The notes under the pieces were generated by a model that saw only the letters and a list, made by a program, of their open reading frames with translations, was not told where the DNA came from and made no database searches. Below, piece after piece: positions 1 through 58,598 of a DNA stretch of 58,598 bases. Made by a program: the position numbers and the translations under genes. Every line of letters begins with the position of its first letter. Position 1 is the stretch's first letter. Origin of the DNA: Bacteroidota bacterium (lineage in GTDB: Bacteria; Bacteroidota; Bacteroidia; Chitinophagales; Chitinophagaceae); assembly GCA_005789565.1 (NCBI GenBank), contig SXXL01000039.1, forward strand, positions 1 through 58,598. Reading direction: 5' to 3'.

Positions 1-2493
1 GCCGGGATGAACCAATTCAAGGATTTTTTCCTGGGTAACCGTGTCCCCGATCACCGCCGCGTAGTCGATACCCAGAAATGTTTACGTGTCAGCGGCAAAC
101 ACAACGACCTCGAGGAGGTGGGGGTCGATACCTACCACCACACCATGTTCGAGATGCTCGGCAATTGGAGTTTCGGCGACTATTTCAAGAACGAGGCCAT
201 TGCCTGGAGCTGGGAATTGCTCACGGAGGTCTATAAGATCCCGACCGATAGGCTATATGCCACCGTGTTCGAAGGAGATGCCAAGGAAGGCCTTCCACCC
301 TCCTCCATCGCTTTGGCTAAATGGAAGCAGCTGTTACCCGAGGATCGGATCGTTTACGGAAATAAGAAAGATAATTTTTGGGAGATGGGCGATACCGGTC
401 CCTGCGGACCCTGCAGCGAGATCCATGTTGATTGTCGCCCGGACGAAGAAAGAAAGAAAATACCCGGACGCGACCTGGTGAACAAAGACCATCCGCAGGT
501 GATCGAGATCTGGAACAACGTATTCATCCAGTTCAATCGGAAGAAAGACGGATCGCTGGAACCGTTGCCCGCTACCCACGTCGATACGGGTATGGGACTC
601 GAACGGTTGGTGCGCGTATTACAAGGGAAATCTTCCAATTACGATACCGATATATTCTCCGGCACCATTCAGGCAACGGAGCGGATCACCGGTCGCACCT
701 ATGACGGCAGCGATACTCGGGAGGCGGTCGCGTTTCGGGTGATCGCCGATCACATTCGTGCGATTGGATTTACCATTGCCGACGGGCAACTGCCCGCCAA
801 CACCGGTGCCGGCTATGTGATCCGTCGGATCTTGCGTCGCGCCGTTCGGTATTACTATTCCTATTTGAGTTACCAAAAGCCCCTGCTACATCAACTGATC
901 CCCGTGCTGGCCAAACAATTCGAGTCCGTATTCCCCGAGTTGCAGCAGCAAGTCGATTTTGTCAGCAAAGTCGTTCGCGAGGAGGAGGAATCCTTCCTGC
1001 GCACCTTAGAGAAAGGATTGCGACGGATGGATGATATCCTGGGTTCGGCCCGCAAGGGAATGGTGGCTGGTAAAGACGCCTTCGAGTTGTACGATACCTA
1101 TGGGTTTCCGATCGACCTGACACGTCTGATCGCACAGGAGCATCAGCTTCAGGTGGATGAGTCCGGTTTCGAGCAGGAAATGAAACAGCAAAAAGACAGA
1201 AGCCGTGCGGCCGGTGCCATTGATGCGGAGGATTGGGTGGTACTCACGGAAGGGGGCAGTGTTTTTGTCGGATATGACTCGTTAATGACCGAGACCCGCA
1301 TCCGGAAATACCGAAAAGTTACGGCTAAGAGCAAAACGGCCTATCAGGTGGTGTTGGATCAAACGCCATTCTACGCGGAGAGTGGGGGACAGGTCGGAGA
1401 TCAGGGATGGCTTGTTGTTGGGGATAATAAATATGACGTCACGGATACCAAAAAAGACAATGATCTGATCATTCACTTTCTGACCGCTTTACCCGCTGAT
1501 CCTTCCCAACCGATGCAAGCCGTGGTGAATGCCGACCTGCGGTCGCTCACCACCGTACATCATTCGGCTACGCACTTGTTGCACAGTGCCCTTCGTCAGG
1601 TCTTGGGTACGCACGTGGCCCAGAAAGGCTCTTTGGTGAATGCCGATCAATTACGATTTGACTTTTCTCATTTTGCCAAAGTGACCGATGCAGAGGTAGA
1701 GCAGATCGAACAGCTTGTCAATCAAAAGATCCGGGAGAATGTTCCGGTCGTCATAAAATCTCTGCCGAAGGACGAGGCGATGAAACTGGGCGCGATGGCA
1801 TTGTTCGGGGAGAAATATGGCGATGTGGTACGGGTGGTGATCATGGACCCAAGCTATTCAGTGGAGCTTTGTGGCGGAACCCATGTGGGCTACACCGGTG
1901 AGTTGGGATTATTCAAGATCCTGTCGGAATCGGCAGTGGCCGCTGGCGTTCGGCGCGTAGAAGCCGTGAGCGGTGCTACGGCATTTGACTGGATGCAGGA
2001 GCAACATCGGTCGATGCGTTCGATCAAGGAAGTATTGAAAACACCGAACCCGCCCGTGAAGGCCATCGAGCAATTGCAGGAAGAACTGACACAGTTGCGG
2101 AAGCAAGTGGAGGCGATGGAGAGCAAGCAACTCCAGTCGCTCGTGCCGGATCTGGAGCGATCACTGCTACAGGAAAAGGGACGTTCTTATATTGGCTCAG
2201 TGGTAGAGGTTTCTTCAGCAGATGCGTTGAAAAAATTATGCAACGAATTGCGCAACCGCGGGGCGGACCGCTTGGTTGTGTTGACAGCCAAGGTGCAGGG
2301 CAAGGCTTCGGTCGCCGTGGGCATCAGCGATGCTTTGGTCAAGTCTGCCGGCCTGAACGCCGGAAAGATCATCAAGGAAACCGTTGCGCCGCTGATACAA
2401 GGCGGGGGTGGCGGGCAACCCGGTTTGGCAACAGCGGGCGGTCAGGATGTTTCCCGATTGGAGAAAGTGATCGAGTTGGTACGCGGACTTTAG
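1..2493 (+). CDS. alaS: Alanyl-tRNA synthetase, 5' end cut off by the window
   Basis: Charges tRNA-Ala with alanine and edits mischarged Ser/Gly. The frame is open from base 1; the first visible codons read AGMNQFKDFFLG, which in the family lies about 45 residues after the true start, so the ATG at base 7 is internal and the gene begins outside the window. The class II catalytic domain comes first, then the tRNA-binding region, then the editing domain with the zinc-binding HHSATHLLH motif (near base 1558) and CGGTH motif (near 1870). A coiled stretch follows, and the C-terminal DHHA1-like domain with a glycine-rich GGGGGQPG segment closes the protein. The 831 visible codons are complete at the C-terminus. 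Identity is certain from these motifs. Confidence 0.98.
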   Translation, partial: AGMNQFKDFFLGNRVPDHRRVVDTQKCLRVSGKHNDLEEVGVDTYHHTMFEMLGNWSFGDYFKNEAIAWSWELLTEVYKIPTDRLYATVFEGDAKEGLPPSSIALAKWKQLLPEDRIVYGNKKDNFWEMGDTGPCGPCSEIHVDCRPDEERKKIPGRDLVNKDHPQVIEIWNNVFIQFNRKKDGSLEPLPATHVDTGMGLERLVRVLQGKSSNYDTDIFSGTIQATERITGRTYDGSDTREAVAFRVIADHIRAIGFTIADGQLPANTGAGYVIRRILRRAVRYYYSYLSYQKPLLHQLIPVLAKQFESVFPELQQQVDFVSKVVREEEESFLRTLEKGLRRMDDILGSARKGMVAGKDAFELYDTYGFPIDLTRLIAQEHQLQVDESGFEQEMKQQKDRSRAAGAIDAEDWVVLTEGGSVFVGYDSLMTETRIRKYRKVTAKSKTAYQVVLDQTPFYAESGGQVGDQGWLVVGDNKYDVTDTKKDNDLIIHFLTALPADPSQPMQAVVNADLRSLTTVHHSATHLLHSALRQVLGTHVAQKGSLVNADQLRFDFSHFAKVTDAEVEQIEQLVNQKIRENVPVVIKSLPKDEAMKLGAMALFGEKYGDVVRVVIMDPSYSVELCGGTHVGYTGELGLFKILSESAVAAGVRRVEAVSGATAFDWMQEQHRSMRSIKEVLKTPNPPVKAIEQLQEELTQLRKQVEAMESKQLQSLVPDLERSLLQEKGRSYIGSVVEVSSADALKKLCNELRNRGADRLVVLTAKVQGKASVAVGISDALVKSAGLNAGKIIKETVAPLIQGGGGGQPGLATAGGQDVSRLEKVIELVRGL

Positions 2494-2517
2494 CCCCTTC
2501 TTTAACATTTATTATAG

Positions 2518-2541
2518 TATGTTACCTCATTGGGTAGCATA
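2518..2541 (+). terminator. Weak stem-loop after alaS
   Basis: TATGTTACC pairs with GGTAGCATA (9 bp including one G-U) around a 6-nt loop, 25 nt after the alaS stop. The following tract GTTTCGT is only moderately T-rich, so this is a possible but weak intrinsic terminator. Confidence 0.35.
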
Positions 2542-2570
2542 GTTTCGTATAATCTTTAAACCAACTCTTT

Positions 2571-3371
2571 ATGCGTATCAGTATTTTCATTTTTGTTGCT
2601 CTGGTGTCAGGGTTGATGAGCACTGCCCAAAAACCGATCGAGGGAAACGGTGAGGGTCGGGTGATCATCCGGGACGCCTCCGGAAAGGGCGTGAATCCCT
2701 TCGTGATCATCGATGGTAAGCCGGGCGGGGATCTTCAGTCGCTCAGTCCCGATCAAATCCTGAGTATGGATATTCTGAAAGGGAATGCTGCCACATCGCT
2801 TTATGGTTCGGACGGAAAGAATGGTGTGATCATCATCAAGACCCGGTCGGGATCCAGTACCGATACCTTGCCCATTGGCAATAAAAAAGTGGAGCGTATC
2901 GTCACGGTGAACAAGATCCTTAAATCGGATGGGACGAAAGATACCACTGTAATAATATCCGATTCCATAACCGTCAACGTGGATGGCAATCGGATCGAGA
3001 TCAATGGAATGCCATCCCTACACGGCGGCGAACGGATCGTACAGGGATTCCCTCTTCCTAATCTGGAGGGTGCATATTGGGAAGACCGATCAGCACTTAA
3101 AATCGGTGTGTCAGTTCAAGATTCCGAGGAGGGTAAGGGCGTATTGGTAACCACGGTGGTTTCGAATGGGGCCGCTGCCAAGTCGGGTATTCAGGTCAAT
3201 GACCGAATTGTATCGATCGATCAAAGACTTACGGATGATGTTGACGAATTAAAACGGGCCATTGGCGAAACCCGAAACAAGCGTTCGGTGATGATCAAAT
3301 TATTCAGGGGGAAGAAGGAGATCAATGTTGAATTGGTCTATCCCAAAGAATTAAAAAGAGCGGACCTCTGA
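2571..3371 (+). CDS. Secreted TonB-plug-like plus PDZ protein
   Basis: A 266-residue exported protein of unknown function. Residues 1-20 form a signal peptide ending in STAQ. Residues about 28-95 look like the plug domain of SusC-type receptors: FVIIDGKPGG, then LSPDQILSMDILKGNAAT, then LYGSDGKNGVIIIKTRSG, the usual order. There is no beta-barrel. A spacer with beta-strand character follows, and residues 176-258 form a PDZ domain (GVLVTTVVSNGAAAKSGIQV, DRIVSID). Plug-like modules without barrels occur in Bacteroidota, for example fused to M56/BlaR1-type peptidases, but a free periplasmic plug-PDZ protein is unusual. PDZ domains bind C-terminal peptides, so a role in sensing or scaffolding of envelope proteins is possible. 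The gene stands alone, followed by a strong bidirectional terminator. The fold calls are firm; the function is not known. Confidence 0.85.
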   Translation: MRISIFIFVALVSGLMSTAQKPIEGNGEGRVIIRDASGKGVNPFVIIDGKPGGDLQSLSPDQILSMDILKGNAATSLYGSDGKNGVIIIKTRSGSSTDTLPIGNKKVERIVTVNKILKSDGTKDTTVIISDSITVNVDGNRIEINGMPSLHGGERIVQGFPLPNLEGAYWEDRSALKIGVSVQDSEEGKGVLVTTVVSNGAAAKSGIQVNDRIVSIDQRLTDDVDELKRAIGETRNKRSVMIKLFRGKKEINVELVYPKELKRADL

Positions 3372-3390
3372 TCGTTTTTTGGTGAAAATA

Positions 3391-3417
3391 AAAGCCCCAA
3401 CATCGTTGGGGCTTTTT
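3391..3417. terminator. Bidirectional intrinsic terminator
   Basis: AAAGCCCCAAC pairs perfectly with GTTGGGGCTTT around an ATC loop, with A/T tracts on both sides. It sits between the convergent ends of the plug-PDZ gene and the TlpA-like gene and can serve both strands. Confidence 0.9.
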
Positions 3418-3424
3418 GATGGTT

Positions 3425-4603
3425 TTACTTTAATACTTCCTGCAGTTTTTTGGACAATTCGGGTCCGCGTAAGTTTTCGGCCACGACTTTTCCTTGCGGA
3501 TCGACCAGCACATTGTAGGGGATCCCTTCGATCCGGTATTGGGAAACGACCTCGCTATTCCAGAATTTCAGGTCGCTGACCTGAGTCCATTCCAGCTTAT
3601 CGTCTCGAATGGCTTGGAGCCAATCCTGTTTTCCATCTTCTCTGTCCAGGGAAACGCCTAGTACGGTGAAATTTTTATTCTTGAATCGCTGATAGGCGGC
3701 CACTACCGTCGGGTTTTCCATTCGGCAAGGCCGGCACCAACTGGCCCAGAAGTCGACCAGTACCCATTTTCCACGAAACGAATTCAGGGCGATGGGTTTT
3801 CCATTCGCATCGGGGAGCGTGAACTCGGGCGCGGATTGTCCGATCAATCCTTTACTTTTTTGAACCTCTTCCTCCAGTTTTCGTTGGAACGTGTTAAGGC
3901 CGTTGTGCTCGGGGAATCGGGCACTGAGTTTCACCAGTTGTTCCTGGATCTCTTCCAGCGTGAAGGGATTCATGCCAAATGCCGGATTGGAAGCGGCCCC
4001 TTGATAGAATCCCAGGATCAGCATGTACGTGCTGGGGGTTCTGGCTTGGTTGAGGGCGGAGTCTGTCTGAACCGACAAAGCTTTCGCTTGGGCAAGCATC
4101 TTCTCTTGAACGGGACGGATCAGGCTATCAGGTTTACCCAGCTTCAGTAGGGTATCCAGTCCGATACGGTTATTCATGATGGTACGCAGGCCATCGTTTA
4201 GGACAGAGGAGAAATCACGTATTTGTTGAGACGCTGTGGAGCCGTTGACAGTGTAGGTGGGATTTAATTGTCCGTCTACCCGTTCAAACTTGACGGTTAC
4301 GTTGACCTTTTTGCTATCGTTGACGACTACGAACAACGGATACGGTTGTTGTGCCGGGCGTACATAGTAGATTCTATCTTCCGCCGCCGGTGCATGCAGG
4401 GTGAATTTTCCGGATTTATCCGGACGAACCGAATCTACCACGGTGGGCCGGTTGGTTTCCATCGGAACCTCTTCCAAGTACAGCAGTTCGAACGTGGTGT
4501 CCTGTAGGGATCCCTCTAAACGAAAGCCCTGGTTTCCGGATTTGCCTGAGGTGCAGGCTTGTAGTAGCAGGACAATCAAGGCGAGGGATAGAAAACGTGT
4601 CAT
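3425..4603 (-). CDS. TlpA-like thiol-disulfide oxidoreductase lipoprotein
   Basis: A 392-residue envelope lipoprotein. The signal peptide ends in the lipobox LLLQAC (lipidated Cys17). Residues about 27-130 resemble the DUF4369 domain common in Bacteroidota redoxins. A helical middle follows, then from about residue 255 an AhpC/TSA-thioredoxin fold with the active site WCRPC (Cys290 and Cys293) and the cis-Pro loop GIPYNVLVD. Proteins with this layout reduce or isomerise disulfides of exported proteins, or take part in cytochrome maturation and oxidative-stress protection. The gene is transcribed from its own region; a near-match -7 box, TACCTTTA, lies 14 to 21 nt upstream of the ATG. It is separated from the upstream susD by a strong terminator, so it is probably not part of the SusCD operon. 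The specific partner cannot be read from the sequence. Confidence 0.92.
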   Translation of the reverse strand: MTRFLSLALIVLLLQACTSGKSGNQGFRLEGSLQDTTFELLYLEEVPMETNRPTVVDSVRPDKSGKFTLHAPAAEDRIYYVRPAQQPYPLFVVVNDSKKVNVTVKFERVDGQLNPTYTVNGSTASQQIRDFSSVLNDGLRTIMNNRIGLDTLLKLGKPDSLIRPVQEKMLAQAKALSVQTDSALNQARTPSTYMLILGFYQGAASNPAFGMNPFTLEEIQEQLVKLSARFPEHNGLNTFQRKLEEEVQKSKGLIGQSAPEFTLPDANGKPIALNSFRGKWVLVDFWASWCRPCRMENPTVVAAYQRFKNKNFTVLGVSLDREDGKQDWLQAIRDDKLEWTQVSDLKFWNSEVVSQYRIEGIPYNVLVDPQGKVVAENLRGPELSKKLQEVLK

Positions 4604-4635
4604 AGGTGCGGAGTTATGTCTCTGTAAAGGTAGTA

Positions 4636-4664
4636 AAGAAAAACCCCGGCGTGGGCCGGGGTTT
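4636..4664 (-). terminator. Intrinsic terminator of the susCD operon
   Basis: On the minus strand AAACCCCGGC pairs with GCCGGGGTTT (10 bp) around a 4-nt loop, followed by a T-run (TTTTTCTTT). It lies 32 nt past the susD stop codon. Confidence 0.88.
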
Positions 4665-4665
4665 T

Positions 4666-4700
4666 AGTTCAGAGTTCAGAGTTCGGAGTTCGGTGTTAGT
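4666..4700 (-). repeat. Heptanucleotide array at the susD stop codon
   Basis: Plus-strand units AGTTCAG, AGTTCAG, AGTTCGG, AGTTCGG (4666-4693) are followed in register by the degenerate unit TGTTAGT, which contains the susD stop codon (4696-4698). The array fills the space between stop codon and terminator, so it is transcribed as the 3' UTR. Related arrays occur at 21783 and 24983. Confidence 0.8.
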
Positions 4701-6300
4701 ACCCGGGGTTTTGGGATACGATCGGGTTCTGGATGATCTCGTTGGCAGGGATCGGCCAGATGAAGCGATAATCTCCGTAGGGGATACCAGCTTGACCCGG
4801 TGTGTATGGAAGACCACAGCCATACATCGCCAATCCTTGTGCACCGTTCACTGCCTTGGCGGGAATGCCACCGGTGGTGAAATCAGTTTCTTGTGACAGG
4901 CGAGAAATATCAGCCCAGCGTTTGCCTTCGCAAAGGAACTCGATGCGGCGCTCCAGCAAGATGGCGCGGATCAGGGCAATTCTATCTGCAAAGTCGGTCG
5001 CCAGATACTGCATGGTGGCAGGCGTTGGCAACGCGCGGTTACGGACGGTGTTCAGCAGATCGATGGCGCGCTGCGATACGCCCGTGGCCAAACGTGCTTC
5101 GGCCTCGGCTTGCATCAGCAGTACTTCCGCATAGCGGACTTGGGGAGCGAAATCAGAGCGACCGACATAGTCGCGGTATTTGTTCGTGAAGAAGCTGGCG
5201 CCTCCGTTGGCATTGGTACCACTTACATACAGCAGCGTACGACGCAGGTCGTCGCAACGCCAGCCGCTATTGTTCCAAAGAATAGGGGAGATGGCAACCA
5301 GTCCGCGGGCCCCCAGGTTAGCAGCACCGAGCATGGCGGGCAACGCACCGTTCACACCGGTATTGTCCAGCGCATCGTTTCTGACCGAGAAGATGCTTTC
5401 AGAAGAACTGTTGTTGGCAAAGGGACCATCCGGCGCGGCGGTCAGTGCCCAGGAACCGATCGGAGAAACCACTGAGGTGGGAGCCAGAGGGTTTACGGTA
5501 CCAGGAACGAGCTTGTCACCTTCTGTTTTCACAGCCGCCCAATTGCCCATATGCATGTGCAAGCGCATTTTCAATGCGATGGCAGCAGCTTTGGTTGCTC
5601 GAACGGTGCGGGCGTTGCCGGTAGTGATGGCAGCCATGTTGGTTTCTGCAAAATCCAGGTCGCGCAACATACGACGATAAACGGTATCGCTCACAGCGCG
5701 GGGCAGGTTACGAACCTGGTCTACGGTGGAGGGCACGTTCACCGCGAAATCACGGTAAGGCACACCCACTTGCGTTCCGTTTCCATCGCGGTAGGGACGC
5801 GCCCAGTGGATCATCAGTTCGTGGTGTGCGAAGGCGCGCAGGAAGCGGCACTCAGCTTCGAACTGCAGGGCAGTAGCTGTAGAAATGGCACCGCGAGAGC
5901 CGGCACCCCGGAACCCATCGATACATACGTTGGCTTTATTGATCAGGGCATAGAGCGAGTTCCAGTGGCCTTCCCCGTTCGCATAGGTGGCGTTGTAGGT
6001 AGCTTGGTAGGTGATCTGGTAGAAAGCCGCGATGTTGATCACGTCTTCACCTCGTGCATCACCTTGTTCGATGTTGGCGGCTCCAAAAGGATATCCGCGT
6101 ACGGCGCCAAAATAATCTCCGCTCTGGGCGGCATCATACACGCCGTACAGGGAGGTGAGACATTTGTCCGCATTGCTGAACGCTACATCCACCGCAACCG
6201 AGGTGTAGGGCTGCAGGTCCAGCGCCTTCTTGCATCCGGAGAGCAGTGCTACGGAGAGCACCGAGATCACCAGAAAGTTCAATTTATTTTTCATATTCAT
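4696..6300 (-). CDS. SusD/RagB-family nutrient-binding lipoprotein
   Basis: A 534-residue surface lipoprotein that acts as the lid of the SusC transporter encoded just upstream. The lipobox LLSGC places the lipidated Cys at residue 23. The N-terminal region (LDLQPYTSVAVDVAFSNADK) and the helical TPR-like core with RFLRAFAHHELMIHW match the SusD family. The C-terminal region shows the typical RYAEVLLMQAEAEAR and ERRIEFLCEGKRWADISR motifs and ends in WPIPANEI. The gap to susC is 21 nt, so the two are cotranscribed. There is no glycoside hydrolase, peptidase or sulfatase beside the pair, so the ligand cannot be guessed. An alternative start at the second Met (third codon) is possible. Confidence 0.96.
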   Translation of the reverse strand: MNMKNKLNFLVISVLSVALLSGCKKALDLQPYTSVAVDVAFSNADKCLTSLYGVYDAAQSGDYFGAVRGYPFGAANIEQGDARGEDVINIAAFYQITYQATYNATYANGEGHWNSLYALINKANVCIDGFRGAGSRGAISTATALQFEAECRFLRAFAHHELMIHWARPYRDGNGTQVGVPYRDFAVNVPSTVDQVRNLPRAVSDTVYRRMLRDLDFAETNMAAITTGNARTVRATKAAAIALKMRLHMHMGNWAAVKTEGDKLVPGTVNPLAPTSVVSPIGSWALTAAPDGPFANNSSSESIFSVRNDALDNTGVNGALPAMLGAANLGARGLVAISPILWNNSGWRCDDLRRTLLYVSGTNANGGASFFTNKYRDYVGRSDFAPQVRYAEVLLMQAEAEARLATGVSQRAIDLLNTVRNRALPTPATMQYLATDFADRIALIRAILLERRIEFLCEGKRWADISRLSQETDFTTGGIPAKAVNGAQGLAMYGCGLPYTPGQAGIPYGDYRFIWPIPANEIIQNPIVSQNPGY

Positions 6301-6321
6301 TCGTTTAGTGGTTTTGCAGAA

Positions 6322-9300
6322 TTAGAATCCAACGTTCATGCCAAAGGAGATGGTGCGGATCTGGGGGGATACGCTGGCGTCGATACCACCCGCGGTGACG
6401 TTATCCGGATCGGCGCCGCTGTACTTAGACCATACATGGAGGTTTTGTCCCTGTACGAAGAAGCGAACGCTTTCAATATATCCTTTGGAAACACGGCTAA
6501 CCACATCCCGATCCATGGTGTAGTTGATCACCAGGTTCTGCAGACGGAGGTAGTTTCCGCTCTCGACGAAACGAGAGTTGGCTATGCTGTTCTGATTCAC
6601 GTTGTTGCTCAGACCCCAGTACAAGCGCGGAACATCGGTTACGTCACCGGGTTTGGTCCAACGACGCAGGATAGCCTTGCCGTTGTTGTGGATGCTCTGG
6701 CTGAACAGGGCTTCCTGGGCGGTGGTGTTCATGATCTGGTTGCCACCGGAGTAGCGAAGCATCACCTCAACACTGAATTGCTTGTAGCGGAAGTTGTTGG
6801 TCCAGGCACCGAAATACGTTGGGATGCCTTGTCCCAGGTTCTGGCGATCGGCAAAGCCCATGGTCGTGGCATTGGCCGGAAGCAGACTTCCGTCGTTGGG
6901 TCCGTTCACGAAATAATAAAGTCCGTTTTCCACGTTGTGGGTAACCAACTTACCATCGGCCTTGTAATACATCGGGAAACCGTTAGCGGTGTTCACGCCG
7001 GCGTATTGATAACCGTGGATGATGTTGATGGGATCACCCACCCGGATCAGGTTGTAGGAGCCGTTCTGGATGTACGGAACCGGATTTCCGTTGATTGAGT
7101 AGAGTTTGGTGATCTTGTTCTTGACGTTCGAGTAGTTGAAGTTCATATCCCATCCCCAATCTTTTTGACGAACGACCGACAGGTCGATCGAGAACTCCGT
7201 ACCGCGGTTCTGCAGGGTACCGATGTTCTGAGAGATGGAGTTGCCCGGGATACCGGCACTGGGAGGTGTGGGTACCGCGAGAACGAGGTTATCAACGTCG
7301 TTGAGGAACCAGTCGAAGGTCATGTTCACGCGACCCTTGAACATGCCGATCTCCACGCCGAAATCATACTTGGAACTGGTCTCCCACTGGAGGGCGGGGT
7401 TTCCGATGAAGTTGAGGGCGATACCGTTGATGTTTCCATAGGGGGCCGGACCGAAAGTGGCCGACAAGAAGGGGAAACCACCGAGGGTGTTACCCACCTT
7501 GGCGTACGAATATTTCAATTTAACATCGGTAAAGGTCTTGGTCAGGAAAGCACTGTTTTTCCAGATGGTCTCCTCGGAGGGGCGCCATCCCACGGAGATA
7601 CCGGGGAAGCTACCATAGCGCTTGTCTTTAGCCAGCGAGCTCTGTCCGTCGCGACGAACCGATGCTTGCAGGAAGTAGCGATTCTTGTAATCGTAGTTGA
7701 TACGACCAAAGAGCGACTCGAAACCGGAACGAGAGTAGCTACCACCGATCTGTTGAGTAGAGGCTGTACCAGAGATCAGGTTCTCTTTCAAGAAGAACAG
7801 GTCGATGATGGTTTGTCCGGTTACCGAAATGAATTTGTTGGTCTGCTTTTGTACTTCATGACCGGCGGTCATGTAGAAGGTGTGACCACCTTTGATCTTG
7901 AAGTTGTAGTTGAAGTAGTTCTGCCAAACGGTGCGCAGAATGTTCTGGTTGGCGTTGTAGGCAATACCACCCGAGCTGTAACCATCGCCGTGACGGGGAT
8001 CCAGGCTCTGGAAGCTGTAGTCGTTGAACCAGTCGGCCGACAACACGGTGCGGAATTTCAACCGGTTGGTGAAGGAAAGCTCCGCGAAAGAGTTATTGAT
8101 GATGCGCATCTTCTCGGACGCGTACTTATTCTGCGTGAGCGTAAAGGCTACGTTGGTGAAGTTGTCATCCACCCCTTGCAGGTTCGGACCTACCGGGATC
8201 GCATTGGCAGCGGGGAAGCTGACGTTGAAACCACCCGGACCATTCACGTTGTACGGGTTGACGTTCGGCAGCAAACGCAACGCAGAAGCGATCGATCCGC
8301 TGAGTGCATTGGATCCGTTGTTCTGGTCGCCATCATCCTGGCGGCTTACCGTCAGGTTATTTCCCAACTTCAGGAAGCTGTTCACTTCATGCTCCAGGTT
8401 GGTACGTATACGGAAAGCTTTATTGAAGTTGCTGATGATCACCCCTTGCTGCTTGGAGTAGTTCGCAGAAAAGAAGTAGCTGGTCTTGGCTGTACCACCC
8501 TGATAGCTCAGGTTATGGGTTTGCACCAGCGCATTGTTGATTAGCGCGATGGCCTGCCAATCGGTATTCACGCCACCGGGATTCACGCCGGCGCGGGGTG
8601 CTTGACCACGGTTCGCCAGCTTCTCGTTGGTGATGGTTACAAACTCATCTGCATTCAGCAGGTCGAAGCGCTTCAGCGTGTTGCTGAAACCCATGGTCAT
8701 GTCGTAGGAGACCTTGGCTCGGCCCTTGGAGCCTTTCTTGGTGGTGATCATGATCACCCCGGCAGCCGCACGAGAACCGAAGATCGCGGTGGCCGAACCA
8801 TCCTTCAATACTTCGATGCTTTCAATGTCGGCCGGGTTGATATCGCCCAACGCGTTGGAGTTGGTTGTAGCGGCGAGGTTACCGGAAATGATGGGTACAC
8901 CATCCACTACAAACAGCGGAGCAGTAGATTGATTGATCGAGTTGATACCGCGGATGAAGATCCGGGCGGGTTGGTTCACCAGTCCGCTGGAGTTGGTCAC
9001 CTGTACACCCGTTGCCCGGCCGGCCAATTGCTTGTCCACCGACGGTGTAACCAGGTTGGCGAACTCTTTCGCATCGATCTTGGAGGCGGATCCGGTAAAG
9101 GCTTTTTTCTGCTGAGTACCGTATCCAACCACCACCACCTCTTCCATCATTTTTTCCTCACCCTGCAGCGAGGCATTGATGACGGACAGGTTGCCGATGT
9201 TGAACTCCTGCGCGATCATGTCGACCGAGGAGATCACCAACACCTGCGCATTGGCAGGTAGGTTCAGGCTATAGGTTCCATCGGTTTTGGTCGTGGTACC

Positions 9301-9450
9301 GGACGACGTTCCTTTCACCACCACGGATGCGTTGGCAACCGGGTTGCCTTTGTCATCAGTCACCTTACCGGTAAGGGTTCGTTGGGCCATTGCAGGCGCC
9401 ATGGCGAACACAACTCCCAATAGGAGCAGATACAGTTTTCTCATGTGCAT
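6322..9450 (-). CDS. SusC/RagA-family TonB-dependent transporter
   Basis: A 1042-residue outer-membrane protein that imports a bulky nutrient with energy from TonB. The signal peptide ends at APAMAQ (about residue 23). Next come a CarboxypepD_reg-like domain (about 24-100), the linker with EEVVVVGYGTQQKK, the plug (about 115-240; PLFVVDGVPI, IESIEVLKDGSATAIFG, GVIMITTKKG) and a 22-strand barrel ending in ISFGMNVGF. The N-terminal extension is the plain SusC type; there is no STN domain, so signalling to an anti-sigma factor is not expected. The 5' region is unusual: an intrinsic-terminator-like hairpin ends only about 20 nt before the start codon. The second Met (codon 3) is an equally good start. 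Confidence 0.97.
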   Translation of the reverse strand: MHMRKLYLLLLGVVFAMAPAMAQRTLTGKVTDDKGNPVANASVVVKGTSSGTTTKTDGTYSLNLPANAQVLVISSVDMIAQEFNIGNLSVINASLQGEEKMMEEVVVVGYGTQQKKAFTGSASKIDAKEFANLVTPSVDKQLAGRATGVQVTNSSGLVNQPARIFIRGINSINQSTAPLFVVDGVPIISGNLAATTNSNALGDINPADIESIEVLKDGSATAIFGSRAAAGVIMITTKKGSKGRAKVSYDMTMGFSNTLKRFDLLNADEFVTITNEKLANRGQAPRAGVNPGGVNTDWQAIALINNALVQTHNLSYQGGTAKTSYFFSANYSKQQGVIISNFNKAFRIRTNLEHEVNSFLKLGNNLTVSRQDDGDQNNGSNALSGSIASALRLLPNVNPYNVNGPGGFNVSFPAANAIPVGPNLQGVDDNFTNVAFTLTQNKYASEKMRIINNSFAELSFTNRLKFRTVLSADWFNDYSFQSLDPRHGDGYSSGGIAYNANQNILRTVWQNYFNYNFKIKGGHTFYMTAGHEVQKQTNKFISVTGQTIIDLFFLKENLISGTASTQQIGGSYSRSGFESLFGRINYDYKNRYFLQASVRRDGQSSLAKDKRYGSFPGISVGWRPSEETIWKNSAFLTKTFTDVKLKYSYAKVGNTLGGFPFLSATFGPAPYGNINGIALNFIGNPALQWETSSKYDFGVEIGMFKGRVNMTFDWFLNDVDNLVLAVPTPPSAGIPGNSISQNIGTLQNRGTEFSIDLSVVRQKDWGWDMNFNYSNVKNKITKLYSINGNPVPYIQNGSYNLIRVGDPINIIHGYQYAGVNTANGFPMYYKADGKLVTHNVENGLYYFVNGPNDGSLLPANATTMGFADRQNLGQGIPTYFGAWTNNFRYKQFSVEVMLRYSGGNQIMNTTAQEALFSQSIHNNGKAILRRWTKPGDVTDVPRLYWGLSNNVNQNSIANSRFVESGNYLRLQNLVINYTMDRDVVSRVSKGYIESVRFFVQGQNLHVWSKYSGADPDNVTAGGIDASVSPQIRTISFGMNVGF

Positions 9451-9470
9451 GTTAGTTTTTGTAGATTTCG

Positions 9471-9491
9471 AAAAAGCCCGTTTGTACGGGC
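9471..9491 (-). terminator. Terminator-like hairpin in the susC leader
   Basis: On the minus strand GCCCGT pairs with ACGGGC around ACAA, followed by TTTTT. It lies 107 nt after the RND exporter stop and only 20 nt before the susC ATG. That is too close for a promoter to fit in between, so susC mRNA either reads through it or it acts as an attenuator. Confidence 0.7.
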
Positions 9492-9597
9492 GGTTGAAAT
9501 TAGTCAGTAATGAGGGAAAATCGGCTAAAAAAGGCCGTTTTTTTCATTGGGAAAAGGGGCTTTATGAAAAAGGGAAAAAATACCCCCTGAAATCGGC

Positions 9598-11967
9598 TTA
9601 TTTGGCCGGCTTTCGGTCCAGGCTGATCAGGATGGCCGGAAGCAACACCAGATTCGTAAAAGTAGCCGTAACCAGGGTCAGCGACGTGAGCCATCCCAGG
9701 GCCAAGGTGCCACCGAACTCGCTGAGACAGAACACGATAAAGCCGGCGATCAACACCATCGAGGTATACAGAATACTGATCCCCGTGTGGTGGATGGTCT
9801 CCACCACGGTCCGCAACCGATCGCCCCTCTGGTTTGGTAATTCCTGTTTGTAATTGACCAAAAACCGGATCGTGACGTCGATCGCGATCCCCAGTGCCAC
9901 ACTGAAAACCAACACCGTCGAGGGTTTCAACGGAACCCCCACCCAGCCCATTACCCCGGCCGTGATCAGCAGGGGGATCAAGTTGGGAATCAGCGAAGCG
10001 AGCAGGATCCGTCCCGAACGGAACAAATACAACATACAGGCCGCGATCAATAAGAACGCCCAGAAAATACTTTCTTTTAATCCATTGATAATGAATCTAC
10101 TACCTTCCAAAAAGGTCACACTGGTACCCGTCAATTCAATGGCATGGGTACGCTTGGCCCGGCTGGCCGGGTCCGATCCCAGGGTTTCCAAACTATCCCG
10201 ATTGAACAACTCCTCCGCCCGGTACTGGATGCTGTCGAGCAGCCCGGGTAACCGCCGGCTGCCGATATCGGCCATGTTCACGCTGATCCGGGCCTGCGAA
10301 CGGGTGCTGTCCATGAAACTGCCCACCAGCTTGGCCAGGGATGACTTTCCCGTCGCCGAATCATTTTTAAAATTCAAATATTGCATCAACGCCGGCAGAT
10401 CATAGGAGGAGGGAAGTGCGTAACTACCCGGATCGCCTTCGAAAAAGGCCTGCCGCGCAAACTTCAATCCCTCTGCAATGCTCAGGGGACGAGCAATGTC
10501 GGGAATCGATTGCAGGTATTGCGATAACGAGTCGATGTTCTCCAGGTTGCGCAGATTTCTCGTCACCCCTTGCTTCTTTTTGGTGTCGACCACGATCTCG
10601 AGGGGCATCACCCCTTTGAAATTTTTCTCGAAGAACTTCAGGTCGGTATAAATTTTCGAGGTCTTCGGCAGGTCATCCACGATAAAACCTTCACTGCGCA
10701 GCTGCAGCATCCCGGCGATCGAGAAGAGTACAATGGCTCCGGTAATGGCATATACCAGCCGACGGTGATTCAGCGCCCAATACTCCAACCGATCCAGCCA
10801 GCGTTTCATTCGGGCATTGTTGAGGTATCGGGTATGTCTGGATTTAGGGGCCGGCAGAAAACTCAAGACAGCGGGGATCAGGATCAACGAGATGAAGAAT
10901 AACAAGAAGATATTGGTACCCGCCACCAAGCCGAATTCTTTGAGCAGGGCACTTTCCGTGAGGGCGAATACCGCAAAGCCGATCGCCGCCGTGATGTTGC
11001 AGAACAAGGTTACGATGCCCATCTTCTCCACCATGGTCACCAAGGCCTTTTCGCGCGCACCGGTTTCGTTGTAGGCAACATGGTATTTGTTGAGAAAGTA
11101 GATACAGTTGGGAATGCCGATCACTACCACCAATGGCGGGATCAGGGCTGTCAGCAGGCTGATCTTATATCCCAACAAATGCAAAAAGCCAACACTCCAG
11201 ATCACCCCGATCCCCACCACCAGCAACGACAGTAACATCGCGCTCACCGAGCGGAAAAAGAGTAACAGGATCAAGGCTGACAACACAACGGACGCGATCA
11301 GGAACAATCGCATTTCCTGTTGGATCATCACGGCAATCTGCGTACGGATCAGCGGTAGTCCGCTAATATGCATTTCCAGTTTTTGTTCCCTCCCAAAGGC
11401 CTCTACCCGGTCCACGATCTGCTGAATGACCTGCTCGCGCGCCTTGGTGGCCAGCAGATCTTTGTTGATGCGAAGGCCTGCGAGGTAAGCATTCGTTTCC
11501 GGGTTGTACAGCAATCCCTCATAGAAGGGAAATTGTTCAAACCGTTGTTTCAGACTATCCAGCTCGGCCTGGTTCGCGATCCGCTCGGGAAACAAGGGTA
11601 TTGCATTCAATTTTTCGGCAGTCGAATCCCGGTACAAGCCGATCGCACCGGGAACGGACAGCACATCTTCCACGCCTCGGAGTTGTTTGAGGTCGCGGCA
11701 CAAGGTGACATAGGCATTGAATACCGAATCGACAAAAAGTCGGTCGGTTTGAATGCCCACCACTAAGAGATTTCCGTCCTCTCCGAATTTGGCCTTGAAG
11801 GCCTGATAGCTTTTGTATTTGGGATTGTCGGTCGGTATGGCCCGCGTGAATTCATAACTCAGTTGCACCTGACTGGCCTCGTATCCCATCCAGCCGGTCA
11901 CCCCGGCCAGTGCCAACAACAAAATGATCCGATAACGAAGTATGAATTGCCCCAATCCCTTCCACAT
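9598..11967 (-). CDS. RND/MMPL-type exporter with two sterol-sensing-like domains
   Basis: A 789-residue inner-membrane transporter. It has the duplicated RND layout: one N-terminal helix (LLLALAGVTGWMGYEA), a periplasmic domain, five or six helices rich in LLLFFRSVSAMLLSLL and the signature GIPNCIYFLNKYH, then the second half with the same plan and the signature GIAIDVTIRFLVNYK. This single-chain form belongs with MMPL/HAE3-like exporters for lipids or hydrophobic compounds rather than tripartite drug pumps; no membrane-fusion protein or TolC homologue is adjacent. I start it at the ATG at 11967, because the in-frame GTG at 11985 overlaps the -7 promoter box. Substrate unknown. Confidence 0.9.
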   Translation of the reverse strand: MWKGLGQFILRYRIILLLALAGVTGWMGYEASQVQLSYEFTRAIPTDNPKYKSYQAFKAKFGEDGNLLVVGIQTDRLFVDSVFNAYVTLCRDLKQLRGVEDVLSVPGAIGLYRDSTAEKLNAIPLFPERIANQAELDSLKQRFEQFPFYEGLLYNPETNAYLAGLRINKDLLATKAREQVIQQIVDRVEAFGREQKLEMHISGLPLIRTQIAVMIQQEMRLFLIASVVLSALILLLFFRSVSAMLLSLLVVGIGVIWSVGFLHLLGYKISLLTALIPPLVVVIGIPNCIYFLNKYHVAYNETGAREKALVTMVEKMGIVTLFCNITAAIGFAVFALTESALLKEFGLVAGTNIFLLFFISLILIPAVLSFLPAPKSRHTRYLNNARMKRWLDRLEYWALNHRRLVYAITGAIVLFSIAGMLQLRSEGFIVDDLPKTSKIYTDLKFFEKNFKGVMPLEIVVDTKKKQGVTRNLRNLENIDSLSQYLQSIPDIARPLSIAEGLKFARQAFFEGDPGSYALPSSYDLPALMQYLNFKNDSATGKSSLAKLVGSFMDSTRSQARISVNMADIGSRRLPGLLDSIQYRAEELFNRDSLETLGSDPASRAKRTHAIELTGTSVTFLEGSRFIINGLKESIFWAFLLIAACMLYLFRSGRILLASLIPNLIPLLITAGVMGWVGVPLKPSTVLVFSVALGIAIDVTIRFLVNYKQELPNQRGDRLRTVVETIHHTGISILYTSMVLIAGFIVFCLSEFGGTLALGWLTSLTLVTATFTNLVLLPAILISLDRKPAK

Positions 11968-11984
11968 AGGTTTGAATTGAGGCA

Positions 11985-12016
11985 CAAAGAAACGAAAAGC
12001 ACACCGCGTAACGCAA
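11985..12016 (-). promoter_or_regulatory. Promoter of the RND exporter gene
   Basis: A TTG (-33 element) is followed after 21 nt by TTTCTTTG, a 7/8 match to TAnnTTTG. The 17-nt leader TGCCTCAATTCAAACCT leads to the ATG; it closely resembles the gcvH leader near 18320. Confidence 0.6.
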
Positions 12017-12026
12017 GAAATCCGAT

Positions 12027-12034
12027 TACTTTTG
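12027..12034 (+). promoter_or_regulatory. -7 box of porZ, 4 nt before the ATG
   Basis: TACTTTTG is a perfect TAnnTTTG box separated from the ATG by only ATTC, which would place the transcription start at or within a base of the ATG (leaderless mRNA). Confidence 0.6.
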
Positions 12035-12038
12035 ATTC

Positions 12039-14324
12039 ATGCGATGCCTCGGAACGCTGCTGCTGTTTTTTTTATCGGCCTGGACTTTCGCCCAACCCAT
12101 CGGAACGTGGCGGGAACACTTGCCCTATCAAAGTGCGATCGACCTGGCCAATGGCCCCGATCGTGTGTTCGCGGCCACGCCCTTCAGCCTCTTTTCCGTC
12201 GAGAAAGTCGGTGGGAAAGTGGAACGGTTTAGTAAGGTGGACGGACTCGCCGAGACCGGTATCCAAGCCATCCACTTCGAGCCCTCCACGCAAACCCTGC
12301 TCCTCGCATACCAAAACAGCAACCTCGATCTGCTCACGGACGAAGAACGTTTCAATATCCCCGATCTGAAGCAAGCCACCGGCGTAGGCGACAAGACCAT
12401 TCACGCCATCAGTTACCTCAACGGTCGGTATTATCTATCAACCGGACTCGGCATCGTCCAACTCGATCCGATCCGAAAACTCATTCCGGATACGTGGCCT
12501 CTGGGTGCCGGCGGTCGCGCCATCGCCGTCAAACAATTTGCCTTCGATGCTACGCACTTCTATGCTGCCACCGAAGAGGGATTGAAATCCATCGCCCGCA
12601 CCGGAACCAATCCCGCCAACCCGAATAGTTGGCAATTTTTGAGTGGTACTGGCAGGTTGCCTCCAGGCCCCTGCTCCTACACACAAGTAATGGGCTCGGA
12701 CCTCATCGCCGTTGTGCGTGACACGGTATATCGGCGAAGCAATGATCAGTGGACGATCCTACACGCTTCTGACTGGCCCCTCATCAACGCCCGCGTCTCC
12801 GAAGGAAAACTTCTGCTCTGTCAGCGAAAATTAAGCGGAGAAAGTCGCGTACTCATTCTAAATCCCGACGGAACCACGCAACGCCTGCTCACCCAACTGG
12901 CTGCGATCTCCTATCCCGTGCAATCCATGCTGATCAACGGTGAACCCTGGTTGGCGGATCGTTTCGAAGGCCTCACCCGATTCTCGTCCGGCAGCGCCTA
13001 TCAAACCTATTCGATCAATAGCCCGCAAGGTGTGGCCTCCGGACAACTCCTCTCCGCCGACGGAAATTTTTTCGCCACCGCCGGAGCCGTTAACGCAGCT
13101 TGGAATTATTTGTATAACGGAGACGGCCTCTTCGCGTTACGAGCGGGGAAATGGATCAATTACAATCGCTACGAATTTCCCGTAATGGATTCCGTGCTGG
13201 ACTTGATCTCGGTGGTCACCGACAAACGTAACGGCTCGCTCTGGGCCGGATCGTACGGAGGCGGATTGGTCCAGATTCAACCGAACAACACCATTCGGAT
13301 CTTTAAGCAAGGATCGTTACTTCCGGCCGTGGGTGATCCGACCAGTTATCGCGTAGCGGGACTTGCTTTCGATGCGGAGCAAAACCTTTGGATCAGTAAT
13401 TACGGAGCGGATCGTCCCCTGGTGGTACGCACGCGCGACAGCCAATGGTTTCGTTTCGCCACCCCGTTCCCACTTCCTGAAAACGCCTTGGCTCAGATCG
13501 GCATCGATCCATTCGGATATAATTGGATCGTATCGCCTAAAGGCGGCGGATTGATCTTGTATGATGCCGGCACTTCAGTTTCCTCCGCGGCCGATGACCG
13601 GTGGCGGCGCTTTCGAAGCGGAGCGGCCAACGGTAATCTGCCCAGCGATCAAGTGAATTGTCTGGCCATCGATCGGGACGGCGTCATTTGGATCGGCACC
13701 AATAACGGTATCGCGCTGCTCGATTGTCTGGATGATCCTTTCAGTGCCACCAGTTGTGAAGCCTTTCGTCCCGTTGTCAAAAACGGTCCCTTTGCCGGGT
13801 ATCTTTTTAACGGACAAACGATCAAGCAGATCGCGGTCGATGGTGCCAATCGAAAATGGGTAGCAACTTCCAACGGCGTATTTCTCATTGATGCCCGCGG
13901 TGAAACGGTGCTGCAACAGTTTACAGCGGAGAATAGTGCCTTACTCAGTAATGAAGTTCTACAAGTGGTGGTCGATGGAAAATACGGCGAGGTTTATTTT
14001 GCGACGGACAAAGGCATATGTTCCTATCGCTCCGATGCTACGATAGCGGCGGAGTCGGGGGAAGGTTTGCTGGTCTATCCCAACCCTGTACCGCCGAGAT
14101 ACACGGGTACGATCGGGATACGGGGATTGCGGGATCAGTCCTGGGTCAAGATCACCGAACTCGACGGACGGTTGGTGTACCAAACCCGTTCGCTGGGTGG
14201 ACAAGCCACCTGGAACGGTACGGATTACAGTGGCCGCCGGGTGAGCAGTGGCGCGTACCTGGTAATGGTCGTGGATGAGAAGGGAAAACCGATCGCCAAC
14301 GGCCGCATCTTTTTTATTGAGTAA
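12039..14324 (+). CDS. porZ: PorZ-like two-propeller protein with type IX sorting domain
   Basis: A 761-residue surface protein. The signal peptide MRCLGTLLLFFLSAWTFAQ is followed by GTWREHLPYQSAIDLA, the typical PorZ opening. Two beta-propeller regions follow, with blades resembling two-component-regulator propellers (for example SLWAGSYGGGLVQI and VIWIGTNNGIALLD). The C-terminal 85 residues or so form a type IX secretion sorting domain: GLLVYPNPVPP, a beta-sandwich with ITELDGRLVYQT, and GAYLVMVVDEKGK. In Porphyromonas PorZ works with the attachment complex that delivers anionic LPS to sorted proteins. Position directly before recO is a common arrangement in Bacteroidota and supports the call. 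The recO ATG follows after one base, so the two are translationally linked. Confidence 0.88.
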   Translation: MRCLGTLLLFFLSAWTFAQPIGTWREHLPYQSAIDLANGPDRVFAATPFSLFSVEKVGGKVERFSKVDGLAETGIQAIHFEPSTQTLLLAYQNSNLDLLTDEERFNIPDLKQATGVGDKTIHAISYLNGRYYLSTGLGIVQLDPIRKLIPDTWPLGAGGRAIAVKQFAFDATHFYAATEEGLKSIARTGTNPANPNSWQFLSGTGRLPPGPCSYTQVMGSDLIAVVRDTVYRRSNDQWTILHASDWPLINARVSEGKLLLCQRKLSGESRVLILNPDGTTQRLLTQLAAISYPVQSMLINGEPWLADRFEGLTRFSSGSAYQTYSINSPQGVASGQLLSADGNFFATAGAVNAAWNYLYNGDGLFALRAGKWINYNRYEFPVMDSVLDLISVVTDKRNGSLWAGSYGGGLVQIQPNNTIRIFKQGSLLPAVGDPTSYRVAGLAFDAEQNLWISNYGADRPLVVRTRDSQWFRFATPFPLPENALAQIGIDPFGYNWIVSPKGGGLILYDAGTSVSSAADDRWRRFRSGAANGNLPSDQVNCLAIDRDGVIWIGTNNGIALLDCLDDPFSATSCEAFRPVVKNGPFAGYLFNGQTIKQIAVDGANRKWVATSNGVFLIDARGETVLQQFTAENSALLSNEVLQVVVDGKYGEVYFATDKGICSYRSDATIAAESGEGLLVYPNPVPPRYTGTIGIRGLRDQSWVKITELDGRLVYQTRSLGGQATWNGTDYSGRRVSSGAYLVMVVDEKGKPIANGRIFFIE

Positions 14325-14325
14325 C

Positions 14326-15072
14326 ATGTCCACCCCCGTTCATAAAACAAAAGGATTGGTGCTGCGTGCGGTGAAGTACGGCGACACCAGCTTGGTCGTG
14401 ACGGTTTTCACCGAGCTGTTCGGCTTGCAGTCTTATATCGTGAGTGGGGTGCGAAAATCGACCAAGAAAGGAAGCGGTCAAGCCAATCTCTTTCAGTCCG
14501 GGGCCTTGCTGGATCTGGTTGTGTATCATCATCCCTCCAAGTCGCTGAACCGCATCAAGGAATTTCAATGGAGTGTTTGGTATCAGGAACTCTTCACGTC
14601 CGTTCCTAAAAACAGCGTGGCCCTGTTTTTGATCGAGCTTTTGCATCGTTGCCTGAAGCAGCCCGAGCCCAATCCCGATCTGTTTCATTTTGTAGAAGAT
14701 TGTTTGTTGGAGTTGGACAGATGCCCGGATAACGTGGCGGCCAATCTTCCCTTGTTCTTCGCCGTACAGCTTTCCTATTTTTTTGGATTTCGGTTGATGG
14801 AGGAACGGGTAGAGGAAGGTGCTTGGCTCGACCTTCGGGAGGGACGGTTTGTTGACCAACAACCCTTGCACCAGGAGTTTTTATCGCCCGCGGATGCCGG
14901 ATCGATTTTGCAATTGTTGCGCGGTCGTCAGCCTGGCGAACTGGCCGAGATTCGCTTGGGTCGGGAGACGCGTCGTCGTCTCTTGCAATCGCTGGAGCTA
15001 TACTACCAATTGCACCAGCCCGATTTTGGCAGCTTGCGCAGCTTGCCGGTCCTTCGATCGGTATTAGAGTAA
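14326..15072 (+). CDS. recO: DNA repair protein RecO
   Basis: A 248-residue protein that loads RecA on SSB-coated DNA together with RecR/RecF. The N-terminal OB fold reads STPVHKTKGLVLRAVKYGDTSL followed by VVTVFTELFGLQSYIVSGVR, the family signature. A helical middle and C-terminal region of about 150 residues lacks a clear zinc-finger Cys cluster. I start it at the ATG one base after the porZ stop; an in-frame upstream ATG inside porZ at 14275 would add 17 non-conserved residues. The 3' end overlaps the convergent amidohydrolase gene by 9 nt. Confidence 0.93.
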   Translation: MSTPVHKTKGLVLRAVKYGDTSLVVTVFTELFGLQSYIVSGVRKSTKKGSGQANLFQSGALLDLVVYHHPSKSLNRIKEFQWSVWYQELFTSVPKNSVALFLIELLHRCLKQPEPNPDLFHFVEDCLLELDRCPDNVAANLPLFFAVQLSYFFGFRLMEERVEEGAWLDLREGRFVDQQPLHQEFLSPADAGSILQLLRGRQPGELAEIRLGRETRRRLLQSLELYYQLHQPDFGSLRSLPVLRSVLE

Positions 15073-16239
15073 GCGCGTGCTGGTCTCCCAGTTCTCCGAA
15101 AGCAAAACGATGCCGGGTTTTTTTCCTTGTTGAAAGGAGCCAAGCGTTTCGTCCCACCGCAGAGCCCGCGCCCCGGAGGAGGTTGCCCATTGCAGCAGGG
15201 TTTCTTTGGGGATGGATGGGAAATGATCACGGAGGGCTTGTAATTCTTTCGCGATACTGAGTTGCCAATTGCTGCTGTAGCTATCGGTTCCCAAGACGAT
15301 TCGGCAACTATTTTTCATCAGTGCTTCGATCGGGGGCACTTTATTTTCAATATAAAGATTAGCATTGATGCAAAGACACCAGATCAGGGTTAGACCGGTT
15401 TCTTTTGCGTATTGTTCCGCCCAAACGATGTCTTCTTCCGGGGTGCTGGTGTTGTGCACCAGTAAGATGGTTTGTTGTTGATTGAAATAGGGCAAGACGG
15501 AACGAAGGGCCGATTTTCCCGTGACGGGAAAAGGCGATCGCTCGATCCCGAACATCTTAAACAGTCGCAGGTACTCACTTTTCCCGGTTCGGTAGAGATC
15601 GTCCTCGGCCGGATGTTCCTGGTTGTGCAGGGAGATCACTTCGCCCGGGGTGGCTTGATTGATCCATTCAAAGCTGCGCGGCGAGATGGAGTAGGGGGCG
15701 TGTGGGACCAGGCTGGTTCGGTGGGGAAGTTGGCAATCTGCCAATGCTTTTTTCAATTCCTGGGCCACTCCTTCGAAATGCAAACAGGATTCCTCGGCTT
15801 TCTCGTCGGTGAAGCTGAGGACCTCCGTAAAATTTTGCCAGTGGATGCGGCTTTGTTTTTTGACGGAGGCGGTGTCGGCCGTATTGCCAATGTCGCCCAC
15901 GGCCACGATCCCGTTTTGGTACATCTCTTGTTCGGCCTGTTGGATCTTTTCCTGGATGATAGCAGGATCAAAACCTCTTTTGGTGACGACCGAGCAGAGG
16001 AATTCGATGAGTCCGGTGTGGGGTGGAATCACGTCTTTCAGGTGACTTAGCTCGAGGTGACAATGTGCGTTGATAAAGCCGGGCATCAAGGTGCCCGCGA
16101 ACATTTCAACGTCCGCTCCGGCTTGTTCGGCAGGAACGATATCCAGGACCTTGCCCTCCGTATCGGTGATCAATACTTGGTTGGCATGAAGGGTTTTGCC
16201 ATCAAATAGTTCTTGGGCCTGGAATTTGCGTAGAGCCAT
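15064..16239 (-). CDS. Amidohydrolase-family metal-dependent hydrolase
   Basis: A 391-residue cytosolic TIM-barrel hydrolase of the TrzN/aminofutalosine-deaminase-like group. Visible metal ligands are the NAHCHLE motif on strand 1, His in VPHAPYSIS, His in SLHNQEH and the Asp in LGTDSYSSN. The short beta-sandwich around the barrel comes from both termini. The best guess is a deaminase of purine-like compounds, possibly aminodeoxyfutalosine deaminase of menaquinone synthesis, but no mqn genes are in the window and this remains a guess. The start is the ATG at 16239; an in-frame TTG 12 nt upstream is part of the promoter box TACCTTTG. The stop overlaps recO tail to tail. Confidence 0.88.
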
Positions 16240-16248
16240 CGTAGACGG

Positions 16249-16256
16249 CAAAGGTA
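16249..16256 (-). promoter_or_regulatory. -7 box of the amidohydrolase gene
   Basis: TACCTTTG on the minus strand, perfect TAnnTTTG, 9 nt before the ATG. It lies 7 bp from the divergent prfA box, so the two promoters face away from each other within 25 bp. Confidence 0.65.
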
Positions 16257-16263
16257 ATCTTCA

Positions 16264-16271
16264 TAGTTTTG
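16264..16271 (+). promoter_or_regulatory. -7 box of prfA
   Basis: TAGTTTTG, a perfect TAnnTTTG match, 11 nt before the prfA ATG. Confidence 0.65.
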
Positions 16272-16282
16272 CCCGCCACGTT

Positions 16283-17347
16283 ATGCTGGACCGATTAGAA
16301 GCCATACAAGCCCGATTCGATCAACTCGGAGTTGCCCTCACCAATCCGGAGATCGTAGGCAACAACGCCCAATTCACGGCCACCAGCAAGGAGTACCGAA
16401 GTCTGGAGAAGATCGTCGTGGCCTATCACGCCTATAGAAAAACCTTGGCCGACCTGGCCTTGTACAAGGAAGCCTTACAGGGAGACGATGAGGAGTTGCG
16501 GGAGTTGGCGAAGATGGAGTTGCCCGGGTTGGAAACTTCCCGCGAGACACAGGAGGCGCAGATCCGACAGCTCTTGATCCCCAAAGATCCGCAAGACGAC
16601 AAGAACGCCATTTTGGAGATCCGTGCCGGCACCGGCGGCGATGAGGCCAGTTTGTTTGCCGGCGATCTGCTACGGATGTATACCCGGTATTGCGAGAGCA
16701 AGGGCTGGAAAACGGCCGTGCTCAGTGAAAATGAGGGAACCGTGGGCGGTTATAAGGAAGTGCAACTGGAAGTGGTGGGCGAAGAAGTTTATGGCACCCT
16801 GAAATTTGAAAGCGGCGTACACCGGGTGCAACGGGTACCGGCCACCGAGGCCAGCGGGAGGGTACACACCTCGGCCGCTACGGTGGCGGTGATGCCCGAG
16901 GCCGAGGAGGTGGATGTGGAAGTGAACCCGGCCGATGTTAAGATGGAAACGGCCCGAAGCGGTGGGGCAGGCGGACAAAACGTGAACAAGGTAGAAACCA
17001 AGGTGATGCTTACCCATATCCCGACCGGAATGGTCGTGATCTGTCAGACCGAACGCACCCAATTGGGTAACCGCGAGAAGGCGATGCAGATGCTGCGAAC
17101 CAAATTATACGAGGAACAGGTGCGTAAACAGGAGGAAGAGATCGCCCGTCACCGAAAAAGTTTGGTTAGTTCCGGCGACCGCAGTGCCAAGATCCGTACC
17201 TATAACTTTCCGCAAGGCCGGGTGACCGACCACCGGATCGGCATGACCCTGTACAACCTGGATGCTGTACTGAATGGCGAGGTTCAGGAATTGATCGATG
17301 CGTTACAATTTGCGGAAAATGCCGAGAAGCTGACCAAGAACGCTTAA
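16283..17347 (+). CDS. prfA: Peptide chain release factor 1
   Basis: A 354-residue RF1 that reads UAA and UAG and releases the finished peptide. The catalytic GGQ lies in [16 protein letters not shown], and the RF1 codon-recognition region and [16 protein letters not shown]-like segment (here [18 protein letters not shown]) are intact. The N-terminal helical domain begins [16 protein letters not shown], which fixes the start; a longer upstream frame has no conserved residues. It is monocistronic, with a terminator about 165 nt downstream. Confidence 0.98.
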
Positions 17348-17498
17348 TTCACCCTGAACGGTCAGTATTTCCCCCGATCGAATTTATTTTTTTTACGAAT
17401 GGACCTGCAATTATGGATTCCTTAACAACGAAGGGCACCAAATAAGCGTAGATTCACGTTAGTATATAAAAGCAAACAAGAATTTTCTCATAAGCAGT

Positions 17499-17506
17499 TA
17501 GTTTTG
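17499..17506 (+). promoter_or_regulatory. Isolated TAnnTTTG box before a terminator
   Basis: TAGTTTTG lies in the 185-nt gap between prfA and the VanZ-like gene, only 6 nt before a strong terminator hairpin. It may be fortuitous; no gene follows on this strand. Confidence 0.25.
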
Positions 17507-17512
17507 GTTACG

Positions 17513-17540
17513 ACCCCTGTTTCCACAGGGGTTTATTTTT
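17513..17540 (+). terminator. Intrinsic terminator downstream of prfA
   Basis: ACCCCTGT pairs perfectly with ACAGGGGT around TTCC, followed by TTATTTTTT. The T-tract overlaps the 3' end of the convergent VanZ-like gene. Confidence 0.85.
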
Positions 17541-17928
17541 TGGAGAAACCCAAGATCGAGATCCAGCAACCGATTGCAGCGCCCAAGGTGTCGGCCACAA
17601 TATCCCCGACCTGAAAGGATCGGTTGGGGATGTAGCCGTCCTGCAGAAATTCAATTACCACTCCAAAGGCGATGGCCAGCATGGTAAACAGCAAAAAAGG
17701 AATTGTGGGGGAAACGGTGTCCGGGTTTCGTCCCCGGTAACCCCAGCAGGTCAAAAACACTTGCACCGAAAAAATGCCGAAGTGTACGAGCTTGTCAAAA
17801 TTTATTTGGATCAGCCACTCGTATTTCGGTACAACTGATCCGGGGCTGCAGAATAGATAGGTGCTAAAAATCAGCCAGATAATGGCCGGCAGGTAACCCG
17901 GACGATATTTATTCAGAAACGAGCGCAT
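17533..17928 (-). CDS. VanZ-like membrane protein
   Basis: A 131-residue inner-membrane protein with about four helices. Family features are the NFDKLVHFGIFSVQVF segment near the N-terminus and the conserved VIEFLQDGYIPNRSFQVGDIVAD block, followed by a last helix. VanZ-type proteins are linked to low-level teicoplanin resistance in enterococci, but the biochemical role in Bacteroidota is not known. I start it at the ATG 4 nt after the gcvH stop rather than at upstream in-frame codons inside gcvH. It is cotranscribed with gcvH, an arrangement seen in relatives. Confidence 0.85.
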   Translation of the reverse strand: MRSFLNKYRPGYLPAIIWLIFSTYLFCSPGSVVPKYEWLIQINFDKLVHFGIFSVQVFLTCWGYRGRNPDTVSPTIPFLLFTMLAIAFGVVIEFLQDGYIPNRSFQVGDIVADTLGAAIGCWISILGFSKK

Positions 17929-17932
17929 GGCA

Positions 17933-18310
17933 TCAGCCCACCAGCGAGGCATAGCTCGCGGCATCCATCAGCCCCTCCAGTTGTTCCGGATCGCTCAATG
18001 TCATTTTCACCATCCATCCTTCTCCGTACGGATCGGAATTCACCAGTTCCGGAGCACCGCTGAGGGCGGGGTTCAGTTCGGTGATGGTGCCGCTGATTGG
18101 CAGGAACAGATCGGACACCGTTTTCACGGCTTCCACGGTACCGAAAACGGCTCCGCTTTCCAGCGGCTTACCAATGGTGTCGACTTCCACAAATACGATA
18201 TCACCCAACTCGCGTTGTGCGTACTCGGTGATGCCAACGGTAGCTGTGTTGCCGTCGATCAAGATCCATTCATGGTCTTTGGTGTAGCGGAGATTTTCAG
18301 GGAAGTTCAT
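17933..18310 (-). CDS. gcvH: Glycine cleavage system H protein
   Basis: A 125-residue lipoyl carrier that shuttles the methylamine group between the P and T proteins of the glycine cleavage system. It begins NFPENLRYTKDHEWI; the lipoylated Lys lies in the ESGAVFGTVEAVKTVSDLF motif; the C-terminus has GWMVKMTLSDPEQLEGLMDA. The start is the ATG at 18310; an upstream frame would run into the promoter. gcvT and gcvP are not in the window. The VanZ-like gene follows after 4 nt. Confidence 0.97.
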   Translation of the reverse strand: MNFPENLRYTKDHEWILIDGNTATVGITEYAQRELGDIVFVEVDTIGKPLESGAVFGTVEAVKTVSDLFLPISGTITELNPALSGAPELVNSDPYGEGWMVKMTLSDPEQLEGLMDAASYASLVG

Positions 18311-18327
18311 GTGATTGTATTGAGGCA

Positions 18328-18335
18328 CAAAAATA
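18328..18335 (-). promoter_or_regulatory. -7 box of gcvH-vanZ
   Basis: TATTTTTG, perfect TAnnTTTG, with a 17-nt leader TGCCTCAATACAATCAC before the ATG, matching the RND exporter leader at 13 of 17 positions. Confidence 0.65.
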
Positions 18336-18346
18336 AGGATAGATAC

Positions 18347-19048
18347 TTACCGCCGCCGCTTGATCAGTTCGGCTTTTAGGATGCGGCAATCGGCGAGGGG
18401 ACGATCTCGGTCAGCTCCCTTGCTGGTGGGGGTGCCGGCAATGGCATCCAAGACCTCTGTTCCGCGGACCAGCTCTCCAAACACTGTATAATTCTGGTCG
18501 AGGTGCGGAGCACCTCCCTGTGTTTTGTAGACTTCGCGGTGTTGAAGGGGCAATTTTCGGCCTTGCAGGCGAAAGGTTTCCACTGAATCGAGTCCGGCGT
18601 CCGTGAAGATCTTACCATGCACGATGTAGAATTGACTACCGCTGCTGGCTTTTTCCGGGTTATTATCTCGCGCCGCAGCCAACACGCCCTTTTTATGGAA
18701 TAAGTTTGGGCGAAATTCGGCCGGGATGCGTTCGGCCGGACCACCATTGCCCAGGGGTTGTCCGGATTTGGCCTGCTTGGAATTCGGATCGCCCCCTTGG
18801 ATCATGAAATGTTTGATCACCCGGTGAAATAGGGTGCTGTCGTAATAGCCTGATTTTACCAGCCGCAAGAAATTATCGCGGTGCAGGGGCGTGGAATCGG
18901 AGAGTCGAAGCACCATCACGCCTTGCGTGGTGGTGAGTTGAACATCTTTTTTTCTGTCTTTTTTTCGCAGGGTGGTATCCGGCTGGGCAGTGAGATCCAA
19001 ACACAGTGTCAATGAGATGAATGATAGTAAAAGTGGAACGGTTCTCAT
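18347..19048 (-). CDS. Exported peptidyl-prolyl cis-trans isomerase, cyclophilin type
   Basis: A 233-residue cyclophilin that speeds proline isomerisation during folding. It starts with a signal peptide (MRTVPLLLSFISLTLCLDLTAQ), so it acts in the periplasm. The cyclophilin core is clear: TLFHRVIKHFMIQGGDP, then ASSGSQFYIVHG, and YTVFGELVRGTEVLDAIA. An insertion between QFYIVHG and the LDQNYTVFG strand (about 30 residues with VETFRLQGRKLPLQHREV) is typical of the Bacteroidota forms. The ATG is 7 nt after the stop of the upstream 111-residue gene, so both are one transcript. Confidence 0.95.
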   Translation of the reverse strand: MRTVPLLLSFISLTLCLDLTAQPDTTLRKKDRKKDVQLTTTQGVMVLRLSDSTPLHRDNFLRLVKSGYYDSTLFHRVIKHFMIQGGDPNSKQAKSGQPLGNGGPAERIPAEFRPNLFHKKGVLAAARDNNPEKASSGSQFYIVHGKIFTDAGLDSVETFRLQGRKLPLQHREVYKTQGGAPHLDQNYTVFGELVRGTEVLDAIAGTPTSKGADRDRPLADCRILKAELIKRRR

Positions 19049-19055
19049 AGGGGGG

Positions 19056-19391
19056 TTACTTTTCAAAATAAAGCAGGACATGGTCCTTGATGAAATTTTC
19101 CTGTTCAACCGGATTCATCGGCGGCATGGGTTTGAGCTGGCGAAAATGGGGCCAGCCCTCTTCATCCACGCCTTCCATTTCATAATAGCCGCTGTTGGAA
19201 AGCAGGCTGCAAACGGCAATATGCATCAGGTCCTGTTTCTCTTCCTTGCTAAACGTTTCCCGGATCTGTCCGAACTCCTGAATACCGATCAGGAATAGGA
19301 TGGCCTCCAGATCGGGTTTTTTACCAAATCGCTCCACCAGCGAAGCTTCCAGGTTCCACCATCTTTGTTGCAGGTCGTCGTTTACAAGCAT
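19056..19391 (-). CDS. Small conserved-looking protein of unknown function
   Basis: A 111-residue soluble, acidic, mostly helical protein that I do not recognise as a named family. Visible features are LVNDDLQQRWWNLEASLVERFG at the N-terminus (a Trp-Trp pair), DLEAILFLIGIQEFGQIRETFSKEEKQDLMHIA in the middle and GYYEMEGVDEEGWPHF with a PMPPMNPVEQENF loop at the end. There is no signal peptide or membrane segment. It is the first gene of a two-gene transcript with the cyclophilin. Its -7 box is 4 nt before the ATG, suggesting a leaderless mRNA. Confidence 0.8.
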   Translation of the reverse strand: MLVNDDLQQRWWNLEASLVERFGKKPDLEAILFLIGIQEFGQIRETFSKEEKQDLMHIAVCSLLSNSGYYEMEGVDEEGWPHFRQLKPMPPMNPVEQENFIKDHVLLYFEK

Positions 19392-19395
19392 GACG

Positions 19396-19403
19396 CAAAG
19401 ATA
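19396..19403 (-). promoter_or_regulatory. -7 box 4 nt before an ATG
   Basis: TATCTTTG, perfect TAnnTTTG, then CGTC and the ATG of the 111-residue protein. Confidence 0.65.
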
Positions 19404-19410
19404 GATGCGT

Positions 19411-19418
19411 TACCTTAG
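19411..19418 (+). promoter_or_regulatory. Probable -7 box of serS
   Basis: TACCTTAG matches TAnnTTTG at 7 of 8 bases and lies 17 nt before the serS ATG, back to back with the divergent box at 19396. Confidence 0.5.
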
Positions 19419-19435
19419 CGGCAAATCGAACGGAC

Positions 19436-20710
19436 ATGTTGACCTTGGCTTTATTGCGTCAGGATCCGGAGGCAGTCAAGAAAAAACTCCAAAAAAAGCA
19501 TTTTTCATCGGTGGAGATCGTGGATCAGGTCATCGGTCTGGATGATCAGCGCAAGAAACTTCAACTGGATAGTGACAATCTGCTGGCGCAGGTAAACGCC
19601 GCGTCCAAAGAGATCGGTCAGCTCATGTCCAAAGGCCAGCGCGACGAGGCCGAAGCCAAAAAACAAGCCGTTTCCGCCCTGAAAGAGCAACTGCAGCCCC
19701 TACAAAACGAACTGTCAGGGGTCGAGCAAGCCTTGCAGGATGAGCTGGTGAAACTACCCAACCTCCCCGCCGAAATCGTGCCCGAAGGGAAGTTGGCCGC
19801 CGATAATGTGGTCGTTAAGGAAGGCGGCGTCATGCCAACACTCACGCAAAAGGTTCCGCATTGGGACCTGATCAAGCAATACGACCTGATCGATTTTGAG
19901 ACCGGCGCCAAACTCACCGGCAGCGGTTTCCCTTTATATAAAGGAAAAGGAGCTCGCTTGCAGCGCTCCCTGATCCAGTATTTTCTCAACCACAACACCG
20001 AGGCCGGATATGTGGAGTATATACCGCCTTATTTGGTCAATACTGCCTCGGCCTATGCGACCGGACAACTGCCCGACAAAGAAGGGCAGATGTATCACAT
20101 GACGGCTGATAATTATTATTTGATCCCCACCGCCGAGGTGCCGGTCACCAATATTTATCGCGACACCATTCTCAAGTCGGCCGATCTGCCCGTGAAGATG
20201 ACGGCCTACACACCCTGTTTTCGTCGGGAGGCAGGGAGTTTCGGCGCGGATGTACGCGGCCTGAACCGCGTGCATCAATTCGATAAAGTGGAGATCGTTC
20301 AGTTGGTGGATCCAGCAACCAGTTATGCCGTATTGGATGAGATGGTAGCGCATGTCGAGAAATTGTTGATCGACCTCGAACTTCCGTACCGCATTTTACG
20401 GCTCTGTGGTGGCGACATGAGTTTCAATTCGGCACTCACCTATGATTTTGAAGTATTCAGTGCCGCACAGGAAAAATGGCTGGAAGTCAGTTCCGTCAGC
20501 AATTTCGAAACCTTTCAGTCGAACCGTATGAAACTCCGCTACAAAGACGACAGCGGCAAATCTCAACTCCTGCACACCCTCAACGGCAGTTCACTCGCCT
20601 TGCCCCGCATCGTGGCGGCTTTGCTGGAGAACAATCAATCGAATGAGGGGATCCGGCTGCCAAAGGTCTTGCACTCCTATTTTGGGATGAGTAGCATCCT
20701 ATTGCCTTGA
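19436..20710 (+). CDS. serS: Seryl-tRNA synthetase
   Basis: A 424-residue class II synthetase that charges tRNA-Ser and also tRNA-Sec where present. The N-terminal antiparallel coiled coil covers about residues 25-105 (DDQRKKLQLDSDNLLAQVNA to the SGVEQALQDELVKLPNLP end). The catalytic core has motif 2 in FRREAGSFGADVRGLNRVHQF and motif 3 in NGSSLALPRIVAALLENNQ. The length is normal. The stop codon abuts the stop codon of the convergent alkane-monooxygenase-like gene with no base between, and no terminator hairpin is visible there. Confidence 0.98.
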   Translation: MLTLALLRQDPEAVKKKLQKKHFSSVEIVDQVIGLDDQRKKLQLDSDNLLAQVNAASKEIGQLMSKGQRDEAEAKKQAVSALKEQLQPLQNELSGVEQALQDELVKLPNLPAEIVPEGKLAADNVVVKEGGVMPTLTQKVPHWDLIKQYDLIDFETGAKLTGSGFPLYKGKGARLQRSLIQYFLNHNTEAGYVEYIPPYLVNTASAYATGQLPDKEGQMYHMTADNYYLIPTAEVPVTNIYRDTILKSADLPVKMTAYTPCFRREAGSFGADVRGLNRVHQFDKVEIVQLVDPATSYAVLDEMVAHVEKLLIDLELPYRILRLCGGDMSFNSALTYDFEVFSAAQEKWLEVSSVSNFETFQSNRMKLRYKDDSGKSQLLHTLNGSSLALPRIVAALLENNQSNEGIRLPKVLHSYFGMSSILLP

Positions 20711-21760
20711 TCAGGCCACAGCCATTTTTTTGATCCGCTGGTTCATGATGGCGAACCAGGCCGGGGGTAGCAAACTCAACAACATCATGCCCGGATATCC
20801 GGTGGGCATTTGCGGGGCCTCGTCGTGGTGCCGAAGGACCTGATATTTACGACTGGCCAGGTAGTGGTGGTCGGAATGGCGGCTAAGTTCGAACAAAAAC
20901 AGCCGGCCGATCATGTGATCGCTGTTCCAGCTGTGCTCGGGCATGGCGCGTTCGTATTTGCCTTCCCCGGTAGCCCGGCGCTGCAATCCATAATGTTCGA
21001 TATAATTCACGGTTTCCAGGAGCAAGATTCCCATGCCGGCGGCCGCCAGGAAATATAAGAGCACCCAACCGCCAAAGAACCAGTAGATAATACCAATGAA
21101 CCCCCATTGGATCAATTGAAATTGGATCATTTCGTTGTGCAGACTGAAGATGCTTCGTCCTTTTTTTCGGCATTCGTCGTTGGCGATGTGCCAGGCGCTC
21201 AAATAGCTCATGATCACAGTGCGAAACCAGAAAAGATAAACGATCTCGTTGTAGCGGGCGCTGCTGGGATCTTCCGGGGTGGCGACGCGTTTATGGTGAC
21301 CTTTGTTGTGCTCGGTGAAAAAATGCATGTACAGGGACGTGAGCAACAAACTTTTCGCCAGTGTTTGTTCGAAACGGTTCACGCGGTGTCCGAGCTCGTG
21401 CGCCACGTTGATGCCGAAGCTGCCGCACAAAATGCCCATAGCGCCGATGCGACCCACTCTTTCCCAGGTGGTGAGCGCGGGATCTTGCATGGAAATCAGA
21501 AATTGAAAGAGCAAGAAATATTGCACGGGAACGGAGAGGTAGAGCAGGTAGTCGTAGAGTTTATCCTGCCGCGCCATTTCTTCCTCGGCGGCCGACAAAT
21601 TTTCCGCCCGCGGAGCGATCAGCAGTTCCAGGGAGGGAATCAGAATCCAAACCAGGATCATAGGGATCCACACCTGCCATCCCTGTACCTGAAAGGCATA
21701 GGCCGCTGCCAGAAACAGCAGAAACGGAAGACCATATTTTAAGGCACGCACCGATCTCAC
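20711..21760 (-). CDS. alkB: AlkB-type alkane 1-monooxygenase-like membrane di-iron enzyme
   Basis: A 349-residue integral membrane protein of the AlkB/fatty-acid-desaturase superfamily, which hydroxylates the terminal carbon of medium or long alkanes using a rubredoxin electron donor. All histidine boxes are present: HELGH (121-125), HNKGHH (151-156) followed by VATPEDPSSAR, NYIEHYG (252-258) and RHSDHH (294-299). Six helices are predicted. The start is a GTG directly after the promoter; a second GTG three codons later is possible. No rubredoxin or rubredoxin reductase gene is in the window, so the electron donor is encoded elsewhere or the substrate differs, for example a fatty acid or alkyl chain of a lipid. 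It lies directly downstream of the POT transporter gene but has its own -7 box. Confidence 0.9.
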   Translation of the reverse strand: MRSVRALKYGLPFLLFLAAAYAFQVQGWQVWIPMILVWILIPSLELLIAPRAENLSAAEEEMARQDKLYDYLLYLSVPVQYFLLFQFLISMQDPALTTWERVGRIGAMGILCGSFGINVAHELGHRVNRFEQTLAKSLLLTSLYMHFFTEHNKGHHKRVATPEDPSSARYNEIVYLFWFRTVIMSYLSAWHIANDECRKKGRSIFSLHNEMIQFQLIQWGFIGIIYWFFGGWVLLYFLAAAGMGILLLETVNYIEHYGLQRRATGEGKYERAMPEHSWNSDHMIGRLFLFELSRHSDHHYLASRKYQVLRHHDEAPQMPTGYPGMMLLSLLPPAWFAIMNQRIKKMAVA

Positions 21761-21764
21761 TATC

Positions 21765-21772
21765 CAAAATTA
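21765..21772 (-). promoter_or_regulatory. -7 box 4 nt before a GTG start
   Basis: TAATTTTG, perfect TAnnTTTG, then GATA and the GTG of the AlkB-like gene; again the spacing predicts a leaderless transcript. Confidence 0.55.
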
Positions 21773-21782
21773 TGATTTGACT

Positions 21783-21810
21783 CCGAACGCTGAACGCCGA
21801 ACTCCGAACT
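21783..21810 (-). repeat. Heptanucleotide array at the POT stop codon
   Basis: Four units, on the minus strand AGTTCGG, AGTTCGG, CGTTCAG, CGTTCGG, begin inside the TAG stop codon of the POT gene and run toward the AlkB-like gene. The unit is the same as at 4666 in the opposite orientation relative to the gene. Confidence 0.8.
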
Positions 21811-23593
21811 AGTTGACACCGTGCATCATCTGCTTCAGCTTCGGCGTTAGGCCGAATAGCAGGACCGAAGCGATGCCGCAAAGAATGACAAACACCATGA
21901 AGAATTCAAACAGGTTGTGGATCGTGAAGCCGGCAAACGTGGGGTATTCGACGGTGATGATCTTTTTTTCTTTGATCAGGGCGTATTGTTCAGCGGTAAG
22001 TTGTTTGGTTTCGTCCTTGAAATAGTCGGTGAATTTTATGTCGTTTTCCTTTGCCAGGTCGTCGTTGATCTCTGCAGACTTTAGCTTGGCCAGTAGGAAG
22101 AGTTGTTCACCTGAGGGATCTGTTTTACCGTCCAGGATATCTTTTAGGTTGATGTTTGATTTTTCAGCCGCGATGTATTGTTCGCTGGTGGGGGGGAGGA
22201 TTGCTCCCAGTGTTCCGGCCAATGCGTAACCAGAGGCGTTGGACAGGAAGAACACTCCGTATAAGAGGGAGGAGAATCGTTTGGGAGCCAGTTTTCCTAC
22301 CAGGGAGAGACCGATCGGACTCAAGCAGAGTTCTCCGAAGGTTTGGATCAGGTAAAGCAAGATGAGCCATTTGACGGCCAACAATCCGCTGTTGCCCAGG
22401 TCCTTTACATTATGAGCGATGATGAAATAGCTGACGGCGATGAGTAAAAGTCCGATCGCTTGCTTAAAGGGTGAGATGGGCTCTTTTCCCTTGGCACGAA
22501 GTTTGTCCCACAGGATACTGAAGGGAACGGCGAACATCACAACGAAGATCCCGTTGAAGATCTGCACCATGGAAGGGGGCATATCCCATCCGAAAAAGTT
22601 GCGATCGGTTTGATTGTCGGCGATAAAGGTCAGCGACGAACCGGCCTGCTCGAAAGCTGCCCAGAAGAAGATCACGAAGAAGGAGACGATGTAGATGACC
22701 CAGATCCGATCGCGTTCGACCTTGGTGATGGAGCTGTCGGAGAGGATGAGTCGAGCCAGGGATATACCCGCTGCGTAGATGATCGAATAGATCACGTTTT
22801 GTCCCAATAAATAAAAGAAAGCCAGCCCCAACACTGCAAACAGCACTCCCGTAGTAATAAGCGCTGTGTTGGAGAAGACGGCTTTTTGGGATTCTCCTTC
22901 TTCGTAGTCGCTGGAAACATTGTCCTTCGGCAGACCCCCGATGGCCCGTCCCTCCGGCGTGATCACATATTTATCTTTCAGCAGGAAGAAGGTGATGGTT
23001 CCGATCACCATGGCGATAGAGGCGGCCAGATAGCCCCATTTGAAAGCGTAGATGTCGCGGTTACCGGCGGCATCGGTGATGTCACCCAACAGGGGACAGA
23101 TCAACTGTCCCAGAAAGGCGCCCAGGTTGATGCCCATGTAAAAAATCGTGAAGGCCGTATCGAGTTTGTTTTTCTCTGCCTTAGGATACAAGCTGCTCAC
23201 CATGCTGGAGATGTTTGGCTTGAAAAATCCGTTACCAAAGATGATCACCCCCAGGGCTATGTATAGTAAGGTCGTCGCCAGGTCGAGGTTTTGGCTGAAA
23301 ATGCTGGCGCTGAAGAAAAGCAACAACTGACCGGTTGCCATGAGGGTACCGCCCAGCAGGATGCAGTAGCGGTTGCCCAGAAAACGGTCGGAGATGAACC
23401 CACCCAGCATGGGGGTCAGGTAGCAGAGGCCCAGGAATCCCCCATAGATCAAAGAGGATTGCTCTTTGCTCATCATCAGGGCATTTACGATGAAAAGGGT
23501 CAGCAAGGTGCGCATTCCATAGAAGTTGAAGCGCTCCCACATTTCGGTTCCGAAGAGAACCCAGAGTCCTTTGGGGTGTCGATTGGATGACAT
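21809..23593 (-). CDS. POT/PTR2-family proton-coupled peptide transporter
   Basis: A 594-residue MFS-fold symporter for di- and tripeptides. The signature EMWERFNFYGMRTLL (ExxERFxYY-like) opens the first helix, and the PTR2 block GYLAASIAMVIGTITFFLLK and FFWAAFEQAGSSLTFIADNQ are present. About 85 mostly charged residues (about 469-553, with LKDILDGKTDPSGEQ and DYFKDETKQLTAEQ) are inserted between the last two helices; an extended loop here occurs in some Bacteroidota members. It is on the same strand as the downstream alkB-like gene. No peptidase lies beside it. Divergent from purD across 114 nt. Confidence 0.94.
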   Translation of the reverse strand: MSSNRHPKGLWVLFGTEMWERFNFYGMRTLLTLFIVNALMMSKEQSSLIYGGFLGLCYLTPMLGGFISDRFLGNRYCILLGGTLMATGQLLLFFSASIFSQNLDLATTLLYIALGVIIFGNGFFKPNISSMVSSLYPKAEKNKLDTAFTIFYMGINLGAFLGQLICPLLGDITDAAGNRDIYAFKWGYLAASIAMVIGTITFFLLKDKYVITPEGRAIGGLPKDNVSSDYEEGESQKAVFSNTALITTGVLFAVLGLAFFYLLGQNVIYSIIYAAGISLARLILSDSSITKVERDRIWVIYIVSFFVIFFWAAFEQAGSSLTFIADNQTDRNFFGWDMPPSMVQIFNGIFVVMFAVPFSILWDKLRAKGKEPISPFKQAIGLLLIAVSYFIIAHNVKDLGNSGLLAVKWLILLYLIQTFGELCLSPIGLSLVGKLAPKRFSSLLYGVFFLSNASGYALAGTLGAILPPTSEQYIAAEKSNINLKDILDGKTDPSGEQLFLLAKLKSAEINDDLAKENDIKFTDYFKDETKQLTAEQYALIKEKKIITVEYPTFAGFTIHNLFEFFMVFVILCGIASVLLFGLTPKLKQMMHGVN

Positions 23594-23675
23594 ACGTGGT
23601 GGTGATTGGTTAAGGAATGGCCCGAAGGCCGTTGCCCCAAAATAGCCAAAAAAGGGTTATCCGCCTTTTTTAGGA

Positions 23676-23683
23676 TTATCTTT
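23676..23683 (+). promoter_or_regulatory. Possible -7 box of purD
   Basis: TATCTTTA, a 7/8 match to TAnnTTTG, about 24 nt before the purD ATG. Position is approximate to a few bases. Confidence 0.35.
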
Positions 23684-23707
23684 AGCCCCTCCCAGCGCGG
23701 TATGTAT

Positions 23708-24985
23708 ATGAATGTATTGATCCTTGGTTCTGGCGGACGGGAACATGCCCTGGCCTGGAAAATTGTCCAGAGTCCGCTTTGCGAGCATCTTTTTATTGCC
23801 CCGGGTAATCCGGGAACGGCCGCTCTGGGTACTAACCTTCCGGTTTCCCTTTCCGATTTTTCGGCCATCCGAAAAGCTTGTGTCGATCACCGGATCGGAT
23901 TGGTGCTGGTGGGACCAGAAGATCCGCTCGTGAATGGCCTCACAGATTATCTTGAAACGGTCGATGAGCTCAAGGACCTGATCGTGATTGGTCCCTCGAA
24001 AGAAGGTGCCCAGCTCGAAGGCAGTAAGGCTTACGCCAAGTCTTTTATGATCCGGCATGGTATTCCCACCGCCCGTTACCGTGAATTTCAGGCCGATACA
24101 TTCGAAGAAGGGTTAGATTATCTGCGTCAACATACCTTACCCATCGTCCTGAAGGCCGATGGATTGGCAGCGGGCAAAGGGGTGGTGATTGCCCAAGATG
24201 TCGAGTCGGCCCAGCAGACTTTTCGGGAGATGATCCAAGAGGCTAAGTTTGGGGCGGCCGGCGCGAAAGTGGTGGTGGAGCAATTTTTACAGGGTATCGA
24301 GGTGTCTGTTTTTGTGCTGACGGATGGAAGCGATTATTTGATCCTGCCCGAGGCAAAGGATTACAAACGTATTGGGGAGGGCGACACCGGATTGAATACC
24401 GGCGGGATGGGGGCGGTGAGTCCCGTTCCGTTCATGACGCCCGACTTGAGAAGGACCATTGAGGAGAAGATCGTTCGTCCCACGATCGAAGGCATCGCCC
24501 AAGAGAACATCCGCTACCGGGGCTTTGTATTCATCGGACTCATGATCGACGGCGACCGGCCTTACGTGATCGAATACAACTGTCGCATGGGTGATCCGGA
24601 AACGGAGGTGGTGATGCCGCGCCTGCGATCGGATCTGCTAGCCTTACTATTGGCAACCGGCAAAGGCGAGTTGAAAAACATGCAGGCCGACGCGGATACA
24701 CGGGCAGCTGCCACGGTGGTGGCGGTGAGCGGTGGGTATCCGGAGGCTTATCAAAAAGGCTTTTCGATCACGGGGGTGGATCAGGTGGATCCATCCTGTG
24801 TCTTGTTTCAAATGGGTACCACGTTGCAGGACGGCCAACTTCAAACACAGGGTGGTCGGGTACTGACCGTTACAGCCTACGGCGACTCGATCGCGCAGGC
24901 GGTCGCCCGTGCACAAACAGAACAAGCTAAGGTCCGCTACGAACAAAAATATCTTCGCCGTGACATCGGCCACGAATTCCCCTAA
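23708..24985 (+). CDS. purD: Phosphoribosylamine-glycine ligase (GAR synthetase)
   Basis: A 425-residue ATP-grasp enzyme of purine synthesis that joins phosphoribosylamine and glycine. The start MNVLILGSGGREHALAWK is the family N-terminus (N domain with GSGGREHA); an in-frame ATG two codons earlier is possible. ATP-grasp motifs include LKADGLAAGKGVVIA, the NTGGMGAVSPVPFMT segment and the metal-binding EYNCRMGDPETEVVMPRL. The length is normal. Its stop codon is the first part of a heptanucleotide array that runs to the next gene. Confidence 0.98.
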   Translation: MNVLILGSGGREHALAWKIVQSPLCEHLFIAPGNPGTAALGTNLPVSLSDFSAIRKACVDHRIGLVLVGPEDPLVNGLTDYLETVDELKDLIVIGPSKEGAQLEGSKAYAKSFMIRHGIPTARYREFQADTFEEGLDYLRQHTLPIVLKADGLAAGKGVVIAQDVESAQQTFREMIQEAKFGAAGAKVVVEQFLQGIEVSVFVLTDGSDYLILPEAKDYKRIGEGDTGLNTGGMGAVSPVPFMTPDLRRTIEEKIVRPTIEGIAQENIRYRGFVFIGLMIDGDRPYVIEYNCRMGDPETEVVMPRLRSDLLALLLATGKGELKNMQADADTRAAATVVAVSGGYPEAYQKGFSITGVDQVDPSCVLFQMGTTLQDGQLQTQGGRVLTVTAYGDSIAQAVARAQTEQAKVRYEQKYLRRDIGHEFP

Positions 24986-25038
24986 CTCCAAACTCCAAAC
25001 TTCTTCACCCTTCATCCTTCATCCTTCATCCTTCATGA
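24983..25038 (+). repeat. Heptanucleotide array spanning the whole purD-kynA spacer
   Basis: Eight consecutive units in strict 7-nt register: TAACTCC (contains the purD TAA), AAACTCC, AAACTTC, TTCACCC, TTCATCC, TTCATCC, TTCATCC and TTCATGA (contains the kynA ATG). Two unit families are joined: an AAACTCC type, related to the arrays at 4666 and 21783, and a TTCATCC type. The array is exactly the intergenic region. Confidence 0.85.
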
Positions 25039-26021
25039 ACTATAGCGATTATTTACAACTCGACAAGATCCTGAACGCGCAGGACCTGGAAAGCGTCAAA
25101 GCCGGCAAGCCTGCGCACGACGAGTCGCTTTTCATTGTCATACACCAGACCTACGAACTTTGGTTCAAGCAATTGCACACCGAGGTCGATTCGGCGCTGT
25201 TATTGCTGAAAAATCCGTCGCTGAACGACAATTCCCCCGAATTGCAGACATTGGTTCATCGTCTCGACCGGGGTGGTACGATTTTGAAGGTGCTGGTACA
25301 TCAGATCGATGTCATGGAAACGATGACGGCCTCCGATTTTTTGGAGTTTCGGGATCTGCTTCGCCCGGCCAGCGGATTTCAGAGCTGGCAATTCAAGGAG
25401 TTGGAGGCGAAGCTGGGATTGAAGTTTGCGCACCGGCATGGGCATGATTATTATATATCGCAGTTGCGCCCCGATCAGGTCGACGTCATTCGCCAGGCCG
25501 AGTCGGCTCAATCTTTGTTGCAATTGTTGAATGCCTGGTTGGAGCGTATGCCGTTTTTGGATCGGGAGGCGGCCGATTTTTGGCCGGCCTATCGCTCGGT
25601 CTTTCTTGGAAGCCTGTCGAGTGAAGAAAAAAACGCAGCTGCGGCCTTTGAGGGGATCTTCAAAGAGTCGGCTGCCGAGCGCAGTTTGTCGCCCCGGGCT
25701 TGCCGGGCTGCATTATTTATCATGTTGCACCGGGGTTATCCATTGCTTCATTTGCCGTATCGGTTGCTGCAGGCCTTGCTGGAGATCGATGATCAACTGA
25801 GTTTGTGGCGGTATCGGCACATGAATATGGTACAACGGGTCATCGGCATCCGCATGGGTACGGGGGGCAGTACGGGTCGGGATTATTTGAAGGGTGCTGC
25901 CGATAAGCATTACATTTTCCGGGAGGTGGCGGAGCTGACCAGTTTTTTGGTGGAGTCCGGGAAGGTCCCCGTCCTTTCTGCCGAGGCGCAGCAATTACTG
26001 GGATTTCGGTTTCCCCAATAA
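25035..26021 (+). CDS. kynA: Tryptophan 2,3-dioxygenase
   Basis: A 328-residue heme enzyme that opens the indole ring of tryptophan to N-formylkynurenine, the first step of the kynurenine route. Family motifs: the N-terminal YSDYLQLDKILNAQ, HDESLFIVIHQTYELWFKQL (distal substrate/heme region), LEFRDLLRPASGFQSWQF and the C-terminal RYRHMNMVQRVIGIRMGTGG followed by STGRDYLKG. The start is set by conservation; upstream in-frame codons lie in purD and repeats. No other kyn genes are present. The 3' end overlaps the convergent MFS gene by 27 nt. Confidence 0.95.
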   Translation: MNYSDYLQLDKILNAQDLESVKAGKPAHDESLFIVIHQTYELWFKQLHTEVDSALLLLKNPSLNDNSPELQTLVHRLDRGGTILKVLVHQIDVMETMTASDFLEFRDLLRPASGFQSWQFKELEAKLGLKFAHRHGHDYYISQLRPDQVDVIRQAESAQSLLQLLNAWLERMPFLDREAADFWPAYRSVFLGSLSSEEKNAAAAFEGIFKESAAERSLSPRACRAALFIMLHRGYPLLHLPYRLLQALLEIDDQLSLWRYRHMNMVQRVIGIRMGTGGSTGRDYLKGAADKHYIFREVAELTSFLVESGKVPVLSAEAQQLLGFRFPQ

Positions 26022-27197
26022 GATTAAGTAGGCGGCCACCAGGGTAGCCACTCCGGCACTCAGGTAAAAGGGGAGCGAGGCGTTTCCGAAGGTCCACAAC
26101 ATCCCCGCGATCCCGCTGGCCAACCAGATCGAAATACTTTCCAGGGACGTGTAAAATCCGATTGCGGTGCCGGTTTTCTCAGGGGGCACCTGTTCACTGA
26201 TCCAGGCTTTGATCATTCCCTCGGTGGCGGCGGCGTAGACCCCGTATAAACAGAACAATAAGACCAGGGTCTGTTTGTTCACGCCACTGCCAAATCCGGC
26301 ATATACTATGGCGAAAAGAATAAATCCCCCCGTGATCATGGTTCGGGTTCCGATCCGTTCGGCCCACCGGCCAAGGGAATAGGCCGTGAGGGCATAGACG
26401 GCATTGTATAATATGTACGCCCCAATGATCCAGGCATCGGCCGGGATCGATCTGTTCCAGAGCAACACCGACGTATCCCCCACCGCTTCCCGGGCCATCA
26501 GGAGTAAAAAGATGTCGGAGCTATTGAAGAGGGCGAACAGCAGCAGGGCGGGGATCATTTTTCGGAAGACCTCCGGTGCTTCTTTCCAATAGTGCAGGTA
26601 GCCAAAAAATCCGGTGCGGGGTGCCGACTTCTCCAGGGCAGGTTTTTCCCGAAGGGTCAGGAGGAGGACCACTGAAAAAAAGCCGGGTACGAATGCCAGC
26701 AGGAAAAGGGTTGCATAGTCGCTGGGTCGGTAGAGCAAATAGAGCAGGGCGAGTAGGGGACCGATCGCGGCACCCCAGGTGTCCATGCTTCGATGAAAAC
26801 CGAAAACGGTGGCTTTGCGGGTGCCGGCCTCTTGTGCCAGCCAGGCATCCCGGGGGGCGGTGCGCATGCCTTTGCCCAGTCGGTCAATGCCTCGCACTCC
26901 GAGTATCCAGAGGGGGTGGGTAAGCCAACCCAACAGGGGCTTGGAGAGGGCGCTCAGGGTGTAGCCCCATTGGATAAAGGGTAGTCGCCGCCCCAGCTCA
27001 TCGCTTTTTTTTCCAAAATATCCCTTGCTGACGCCGGCCAGGAACTGCACGGTTCCTTCCAGCCAGCCGATGCCCGCCACCGTCATTCCGATCTGTTGGA
27101 GATAGAGCGGAATGACGGGGTAGAGCATTTCGCTGGCCATGTCGGTCAGCAGGCTGACCCAGGCCAGGACCCAGATGATTCGGGTGAAAGAGGGCAT
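25995..27197 (-). CDS. MFS transporter
   Basis: A 400-residue, 12-helix major facilitator. The N-terminal half shows WVSLLTDMASEMLYPVIPLYL, a pattern seen in MFS proteins of the group often annotated as putative drug or metabolite efflux pumps, and the loop 2-3 motif region with GYFGKKSDELGRRLPFI and DRLGKGMRTAPRDAW. The second half has the RWAERIGTRTMI loop. The substrate cannot be predicted. The gene overlaps kynA tail to tail by 27 nt; a link to tryptophan or kynurenine export is possible but only suggested by position. Confidence 0.9.
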   Translation of the reverse strand: MPSFTRIIWVLAWVSLLTDMASEMLYPVIPLYLQQIGMTVAGIGWLEGTVQFLAGVSKGYFGKKSDELGRRLPFIQWGYTLSALSKPLLGWLTHPLWILGVRGIDRLGKGMRTAPRDAWLAQEAGTRKATVFGFHRSMDTWGAAIGPLLALLYLLYRPSDYATLFLLAFVPGFFSVVLLLTLREKPALEKSAPRTGFFGYLHYWKEAPEVFRKMIPALLLFALFNSSDIFLLLMAREAVGDTSVLLWNRSIPADAWIIGAYILYNAVYALTAYSLGRWAERIGTRTMITGGFILFAIVYAGFGSGVNKQTLVLLFCLYGVYAAATEGMIKAWISEQVPPEKTGTAIGFYTSLESISIWLASGIAGMLWTFGNASLPFYLSAGVATLVAAYLILLGKPKSQ

Positions 27198-27262
27198 ACA
27201 CCAAGTTAGTCAATCCGTGCGTCGCGACACCAAACTTTCCCTCGGAAATCCTGCTCGCCGCC

Positions 27263-27293
27263 TTGACAATTCAGATTATTTACCACACCTTTG
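27263..27293 (+). promoter_or_regulatory. Promoter of the mreB operon
   Basis: TTG (27263-27265), 20-nt spacer, then CACCTTTG (7/8 match to TAnnTTTG). The leader to the mreB ATG is about 20 nt. Confidence 0.55.
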
Positions 27294-27318
27294 TCGTCAT
27301 TAATACACAGTAGTTTTC

Positions 27319-28344
27319 ATGGGCATTTTTAATTGGTTCACACAGGAGATCGCGATCGATCTGGGCACCGCGAACACCTTGATCATTCACAACGACGAGG
27401 TAGTGGTGAATGAACCCAGCATTGTGGCACTCAATCGCAACAATCCGAAAGAAGTGTTGGCGGTGGGTCGCAAAGCCTTGATGATGCACGAGAAAACGCA
27501 CGAGAGTATAAGAACGGTTCGTCCGTTGAAGGATGGTGTGATCGCCGACTTCAATGCGGCCGAGCTCATGATCCGCGAACTCATCAAACTCGTGTATCCG
27601 AAGAAGCCGTTGTTTCCTCCGAGCTGGCGCATGATGATCTGTATTCCCTCTTCCATCACGGAAGTGGAGAAGCGTGCCGTGCGCGACAGTGCCGAGCAAG
27701 CCGGTGCTAAAGAGGTCTATCTCATTCATGAACCCATGGCGGCCGCGCTGGGTATTGGCATTGATGTTGGCGAGCCAGTGGGGAATATGATCATTGATAT
27801 CGGGGGCGGTACCACCGGTATTACCATCATTGCGTTGGCAGGAATCGTTTGCGATCAATCCATTCGTATTGCCGGTGATGAATTCACCGCAGATATCATG
27901 GAGGCACTGCGTCGCTATCATAGCTTGCTCATTGGGGAGCGGACGGCCGAGCAGATCAAGATACACGTGGGCGCCGCGATGAAGGAGATCGATAATCCGC
28001 CACCGGATTTTGCCGTGAACGGACGCGACCTGGTCACCGGTATTCCCAAGCAGATCATGGTCAGTTATCAGGAGATCGCGGAAGCGTTGGATAAGAGCGT
28101 ATTCAAGATCGAAGAGGCCATACTGAAAGCACTGGAGCAAACGCCGCCTGAGTTGGCCGCCGATATCTATCGTCGCGGATTGTATCTCACGGGTGGTGGG
28201 GCCCTGCTGCGCGGATTGGACAAGCGACTCAGTGCGAAGATCAAATTGCTGGTACACATCGCCGATGATCCGTTGAAGAGTGTGGTGACCGGCACCGGGA
28301 TCGCGCTGAAAAATTATGACCAGTATCCCTTTGTGATGCGTTAG
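27319..28344 (+). CDS. mreB: Rod-shape protein MreB (actin homologue)
   Basis: A 341-residue ATP-binding actin-like protein that forms filaments under the inner membrane and steers lateral wall synthesis. The actin-fold motifs are clear: phosphate 1 IAIDLGTANTLI, phosphate 2 IIDIGGGTTGITIIAL, and adenosine motif YLTGGGALLRGLDKRL; ERGTAEQIK-like region here reads GERTAEQIKIHVGAA. First gene of the five-gene elongasome operon. Confidence 0.98.
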   Translation: MGIFNWFTQEIAIDLGTANTLIIHNDEVVVNEPSIVALNRNNPKEVLAVGRKALMMHEKTHESIRTVRPLKDGVIADFNAAELMIRELIKLVYPKKPLFPPSWRMMICIPSSITEVEKRAVRDSAEQAGAKEVYLIHEPMAAALGIGIDVGEPVGNMIIDIGGGTTGITIIALAGIVCDQSIRIAGDEFTADIMEALRRYHSLLIGERTAEQIKIHVGAAMKEIDNPPPDFAVNGRDLVTGIPKQIMVSYQEIAEALDKSVFKIEEAILKALEQTPPELAADIYRRGLYLTGGGALLRGLDKRLSAKIKLLVHIADDPLKSVVTGTGIALKNYDQYPFVMR

Positions 28345-28349
28345 TCTAC

Positions 28350-29225
28350 ATGCGGAACGTATTTCTTTTCATCCGGCGTTATCACACCTTCTTTTTGTTT
28401 CTGCTATTGCAGATCGTTTCCTGGTGGTTCCTCGCCAGCTTCAACCGGTTTCATCAGGCCCGTTTTCTGACGACGGCACAGGAGATCACCGGTTCCATCA
28501 ACCGTCGGTACGACCGGGTAGAGGACTTTTTCCAGCTCCGTGCCGAAAATCAACGGGTTCATCAGCTAAATGATTCGCTGTTGAATCTGTTGCCTGCGAA
28601 CGACCTGGTGATCGATAGACAACAGTACTTCCGGCAGGAGGGGGCTACCGACAGTACCAAACGACTGCGCCGGTATGTGTATCGTCCGGCTACTGTCATC
28701 TACAATTCCATTCAAGAGGAGAAAAATTATTTTCAGCTCGATCGGGGTTCCGATCAAGGCATTCGGGAGAACATGGCCGTACTGAATGCGGATGGCTCGG
28801 CCGTGGGGGTGATCGTGCTGGTCAGTCCTAATTTTTCCCAAGGCATGAGTTTGCTGCACGTACAACAACGAGTCAATGCCACCTTGAAAAAGACCGGTGA
28901 GTTCGGCACGCTGGAATGGGATGGCGCACACCCCGACCGGCTTTTGTTGAAAGGGATCCCCAAAGGGGTTTTTCTCAAAATCGGAGATACAGTGCTGACG
29001 AGCTCCTATTCATTTAATTTCCCGCCCGGCAAGCTATTGGGTCGGGTGAGTTCTTTATCGACCGATAAAAGCACCAACTTTCATATCATCGAAGTGCAGC
29101 CTGCCGCCAATTTCCGAAACCTCCAACAGGTTTTCGTGGTGGAGAATCTGCAAATGGACGAACAAGTGAGTTTGAATCGGGAAGCACGTAAGCGCATTGA
29201 GGATCCCAAAAACCGTCGCCCATGA
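28350..29225 (+). CDS. mreC: Rod-shape protein MreC
   Basis: A 291-residue bitopic protein: a short cytoplasmic start, one helix (about residues 11-30, TFFLFLLLQIVSWWFLASF), a coiled-coil region to about residue 75 and the periplasmic beta-domain with VYRPATVIYNSIQEEKNYF, LDRGSDQGIRENMAVLN and GAVGVIV-like strands. MreC activates PBP2-RodA. It starts 5 nt after mreB and overlaps mreD by 4 nt (ATGA). Confidence 0.95.
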   Translation: MRNVFLFIRRYHTFFLFLLLQIVSWWFLASFNRFHQARFLTTAQEITGSINRRYDRVEDFFQLRAENQRVHQLNDSLLNLLPANDLVIDRQQYFRQEGATDSTKRLRRYVYRPATVIYNSIQEEKNYFQLDRGSDQGIRENMAVLNADGSAVGVIVLVSPNFSQGMSLLHVQQRVNATLKKTGEFGTLEWDGAHPDRLLLKGIPKGVFLKIGDTVLTSSYSFNFPPGKLLGRVSSLSTDKSTNFHIIEVQPAANFRNLQQVFVVENLQMDEQVSLNREARKRIEDPKNRRP

Positions 29226-29755
29226 GTCGTTTTTTCCGATATCTGTTGCGGGGACTCTTGCTGGTGGCCGTTCAGGTCTATCTCCTGAACAAGGTGCCCC
29301 ACCTGCATCGGCTGGTGGTGCCCTCGCTCTATTTTGTATTTGTGCTCTGGTTACCTTTCTCGCTGAGTCGGCCCGCCCTGCTGCTGATCGCTTTTTTATT
29401 GGGGATCTCGGTCGACTATTTCACCCTCACCCCCGGATTGCACGCGGCCGCCTGTGTACTCATCGCGTACGTTCGCCCCTATCTGATTACCCTGCTCATG
29501 CCCCGCGACACCCAGGACTTTCAATACCCCGAGCCCTCGGTGCGCGCCATGCAATGGGCCCCCTATGCGCTGTACCTGTTGGTGCTGACCTTCCTCCATC
29601 ATTTCTACCTCACTTTTTTGCAGTGGCTCAGTGTGGGGTCGTTCTGGTCGTTTTTGGGAAAGACCTTCCTGGGCACGTTGATCAGCTTGTTGTTGATCTT
29701 TACCGCCGACTTGCTTTTTCCCCGCCAACAATCTTACCGAACCAATACGGCTTAA
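29222..29755 (+). CDS. mreD: Rod-shape protein MreD
   Basis: A 177-residue hydrophobic protein with five or six helices that partners MreC in the elongasome. Sequence conservation in this family is low; the call rests on hydropathy, size, the short charged N-terminus SRFFRYLLRG and its place between mreC and the PBP2 gene. The start overlaps the mreC stop (ATGA), which indicates translational coupling. Confidence 0.9.
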   Translation: MSRFFRYLLRGLLLVAVQVYLLNKVPHLHRLVVPSLYFVFVLWLPFSLSRPALLLIAFLLGISVDYFTLTPGLHAAACVLIAYVRPYLITLLMPRDTQDFQYPEPSVRAMQWAPYALYLLVLTFLHHFYLTFLQWLSVGSFWSFLGKTFLGTLISLLLIFTADLLFPRQQSYRTNTA

Positions 29756-29822
29756 TGTGTTTTTGATTTGGTGCAGGCCGCTTGGCATCCGTAATTTGTA
29801 ACCGCGATCCCTTTACCTCCCA

Positions 29823-31907
29823 ATGTCCGTTTACCACCAAGCCCGAAGCCGAAGCATCCAGCTCCTCTTGCTGGTGGTGTTTTTAGTCATTATCCTTCGG
29901 CTCTTCTATCTGCAGGTCATCGATGGCCGTTACCGGCAGTTGGCGATGGATAACGCCGTGTACGCCAAAGTCATCTTTCCCGAGCGCGGAATCGTATACG
30001 ACCGGAAAGGAAGAGCGATCCTCACCAATACCATTGCCTACGACCTGATGGTGACACCCGCGGAAGTAAGAGGCATCGATACCCTGGAGCTTTGCCGCCT
30101 GCTGGAGATGGACACCGGTGAGTTTCGGAAACGACTGGTTGATGCGATCGTCAAGAACACTTCGGTTCGCCCCTCCGTATTTCGAGGTTTGCTCACCAAG
30201 GAATTACAAGCTCGTTTCGAAGAGAATGCCTGGAAATTCCCCGGCTTCAATTTAGTGGAACGTCCGCTTCGCGCCTATCCCTATGAGGCCGGTGCACACA
30301 TCCTGGGCTATGTCCGGGAGGTGGATCCGAAGGATATCGAGCGATCGAAAAATTTTTATCGGCAGGGCGATTATATTGGAAAGACGGGACTCGAATCGTT
30401 CTATGAAAAAGTTTTGATGGGGCAGCGAGGCGTTCAATATATGATCAAAGACAATAAGAATCGCCTCGTGGGCCGCTACGAGAATGGTGATTTTGATACC
30501 GCGTCGCTGGCCGGCCGAAGCTTGCGCACCTATCTCGACATCGAATTGCAACAGCTGGCCGAACAATTGATGAATAATAAGGTAGGCGGATTGGTAGCGC
30601 TGGATCCACAGACGGGTGGTATTTTGGCGATGGTATCTGGACCGAATTATAATCCCAACGATCTGACCGGACCGGGTGGCAGCAGCAACTACGGCAAAAT
30701 GGTGTTGGATGTGACCGGTCCCATGCTCAACCGCGCCATTGCCGGTCGATATGAGCCCGGCTCCACCTTCAAGCCCCTGGGCGGATTGGTAGCACTCGGG
30801 GAAGGAGTCATCAATGCCAATTTTGGATACCCTTGTGGCGGACAATACAATGCCTGCGGCCACGGCAAACCCGCGTGTACCCATGCCGGCGGTGGACACG
30901 CCGCCAACCTTCGCCTGGCCATTGCCAATTCCTGCAACTCATATTTTGCGCATGTGTATCGAATGACCGTCGATCAGTCGAAATACCGAAGCGTTAAAAA
31001 TGGTTACCTGCATTGGAAGGATTATATGAATGCCTTCGGGCTCGGGGTAAAACTGGGGGTGGATCTTCCCGGCGAAAGTGCCGGAAACATTCCGGATACC
31101 TCGGTCTACAACCGAGAGAACGACAATCGGTGGACGTCCTGTACCAACCTGACGCTTGGGATCGGACAGGATAAAATGCTCACCACCCCCTTGCAAATGG
31201 CCAATGCCATGGCCATCATCTGTAACCGAGGCTATTATTATACCCCTCATTTGGTGGAAAAGATCGAAGGGGAGTCGGAACAAGACACAGCGCTGATCAA
31301 TCCCTACCGGCGGCGGCACAAAGTACTGACCGGTATTCCCGATACGGCGTTTCGGGCGGTGATCGAGGGAATGAGCGATGTGGTCAAGATGGGAACGGCC
31401 CGCGTGGCCCAGATACCCGGTATCGAAGTTTGTGCCAAGACCGGCACCGCAGAGAACTATACGATCCTCGATGGTCGTCGGATCAAACTACCCAACAACT
31501 CCATGTTCGTTTGCTTTGCACCCAAAGAAAAACCCAAGATCGCCATCGCGGTATTCGTTCAGAATGCAGGGTTTGGTGCAACGTGGGCGGGACCGATCTC
31601 TCGCATGATGATCGAAAAGTATTTGAATGATACACTTTCAGCCCGAAGCCGCGCCGACTCCGCCCGGATCGCCGCGGCCAACCTGATGCCGGCTTATTTC
31701 AAGCGATTGCAGCAAAAAGAAGATTCGCTTCGAGCCCGACAATGGTTCAAGCTCACACGCGACAGTTCCTATCTCAAACGGATCACCCATCGGTCCGACC
31801 CCACCACCCCCCGACGTTCGGTACCCGTTCCAACCGAACGGCGATCGACCGCTTGGATGGGGGAGTCCCGTAAAAAATTCGGCTGGGAGGCCGACCGACC
31901 GGCATGA
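29823..31907 (+). CDS. mrdA: Penicillin-binding protein 2 (elongation transpeptidase)
   Basis: A 694-residue class B PBP that cross-links peptidoglycan during rod elongation with RodA as glycosyltransferase. One helix (about 13-32) is followed by the dimerisation domain and the transpeptidase domain with SxxK as S314TFK, SxN as S370CN and KTG at 539-541. Between them lies a Cys/His-rich stretch: Cys338, Cys345, His347, Cys352, His354 and His359. E. coli PBP2 binds a zinc ion in this region, so a metal site is plausible. The C-terminal ~60 residues are charged and Arg-rich. The gap to mreD is 67 nt; rodA overlaps by 4 nt. Confidence 0.97.
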   Translation: MSVYHQARSRSIQLLLLVVFLVIILRLFYLQVIDGRYRQLAMDNAVYAKVIFPERGIVYDRKGRAILTNTIAYDLMVTPAEVRGIDTLELCRLLEMDTGEFRKRLVDAIVKNTSVRPSVFRGLLTKELQARFEENAWKFPGFNLVERPLRAYPYEAGAHILGYVREVDPKDIERSKNFYRQGDYIGKTGLESFYEKVLMGQRGVQYMIKDNKNRLVGRYENGDFDTASLAGRSLRTYLDIELQQLAEQLMNNKVGGLVALDPQTGGILAMVSGPNYNPNDLTGPGGSSNYGKMVLDVTGPMLNRAIAGRYEPGSTFKPLGGLVALGEGVINANFGYPCGGQYNACGHGKPACTHAGGGHAANLRLAIANSCNSYFAHVYRMTVDQSKYRSVKNGYLHWKDYMNAFGLGVKLGVDLPGESAGNIPDTSVYNRENDNRWTSCTNLTLGIGQDKMLTTPLQMANAMAIICNRGYYYTPHLVEKIEGESEQDTALINPYRRRHKVLTGIPDTAFRAVIEGMSDVVKMGTARVAQIPGIEVCAKTGTAENYTILDGRRIKLPNNSMFVCFAPKEKPKIAIAVFVQNAGFGATWAGPISRMMIEKYLNDTLSARSRADSARIAAANLMPAYFKRLQQKEDSLRARQWFKLTRDSSYLKRITHRSDPTTPRRSVPVPTERRSTAWMGESRKKFGWEADRPA

Positions 31908-33244
31908 GACCGCAACAAGGCACGATATCGAAAGGGGTGGACTGGGGTCTTTTTTGGATCCTGCTTGCCCTGTCCACCATCGGATTGCTGGCCATCTTTG
32001 CCGCCACGTACAAAGAAGGGGATCCGATCATCGCCTCCTGGATCGGATTCAAAACGGATTACAGTAAACAGTTTTATTTCTTTCTCTTCAGCTTGCTGAT
32101 CGGATTTGTGGTGCTGTTGGCCGACAGTAAGTTCTTCCCGGCTACGGCCAACCTGGGATATGCCTTAGGTATTATGTTTCTGTTCCTGGTCTTTCCTTTT
32201 CATTCACGGATCAAGGGAACGGAATCGATCATTCGGATCGGGGCCTTCAATTTTCAACCCGCCGAGTTCGTAAAAATTTTCGTGGCCTTGGCCCTGGCCA
32301 AATACCTGAGTTTGCCGGAATTGGATTTTCGTCAGACCCGTTCTCAACTGCGGGCGGCGGTGTTGGTCCTCTTCCCGGCCCTGCTTTGTATCCTGCAAAG
32401 TGAAACGGGACTGGCCCTCGTGTATACGTCATTCTTTTTAGTGATGTATCGGGAGGGCCTGCCGGCCAGCATTCCGGTTATCGTCATCGCTGCCGTGATC
32501 TTAGTGGTCACCTCGATTTTGGTGCCCCCCAACCTCCTCGCCATTTTACTGACCGCGGCGGCACTTATCGTACTATATGCTCTTCGAAGATCCTTCAAGC
32601 GTCATCGCGGATTGTTCACCACCATTGTGTTGATCTGGGTGATCGCGGTGGGGGTTCAACGGTTCGTGGTTCCCTTCTTATTCAAGTCCGTCCTCCAAAA
32701 ACACCAAGTCGAGCGCATCTACGACCTATTCGGAAAGGACAATCCGTATCGACAGGCATCTGATTCTGCCCGGGCGGCGGTGGACCAGAAAAAGAAAGAG
32801 ACCGGTACCAGTTACAATGTTCGTCAATCGAAGATCGCCATCGGAAGCGGCCGCTTCCTGGGAAAGGGGTTATTGAGCGCCACGCAAACTCGCTACGATT
32901 TTGTGCCGGAGCAACGTACCGATTTTATCTTCTGTACGGTGGGAGAGGGATTTGGTTTTGTTGGCAGCTTGCTGTTGCTAGGGCTCTATCTGTTGTTGCT
33001 GATGCGAACGGTGACGATTGCGGAGCGTCAACGAAGCACCTTCAGTCGGGCCTATGCCTACGGGGTCATGGCCGTGATCTTCTTTCACGTGGTGGTGAAT
33101 ATCGGCATGACCATCGGACTCATGCCCGTGATCGGCATCCCCCTGCCCTTCATCAGTTACGGTGGCACCTCGCTGGTCACTTTCTCTTTATTGATATTCA
33201 TTCTCATGCGCCTGGACGCCGATCGAAAAATGGTACTTAGATAA
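31904..33244 (+). CDS. rodA: RodA, SEDS peptidoglycan glycosyltransferase
   Basis: A 446-residue SEDS protein that polymerises lipid II in the elongasome. It has about ten helices, the SEDS signature region LMPVIGIPLPFISYGGTSL near the C-terminus and FKRIKGTESIIRIG-like loop after helix 4 (here HSRIKGTESIIRIGAFNFQPAEFVK). The large extracytoplasmic loop with VERIYDLFGKDNPYRQASDS and RQSKIAIGSGRFLGKGLLS carries the catalytic-Asp region. It overlaps the PBP2 stop codon (ATGA). Confidence 0.96.
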   Translation: MRPQQGTISKGVDWGLFWILLALSTIGLLAIFAATYKEGDPIIASWIGFKTDYSKQFYFFLFSLLIGFVVLLADSKFFPATANLGYALGIMFLFLVFPFHSRIKGTESIIRIGAFNFQPAEFVKIFVALALAKYLSLPELDFRQTRSQLRAAVLVLFPALLCILQSETGLALVYTSFFLVMYREGLPASIPVIVIAAVILVVTSILVPPNLLAILLTAAALIVLYALRRSFKRHRGLFTTIVLIWVIAVGVQRFVVPFLFKSVLQKHQVERIYDLFGKDNPYRQASDSARAAVDQKKKETGTSYNVRQSKIAIGSGRFLGKGLLSATQTRYDFVPEQRTDFIFCTVGEGFGFVGSLLLLGLYLLLLMRTVTIAERQRSTFSRAYAYGVMAVIFFHVVVNIGMTIGLMPVIGIPLPFISYGGTSLVTFSLLIFILMRLDADRKMVLR

Positions 33245-33250
33245 AAGCTC

Positions 33251-33991
33251 ATGACCTTCTATCCATTATCCGAGGGAAGCTTTACCATCGACCATACCAA
33301 GGTCTTCGTTCCATTTGATCCCGTTACCGATCAGCTCGACCAACGACCCACCGGCAGCTTGCTGGTCGAGATTCAGCCCTTTGCCATTCAAACCAAAAAC
33401 GATCTGCTGCTGCTTGATACGGGTCTGGGCTATTCGGTGGAGGGAAGTTTGCAGATCCATCGAAACCTGCGTTCGATCGGACGGGAGCCGGAGCAAGTCA
33501 CCAAAGTATTGCTCTCGCATTTGCACAAAGACCATGCCGGCGGGATCGCGCAGGGAGAGGGGTCGGACCGGAAACTCTCCTTTCCCCGGGCCACGTATTA
33601 CATCGCTCAACAAGAATTGGATTTTGCTTTTGAGAAAGGAATGCCCGCTTATCCGACCGAAGAATTAAAGATCCTGATCGATCATCCGCAAGTTCAATGG
33701 ATAACGGAACCTACGACGATCGATGGGTATATCGATGTGTTGCCGTCGGGCGGTCATTGTCCCCACCACCAGATCTTTCAAATCCGTGAGGATGATCAGG
33801 TAATCTTTTTTGGCGGCGACGAAGCACCCCAATTACAACAAATGAAACATCGATTCATAGCCAAGTATGATTACGATGGTAAAAAAGCGCAGCAGTTGCG
33901 TCAGCAGTGGTGGGCGCAGGGGGAGAAAGCGGGGTGGACGTTCTTATTCTATCACGATATCCGGCAGCCGGACTGGACCTTCCCCCGATAA
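33251..33991 (+). CDS. Metallo-beta-lactamase-fold hydrolase
   Basis: A 246-residue cytosolic MBL-fold enzyme. The metal site is read from the first motif LLSHLHKDHAGGI (HxHxDH), the later His in LPSGGHCPHHQIF, the Asp in FFGGDEAPQ and a C-terminal His in FLFYHDIRQPDW. Members of this group include lactonases and thiolesterases, so the substrate is open. It starts 6 nt after rodA and is probably the last gene of the mre operon, though a functional link to wall growth is not known. Confidence 0.9.
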   Translation: MTFYPLSEGSFTIDHTKVFVPFDPVTDQLDQRPTGSLLVEIQPFAIQTKNDLLLLDTGLGYSVEGSLQIHRNLRSIGREPEQVTKVLLSHLHKDHAGGIAQGEGSDRKLSFPRATYYIAQQELDFAFEKGMPAYPTEELKILIDHPQVQWITEPTTIDGYIDVLPSGGHCPHHQIFQIREDDQVIFFGGDEAPQLQQMKHRFIAKYDYDGKKAQQLRQQWWAQGEKAGWTFLFYHDIRQPDWTFPR

Positions 33992-33996
33992 GATCA

Positions 33997-34434
33997 TTAT
34001 TGAAACCGACGTTTTCCGCCGGGCGGTGAAGGTGGTCCGCCTCGCCCTTGACGACGCTCCCGGATCAGGTGCATCACTTGTTGGCGAAAACGTTCTTCTT
34101 CCATGAAAACCCGATTGCCGCGACCATCCCCCAGCCATTGACGAAAATCTTTTCGGTAACGGATGCGTAGTTCGATCATTTGTTGTTGCATGATGAGACG
34201 ATCGCCGCGGTGCTCCCGATGAAGCTTGGCCAGATCCCTCATGTATTGTTTAAAGGCCGGATCGAACTTCTCTATTTCGGTAGCCGTCATCTCCAGCCGC
34301 GTTTGAATGAATTGACTCATTCGCTCGGGGAGTTTGGGGTCGGGCGGACCATCGCCGTCGGGCGGGCTGGGTGGTTGGGCCCAGCCGTTCAAGACACCGG
34401 CAAGAAAGAAAAGAAGCAATACGTTTCTTCGCAT
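33997..34434 (-). CDS. Small periplasmic Spy/CpxP/CnrX-like protein
   Basis: A 145-residue exported protein with a signal peptide (to about residue 19, NGWAQ) and Pro/Gly-rich ends. The middle is one long helical region with many charged residues (QTRLEMTATEIEKFDPAFKQ, YMRDLAKLHREHRGDR, IRYRKDFRQWLGDG), like the helical hairpins of Spy, CpxP or the metal sensor CnrX. No Cys or obvious His metal cluster is seen. It is the third gene after an ECF sigma factor and a membrane anti-sigma factor, 1 nt after the latter, which suggests that it is the periplasmic sensor or chaperone of that regulon. Function is inferred from context. Confidence 0.75.
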   Translation of the reverse strand: MRRNVLLLFFLAGVLNGWAQPPSPPDGDGPPDPKLPERMSQFIQTRLEMTATEIEKFDPAFKQYMRDLAKLHREHRGDRLIMQQQMIELRIRYRKDFRQWLGDGRGNRVFMEEERFRQQVMHLIRERRQGRGGPPSPPGGKRRFQ

Positions 34435-34435
34435 A

Positions 34436-35044
34436 TCAATCCGTTATTGACGAGGAGGTGATGAGTGCCGTTTGTTCCAGGAACTCGGTTAATTCTTGTT
34501 CGGATACTTCTGCCAGCAATCCGTCGGCATACAGGCCGGAAAGATCGAGTTGGGCGGTTTCTTGTCCCGTCATACCCGCCGCTACAAAATCTTGAAGCCG
34601 CTCTTTCTCTTGATCGTTCAGCCCATCAATCTCTTTTTCTACCGCCGAGAGGACTGTATTCGCCGTCAGCGGTGTTTCGTTATTGTTTTTCAAGCCGATA
34701 AATACACCGGCTCCGAGCAGGGCAGCGGCCACGGCGTAACGCATCCAAGTCCGGCGAAAAATAGACACCACCGGTGTTGGTTCAGCAGGGCCTGGGGTTT
34801 GTACAGATCGGTCGAAATAACCCGCGGGCGTGGTATAGGGGATCTCGCGGCTTAATCCGGAAAGGGTGGGCGAGAGGGCGTTTAATTCCTCCTGGGTTTC
34901 CCGACGGCGGATCTCGGCGAGTACCTGTGCGGCCATACCTTCAAAATATCCGGCCGGAATGGTGTAGGGATTCTGGGAAAGACCGGCGAAAAGACGGCTA
35001 TTGAGTTCTTGGAGCTCGTTTTCTATGGTTGGGCGGACTGACAT
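34436..35044 (-). CDS. Probable membrane anti-sigma factor
   Basis: A 202-residue protein with one helix (about residues 101-118, MRYAVAAALLGAGVFIGL), a cytosolic N-terminal half and a periplasmic C-terminal half. The N-terminal part carries a repeated motif, TIPAGYF (28-34) and TTPAGYF (71-77), each followed by a helix, a pattern I associate with uncharacterised Bacteroidota proteins next to ECF sigma genes. There is no zinc-binding HxxxCxxC motif. It lies 40 nt after the sigma gene and 1 nt before the Spy-like gene. The anti-sigma role is inferred from order and topology. Confidence 0.75.
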   Translation of the reverse strand: MSVRPTIENELQELNSRLFAGLSQNPYTIPAGYFEGMAAQVLAEIRRRETQEELNALSPTLSGLSREIPYTTPAGYFDRSVQTPGPAEPTPVVSIFRRTWMRYAVAAALLGAGVFIGLKNNNETPLTANTVLSAVEKEIDGLNDQEKERLQDFVAAGMTGQETAQLDLSGLYADGLLAEVSEQELTEFLEQTALITSSSITD

Positions 35045-35084
35045 CTGTATTTCCGGTAGTAAGATAGTATCTGTGGGGATTGGT

Positions 35085-35636
35085 TTAACGGTTCAGGAGG
35101 TAGTCTTCCACTTTTTTAACAGCGTGGTGGTAGCTGGCTTTCAGGGCGCCTTCGCTGGTTTCCAGCACCCGGCTCATTTCTTCGTAGGGCATTTCATCGT
35201 AGTACCGAAGGGTGAATACCAGCCGTTGTTTTTCAGGAAGTTCCTGCATGGCCAGTTGCAGTTTCCATTCGGCTTTTTCGGCATCGAAATGGGCATCGGC
35301 CCGTATACGATCCGACAAATTTATCCCGCCCTCCGAATCCAGTGCAACCGATCCCTTTCGCTTCTGTTGTTCCAAGTAGCTCAGGCATTCGTTGGTGGCG
35401 ATTCGGTAGAGCCAGGTGTAGAGTTGGCTGTCGGCCCGAAAGCCCTCCAATCCTTTCCAGACCCGGATCCAAACATTTTGGAGAACGTCATTCGCATCTT
35501 CGTGGCCCACGACCATCCGCCGGATATGCCAATATAATTTTTCCTGGTACTGACGGACCAACCGGGTAAAAGCAGCTTCCCGCTGGCCGGGTTCCCCGAA
35601 AGCCAATAAGATCTCGGCATCTGAGTACGGTGGCAT
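35085..35636 (-). CDS. ECF-family RNA polymerase sigma factor
   Basis: A 183-residue sigma-70-family factor of the extracytoplasmic type. Region 2 covers about residues 20-90 (FTRLVRQYQEKLYWHIRRMV, EDANDVLQNVWIRVWKGLE, LYTWLYRIATNECLSYL); region 4 covers about 125-180 (LPEKQRLVFTLRYYDEMPYE, MSRVLETSEGALKASYHHAV). It binds core RNA polymerase and would direct transcription of an envelope regulon together with the two downstream genes. It is 42 nt after the transketolase gene, so it could also be read from that promoter. Confidence 0.96.
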   Translation of the reverse strand: MPPYSDAEILLAFGEPGQREAAFTRLVRQYQEKLYWHIRRMVVGHEDANDVLQNVWIRVWKGLEGFRADSQLYTWLYRIATNECLSYLEQQKRKGSVALDSEGGINLSDRIRADAHFDAEKAEWKLQLAMQELPEKQRLVFTLRYYDEMPYEEMSRVLETSEGALKASYHHAVKKVEDYLLNR

Positions 35637-35678
35637 GCTGGTGTTAGACGGAATTGTTTCCGACTCGTTTAACGCTCG

Positions 35679-36638
35679 TTATCCCTTTTTTCTGGCGAGG
35701 GCTCGTTGGGCCGCCTGCACGATATCGGGCACATCCAGTCCGTATTTTTTCAATAGCTGGGCCGGGGTGCCACTCTCTCCAAACGTATCATTGGTTCCGA
35801 CGTATTCGATCGGGGTTGGCTGGTAGCGGGTCGCTACCTGTGCCACGGCATCGCCCATGCCGCCGATGATGTTATGTTCTTCCGCGGTAACGGCACAGCC
35901 GGTTTTTTTCAAGGTGCGGATGATGGATGCTTCATCGAGGGGTTTGATGGTGTGCAGGTTCACAACCTCCACAGATATTCCCTCTGATTCCAGTTGTATC
36001 CCGGCTTGGATCGCGTTCCAGACGAGGTGACCACAGGCGAAGATCGCCACGTCGGTCCCTTCCGAAAAATATTGAGCTTTACCCAGTACGAAATCGGATT
36101 CTTGGGTGAAGATCGGCCAGGCGGGTCGGCCAAATCGCAGGTAAACCGGTCCGTTTACTTCGGCAATGGCTTCAGTAGCGGCTTTGGTTTGATTGTAATC
36201 GCAGGGAACGACCACGGTCATACCCGGGAGCATTTTCATCAGTCCGATGTCTTCGAGAATTTGATGGGTAGCGCCGTCTTCTCCGAGGGTGAGTCCGGCG
36301 TGCGAGGCACAGATCTTCACGTTCTTGCCGCTATAGGCGACCGATTGACGGATCTGATCGTATACGCGTCCCGTCGAAAAGTTAGCGAACGTAGTGGTGA
36401 AGGGGATCTTGCCACCGATGGTCATGCCCGCGGCCACGCCGATCATATTGGCTTCGGCGATGCCGCACTGAAAGAATCGCTCGGGGAATTCTTTCATGAA
36501 TTGATTGAGCTTGAGCGAACCGGCCAAATCGGCCGTGAGGGCCACGATGTTCGGATTCTTACGGGCAGCGGCTACGATGCCATCGCCAAATCCGCTGCGG
36601 GTGTCTTTGTTTCCGGTCGATACAATGTTTTGGAGCAT
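35679..36638 (-). CDS. Transketolase, C-terminal subunit
   Basis: A 319-residue protein holding the pyrimidine-binding and C-terminal domains of transketolase: DTRSGFGDGIVAAARKNPNI, FPERFFQCGIAEANMIGVAA, the catalytic Glu in GIAEANM and HAGLTLGEDGATHQ. In many Bacteroidota transketolase is split into two adjacent genes, the first carrying the diphosphate-binding (N) half. Here the neighbour upstream is galE and downstream the sigma factor; no N-terminal half is in the window. It needs that partner for activity in the pentose phosphate pathway, so the partner must be elsewhere. Confidence 0.92.
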   Translation of the reverse strand: MLQNIVSTGNKDTRSGFGDGIVAAARKNPNIVALTADLAGSLKLNQFMKEFPERFFQCGIAEANMIGVAAGMTIGGKIPFTTTFANFSTGRVYDQIRQSVAYSGKNVKICASHAGLTLGEDGATHQILEDIGLMKMLPGMTVVVPCDYNQTKAATEAIAEVNGPVYLRFGRPAWPIFTQESDFVLGKAQYFSEGTDVAIFACGHLVWNAIQAGIQLESEGISVEVVNLHTIKPLDEASIIRTLKKTGCAVTAEEHNIIGGMGDAVAQVATRYQPTPIEYVGTNDTFGESGTPAQLLKKYGLDVPDIVQAAQRALARKKG

Positions 36639-36654
36639 GCTTGTGAGATTGCAA

Positions 36655-36662
36655 CAAAAGTA
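36655..36662 (-). promoter_or_regulatory. -7 box of the transketolase gene
   Basis: TACTTTTG, perfect TAnnTTTG, 16 nt before the ATG at 36638. Confidence 0.6.
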
Positions 36663-36721
36663 GTTTCAATCCACCCCTAAAAAAACGCATGAGGAAAAGT
36701 CTCTTTTTCCGTGGAAAACGA

Positions 36722-37759
36722 TCAGGAACCGAGTACGGTTCGTCCGCTCCGGTAACGTTGCTCCCATTCCCAGGCGGTGGCCATGATATCATCGATCCCG
36801 AAACGGGCCTGCCATCCCAAGCGGGATTGCGCTTTTTCGTTGTTGGCATAGATGGCCACCACGTCGCCGGGGCGGCGAGGCCCCACCGACCAATTCAATT
36901 TTTCTCCCGATACTTTTTCAAATGCGTGAATGCATTCCAACACGGTCATGCCCGTACCACTGCCCAGGTTGATGGCCTCAACGTGATGGGTTCGACCTTC
37001 TTTTTCGAGTAGTTGGATGCCTAGGGTATGCGCACGAGCCAGGTCGCATACGTGAATGAAATCACGGATGCAGGAACCATCGCGCGTGGCATAATCCGTG
37101 CCGTGCACTTGAAGATGATCGATCACGCCGATGGCGGTTTGGGTGATGGCGGGCACCAGGTTCTGGGGGCGTCCGATGGGCAGTTCGCCGATGTGGGCGG
37201 AAGGATGGGCGCCGGCGGGATTAAAATAACGCAGCAACAGTACGGAGCACGGATTGGCTTGCACGAATGATTGCAGCATTTGTTCACCGATCTGTTTGGT
37301 GAGTCCGTACGGCGAGGTAGCGGGTTGAAGCGGGGTTTCTTCGGTGACGGGGATCAGTTCCGGTTCGCCGTACACGGTACAGGAGGAGGAAAAGACAACA
37401 TTCGGGATGCGGTAGTCCTGCACGCATTTCAGGAGGTTGATCAGCGATTGCAGGTTGTTTTCAAAATACAGCAAGGGTTGTTCGACCGATTCGCCCACAG
37501 CCTTGTAAGCGGCGAAATGGATGATGCCGGTTATGTCCGGATGTTCTTCAAACACGGTTCGTGTATCGGCCAGTGAGCAGAGGTCGATGGCGTAGTTAAT
37601 TACTTTTTTGCCGGTGATGGCCTCGATGCCTTGGAGCATGCGGGCATCGGAACGGCAGAAGTTATCGACGGAGATCACCTCATAGCCCTGCTCGATCAGG
37701 TCAACGACGGTGTGCGTACCAATATAGCCGGTGCCACCGGTAACAAGGATCTTTTTCAT
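36722..37759 (-). CDS. galE: UDP-glucose 4-epimerase
   Basis: A 345-residue extended short-chain dehydrogenase that interconverts UDP-glucose and UDP-galactose. The NAD-binding GGTGYIGTHT starts at residue 7, the catalytic Tyr/Lys lie in SPYGLTKQIGE (YxxxK) with the upstream SSSCTVYGEP Ser region, and the sugar-binding NPAGAHPSAHIGE is present. Length and motifs are normal. It sits alone between pit and transketolase; no other galactose genes are near, so a role in polysaccharide or glycolipid precursor supply is likely. Confidence 0.95.
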   Translation of the reverse strand: MKKILVTGGTGYIGTHTVVDLIEQGYEVISVDNFCRSDARMLQGIEAITGKKVINYAIDLCSLADTRTVFEEHPDITGIIHFAAYKAVGESVEQPLLYFENNLQSLINLLKCVQDYRIPNVVFSSSCTVYGEPELIPVTEETPLQPATSPYGLTKQIGEQMLQSFVQANPCSVLLLRYFNPAGAHPSAHIGELPIGRPQNLVPAITQTAIGVIDHLQVHGTDYATRDGSCIRDFIHVCDLARAHTLGIQLLEKEGRTHHVEAINLGSGTGMTVLECIHAFEKVSGEKLNWSVGPRRPGDVVAIYANNEKAQSRLGWQARFGIDDIMATAWEWEQRYRSGRTVLGS

Positions 37760-37762
37760 AAT

Positions 37763-37784
37763 TATCCCGGCAAAAATCGGGATA
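37763..37784 (-). other. Inverted repeat in the pit-galE spacer
   Basis: TATCCCG and CGGGATA form a perfect 7-bp stem with an 8-nt loop that contains TTTTTG. It lies within 25 nt of the galE ATG. It could be a weak terminator of the pit transcript, an operator, or (loop GATTTTTG, 7/8) part of the galE promoter. Confidence 0.4.
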
Positions 37785-37801
37785 TAATTTCATTGTTCCG
37801 G

Positions 37802-39013
37802 CTAGAGAAAACGGACCAGCAAATAAATGCCACCAGCCAGCAGCGCACTGATGGGGATGGTGAGGATCCAGGCCCAGATCAGGTTCAGGGTAACGCCCCA
37901 GCGCACGGCCGACAAGCGCTTGGTGGCGCCCACGCCCATGATGGAGCCGGTGATGGTATGGGTGGTGGAGACAGGGATTTTGAGTGCTTCCGTAATAAAT
38001 AGCGTCAACGCGCCGGCGGTTTCAGCTGCTACCCCTTCGAAAGGGGTTACTTTAGTGATGCGCGTGCCCATGGTCTTCACGATCTTCCAGCCACCGCTCA
38101 TGGTACCGAGTCCGATGGCCAAGTAACAAGCAATGGGCACCCAATTGGGCATTTGATCAAATTCTTGGATACTGCCACCGGCGATCAGCGCTGCAGTGAT
38201 GATCCCCATCACTTTTTGGGCATCGTTGCCGCCATGACCGATACTAAAAGCGGCAGAGGATACCAATTGCAGTTTTTTAAACCAAAGATTTGATTTGTAG
38301 GTATTGAGCGTGTTGAGGTAAAGCGAAAAGATGGCCATGATGGTCAGGATCAGTGCCAGTAAAATCCACTTGAAATTCTTTGAATAGAAAATCACCTGAA
38401 GCCAATAGTTGTCGTAATCGATGCGTTGGCTGATCACGGTACGATCCAATACAATGTTATTTCGTAAAAATATAGAGACGGCAATCAAGACCAGGATTGG
38501 TATGACCTTAGATGTCCAATCCTTCTTGAAGGAATTCAGGAACCAGAGCGACATGAGAAAAGCCATGATCATACCGATGAGCGGCGCCAAAACGATGAAG
38601 CTGGCGGTTTTGAGAATCACGGGTGAATTGACGGCATTCCATCCACCGGCAGCGATCGCTGCCCCCGCAAATCCTCCGATCAGGGTATGGGAGGAGGAGG
38701 AAGGGATGCCATACCACCAGGTCAGCAAGTTCCAAGCGATGGCCGCCAGCAAGCCGGAGAGAATCACCCAAAGCATATCATTTTTGGGAATGTCACTGGG
38801 ATGAACTGTTTTCGCTACGGTATCCGCCACGCCATGGTCCTTGAAAATAAAGAAGGCAACAGAGTTAAAAATCGCTGCCCAAAGAACTGCCTGGAAGGGG
38901 GTCAGCACCTTGGTCGAAACCACCGTTGCGATGGAATTGGCGGCATCGTGAAAGCCATTTATATAATCAAAGATCAGTGCCAGCGCAATGATCGAAAGCA
39001 GCAAAGTGGTCAT
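37802..39013 (-). CDS. PiT-family inorganic phosphate transporter
   Basis: A 403-residue membrane protein that imports phosphate with a cation (H+ or Na+). Both inverted PiT signatures are present: DYINGFHDAANSIATVVSTKVL near the N-terminus and SIGHGGNDAQKVMGIITAAL in the middle, with VSTTHTITGSIMGVGATKRLS near the end. About ten helices are seen. It follows the DUF47/PhoU-like gene by 5 nt, the standard pairing in which the PhoU-like protein is thought to control PiT activity. Confidence 0.96.
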   Translation of the reverse strand: MTTLLLSIIALALIFDYINGFHDAANSIATVVSTKVLTPFQAVLWAAIFNSVAFFIFKDHGVADTVAKTVHPSDIPKNDMLWVILSGLLAAIAWNLLTWWYGIPSSSSHTLIGGFAGAAIAAGGWNAVNSPVILKTASFIVLAPLIGMIMAFLMSLWFLNSFKKDWTSKVIPILVLIAVSIFLRNNIVLDRTVISQRIDYDNYWLQVIFYSKNFKWILLALILTIMAIFSLYLNTLNTYKSNLWFKKLQLVSSAAFSIGHGGNDAQKVMGIITAALIAGGSIQEFDQMPNWVPIACYLAIGLGTMSGGWKIVKTMGTRITKVTPFEGVAAETAGALTLFITEALKIPVSTTHTITGSIMGVGATKRLSAVRWGVTLNLIWAWILTIPISALLAGGIYLLVRFL

Positions 39014-39018
39014 TTCGC

Positions 39019-39669
39019 TTAGGCGTATTTGATGATGATGGATTCGATCACATTGGCAACGTCCTCACACTTGTCGGTCGCAATCTCCAACACCTGATAG
39101 ATTTCACGCTTTTTGATCACTTCTTTGGCATCCTCCTCAATCGCAAACAGTCGTTCGATGCTCATGTCAAAAACATCGTCGGCTTGATTCTCAATGCTGT
39201 TGATCCTGACGAGTGATTCGGTGATGGAGCGCATGTTTTTCATGTCTCGCAGCTCAATGACGGCATTGTGAACCTGTTGACATCCCTGCTCGATCAATTC
39301 CGCAAATTTTTGAATACCGATGTCGTTGGGGTTTACCCGGTAGAAATTGATCTTTTTTGCAGAGGAATAGATGTAATCGGCCACATCGTCCATGGCCGTG
39401 GCCAGGTAGTGAATATCCTCCCGGTCGAACGGCGTGATGAAATTTCTGCCCAGTTCGGTGAACAGCTGATGGGTCAATTCGTCGTTGGCATGTTCCATGT
39501 TCTCAACCTGTGTGATAATCGCGGCTCGCTTGTCAAAGTCAGGCTCGGCTACGACTTGTTTTAGTTGACCGCCCATGGTCAATAAATTGGCCGCCGCTTT
39601 TTCGAACAGCTCATAAAAAATCAGGTTTTTGGGCAAGAAAATCTTGAGTATGGATTGAAGGGCGGACAT
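39019..39669 (-). CDS. DUF47 PhoU-like regulator of the PiT transporter
   Basis: A 216-residue cytosolic all-helical protein of the DUF47 (PhoU-like) family. Recognisable parts are FYELFEKAAANLLTMGGQL, VENMEHANDELTHQLFTELG, the metal-binding-like FITPFDREDIHYLATAMDDV and EIYQVLEIATDKCEDVANVI. It has the usual repeated three-helix bundle. The gene leads the two-gene phosphate uptake transcript and has a perfect -7 box; the long divergent spacer to the TonB-dependent receptor gene lies upstream. Confidence 0.94.
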   Translation of the reverse strand: MSALQSILKIFLPKNLIFYELFEKAAANLLTMGGQLKQVVAEPDFDKRAAIITQVENMEHANDELTHQLFTELGRNFITPFDREDIHYLATAMDDVADYIYSSAKKINFYRVNPNDIGIQKFAELIEQGCQQVHNAVIELRDMKNMRSITESLVRINSIENQADDVFDMSIERLFAIEEDAKEVIKKREIYQVLEIATDKCEDVANVIESIIIKYA

Positions 39670-39689
39670 GTATGGTTATTTAGTTGAAA

Positions 39690-39697
39690 CAAATGTA
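39690..39697 (-). promoter_or_regulatory. -7 box of the DUF47-pit operon
   Basis: TACATTTG, perfect TAnnTTTG, 20 nt before the ATG. Confidence 0.6.
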
Positions 39698-39838
39698 CCG
39701 GGTGCAGGACGTTGGGCTACTCTATTCCGAATAATTAATGATTTCTTAATGTCCAAACTCAACCATTAAACTGTTGAAAATCAACTATTAGCCACTCTGC
39801 TATTGTCTACATTATGCCCCAGGGGGTCTGTCGACCTG

Positions 39839-39904
39839 GTAACATTCTCGTAACAATGGGGTAATGATAGCTTAACGGCTGATTAATGTGTCGATAACCT
39901 GGCA
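39839..39904 (+). promoter_or_regulatory. Six 11-bp-spaced direct repeats, candidate PhoB array
   Basis: Seven-base units GTAACAT, GTAACAA, GTAATGA, TTAACGG, TTAATGT and ATAACCT, each followed by a 4-nt spacer. TAA occurs at 39840, 39851, 39862, 39873, 39884 and 39895, an exact 11-bp period over six units. OmpR/PhoB-type regulators bind such repeats as head-to-tail dimers; TTAACA-like units are also known for Bacillus PhoP and CTTAACCT-like units for cyanobacterial SphR. The array ends 12 nt before the likely -7 box of the receptor gene. Confidence 0.75.
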
Positions 39905-39908
39905 GATT

Positions 39909-39916
39909 CACTTTTG
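39909..39916 (+). promoter_or_regulatory. Likely -7 box of the receptor gene
   Basis: CACTTTTG matches TAnnTTTG at 7 of 8 bases, 15 nt before the ATG. The repeat array occupies the place of the -33 element, as expected for an activator-dependent promoter. Confidence 0.5.
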
Positions 39917-39931
39917 CGCAAACGAACGGAT

Positions 39932-42721
39932 ATGTGCAAAGCGGTACGCTCTATTTTGATACTCTTTTTCCTGGGATGTACGTTCACGTCGGTCGCCCAA
40001 AACCTGCGTTTATCCGGAAAGATCACCAACAATAAAAATGAACCCCTGAATGGTGTATCCTTGAAGATACAAGGAACCAATACCGGAACCATCTCAGACA
40101 ATGAAGGTCGGTTCATACTGACCTTGGCTGTTGGACAAAAGTATATTTTGACCGTTACGGCCGTCGGCTACGAGCCCAAAACAATAGAGGAGGTTGAGGT
40201 AAGATCCGGGCAGTACAACGAATTGAATTTAATCCTGGAGGTTAAAGAAAAGGTGTCAGAAGGTGTTACCATCACATCCAAAGGATCCACCGCCCGAAAA
40301 GAATCCGTGAACGCCCTGATCACTTTCCAGCGCAATACCAACACGGTGGCCTCCGTGATCGCGGCCGAGTCTATCCGACGTTCTCCCGACCGAAATACCG
40401 GAGAGGTTTTAAAACGCACCCCGGGAGCCAGTATTCAAGAGGGTCGTTTCATTGTCATCCGCGGACTGGCCGATCGCTACAATCAAGCTATGCTCAACGG
40501 GATCCTGCTCACCAGTACTGAACCCGACAGAAAGACCTTCTCCTTCGACCTGATCCCGGCCAATATGATCGACAACCTGATTATCAACAAGGCCTTCGTG
40601 CCGGAATATCCGGGTGAATGGGCAGGCGGACTGATTCAGGTCAACACCAAAGACATTCCCTCTAACAACTCGTTCAATATTCAGGTGGGCACTGGATTCA
40701 ACTCTCAAACCATCGGAAATACCTTTTACCGGGATCGGGGTGGCAACCTCGATTGGTTGGGCATTGATGACGGAACCCGCAGCCTGCCGTCCGGTTATAT
40801 CCGCAAAGCGGTTTTTGATACTTCCTCGCAGGCTGTCAAGACCGCCATTGGCAAGAGTATGCGCAATGCCTGGGCACCGATCGCCGGGTCGGCACCGATG
40901 AACGTTTCTTTTCAGTCCAGCGGAAGCTTCTCGACCAACCTTTTCGGCAAACGCCTGGGCGGCATCGTTGGGGTGAACTACAGTAAATCCAACCGCCGCG
41001 TGTTTTTACTAAACCGGTCCAATGCGATCTCGAACAATATTGCCACGCTCAACTCCAATTTCAACGACACGCGATACCAGCAAGAGATCTCGGTGGGTGC
41101 CATTGGAAGCCTGGCCCTGCAGTTGAACAGCCGGCATCGTATCTCGGTGAAGTCGCTCATCAACGTCAACAACAGCAACTCCGTAACGCAACGGGAAGGC
41201 GATGAGTTCAACCGAGATGAGCAATTGTATGGCACCGACTTGACCTTTAAGCAGAATACCTTTTTCACCACGCAATTGACGGGCGACCATACCCTGGCAA
41301 GTCCCCTCAAACTCCGATGGTACAGTTCCTTTACCATCCTCGATGGTTATATTCCGGATCAGCGTCGAATCGCCTATTCCCGCATAGCCGGCACACAAGA
41401 TCCCTATCGCTTGCTGATCTCGAATGTGCTTTCACAACAAAGCGGTAGCCGGATCTTCCAGACCCTCAGCGATTATATCTATACAGCCGGTGGAGATCTC
41501 AGTTACAATTTTGATTGGCTGGGACAGAAGCAAACGCTGAAGGGGGGGTACATGTTACAGGTTAAAGATCGGCTCTACGATGCCAATCTCTTCGCCAATT
41601 ACCTGACTATCGACAATCCCGGCCTTCGCTCCTTACCGGCCGACCGGGTCTTCGATCCAATTCACTTTGGAAACGGCACCGATAATCTGTTTGGGTTTGA
41701 TGCCATCAAGGGTCGAACGTTTCGCTACATGGCCAACACCATCCTCAATGGTGGTTTCTTGCAACTCGACAATCAATTTACCAAGAAGTTACGCGTGGTA
41801 TGGGGACTGCGGGTGGAGCACTATGATCAGTTGGTGGGCAGCGTCAAGACCTGGGATCCCCGGCATACGTATTCTAAAGTGTTGGACTTTCTGCCCGGCG
41901 TGAACGCTACCTACAAAGCGACGGCTAAAACCAATATTCGCCTCTCGGCTTCGCAAACCGTTATCCGTCCCGAATTACGCGAACTCGCCTTTTTGAATCT
42001 CTACGATTTTGAATTGAATGCATCCGTGCAAGGAAACCCAAACCTGCTTCGCACCAAGATCGCTAACCTTGATCTGCGATATGAGATCTATCCCCGCGCC
42101 GGCGAGGTATTTACCTTGGGTACTTTTTTCAAACGCTTTGAAAATCCCATCGAACAACTCTTCAATGAAGGGGTAGGGGGTTCCAGCACGTTCAGCTACC
42201 AAAATGCCAAGCGGGCAACGGTCTACGGTGTGGAAGCCGAGTTTCGGAAGAAGCTGGATATGGTCGACGGGTTGAAAAACTTTACGTTCCAGGCCAACGG
42301 TTCACTCATCAAGAGCCAGGTGAAAGACCTGTCGCTGGGCATAGACCGGACCTTGCAGGGGCAGTCGCCTTACATGATCAACCTGGGACTGCTATACGAT
42401 GTTGAGAAATTGGGATTGACCGCGACCCTTTTATACAACCGCATTGGCGAGCGCATCTATTTGGTGGGTGATATCAGTGCCGGTTCCGGTTCGCCCGATA
42501 TCCTCGAAGCCCCCCGTCACCTCGTCGATTTTCAGATGAGCAAAAAAGTCCTGAACAAGAAAGGCGAGCTGCGCTTCAACGTTTCGGATCTCTTCAATAC
42601 GGTCCAATACTTCTATCAAAACGTGGGTGAGAAATTCAGCTTCCAGAAAAATACGGATGCTTATCGCTTCACCCGTCAGACCGGTACCACGTTCAGTTTA
42701 ACCTTCAATTATACTTTATAA
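39932..42721 (+). CDS. TonB-dependent receptor, candidate phosphorus-source importer
   Basis: A 929-residue outer-membrane receptor. The signal peptide ends near SVAQ (about residue 22). A CarboxypepD_reg-like domain covers about 24-105 (LRLSGKITNNKNEPLNGVSL), then the plug (about 125-235; RSPDRNTGEVLKRTPGASIQ, FIVIRGLADRYNQAMLNGIL, FVPEYPGEWAGGLIQVNTKD) and a 22-strand barrel ending in a Phe-Asn-Tyr-Thr-Leu tail (TTFSLTFNYTL). It is not SusC-like: there is no SusD partner. The ATG at 39932 is preferred over an in-frame TTG that belongs to the -7 box. The Pho-box-like array upstream and the pit, ppk, phoR/phoB neighbours suggest induction by phosphate shortage. Confidence 0.93.
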   Translation: MCKAVRSILILFFLGCTFTSVAQNLRLSGKITNNKNEPLNGVSLKIQGTNTGTISDNEGRFILTLAVGQKYILTVTAVGYEPKTIEEVEVRSGQYNELNLILEVKEKVSEGVTITSKGSTARKESVNALITFQRNTNTVASVIAAESIRRSPDRNTGEVLKRTPGASIQEGRFIVIRGLADRYNQAMLNGILLTSTEPDRKTFSFDLIPANMIDNLIINKAFVPEYPGEWAGGLIQVNTKDIPSNNSFNIQVGTGFNSQTIGNTFYRDRGGNLDWLGIDDGTRSLPSGYIRKAVFDTSSQAVKTAIGKSMRNAWAPIAGSAPMNVSFQSSGSFSTNLFGKRLGGIVGVNYSKSNRRVFLLNRSNAISNNIATLNSNFNDTRYQQEISVGAIGSLALQLNSRHRISVKSLINVNNSNSVTQREGDEFNRDEQLYGTDLTFKQNTFFTTQLTGDHTLASPLKLRWYSSFTILDGYIPDQRRIAYSRIAGTQDPYRLLISNVLSQQSGSRIFQTLSDYIYTAGGDLSYNFDWLGQKQTLKGGYMLQVKDRLYDANLFANYLTIDNPGLRSLPADRVFDPIHFGNGTDNLFGFDAIKGRTFRYMANTILNGGFLQLDNQFTKKLRVVWGLRVEHYDQLVGSVKTWDPRHTYSKVLDFLPGVNATYKATAKTNIRLSASQTVIRPELRELAFLNLYDFELNASVQGNPNLLRTKIANLDLRYEIYPRAGEVFTLGTFFKRFENPIEQLFNEGVGGSSTFSYQNAKRATVYGVEAEFRKKLDMVDGLKNFTFQANGSLIKSQVKDLSLGIDRTLQGQSPYMINLGLLYDVEKLGLTATLLYNRIGERIYLVGDISAGSGSPDILEAPRHLVDFQMSKKVLNKKGELRFNVSDLFNTVQYFYQNVGEKFSFQKNTDAYRFTRQTGTTFSLTFNYTL

Positions 42722-42749
42722 ATCACCTTTTTATTGTAAAACCCCCGTT

Positions 42750-44186
42750 ATGAAAAAATCCCTTTTCTTTTTATCCGCACTGGCCACATTGGCTTGGACC
42801 GGTTGCCGCAAGATCGAATCCGACGGAGAGATCCAAGTCGTTGTCGTCAATGGCGGTGGCGGCGGTACTACCCAAGGTCAGACCATCACCCTGCAGGGAC
42901 GGATCAGCAGAGACACCCTGCTGAAAAAGCAAAATACCTACATCCTGAAAGGGTTGGTGTACATGGTCAACAACGCGACCATGACCATCGAACCCGGCAC
43001 GGTGATTAAAGGATCGTATAGTGGTACCGACGTAGCGGCCCTGGTCATCACGCGTGGCGCCAAGATACGGGCTGAAGGTACGGCCACCGAGCCCATTGTA
43101 TTCACGTCCGCTTCGCCCAATCCCCAATCGGGCGACTGGGGTGGGATCGTGATCTGCGGCAAGGCACCGGTAAATACCAGTTTCAACGGGGCGGCCAGTA
43201 CCTTCCAGGTGGAAGGCGGAATTGACAATGCGAATGGCGACGGATTGGCCGGGGGTACCGATGCCGCTGATAATTCCGGTTCACTGAAATACGTACGGAT
43301 CGAATATGCCGGGTATGCCTTTCAGCCGGATAAAGAGATCAATAGCTTGACCATGGCCGCTGTTGGCAACGGAACAACGATCGAGAACATTCAGGTTTCG
43401 TATGCCAAGGATGACGCCTATGAGTGGTTTGGGGGCACCGTGAATTGTAAATTCCTGATTGCGTACAAGACGCTGGATGATGATTTTGATACGGACAACG
43501 GCTTTACCGGAAAAATTCAATTTGGTTTGGTGATCCGGGATTCCCTGCTGGCCGATATCTCTCGCTCTGAGGCCTTCGAGAGCGATAACAACCCAAGCGG
43601 CACCACGGCTACTCCGAAGACCGCTCCGATCTTTAGCAACATCACGGTGATCGGTCCTCGCGCCACCCTCACCAACCTCGGCAATACCTTGTATCGGGGT
43701 GCGGCACACATTCGTCGCAACTCTGCTATGTCTCTTTTCAATTCGATCATCCTGGGTTGGCCTCGGGGGATTGAATTGGATGCCACCACCGGTTCGTCCG
43801 TTGCCTTGAACGTAGAAGATAGCTCCTTGCGCTTGCGCAACATCACGTTGGCCGGCAATACCGTCAACACCTTATTTGCCGGAACGCCTGGCGCCACCAT
43901 TACCAACGATGCAGCATTTACCAGTTGGTTTACGAATTCGTTCTATGGAAATGATATTCTGACCAACGTATCAGATGCCCGGTTGGTACAGCCCTTCAAC
44001 TATTCAGCACCGGATCCAACCCCGTTTGCCGGATCCAATGGTAACATACGAATCAATACGGGTGGCGGGTTTACCGACCCCAAGTTCAATGGGGATACCT
44101 TCTTTGATAAAACGGTGGTATTCCGCGGGGGCATTGCCCCGGCCGGTCCACTCACCAGCTGGTGGAAGGGATGGACCAAGTTTTGA
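42750..44186 (+). CDS. Surface lipoprotein with beta-helix-like repeats
   Basis: A 478-residue lipoprotein (lipobox WTGC, Cys19) encoded 28 nt after the receptor and surely cotranscribed. A Gly-rich linker (GGGGGTTQGQT) leads to a domain with strand repeats typical of right-handed parallel beta-helices: NNATMTIEPGTVIKGSYSGT, ALVITRGAKIRAEGTATEPI, VFTSASPNPQSGDWGGIVIC, then LKYVRIEYAGYAF, GTTIENIQVSYAKDDAYEWF and ATLTNLGNTLYRGAAHIRRN. Proteins of this layout often follow TonB-dependent receptors of this type in Bacteroidota and have no known enzyme activity. A substrate-capturing partner of the receptor is the simplest idea. I see no catalytic motif. Confidence 0.85.
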   Translation: MKKSLFFLSALATLAWTGCRKIESDGEIQVVVVNGGGGGTTQGQTITLQGRISRDTLLKKQNTYILKGLVYMVNNATMTIEPGTVIKGSYSGTDVAALVITRGAKIRAEGTATEPIVFTSASPNPQSGDWGGIVICGKAPVNTSFNGAASTFQVEGGIDNANGDGLAGGTDAADNSGSLKYVRIEYAGYAFQPDKEINSLTMAAVGNGTTIENIQVSYAKDDAYEWFGGTVNCKFLIAYKTLDDDFDTDNGFTGKIQFGLVIRDSLLADISRSEAFESDNNPSGTTATPKTAPIFSNITVIGPRATLTNLGNTLYRGAAHIRRNSAMSLFNSIILGWPRGIELDATTGSSVALNVEDSSLRLRNITLAGNTVNTLFAGTPGATITNDAAFTSWFTNSFYGNDILTNVSDARLVQPFNYSAPDPTPFAGSNGNIRINTGGGFTDPKFNGDTFFDKTVVFRGGIAPAGPLTSWWKGWTKF

Positions 44187-44208
44187 TCTCCTCCTTAAAT
44201 AATTAACG

Positions 44209-44239
44209 CATCGCCTCCATTCGGAGGCGATGTTGTTTC
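44209..44239 (+). terminator. Intrinsic terminator after the receptor-lipoprotein operon
   Basis: CATCGCCTCC pairs perfectly with GGAGGCGATG around ATTC, followed by TTGTTTCT. It separates the receptor operon from ppk1, which has its own near-match -7 box TACCTTTA at 44240-44247. Confidence 0.85.
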
Positions 44240-44259
44240 TACCTTTACAAAGCATCATC

Positions 44260-46326
44260 ATGAAGCCCAAACACATTGCCCGCGACATCAGTTGGTTAAG
44301 TTTTAACGCGCGCGTGCTGCAGGAGGCCAACGATCCAACGGTCTCCTTGCAGGACCGCATCCGTTTCATGGGCATTTTCTCCAATAACCTCGATGAGTTC
44401 TTTCGGGTGCGCGTCGCTACCCTGAAGCGAATGGTGGAGTGGACAAAACTGCGCAAAAAGGCATCCTTCGATCGCATCGAATCGCCACAATCGGTGTTGG
44501 ATGAAATCCAACGAATTGTACTTCGGCAACAAAATGAATTCAATCGAATTTGGGAAAACGTGTACAAAGAGTTGCGAAAGGCCGGGGTGTATCTGGTGGA
44601 CGAGAAAAAACTTAGCGCCGAACAACGCCGATTCGTCCGGACGTATTTTGACGAGGTGGTTCGTCCGTACATCATCCCGCTGATGATCGAGAATATCCCC
44701 CAGTTTCCCTACCTGCGCGATAAGAGTCTGTACTTGGGCGTAGTGATGCGGGATAAAAAAGATGCCTATCAGGAGAAATTTTCCTTGATCGAGATTCCAG
44801 CACGTTCCGTTGGACGATTCGTCTTGCTGCCCACCAAACCGGGTACGCACGCCATTATGTTGCTGGAAGATCTGATCCGATTCAATTTGCCAGAGTTGTT
44901 CTCGCATACGAAATACAATCAGTTCGAGGCCGGTGTATTCAAGATCACCAAGGATGCGGAGATCGATATGGACCAGGAGGTTGGATTGAACTTGGTCGAA
45001 AAACTACAAAAAGGACTCAAGAGCAGGCGAAAAGGCAAACCGGTTCGGTTCATCTATGAGCGTACGATGAATCCCCGATTGTTGCAGTATCTGATCGATA
45101 AGTTACAGCTCAGCCGTAAGAGTAACATCATTCCGGGTGGGCATATTCACCATTTCCGCCATTTTATGGATTTTCCACGGGTGCTACCGAATCAGACACC
45201 GCGTCCGGCTCCGTTTCGTCATCCTGCCCTGAAGAAAAGCCGTCTCGTCTCCGAGGTCATTCAGGAACGTGATGTCATGCTGCATTTCCCGTACCACAGC
45301 TTTGATCCGGTGATCGATCTGCTTCGGGAAGCGGCCATGGACGATGCGGTGTTGTCGATACAGATAACGGCCTACCGCTTGGCTTCCAATTCCAAAGTGA
45401 TCAACGCGCTGATCAATGCGTCTCGCAATGGGAAAAAGGTATTGGTTTGTTTGGAATTGAAGGCACGATTTGATGAAGAGGCCAATCTGGAATGGAAGTC
45501 CGTTCTGGAAGAGGAAGGGGTGCAGGTTTTGGTAGGCTTGCCCAATAAAAAAGTACATGCCAAGCTCTGTTGTATTCATAAGAAAAAAGGAAAAGAGCTG
45601 GTGGCTTATGGTTTCATCAGCACGGGTAACCTCAACGAGAAGACGGCACAAGTGTATGCCGATCACTGTTTGCTCACCGCCTCCGCCCCTCTTATGCGCG
45701 AGGTAGAGAAGGTCTTTGAGTACTTGACCGATTGGAAAAAGGGATTGGGTCCGATTCGCACGATGCGTCACTTACTGGTTGCCCCCACCAACATGCGTCG
45801 AAAGATCCTGGATCATATTCAAGCGGAGATCCGGCTCGCCCGTAAAGGGAAACCGGCGGAGATCATTGTGAAACTGAATTCACTGAGCGATCTTACCCTG
45901 GTAGATGCCTTGTACAAAGCTGCCAAGGCCGGCGTGAAGGTGCACCTCATCATTCGTGGTATATTTTGTCAACGGCTCAAATTCGAGGAAGTAGAAGCCC
46001 GGGTACAGTCGATCAGCATCGTAGATCAGTACCTGGAACATGCTCGCGTCATGATTTTTGCCCGGGACGGCGACCCGCTCGTGTACATCAGCAGTGCCGA
46101 CTGGATGGTCCGTAACCTCGACCATCGGATCGAGGTGGCAACGCCGGTCTATGATCTGCGCATCAAGCAAGAGTTGATCGGACTCATCCGCATTCAGTTG
46201 GCAGATAATCAAAAGGCACGTATTTTGGAGCCGGGTTTATCCAATCGTTATGTTTCCCCCACTGCCAAAAAGAAAAACCGCTCCCAGGAACAGACCTATG
46301 TTTTTTTACGCGCTAAATCCAGATAA
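44260..46326 (+). CDS. ppk1: Polyphosphate kinase 1
   Basis: A 688-residue enzyme that makes polyphosphate from ATP at the membrane. The N domain begins HIARDISWLSFNARVLQEAND and carries NNLDEFFRVRVATLKRMVEW. The catalytic core has the phosphorylated His433 in KVHAKLCCIHKK, followed by GFISTGNLNEKTAQVYADH, and the second key region LDHRIEVATPVYD. Length is normal. The start is the ATG at 44260; the longer frame runs into the terminator. The ppx start codon follows the stop directly, so both are made from one message. Confidence 0.97.
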   Translation: MKPKHIARDISWLSFNARVLQEANDPTVSLQDRIRFMGIFSNNLDEFFRVRVATLKRMVEWTKLRKKASFDRIESPQSVLDEIQRIVLRQQNEFNRIWENVYKELRKAGVYLVDEKKLSAEQRRFVRTYFDEVVRPYIIPLMIENIPQFPYLRDKSLYLGVVMRDKKDAYQEKFSLIEIPARSVGRFVLLPTKPGTHAIMLLEDLIRFNLPELFSHTKYNQFEAGVFKITKDAEIDMDQEVGLNLVEKLQKGLKSRRKGKPVRFIYERTMNPRLLQYLIDKLQLSRKSNIIPGGHIHHFRHFMDFPRVLPNQTPRPAPFRHPALKKSRLVSEVIQERDVMLHFPYHSFDPVIDLLREAAMDDAVLSIQITAYRLASNSKVINALINASRNGKKVLVCLELKARFDEEANLEWKSVLEEEGVQVLVGLPNKKVHAKLCCIHKKKGKELVAYGFISTGNLNEKTAQVYADHCLLTASAPLMREVEKVFEYLTDWKKGLGPIRTMRHLLVAPTNMRRKILDHIQAEIRLARKGKPAEIIVKLNSLSDLTLVDALYKAAKAGVKVHLIIRGIFCQRLKFEEVEARVQSISIVDQYLEHARVMIFARDGDPLVYISSADWMVRNLDHRIEVATPVYDLRIKQELIGLIRIQLADNQKARILEPGLSNRYVSPTAKKKNRSQEQTYVFLRAKSR

Positions 46327-47214
46327 ATGATTCTAGCTGCCATCGACATCGGCAGCAACGCTGCGCGGCTTCTGATCTGCGAGGTAACCACGCTGGGAAA
46401 AGAATCACGCTTTGACCGATTGAATTTTCTTCGCATTCCGCTGCGACTCGGTTTCGATGTTTTTGAAAAAGGCCACATCGGTGCTCGCCGTAAGAAGATG
46501 CTGATCGAAACCATCGATGTGTTTGCCCGTCTGATCCGAATCCACGAGGTCGATCATTACATAGCGTGTGCCACCAGCGCCATGCGCGATGCGGAAAATG
46601 CCAAAGAGATCATAAAGGAGATCCGGCAGCAAACTGGCATCGGCATTGATATCATCTCCGGGGATCTGGAAGCGGAGATCATCTACGAGAACCACATTGC
46701 GGAAGGCCTGGATGCGGGCCACAGTTATCTGTATATGGATGTGGGGGGTGGAAGTACCGAATTGACCTTTTATCATCGATCGGAAGTCGTTTTTCAACGC
46801 TCCTTCAATGTGGGTACGATCCGAATGCTCACCGAGCACCTCGACGATTCGGTTTGGCAGGAAATGAAACAATTTCTTCGGGAGTTTGCCAAGAAATACG
46901 ATCCCGTGACCGCCATCGGCTCCGGCGGCAACATCAACAAGTTGGCATCCCTGCTGAATGGCAAATCGTTGCGGCCCATTCCGATCGATACCGTTCGGGA
47001 AATGCACAAGGAAATGAGTGATCTCTCGGTGGAAGCGCGCATGATCCGATACAAACTGAAGCGCGACCGGGCCGATGTGATCGTACCGGCCCTGCTTATC
47101 TACAGTCATCTCATGAAATGGGCCGGCATCCAGGAGATCTATGTGCCCAAGATCGGTTTGGCAGACGGACTGATCCATCACCTCCACGAGCAATTAGTGG
47201 CGAAGGCTAAGTGA
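46327..47214 (+). CDS. ppx: Exopolyphosphatase / Ppx-GppA phosphatase, short form
   Basis: A 295-residue actin-fold phosphatase that removes terminal phosphate from polyphosphate (or from pppGpp). The phosphate loops are LAAIDIGSNAARLLICEV and YMDVGGGSTELTFYHRSEVV, with AIGSGGNINKLASLLNG further on. It has only the two actin-like domains; the C-terminal HD-like domains of the E. coli enzyme are absent, which is usual for this short type. The ATG is adjacent to the ppk1 stop. The 3' end overlaps the convergent glycosyltransferase gene by 8 nt. Confidence 0.95.
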   Translation: MILAAIDIGSNAARLLICEVTTLGKESRFDRLNFLRIPLRLGFDVFEKGHIGARRKKMLIETIDVFARLIRIHEVDHYIACATSAMRDAENAKEIIKEIRQQTGIGIDIISGDLEAEIIYENHIAEGLDAGHSYLYMDVGGGSTELTFYHRSEVVFQRSFNVGTIRMLTEHLDDSVWQEMKQFLREFAKKYDPVTAIGSGGNINKLASLLNGKSLRPIPIDTVREMHKEMSDLSVEARMIRYKLKRDRADVIVPALLIYSHLMKWAGIQEIYVPKIGLADGLIHHLHEQLVAKAK

Positions 47215-48238
47215 TCGGAAGAAATGTCCGTTCGATATCCCGCTGTTTAATTTTTTCCCCCAGCCGCATTACCTTTCGAACGACCGGTGTGATGCAATCC
47301 GAATAATCTCGGTGTATCCACTCGCCCTGAGTAAGCCAGTTCAGTAGCACCGGCCTTTCTTTTTCTGACAGTCTACCTAAACAGCGAACCCCCATTTGTT
47401 GAAGCGCCGCCGCATTACAAACTTGTTCGTATTGGCCTTGTATCGGTATGGCAATGATTTTTTTTCCGAGGTGGATGGCTTCGGCTGGTGTTTCAAAGCC
47501 AGCCCCACAAATTATTCCATCGGAATGGATCAAACTTTCATCAAATCGCTCCCGTTGGATGGGCAGGAACCAGACATTTCCCTGGCGTCTTGCCTTATGG
47601 GTGGATCTGGAAAAGATCTCGAATCGGGTACCCGGCAGCGTTAGAAATAGTTTTTCCAGAAATGCGTCCTCATAGGCCGGTAAGTACACGGTGATGTGTC
47701 CGGCTCGGGTGGGGGTAGCCCGAATGATTTCCGGCTTTATGACGGGCATAAAAACGTTCGGATGGTAAGTTTCGAAATGCAATCCGATGTGACAGCTTGC
47801 TTTTACAAAATGACGCAGTAGCATTTCACCATGCCAGGTGCGATTTTTAGGACGGGGTGTTTGAGGATATTGAAAGCTTGCTTGATGTCCAAAGTGCACG
47901 GAGGGTACATCTTTCAAGCGACAGGCCAAGGACGTAACAAAGTCAAAATCATTGATCACCAAGTCATATTTCTGTACGGGTAGCTGCTCGGCATCCCGCC
48001 AAATTTCAGAGAGCTTAACTTTTCGGATCAGATGCCAGTAGTTCAGCCCCCCTCGGTTGTTATAAAACAAGCTTACTCCCCGGCTTCGATACCGTACGGG
48101 TCCGTCAAACGGCAGATGGCAGTTCGACCCACTCAGGAAAATGTCTACCTGCCCATACAGTTGTAGATAGGGCAGCAGGGTTTGGGCCCGGCTCACATGG
48201 CCATTTCCAGTAGCTTGGACAGCATACAGGATTTTCAT
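47207..48238 (-). CDS. Glycosyltransferase, GT-B fold, candidate lipid glycosyltransferase
   Basis: A 343-residue enzyme with two Rossmann-like halves. The N-terminal MKILYAVQATGNGHVSRAQ has the GNGHxSR loop of MurG/UGT-like enzymes, and the C-terminal donor site reads SDGIICGAGFETPAEAIHLG and KIIAIPIQGQYEQVCNAAAL. It resembles the family often listed as glycosyltransferase family protein with the Glyco_tran_28 C-terminal domain. The ATG overlaps the stop of the phosphoesterase gene (ATGA), so the two are translationally coupled. It is not the GT4-type Agt known from phosphate-starved marine bacteria. A role in making a glycolipid from diacylglycerol is inference from context. Confidence 0.88.
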   Translation of the reverse strand: MKILYAVQATGNGHVSRAQTLLPYLQLYGQVDIFLSGSNCHLPFDGPVRYRSRGVSLFYNNRGGLNYWHLIRKVKLSEIWRDAEQLPVQKYDLVINDFDFVTSLACRLKDVPSVHFGHQASFQYPQTPRPKNRTWHGEMLLRHFVKASCHIGLHFETYHPNVFMPVIKPEIIRATPTRAGHITVYLPAYEDAFLEKLFLTLPGTRFEIFSRSTHKARRQGNVWFLPIQRERFDESLIHSDGIICGAGFETPAEAIHLGKKIIAIPIQGQYEQVCNAAALQQMGVRCLGRLSEKERPVLLNWLTQGEWIHRDYSDCITPVVRKVMRLGEKIKQRDIERTFLPIT

Positions 48239-49086
48239 GAGGGTAGTTGTAGGGAGTGAATGTGCATTGAAATTTCTTCGGTCATGACCACAGCCTCTGG
48301 TGTACGAAGCACCAAGGGAATCAACGGGGCCATTGCATAGTCCGCTTCGCGATAGTGATACAGGCTCCAGCTTCCACCGGCATACTCCAAGGCGGTCAAA
48401 TTTTCGATCCAATCGCCGCTATTTAAATAAGTTACCTTTCCTTTTGGGGTCATGATGTCCCGATGCTGCGGCTGATGGATGTGGCCACAGATAACGTATT
48501 TATAGCCTTTTTCTATGGCCAGCTCTGCCGCCGTTTGTTCAAAGTTGTTGATCCAGGCCACTGCTTTTTTTACGCCATTTTTTACTTTTTTGCTCAAGCT
48601 CATTTTGGGTCGATTGAGTTTGACCAATAGCCAATTGATGAGTCGGTTTAGCAGGATCAACCAGTCGTATCCAACCCCTCCTAATTTGGCAATGATCTTA
48701 GCGGAACCCTTGGTGGTGGCATCGAACACATCGCCGTGAAAGATCCAGGTCATCTGTCCATCAATCTCCAATACCAGTTTGTCAGTTATTTGAAAATGAC
48801 TGAGCTGCCATCCACTGTAGCGGCGTAGCATTTCATCGTGATTGCCGGTAATGTATACGACGCGTGTACCCATTTCTGTCAAATTCAAGATCTCCTTGAT
48901 GACCTGTAAATGGGCGGGCGGGAAATAACGTTTACTGAATTGCCAGCCATCGATGATGTCGCCGTTCAGTATTAGCCATTTGGGGCGAATGTGCCGAAGA
49001 TATTGGACGATCTCTCGCGCATGACACCCGTATGTGCCCAAGTGCAAGTCGGATATGACCACCATGTCTGCGTCCCTGTAATGCAT
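48235..49086 (-). CDS. PlcP/LpxH-like calcineurin-type phosphoesterase
   Basis: A 283-residue metallophosphoesterase with a complete dinuclear metal site: Asp13 and His15 in SDLHLGTYG, Asp43 in NGDIIDGW, Asn82-His83 in GNHDE, His117 in FHGDVFD, and His202/His204 in CGHIHQPQ. The layout HLGTYGC...ILNGDIIDGW...YITGNHDE...NSGDWIE is that of PlcP, the intracellular phospholipase C of phosphate-starved bacteria, usually mis-annotated as UDP-2,3-diacylglucosamine diphosphatase. LpxH itself is a single-copy lipid A enzyme, and which of the two this is cannot be settled by eye. The coupled glycosyltransferase, the Pho-box-like repeats upstream and phoR/phoB just upstream favour lipid remodelling. Confidence 0.88.
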   Translation of the reverse strand: MHYRDADMVVISDLHLGTYGCHAREIVQYLRHIRPKWLILNGDIIDGWQFSKRYFPPAHLQVIKEILNLTEMGTRVVYITGNHDEMLRRYSGWQLSHFQITDKLVLEIDGQMTWIFHGDVFDATTKGSAKIIAKLGGVGYDWLILLNRLINWLLVKLNRPKMSLSKKVKNGVKKAVAWINNFEQTAAELAIEKGYKYVICGHIHQPQHRDIMTPKGKVTYLNSGDWIENLTALEYAGGSWSLYHYREADYAMAPLIPLVLRTPEAVVMTEEISMHIHSLQLPS

Positions 49087-49116
49087 CGGTTAAGATGAAA
49101 TGTAAATTCCATCCCA

Positions 49117-49158
49117 CATGTGAACGCAACGCTACGGAAATCTTAACTTCTTGTTACC
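49117..49158 (-). promoter_or_regulatory. Short 11-bp repeat array upstream of the phosphoesterase gene
   Basis: On the minus strand GTAACAA and TTAAGAT are exactly 11 bp apart, followed in the same register by the degenerate units GTAGCGT and TTCACAT. A 7/8 -7 box, TACATTTC, lies at 49097-49104. It is a weaker version of the array at 39839. Confidence 0.5.
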
Positions 49159-49166
49159 ATCGGAAT

Positions 49167-50216
49167 TCAAACAGGCTTCGTCTCCAATGTAAATCCGAAT
49201 GTGGTGCCCACTTGTTCGGTGCTGCGCACATGTATACTTTGTCCGTGTGCTTCTAAAATATGCTTGCAGATGGCCAGGCCCAGTCCGCTGCCCGTGAGAT
49301 CCATGCTTCGCCCTGCTTCCGTCCGGAAAAAGCGCTCAAACACCCGCGGCAGATCCCCTTCCGGAATACCTACACCATCGTCGGTGATCTCGACCAGAAT
49401 GCGTTTGCCATCGGTTTGATAGATGCTGGCCAGCACTTCCCCGCCTTGTTTTCCGTATTTGATGGCATTGGATATCAGGTTACTCAAAACTTGTTGGATC
49501 TTTTCCCGGTCCGCAAATACGGTTACGGGCGACTCCGAATCTTTTTTGATCTGACACCGGATCTCTCGAGTCTCGGCTTTGGATTGTTTGCTGTCATATA
49601 CTTCCCGGATCAACTCCTGGATCACGAAGGGTTCCTTGGTCAGTACGATCTCCCCGCGCTCCAATTTGGCGATCTGATCCAGATCGGTCAACAGGTGCGA
49701 CAGCCGATCCACATTCTTGGCAGCCCGCTCCAAAAAACGTTTGGCCGTTTCCGGGTTCGCCAGGGCACCGTCCAACAGCGTATCGATATAACCTTGAATG
49801 GCGAATACCGGCGTCTTGAATTCGTGCGAGAGGTTTTGAAGGAATTCGCGGCGAAACTGTTCGTTGTGACGGAGTAGTTCCAGTTCCTTTTCGTTATCGG
49901 CGGCCCAGCTTTCCACATCCACGCCCACTTCCTCGATCGTTTTTTTCGGTATCAGATATTTATAGTAGGTCTCTTCCTTCTTGGTGGCCTTTGTCTTAGA
50001 AATGAATTTGTAGATCAGTTTGATCTGCCGATATACGAAACGCTCGAGCATGAAGGAGATCAGTAGGTAACTGATCCCGAAGACGGTCACAAAACAGAGG
50101 ATCGCCCAGCCCACTTGTTTTTCAACCCACCAGAGAAAAAGTGATTCGGGGATGGCGAGCAGGAAAGCCGTGAGTAAGGAGATCTGTCGGGGGGTGCTAT
50201 TCCGAAGCGAGAACAT
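49167..50216 (-). CDS. PhoR-like sensor histidine kinase
   Basis: A 349-residue membrane kinase with two helices (about 13-30 and 36-57), a short linker and no large periplasmic domain. The DHp helix has the phosphorylated His131 in LSHEFKTP; the ATPase domain has N box LISNAIKYGKQGG, EITDDGVGIPEGD and GSGLGLAICKHIL. This minimal type is the PhoR form common in Bacteroidota. It follows the response-regulator gene by 24 nt. The lack of a sensor domain fits signals relayed by a transporter or PhoU-like protein, as in other PhoR systems. The name PhoR rests on type and neighbours. Confidence 0.92.
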   Translation of the reverse strand: MFSLRNSTPRQISLLTAFLLAIPESLFLWWVEKQVGWAILCFVTVFGISYLLISFMLERFVYRQIKLIYKFISKTKATKKEETYYKYLIPKKTIEEVGVDVESWAADNEKELELLRHNEQFRREFLQNLSHEFKTPVFAIQGYIDTLLDGALANPETAKRFLERAAKNVDRLSHLLTDLDQIAKLERGEIVLTKEPFVIQELIREVYDSKQSKAETREIRCQIKKDSESPVTVFADREKIQQVLSNLISNAIKYGKQGGEVLASIYQTDGKRILVEITDDGVGIPEGDLPRVFERFFRTEAGRSMDLTGSGLGLAICKHILEAHGQSIHVRSTEQVGTTFGFTLETKPV

Positions 50217-50240
50217 GCTGCAAAGCTAGGGGAGGGGCAC

Positions 50241-50924
50241 TCAATCCCACTCGAACTTATATCCCACGCCTTTGACGGTAGTGATGCAGTCCACGCCCAT
50301 TTTCTGACGGATCTTTCGGATGTGTACATCGATAGTGCGATCGCCTACGATCACATCACCGCCCCAGACCTGACTCATGATCTCCTGGCGCAGAAACACG
50401 CGACCGGGTTTTTGAGCCAGTAGATACAGCAGTTCGAATTCTTTTTTGGCGAGCGTGATCTCGTTTTCGTCGATCTTGACCATGAATTTTTCGAGATCGA
50501 TCGTCAGGTTCCCGAAGCGCAGTTGGCGGTGGGCGGTGGGTTGGGGCAGTCTTCGGAAGAGTGCTTGGATGCGGGACAGAAATACTTTCGGACTCAGGGG
50601 TTTGGCGAGGTAATCGTCGGCTCCGGTTTCCAGTCCCTTTATCTGGGCCAGGTCATCGCTGACCGCTGTCAGAAAAACGATCAGGGTTTTCTGAAAGGTT
50701 GTTTGGGAACGTAGCCACTGGCAGACCTCCACCCCTGTTTTGCGAGGCATCATCACATCCAAGACGATCAGGTCGGGTTGGTGCTTACGAGCTTTGTCCA
50801 GCGCCTCATCCCCATCCTTGGCCGTGATCACCTCGTAGCCTGCTTGCACCAGGTTGTACCGGAGGATCTCCAGGATATCCGGATCGTCGTCGGCGATCAA
50901 TATTTTCCGGTCGGTGGCAGACAT
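50241..50924 (-). CDS. phoB: PhoB-like response regulator (OmpR family)
   Basis: A 227-residue regulator. The receiver domain has the acidic pair Asp12-Asp14, the phosphorylated Asp56 in LIVLDVMMP and the Lys in YLAKPLSP; the C-terminal winged helix has LTKKEFELL-like ITLAKKEFELLYLLAQKPGR, QVWGGDVIVGDRTIDVHIRK and TVKGVGYKFEW. OmpR-type regulators of this subgroup bind 11-bp direct repeats, as found at 39839. The gene is the first of the pair with the kinase and has a perfect -7 box 13 nt before the ATG. Confidence 0.93.
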   Translation of the reverse strand: MSATDRKILIADDDPDILEILRYNLVQAGYEVITAKDGDEALDKARKHQPDLIVLDVMMPRKTGVEVCQWLRSQTTFQKTLIVFLTAVSDDLAQIKGLETGADDYLAKPLSPKVFLSRIQALFRRLPQPTAHRQLRFGNLTIDLEKFMVKIDENEITLAKKEFELLYLLAQKPGRVFLRQEIMSQVWGGDVIVGDRTIDVHIRKIRQKMGVDCITTVKGVGYKFEWD

Positions 50925-50937
50925 GTCAATCTTTTCA

Positions 50938-50945
50938 CAAACCTA
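50938..50945 (-). promoter_or_regulatory. -7 box of the phoB-phoR operon
   Basis: TAGGTTTG, perfect TAnnTTTG, 13 nt before the phoB ATG. Confidence 0.6.
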
Positions 50946-50972
50946 CTTCGAATTGCCCGCACCCGAGGGGAG

Positions 50973-50990
50973 TTAATGATTAATTAATAT
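50973..50990. promoter_or_regulatory. Two TTAA units 11 bp apart between phoB and the 741-residue gene
   Basis: TTAATGA and TTAATAT are 11 bp apart, and the TTAA core is palindromic so both strands can be read. The nearer unit ends 13 nt before the -7 box at 51001, the same distance as in the receptor promoter. Confidence 0.45.
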
Positions 50991-51000
50991 AAATGCCATC

Positions 51001-51008
51001 TACCTTTG
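51001..51008 (+). promoter_or_regulatory. -7 box 4 nt before an ATG
   Basis: TACCTTTG, perfect TAnnTTTG, then CCCC and the ATG of the 741-residue protein. Confidence 0.65.
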
Positions 51009-51012
51009 CCCC

Positions 51013-53238
51013 ATGAATGGTCGCCTCCTGGCTTATCTTTTCTTTTTTCCCTGGATGACCCTTCAGGGGCAGGGCCTGGCCTCGGTCGATAGTTTTGATA
51101 TCCCCAAAAGTTACAAACCGGCCTTTAAGCGGGAGCGCAATCACGAGTTGGTCGACCAAGAGCAATCCCGCCTGTTTGCATCCGACGGCAAGGCCGATAC
51201 CGTCTTCGATCCGTCCGGTGGTCCGGTCTTACGCGACCGGCTGACACGGGCATTTGGCCGGCAGGTCGACTGGTTGCAATACCGTATCGAGGCCGATTCC
51301 ACGTTGGAACACCGCGAGAAAATGAGTCAGCTCTACGGACTCGAATACCTGATCCGATCTTATCGCAGCAGTTGGACAGGGCGGGAGGGGATCCCGGTCG
51401 CTGAGGGGGCTCTGCTGGTAGAGACCTATTCCACGCTGTTGAACGGAGCGCGACAACGAGTTTCCATCCGTCCCGCTTTCTACCCGCTCAGTTATGAAGG
51501 GGGGATGGCCCTTTTGGGTTCCGATCGATTTACACTGCTGCCCGGTTATCGGGAAACCCTGAACGATCTGGTGGTCAAATATTGCCGACAGCATCCCGAC
51601 CGGATCCTTCGCAAATTGCAGCTCCACCCCGAGGTGGCGGCGGCGGACAGCCTGATCGTGGTGGTCGCAAAAAAACAACCGCGTCTGTTGTATGATTATG
51701 CGGCGGCTCTCGACCCGCTCGGGGTGCGCATCCGCTATAACAATCATCCAATGGTCAAGACCATCGCGGTCATGGCCGGCAGCAAGAACGGGCAACAATA
51801 TTTTCCTTTTCTGGACCAGCTCTTGAACGGCAAGGTCAGTTTTCGGGAGATCGATCAACTGCGCGACGATACGCTGGGCTATTATAAATTATTGGTCAAA
51901 ACCCAACGCGATTATTGGTCCCGCACCCTGCAAGGCGACACAGCCTTCGAGTTCGAGGCATTGACCCAACGCCTGGAAAAAAAGGCCAAAGAGGATTTTG
52001 TACACGTCATCAATGGATTGCACGATGCGGCCCCCTCGGTCCGTTTCGCTTGTCTGCAGTCCTTGACGGCGGAAGAATTGTATTACCTGGCCGTAGCCTC
52101 GGATGGCGTGATCTATACCAGCAGTTTCGTGAAAGGGATCTATCCGCTGATGATGCAGCGCATCGGTAACCGAGGCGACTCGCTGCTGAGGATCTTGCAA
52201 TTCGATCGGTATCGGAAATTCATCAAGATGGCAGCGGGGTATAACACCCTCGGCGATTTTCTGGGAACCTTTCCGCCCGCCGTCAACCCGGGTGAGCGGA
52301 GCGAAGCGGAGCAGTTGATGCGAAATTTTGTGAGCCAGCTGGAGCAGACCAGCGGATTGGAGTCGGGGGTGGATGTTGCTGATTCTTATGCCAGCATCCG
52401 CGAATTCCAAAAGCCCATTGCCGACCAAATGCTGGAGCAAGTCACTCGTGAAGGGGCGCGCAACCGGTCCGCCGGCCATAAAAGAGGAGAGACGATCTAT
52501 CGGATCTTGGACGTCCTGTTTCGGTCGGCCGATACCAGCCAGCACCTCGACCTGACACGGGAACTGGGGATTCCGCCGGTATACCAGGTGCCGTATCGAT
52601 TGTTGGTGAACGACAGTGGTCGCGTTGTCATTCAAATTTTCTTTTATGGAGATGCGGATGGCAAGAGCATTTTTCAGGGCTTTCTAAAAATGTTTCCCAC
52701 GGCCAACTGGAGCGTGGATGAATCCAATCCCCAATGGGTATCGGTCAAGTCCCGCAAGGGCCGTCCCGTCTTCCTCTTTGCGAATAGGCCCTTGCCCGAG
52801 GAAACGGGTGGCGATGACCAGGCCCAGGCGGCCCTCACCGCTTATTTGAGGGATAAGGATCTTTCACCGACCATCACCATCCACCGCGGCCACAGTTATT
52901 TTGCGCCGTCTACCATCCTGCGTTTGTCCCCCAGCTCCCGGATCGTATTTCTGGGATCCTGTGGCGGCTACCACTTGATCCACGATGTATTGAAAAAAGC
53001 CAACGATGCCCACATCATTGCATCCAAACAGATCGGTGCCACCTCCGTGAACCGGCCCTTTCTGCAATTGCTGACGGAAAAAATTCGTCAGGGGCAGGAC
53101 ATTGACTGGATCCCGTTCTGGAAAGAACTGGACCGTCTGGTGACCGTCAAGGAATTCGACGACTACATACCTCCCTATAAGAACCTGGGGGCTCTCTTCA
53201 TCAAGGCCTATCAACGTGAAATGGAAACACGCGAGTAG
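51013..53238 (+). CDS. Exported 741-residue protein with a clan CD peptidase-like His/Cys pair
   Basis: I do not recognise a named family. Residues 1-22 form a signal peptide (LLAYLFFFPWMTLQGQG). Residues about 70-520 are largely helical and hold repeated Arg-rich stretches with no catalytic motif I can name. The last 160 residues look different: strand VVIQIFFYGDADGKSIF, then TITIHRGHSYFAPST with His627, then SSRIVFLGSCGGYHLIHDV with Cys650, then AHIIASKQIGATSVNRPFLQ. A His in HxGH at the end of one strand and a Cys after a hydrophobic strand 23 residues later is the arrangement of caspase-hemoglobinase-fold (clan CD) peptidases such as gingipain and caspase. The ABC exporter gene follows after 23 nt. 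Function unknown; a peptidase or a dead relative is possible. Confidence 0.75.
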   Translation: MNGRLLAYLFFFPWMTLQGQGLASVDSFDIPKSYKPAFKRERNHELVDQEQSRLFASDGKADTVFDPSGGPVLRDRLTRAFGRQVDWLQYRIEADSTLEHREKMSQLYGLEYLIRSYRSSWTGREGIPVAEGALLVETYSTLLNGARQRVSIRPAFYPLSYEGGMALLGSDRFTLLPGYRETLNDLVVKYCRQHPDRILRKLQLHPEVAAADSLIVVVAKKQPRLLYDYAAALDPLGVRIRYNNHPMVKTIAVMAGSKNGQQYFPFLDQLLNGKVSFREIDQLRDDTLGYYKLLVKTQRDYWSRTLQGDTAFEFEALTQRLEKKAKEDFVHVINGLHDAAPSVRFACLQSLTAEELYYLAVASDGVIYTSSFVKGIYPLMMQRIGNRGDSLLRILQFDRYRKFIKMAAGYNTLGDFLGTFPPAVNPGERSEAEQLMRNFVSQLEQTSGLESGVDVADSYASIREFQKPIADQMLEQVTREGARNRSAGHKRGETIYRILDVLFRSADTSQHLDLTRELGIPPVYQVPYRLLVNDSGRVVIQIFFYGDADGKSIFQGFLKMFPTANWSVDESNPQWVSVKSRKGRPVFLFANRPLPEETGGDDQAQAALTAYLRDKDLSPTITIHRGHSYFAPSTILRLSPSSRIVFLGSCGGYHLIHDVLKKANDAHIIASKQIGATSVNRPFLQLLTEKIRQGQDIDWIPFWKELDRLVTVKEFDDYIPPYKNLGALFIKAYQREMETRE

Positions 53239-53243
53239 ATTTG
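53236..53243 (+). promoter_or_regulatory. -7 box before the ABC exporter
   Basis: TAGATTTG, perfect TAnnTTTG, overlapping the stop codon of the 741-residue protein gene. The in-frame TTG at 53241 is part of the box, so the protein is likely to start at the GTG at 53262. Confidence 0.55.
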
Positions 53244-53261
53244 CCGCTTCAATGCCAGCCC

Positions 53262-55049
53262 GTGCCTGAACCCACCATCACTCCGAATCAATGGGGCTTG
53301 CTGCGTCGGCTCTACAGCTTTGCCCGTCCCTACCGGCGCCGCTTTTACCTCTCACTCGGGTTGGCGATCGGACTGGCCCTGCTGACGCCGGTCCGACCCT
53401 GGCTCATTCAGCAAACCGTGAACATTTACATCGCTCAAAATCTTGCGGAGATGTTGATTTGGGTAACGATCATTCAGGTTGGTCTGTTACTGATGGAAAC
53501 CGCGATCCGCTTTTTGTTTTCTTTTCAGACAGCCTGGCTGGGACAAGCCGTTGTCCGCGACCTGCGCCTGAACGTATTCCGACACATCACACACCTCAAC
53601 CTGCGTCAATTCGATCGAACGCCTATCGGCACGCTCACCACCCGCACCATCAATGACCTGGAATCGATCAACGATGTATTTGCCGACGGATTGATCCCCA
53701 TCCTGGCCGACCTCTTGTCGATCGCCTGTGTATTGACCTATATGTTCTGGACCGATTGGCAGCTGACCCTCCTGGCCCTGATCCCCCTGCCCATCTTACT
53801 CGTGGCCACCTATTTCTTCAAAGAAAGCACGCGCCGCTCCTTCCAAAAGGTTCGAAATGCCGTTTCCGATCTCAATGCGTTCGTACAAGAACACCTCACC
53901 GGCATGTCGCTGGTACAGGCCTTTGTGGCCGAAGCACGTGAGGAAAAAAAATTCGACAGCATCAACAAACAACACCGAAACGCGAACATCCAAGCCATTT
54001 TTGCCTATTCGGTTTTCTTTCCGGTGGTGGAGATCGTGCTGGCCCTTTCCATCGGAGCGGTGGTGTGGTGGACCTCCCACGAGGCCCTGATCCTGCAGGA
54101 GAGCCGACAAGGCATCGTCATTTCTTTCATCCTCTGTTTGAACCTGCTGTTCCGACCCTTGCGCGTCATCGCCGATAAGTTCAATGTGCTTCAAATGGGC
54201 GTCATTGCCGGCGAACGGGTATTTAAGGTGCTGGATAATCCCGACTTCCTGCCCGACACACCGAATCCCTTGCCCGCCGATCGTCCCATCGCCGGAGCCA
54301 TTCGCTACGAGCATGTCAGCTTTTCCTACCTGCCCGATCAACCCGTGCTGCACGATATCCATTTCGAGGTAAAACCCGGGGAAACCCTGGCCATCGTCGG
54401 AACCACCGGCAGTGGTAAATCGACCATCATCAACCTGCTGACCCGGCTGTATCCGATGGATTCCGGTACCATTTGGCTCGACGGAGAACCGATCGAGCGC
54501 TATGATTGGCGCGACCTCCGTCGCCACATCGGGGTCGTGCTGCAGGATGTCTTTCTGTTTTCCGGCAGCATTTTCGATAACCTCACCCTGCATAACCCCT
54601 CCATATCAAGACAACAGGTTGAGCAGGCAGCCCGGATGATCGGGATGCACGAGTTTATTTCCCGTTTGCCAAAAGGATATGACCAGCCCGTGATGGAAAG
54701 GGGTAGTAATCTTTCATTAGGACAGCGGCAATTGCTGTCCTTTGTTCGAGCCCTCCTGTACGATCCCGCCGTTTTGGTCTTGGATGAGGCCACTTCCTCA
54801 GTGGATCCGGAAAGTGAGCGCCTGATCCAACGAGCCACCGAAACCTTGATCCGGGGTCGGACGAGCATCCTAATAGCCCACCGCCTGAGCACGGTCCAAA
54901 AAGCCGACCGGATCCTGGTTTTGGAGAAAGGGCGGATCCTCGAATCGGGCCGGCACGAGGAGCTGATCGAACGCAACGGAACCTATGCCCGGATGGTCCG
55001 GAATTCCCAGCACGCCGGCTCGCTGAACGAGGCCGCTCCAAAGGGCTGA
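53262..55049 (+). CDS. ABC exporter half-transporter (MsbA-like)
   Basis: A 595-residue half-transporter with the membrane domain first (six helices, about residues 15-315) and the ATPase last. Walker A is GTTGSGKST, the signature is NLSLGQRQ, Walker B is AVLVLDEATSSVD and the switch His is in LIAHRLST. It works as a dimer, typically exporting lipids, drugs or peptides. The start codon is a GTG; a five-codon reading frame, ATG at 53252 to TGA at 53267, overlaps it. MsbA or a specialised exporter cannot be distinguished here. It may be cotranscribed with the 741-residue protein gene. Confidence 0.93.
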   Translation: MPEPTITPNQWGLLRRLYSFARPYRRRFYLSLGLAIGLALLTPVRPWLIQQTVNIYIAQNLAEMLIWVTIIQVGLLLMETAIRFLFSFQTAWLGQAVVRDLRLNVFRHITHLNLRQFDRTPIGTLTTRTINDLESINDVFADGLIPILADLLSIACVLTYMFWTDWQLTLLALIPLPILLVATYFFKESTRRSFQKVRNAVSDLNAFVQEHLTGMSLVQAFVAEAREEKKFDSINKQHRNANIQAIFAYSVFFPVVEIVLALSIGAVVWWTSHEALILQESRQGIVISFILCLNLLFRPLRVIADKFNVLQMGVIAGERVFKVLDNPDFLPDTPNPLPADRPIAGAIRYEHVSFSYLPDQPVLHDIHFEVKPGETLAIVGTTGSGKSTIINLLTRLYPMDSGTIWLDGEPIERYDWRDLRRHIGVVLQDVFLFSGSIFDNLTLHNPSISRQQVEQAARMIGMHEFISRLPKGYDQPVMERGSNLSLGQRQLLSFVRALLYDPAVLVLDEATSSVDPESERLIQRATETLIRGRTSILIAHRLSTVQKADRILVLEKGRILESGRHEELIERNGTYARMVRNSQHAGSLNEAAPKG

Positions 55050-55075
55050 AATACCCCTGTTTTTCCTCGGTATTT
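55049..55075 (+). terminator. Possible terminator after the ABC gene
   Basis: AAATACC and GGTATTT form a perfect 7-bp inverted repeat with a 13-nt loop directly at the stop codon. It is AT-rich and lacks a T-run, so termination is uncertain. Confidence 0.35.
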
Positions 55076-55088
55076 GTCCCTCCCCCCT

Positions 55089-55096
55089 TATCTTTG
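55089..55096 (+). promoter_or_regulatory. -7 box of the atp operon
   Basis: TATCTTTG, perfect TAnnTTTG, 20 nt before the atpB ATG. Confidence 0.65.
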
Positions 55097-55116
55097 CGGC
55101 AAAATTCGGGTTCGGT

Positions 55117-56253
55117 ATGACTGCATGGCGTCTCAAATCCCTACTGGTAGCGGTTTTCAGCTTGTTCAGTGCCCTTCTTTGGGCCTCTGAAAACCCCGCG
55201 GGCGAGAACCACGCCGAGCCCAAGAAGAAATTCAACGCTTCCGAGGTCATTTTTGGTCACGTCCTCAACGGCCATGAGTTCCATTTCATGGACATCGATG
55301 ACCATCCCGTCACCATTCCCCTTCCCATTATTCTGTATTCGCCCGAGCGCGGGTGGACCGCTTTCATGTCTTCCCGTTTCGAGCACGGTCACAAGAGTCA
55401 CCAGGGCTATATGATGCTTACGGAGCACAGCATCCACGAATTGGGACTGGATCCCAAAGCTTTTTCTGTGGAGGACATCGTAGCGGTGAATGAAGCAGGC
55501 CAGTACGATGCCTCCGTCAAGGTCTACGACCTCTCCATGACCCGAAACGTCGTGCAAATGCTGATCGCCCTGATCCTGTTTGTTTGGATCATGCTCAAAG
55601 TCGCTGCCCGCTACAAAAAAGGGGAAGGCGTTACCTCGGCCCCTAGCGGGATGCAAGGTTTGCTGGAGCCGGTGATCACCTTCGTACGCGACGAGGTGGC
55701 CAAGCCCAACCTCGGCCACAAATCCGATAAGTACCTTCCGTATCTGTTGACCGTTTTCTTTTTCATTCTCATCAATAACATTTTTGGATTGATCCCCGGA
55801 TCCGCCAACGTGACCGGAAACATTGCCTTCACCGCAGTACTCGGGTTGATCTCCTTCGTGGTCATCTTGTTCAGTTCGAATGGTCATTATTGGGGGCACA
55901 TCTTCAACCCCCCGGGCGTACCCCTGGGCGTGAAATTCATCTTGGTGCCGGTGGAGTTTCTGAGCGTGTTCATCAAGCCTTTCGCCCTGATCATTCGTTT
56001 GTTCGCGAACATGGTGGCCGGACACATCATCATCATCTGTCTCATCTCACTCATTTTCATATTTGGCGAATTAAGCGTCTATGCCGGTTGGGGGGCCTCT
56101 CCGCTGGCAGTCGGTTTCACCGTCTTCATTTACTTCATCGAAGTGCTGGTGGCCTTTTTGCAGGCGTTCATCTTCACCATGCTGACGGCGGTGTTCATCG
56201 GACAAGCCTTTGAAGGCGAGCATCACGACGAAGCGCACGCCGTGCATCATTAA
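55117..56253 (+). CDS. atpB: ATP synthase F0 subunit a
   Basis: A 378-residue membrane subunit that forms the proton half-channels next to the c-ring. The N-terminal ~140 residues form an exported extension (signal-peptide-like start, then EVIFGHVLNGHEFHFMDIDD), usual for Bacteroidota. The conserved Arg lies in FALIIRLFANMVAGHII, and the last two helices carry the family's IYFIEVLVAFLQAFIFTMLT block. The C-terminus is His-rich (HHDEAHAVHH). First gene of the atp operon; no atpI or atpZ gene is found upstream, where the ABC exporter lies instead. Confidence 0.97.
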   Translation: MTAWRLKSLLVAVFSLFSALLWASENPAGENHAEPKKKFNASEVIFGHVLNGHEFHFMDIDDHPVTIPLPIILYSPERGWTAFMSSRFEHGHKSHQGYMMLTEHSIHELGLDPKAFSVEDIVAVNEAGQYDASVKVYDLSMTRNVVQMLIALILFVWIMLKVAARYKKGEGVTSAPSGMQGLLEPVITFVRDEVAKPNLGHKSDKYLPYLLTVFFFILINNIFGLIPGSANVTGNIAFTAVLGLISFVVILFSSNGHYWGHIFNPPGVPLGVKFILVPVEFLSVFIKPFALIIRLFANMVAGHIIIICLISLIFIFGELSVYAGWGASPLAVGFTVFIYFIEVLVAFLQAFIFTMLTAVFIGQAFEGEHHDEAHAVHH

Positions 56254-56277
56254 AACGGATTTTTTAACCATCAATAA

Positions 56278-56529
<252 letters not shown>

Positions 56530-56548
56530 TGCCCAAGCCGAACCTCGT

Positions 56549-56581
56549 ACTGCATCCAACGCACAGGGCCGAGGATGCAGT
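56549..56581 (+). other. Stem-loop between atpE and atpF
   Basis: ACTGCATCC and GGATGCAGT form a perfect 9-bp stem with a 15-nt loop, 19 nt after the atpE stop and 29 nt before the atpF ATG. It is followed by TCTTT. It may trim or partly terminate the message after atpE, allowing more c subunit than b. Confidence 0.55.
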
Positions 56582-56610
56582 TCTTTAAAAACAAGAAACC
56601 GATATAGACC

Positions 56611-57105
56611 ATGAAATTGTTGACCCCCGAATTTGGTTTGCTGATCTGGACGCTGCTGGCGTTCCTCGTCGTTTTCTTCACGCTCCGGAAGCTGGCCTGG
56701 CCGGCGATCATTCAAGGATTGAAGGAACGTGAGCGCAGCATCGCGGATTCACTCGCCACGGCCCAACGCGTTAAAGAGGAGATGGCACAACTCAAATCTG
56801 AAAACGAGGCCCTGCTGGCAAAGGCCCGGGAAGAGCGTGCTGCCCTGCTGAAAGAAGCCCGCGAAACCAAAGACCGCATCATCAACGAGGCCAAGGATCA
56901 AGCCAAAGAAGAGGCCGGTAAGATCATGGCCGAAGCACAAGCTGCCATCCAATCCCAGAAAATGGCCGCCCTCACCGAAGTGAAAAACCAGGTGGGCAAA
57001 CTCGTGATCGAAGTGAGTGAGAAAGTCTTGCGTAAGCAATTGGACAATGCCTCCGCCCAGGAGTCGCATATCCAAGGCCTGGTCAACGAAGTGAAATTGA
57101 ATTGA
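56611..57105 (+). CDS. atpF: ATP synthase F0 subunit b
   Basis: A 164-residue stator subunit: one N-terminal helix (about 6-27, FGLLIWTLLAFLVVFFTL) and a long charged coiled coil to the end (KREERERSIADSL-type sequence, here GLKERERSIADSLATAQRVK). It binds the delta subunit at its C-terminus. Size and order are normal for the operon. Confidence 0.95.
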   Translation: MKLLTPEFGLLIWTLLAFLVVFFTLRKLAWPAIIQGLKERERSIADSLATAQRVKEEMAQLKSENEALLAKAREERAALLKEARETKDRIINEAKDQAKEEAGKIMAEAQAAIQSQKMAALTEVKNQVGKLVIEVSEKVLRKQLDNASAQESHIQGLVNEVKLN

Positions 57106-57130
57106 ACGAAACGGAATTAAAGAAGCATTC

Positions 57131-57694
57131 ATGCCCAGTCCCCGCCTCGCCGCCCGTTACGCCAAATCCTTGATCGACCTCGCGATCGAGCAAGATCAGT
57201 TGGAGGCGGTCTATGCCGATATGAAATGGATGCAGGATGTTTGCCGTCAGAACCGCGATTTCGTGAACATGCTGCGCAGTCCCATCATCAAAGCCGACAC
57301 CAAACAAAAAATTGTATCGGCCATTACGGATAAAAGCATCGGCACACTGACGACCTCTTTCAATAAATTGGTCATCTCCAAAGGACGCGAAAGCATCCTG
57401 CCCGAGATCGCAGCCGCCTTCATCGACGGATACAAACAACACAAAGGCATCCACACCCTGTTTTTGACCACGGCCGCTCCGATCTCCGAAGCCACCCGCC
57501 AGGCCCTGGTGGAGCAAGTGAAAAAAACGGCCGGTTTCCAACACGTGGAACTGCATGAAAAGATCGATCCGGCCCTGATCGGCGGATTTGTCTTGCAGGT
57601 GGGCGATCAACTGGTGGATGCCAGTATTGCCTACGACCTGAAGAACATTGCCAAACAATTTGAAAGCAACGATTTTATTTATAGTATTCGATAA
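57131..57694 (+). CDS. atpH: ATP synthase F1 subunit delta
   Basis: A 187-residue peripheral-stalk protein that ties subunit b to the alpha subunits. It begins PSPRLAARYAKSLIDLAIEQ and has the conserved C-terminal block EKIDPALIGGFVLQVGDQLV followed by DASIAYDLKNI. It lies 25 nt after atpF and 21 nt before atpA. Confidence 0.95.
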   Translation: MPSPRLAARYAKSLIDLAIEQDQLEAVYADMKWMQDVCRQNRDFVNMLRSPIIKADTKQKIVSAITDKSIGTLTTSFNKLVISKGRESILPEIAAAFIDGYKQHKGIHTLFLTTAAPISEATRQALVEQVKKTAGFQHVELHEKIDPALIGGFVLQVGDQLVDASIAYDLKNIAKQFESNDFIYSIR

Positions 57695-57715
57695 CCGATT
57701 TAATCCAGCAACTAT

Positions 57716-58598
57716 ATGTCAGCAATCAAGCCAGATGAGATCTCCGCGATCCTCCGCCAGCAGTTGAGCAATTTCAATGCCTCGGCGGATTTGGAAGAAG
57801 TAGGAACCGTATTGCAGGTGGGGGATGGTATTGCCCGTGTGTACGGACTGGGCAATGTTCGCTACGGTGAACTCGTTGAGTTCGAGAACGGCGTGCGCGC
57901 CATCGCCCTGAACCTGGAAGAAGATAACGTGGGGGTGGTACTGATGGGAGAGAGTGGTAACATCAAGGAAGGTGCCAAAGTAAAACGTACCGGAAAGATC
58001 GCCTCGATCAACGTGGGTGAAGGTATGGTGGGCCGGGTGGTTAATACCCTCGGACAACCCATCGACGGAAAAGGTCCCCTCACCGGCGAACTCTACGAAA
58101 TGCCCCTGGAGCGCAAAGCCCCCGGCGTTGTCTTTCGCGAGCCGGTTAAAGAACCCCTGCAGACCGGTATCAAAGCCATCGATGCGATGATCCCCATCGG
58201 ACGCGGACAACGTGAGCTGGTGATCGGTGACCGCCAGACCGGAAAGACCGCCATCTGTATTGATACCATCATCAACCAGAAAGAGTTTTATAAAGCCGGT
58301 AAGCCGGTCTATTGTATTTACGTGGCGATCGGACAAAAAGCGTCTACCATCGCCGGCGTGATGAAAACCCTGCAAGACAACGGCGCGATGGATTACACCA
58401 TCATCGTTGCGGCGTCGGCTTCTGACCCCGCCCCCTTGCAATTCTATGCACCCTTTGCCGGAGCCGCTATCGGAGAATTCTTCCGCGATACCGGTCGCCC
58501 CGCCCTCCTTGCCGTCGACCAGGCCTGCGCTGTCGCCGTGCCACGCGGCGCTGGCCATGGGAGCTGTCATGAGCACGATGAGTCGACGACTCGCGCCC
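57716..58598 (+). CDS. atpA: ATP synthase F1 subunit alpha, 3' end cut off and tail suspicious
   Basis: The regulatory nucleotide-binding subunit of F1. The start reads [20 protein letters not shown]; the Walker A is [10 protein letters not shown] and the [20 protein letters not shown] block is intact. The frame stays open to the end of the window, but after [10 protein letters not shown] (about base 58508) the sequence reads [16 protein letters not shown], where the family has the Walker B region IIYDDLSKQAVAYREV. No reading frame of the last 85 to 90 bases restores it, and the tail is richer in G+C than the gene. The tail is probably an assembly or read error at a contig end; the gene itself is likely normal. 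Confidence 0.92.

Follow-up and report, generated by a model that had tools for sequence, protein, structure and literature searches.

A conserved array of six 11-bp repeats upstream of a TonB-dependent receptor gene, a putative Pho box of Bacteroidota

The window, i.e. the whole stretch of DNA analysed here (58,598 nucleotides), is one complete contig of a genome of 1,875,105 bases (1.88 Mb) from a member of the Chitinophagaceae. Nearly every gene between 37.8 and 50.9 kb is phosphate-related. A spacer parts a minus-strand DUF47/PhoU_div gene (39019-39669) and a minus-strand PiT phosphate transporter gene (37802-39013), both divergent from the receptor and assigned by domain searches, from a plus-strand group of four genes. 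This group consists of a TonB-dependent receptor (39932-42721; domains Plug, CarboxypepD_reg and OMP_b-brl_3), a lipoprotein of 478 aa (42750-44186), polyphosphate kinase 1 (ppk, 44230-46326; domain search and profile scoring) and an exopolyphosphatase of the Ppx/GppA family (ppx, 46327-47214; domain searches). The lipoprotein is the usual partner of the receptor and accompanies it at 67 of the 76 loci examined outside the genus. On the minus strand follow a glycosyltransferase (47207-48412; PF13528, weak PF04101) and, adjoining it, a PlcP-like calcineurin-type metallophosphoesterase (48235-49086; PF00149/PF12850); by inference from the available text of PMC4796936, these two would form a PlcP-Agt-like pair. 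An earlier note on this DNA had placed a PhoB/PhoR-like pair about 10 kb away, and domain searches locate it at 49167-50924 on the minus strand, comprising a PhoR-like sensor histidine kinase of 349 aa (49167-50216) and a PhoB-like response regulator of 227 aa (50241-50924), our proposed array binder.

The spacer upstream of the receptor carries, at 39839-39904 on the plus strand, an array of six 11-bp units, which read in order GTAACATTCTC GTAACAATGGG GTAATGATAGC TTAACGGCTGA TTAATGTGTCG ATAACCTGGCA. The array, a proposed Pho box delimited by sequence, a genome pattern search and the alignment within the genus, can be written (K)TAA(C/T)(A)(T)NNNN. The T of each TAA lies at 39840, 39851, 39862, 39873, 39884 and 39895, and the period is exactly 11 bp; re-reading of the sequence confirmed all six positions as given in the earlier note. 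Genome-wide, the pattern TAA-N8-TAA-N8-TAA-N8-TAA is found in this single array only (as three overlapping matches). With the TAA frequency of the window (0.0072 per position and strand), 5e-7 six-unit runs and 0.01 four-unit runs are expected in the whole genome, and the recurrence at chance level that would have spoken against the earlier note is thus not seen. The spacer is more AT-rich than the window (GC 0.41 vs 0.53), as a chance periodicity in AT-rich spacer DNA would have it, but a six-unit run is expected only 2e-7 times within the spacer when its own composition is allowed for, and the array is kept in relatives of the same genus and of other groups. Given the genome pattern count, these expectations and the period test and shuffles on held-out loci reported below, we reject a chance origin, whose probability we consider negligible.

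The array is directly followed by a -7-type promoter box, CACTTTTG, at 39909-39916 (plus strand), identified from the sequence and from same-genus promoters. About 11 bp separate the end of the promoter-proximal unit from the TTTG of this box, and the TTTG starts 18 nt past the T of the last TAA, both in the window and in all 27 same-genus promoters compared. The box is invariant as CAnnTTTG in these 27 promoters. The Bacteroidota consensus is TAnnTTTG, with T as the first base, and the C in its place would suit a promoter that needs an activator. The automatic start of the receptor reading frame, TTG at 39914, falls within the box, while an in-frame ATG at 39932 opens MCKAVRSILILFFLGC..., which is signal-peptide-like. 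Since the TTG sits inside the promoter box, the ATG at 39932 is probably the true start of the receptor, and we revised the gene accordingly.

Within the genus, the region from the array to the -7 box aligns without any gap in 27 orthologous promoters, the receptors of which are 35-91% identical. TAA occupies registers 1 to 6 in 24, 22, 10, 27, 22 and 26 of the 27 promoters and T-N-A in 24, 24, 27, 27, 27 and 27, so that register 3 is the degenerate one (TAA 10/27, T-N-A 27/27); the flanking registers show TAA in 0-1 of 27. The base before TAA is G in 53% and T in 39% of the genus units, and the base after it is C in 74% and T in 24% (C/T together 98%), followed by A (67%) and T (71%). Together with the occurrence in other families and orders described below, this supplies the conservation in relatives on which the earlier note had made its reading depend. 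Phased TAA steps could also be a structural element, acting by intrinsic curvature or in an UP-like manner and strengthening the promoter without a specific activator, and the helical phasing of TA-containing steps immediately upstream of the -7 box is what such an element would display. Its units, however, are not A-tracts, the bases after TAA (C/T, then A and T) and the orientation are conserved, and the exact 11 bp is held without drift across six units. As the array is moreover present at functionally related promoters and absent at neighbouring genes, we regard a purely structural role as very improbable.

The period was examined outside the genus with a unit profile trained on the genus only, which was applied at periods 7 to 16 to 76 receptor loci of GTDB genomes outside the genus. 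The mean profile score is 12.66 at period 11 vs 2.0-3.6 at each other period, and period 11 is preferred in 58 of the 76 loci. The array thus also stands before homologous receptor genes of other families and orders, and with six exact repeats in the window and 11 beating 7-10 and 12-16 in the held-out loci, it shows the tandem direct repeats of 11-bp period expected of a Pho box. TTTG follows the last called unit after 18 nt (22 loci), 29 nt (27 loci) or 40 nt (3 loci), which corresponds to 18+11k. A joint criterion, a profile score of at least 10 plus TTTG in register, is passed by 42 of the 76 receptor loci vs 30 of 365 other ORFs at the same loci (Fisher p 4.5e-19), where some of the neighbours among the 365 are phosphate genes themselves, and by none of 1520 dinucleotide shuffles. 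About 45% of the 76 loci fail this score-and-register criterion, and several Flavobacterium receptor loci score low with the genus-trained profile. The genomes share ancestry, and all these held-out counts measure conservation, not independent origins. A shorter two-unit pattern, KTAAYAT-N4-KTAAYAT, was dropped for its many chance matches outside the genus.

Where else the array recurs was determined in 42 same-genus genomes with a relaxed four-unit pattern plus TTTG at 18 nt, the reversed pattern serving as control. The pattern matched 61 times and the reversed control 9 times; phosphate-type genes or a linked small RNA (see below) follow 53 of the 61 forward matches, in agreement with the enrichment before phosphate genes that the earlier note had proposed to look for. 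The receptor accounts for 30 matches, the small RNA for eight, an alkaline-phosphatase-superfamily gene (PF01676/PF00884) for seven, the phosphoesterase-glycosyltransferase operon for five (a single genome contributing two of these, both at contig ends), an operon of porin O/P (PF07396, OprO/P-type), DUF47 and PiT for two and a choice-of-anchor-I protein for one; the remaining eight precede other genes or none. At period 11, the profile scores 13.3 at the phosphoesterase and 15.4 at the phosphatase-superfamily gene, and no other period exceeds about 3. Profile scoring by gene revealed no array at the promoters of DUF47, PiT, ppk, ppx, phoB and the lipoprotein on their own strand. The array hence precedes phosphate-acquisition genes rather than unrelated ones. 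The phoB promoter of the window itself shows no clear array in profile scoring, and the idea of an array acting as operator of its own phoB was abandoned. Matches before a large protein in two genomes (G063 and G026) were set aside, as they lie far from the gene; the protein starts MANKKQASAKSGLQFSRRF and resembles a class II ribonucleotide reductase.

The source genome holds two further sites. The first, at 49113-49157 on the minus strand of the window, consists of four units, GTAACAAGAAG TTAAGATTTCC GTAGCGTTGCG TTCACATGTGG, ahead of the metallophosphoesterase, and reaches a profile score of 20.2. Here, TTTA is found 17 nt past the last unit, while the full form, with the 18-nt step to TTTG, is seen in the promoters of orthologues elsewhere. 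The second is located on contig 77 (L141), near position 2950 on the minus strand, with units TAA, TAA, TCA and TAA and the 18-nt step to TTTG (TTTTGC). It precedes a choice-of-anchor-I lipoprotein gene (PF22494; 1410-2906, minus strand), and the choice-of-anchor-I gene of another genome also carries an array.

The PhoB-like protein has the domains of a response regulator, a receiver (PF00072, E 4.8e-28) and a Trans_reg_C domain (PF00486, E 2.5e-23). Its best two curated models are both PhoB models, which it matches below their cut-offs (TIGR02154, 219.6 of 296.2 bits; NF053854, 214 of 270 bits). The recognition helix RTIDVHIRKIR is kept, and Lys replaces Arg at the positions corresponding to E. 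coli PhoB 201 (57 of 58 sequences) and 219 (58 of 58). In E. coli PhoB, Arg201 reads the G of TGTCA; a link between Lys201 and the TTAAC half-site is only suggestive. A phoB homologue (at least 45% identity) is the divergent neighbour of the receptor at 19 of the 76 loci outside the genus; among 20 additional neighbourhoods, some of which coincide with these 76, about half show this arrangement. Co-occurrence of PhoB and array was not retained as evidence because it does not discriminate: almost all genomes of the genus encode PhoB, including G003, G010, G012 and G031, genomes without a receptor orthologue and without the pattern.

A different regulator of the OmpR/PhoB family, e.g., of the RprY or ArcA type, could bind the array at outer-membrane genes, which would make the phosphate link indirect. 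All known sites of the family are direct repeats (PMC4832192), the Riemerella TTTAACA core was described as ArcA-like and for redox and virulence genes rather than phosphate (PMC9603813), and within the genus the pattern also stands before genes for two further TonB receptors and one small secreted protein. The array-bearing promoters, however, belong mostly to phosphate-type genes, phoB is often the divergent neighbour gene, and counterparts are Pi-induced in Flavobacterium johnsoniae (PMC8115612). We therefore consider another regulator unlikely and PhoB the preferred binder.

How does the array compare with known systems? The half-site is TGTCA in E. coli and of the TTAAC type in Bacillus PhoP; the genus unit, (G/T)TAA(C/T)AT, departs from the former, while the unit profile contains the TTAAC of the Bacillus PhoP and SphR type. 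The E. coli Pho box has 8-bp repeats with a 3-bp linker and ends about 10 bp before the -10 box, and the SphR box of cyanobacteria is a tandem run of at least three CTTAACCT joined by 3-bp linkers (PMC1906773). The array and the E. coli box both consist of 11-bp direct repeats that take the place of the upstream hexamer and stop some 10 bp short of the -7/-10 box, and the proposed regulator is of the same family as that of E. coli, whereas the TTAAC half-site, the larger number of units, the promoter type and Lys201 and Lys219 of PhoB instead of Arg set the array apart. With SphR, it has in common a TTAAC-type unit in at least three tandem copies, the 11-bp period (8+3) and the position before phosphate genes; it differs by its four to six units of (G/T)TAA(C/T)AT with free spacer, by the phylum and by the fixed 18-nt step to the TTTG of the Bacteroidota -7 box. 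Members of the OmpR/PhoB family occupy direct repeats as dimers arranged in tandem, and for Mycobacterium tuberculosis PhoP the spacing is strictly 7+4 bp (PMC4832192).

Within the phylum, DAP-seq of Riemerella anatipestifer PhoP gave the core TTTAACA, published as ArcA-like with a redox and virulence link (available text of PMC9603813). The likeness to our unit lies in the core bases; a PhoPR two-component system is likewise involved and a TonB receptor is among the EMSA-confirmed targets, but the same text has no array length, fixed -7 spacing or phosphate regulon. In F. johnsoniae, the receptor Fjoh_0545 rises by 8.0 log2 and the lipoprotein FII Fjoh_0546 by 9.9 log2 under Pi depletion, and both belong to the phoBR cluster (PMC8115612, part available). 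Our receptor resembles Fjoh_0545 in its domains (PF07715, PF13715, PF14905), the following lipoprotein and the vicinity of phoBR, and by position the 478-aa lipoprotein is probably the counterpart of Fjoh_0546. For the phosphate response of the receptor, which the earlier note had likewise named as a test of its reading, these published values from F. johnsoniae are what the analysis covered. PlcP, a glycosyltransferase, a PF01676 phosphatase and the propeller lipoprotein Fjoh_3414 are Pi-induced as well, and this PHO regulon matches the array targets by family, although the available text defines no binding sequence (PMC8115612). Bacteroides fragilis PhoB binds the pstC promoter, its motif being undefined in the text at hand (PMC3547664), and Pho boxes were predicted at plcP clusters of marine isolates, with no sequence given in the part available (PMC4796936). 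Our literature search, in part limited to such partial texts, found no paper that defines a Pho box motif or PhoB site for Flavobacteria or Bacteroidota, or a six-unit array.

We thus interpret the array as a putative Pho box, a PhoB activator site of six TTAAC(A)T-type units in place of the -33 element that would serve activation at low phosphate, and put the probability of this reading at roughly 0.85. Repeated directly every 11 bp, the six half-sites would lie on about one helix face. At low phosphate, PhoR would phosphorylate PhoB, and PhoB~P may then bind the array as up to three head-to-tail dimers. As the last unit ends about 11 bp before TTTG, PhoB would stand where the -33 element is otherwise expected and could recruit RNA polymerase to the weak CAnnTTTG box, switching on the receptor and the lipoprotein. 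The same module would drive the phosphate regulon including the phosphoesterase/glycosyltransferase operon of the window, and by analogy with the homologues in the literature, array targets are presumably Pi-induced. The earlier note had spoken of a triple Pho box. The Pho box is supported, but its number needs rewording: should PhoB bind in the manner usual for its family, the six units would provide three dimer sites in tandem. Bacteroidota play a major part in phosphorus recycling in soil, water and gut, and catalogues of their Pi-induced genes exist; a defined unit, period and -7 distance could make the phosphate regulon predictable from sequence in many uncultured genomes and suggests how an activator may work on promoters of the unusual -33/-7 type that Bacteroidota possess.

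Eight array matches (L124, L125, L126, L127, L128, L129, L130 and L136) precede no protein but a conserved transcript-like element of about 107-120 nt, which ends in a G+C-rich hairpin and a T-run with compensatory changes. A covariance model of this small RNA, starting at the -7 box and thus excluding the array, returned five further strong loci (L331-L335), each of which has an array of three or four in-register units, TTTG being replaced by TTTA. Two weak matches (E 0.005 and 0.009) lacked the array and were discarded. The small RNA, with a length of about 107-136 nt over all these loci, is present in 13 same-genus genomes and as a rule lies 4-6 kb downstream of the promoter of the receptor; the covariance-model search did not find it in the source genome or its two nearest relatives. 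We judge the chances to be about even for a Bacteroidia-wide Pho box in which three PhoB dimers, bound in tandem along a single face of the helix and at a constant distance from a weak -7 box, take over the role of the -33 element completely, and in which the same module drives this conserved small RNA at low phosphate in the 13 genomes. The small RNA is the most surprising extension of the proposed Pho box and would, if this holds true, to our knowledge be the first PhoB-controlled sRNA of Bacteroidota.

Some minor observations concern other parts of the window and of the genus. Between the lipoprotein and ppk genes, a strong hairpin CATCGCCTCC..GGAGGCGATG, followed by TTGTTTCT, lies at 44205-44235 and is possibly a terminator or attenuator dividing the operon. 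The spacer between phoB and a 741-aa gene (51013-53238, no Pfam match) holds, at 50973-51008, a pair of TTAAT units at an 11-bp distance, along with a CTTTG box; a weak period-11 signal occurs in 6 of 6 orthologous promoters of this spacer and is off the -7-box register in the window. In G020 and G032, a phosphate-selective porin O/P gene heads the DUF47-PiT operon, which has a separate array directed away from the receptor; at the DUF47-PiT locus of the window (37802-39669), the porin gene and that array are missing. Finally, arrays lie ahead of a secreted protein of 132-133 aa in two genomes (L137 and L140) and ahead of two other large TonB-type receptors (L132 and L134; 1106 and 1112 aa), possibly receptors for phosphorus uptake.
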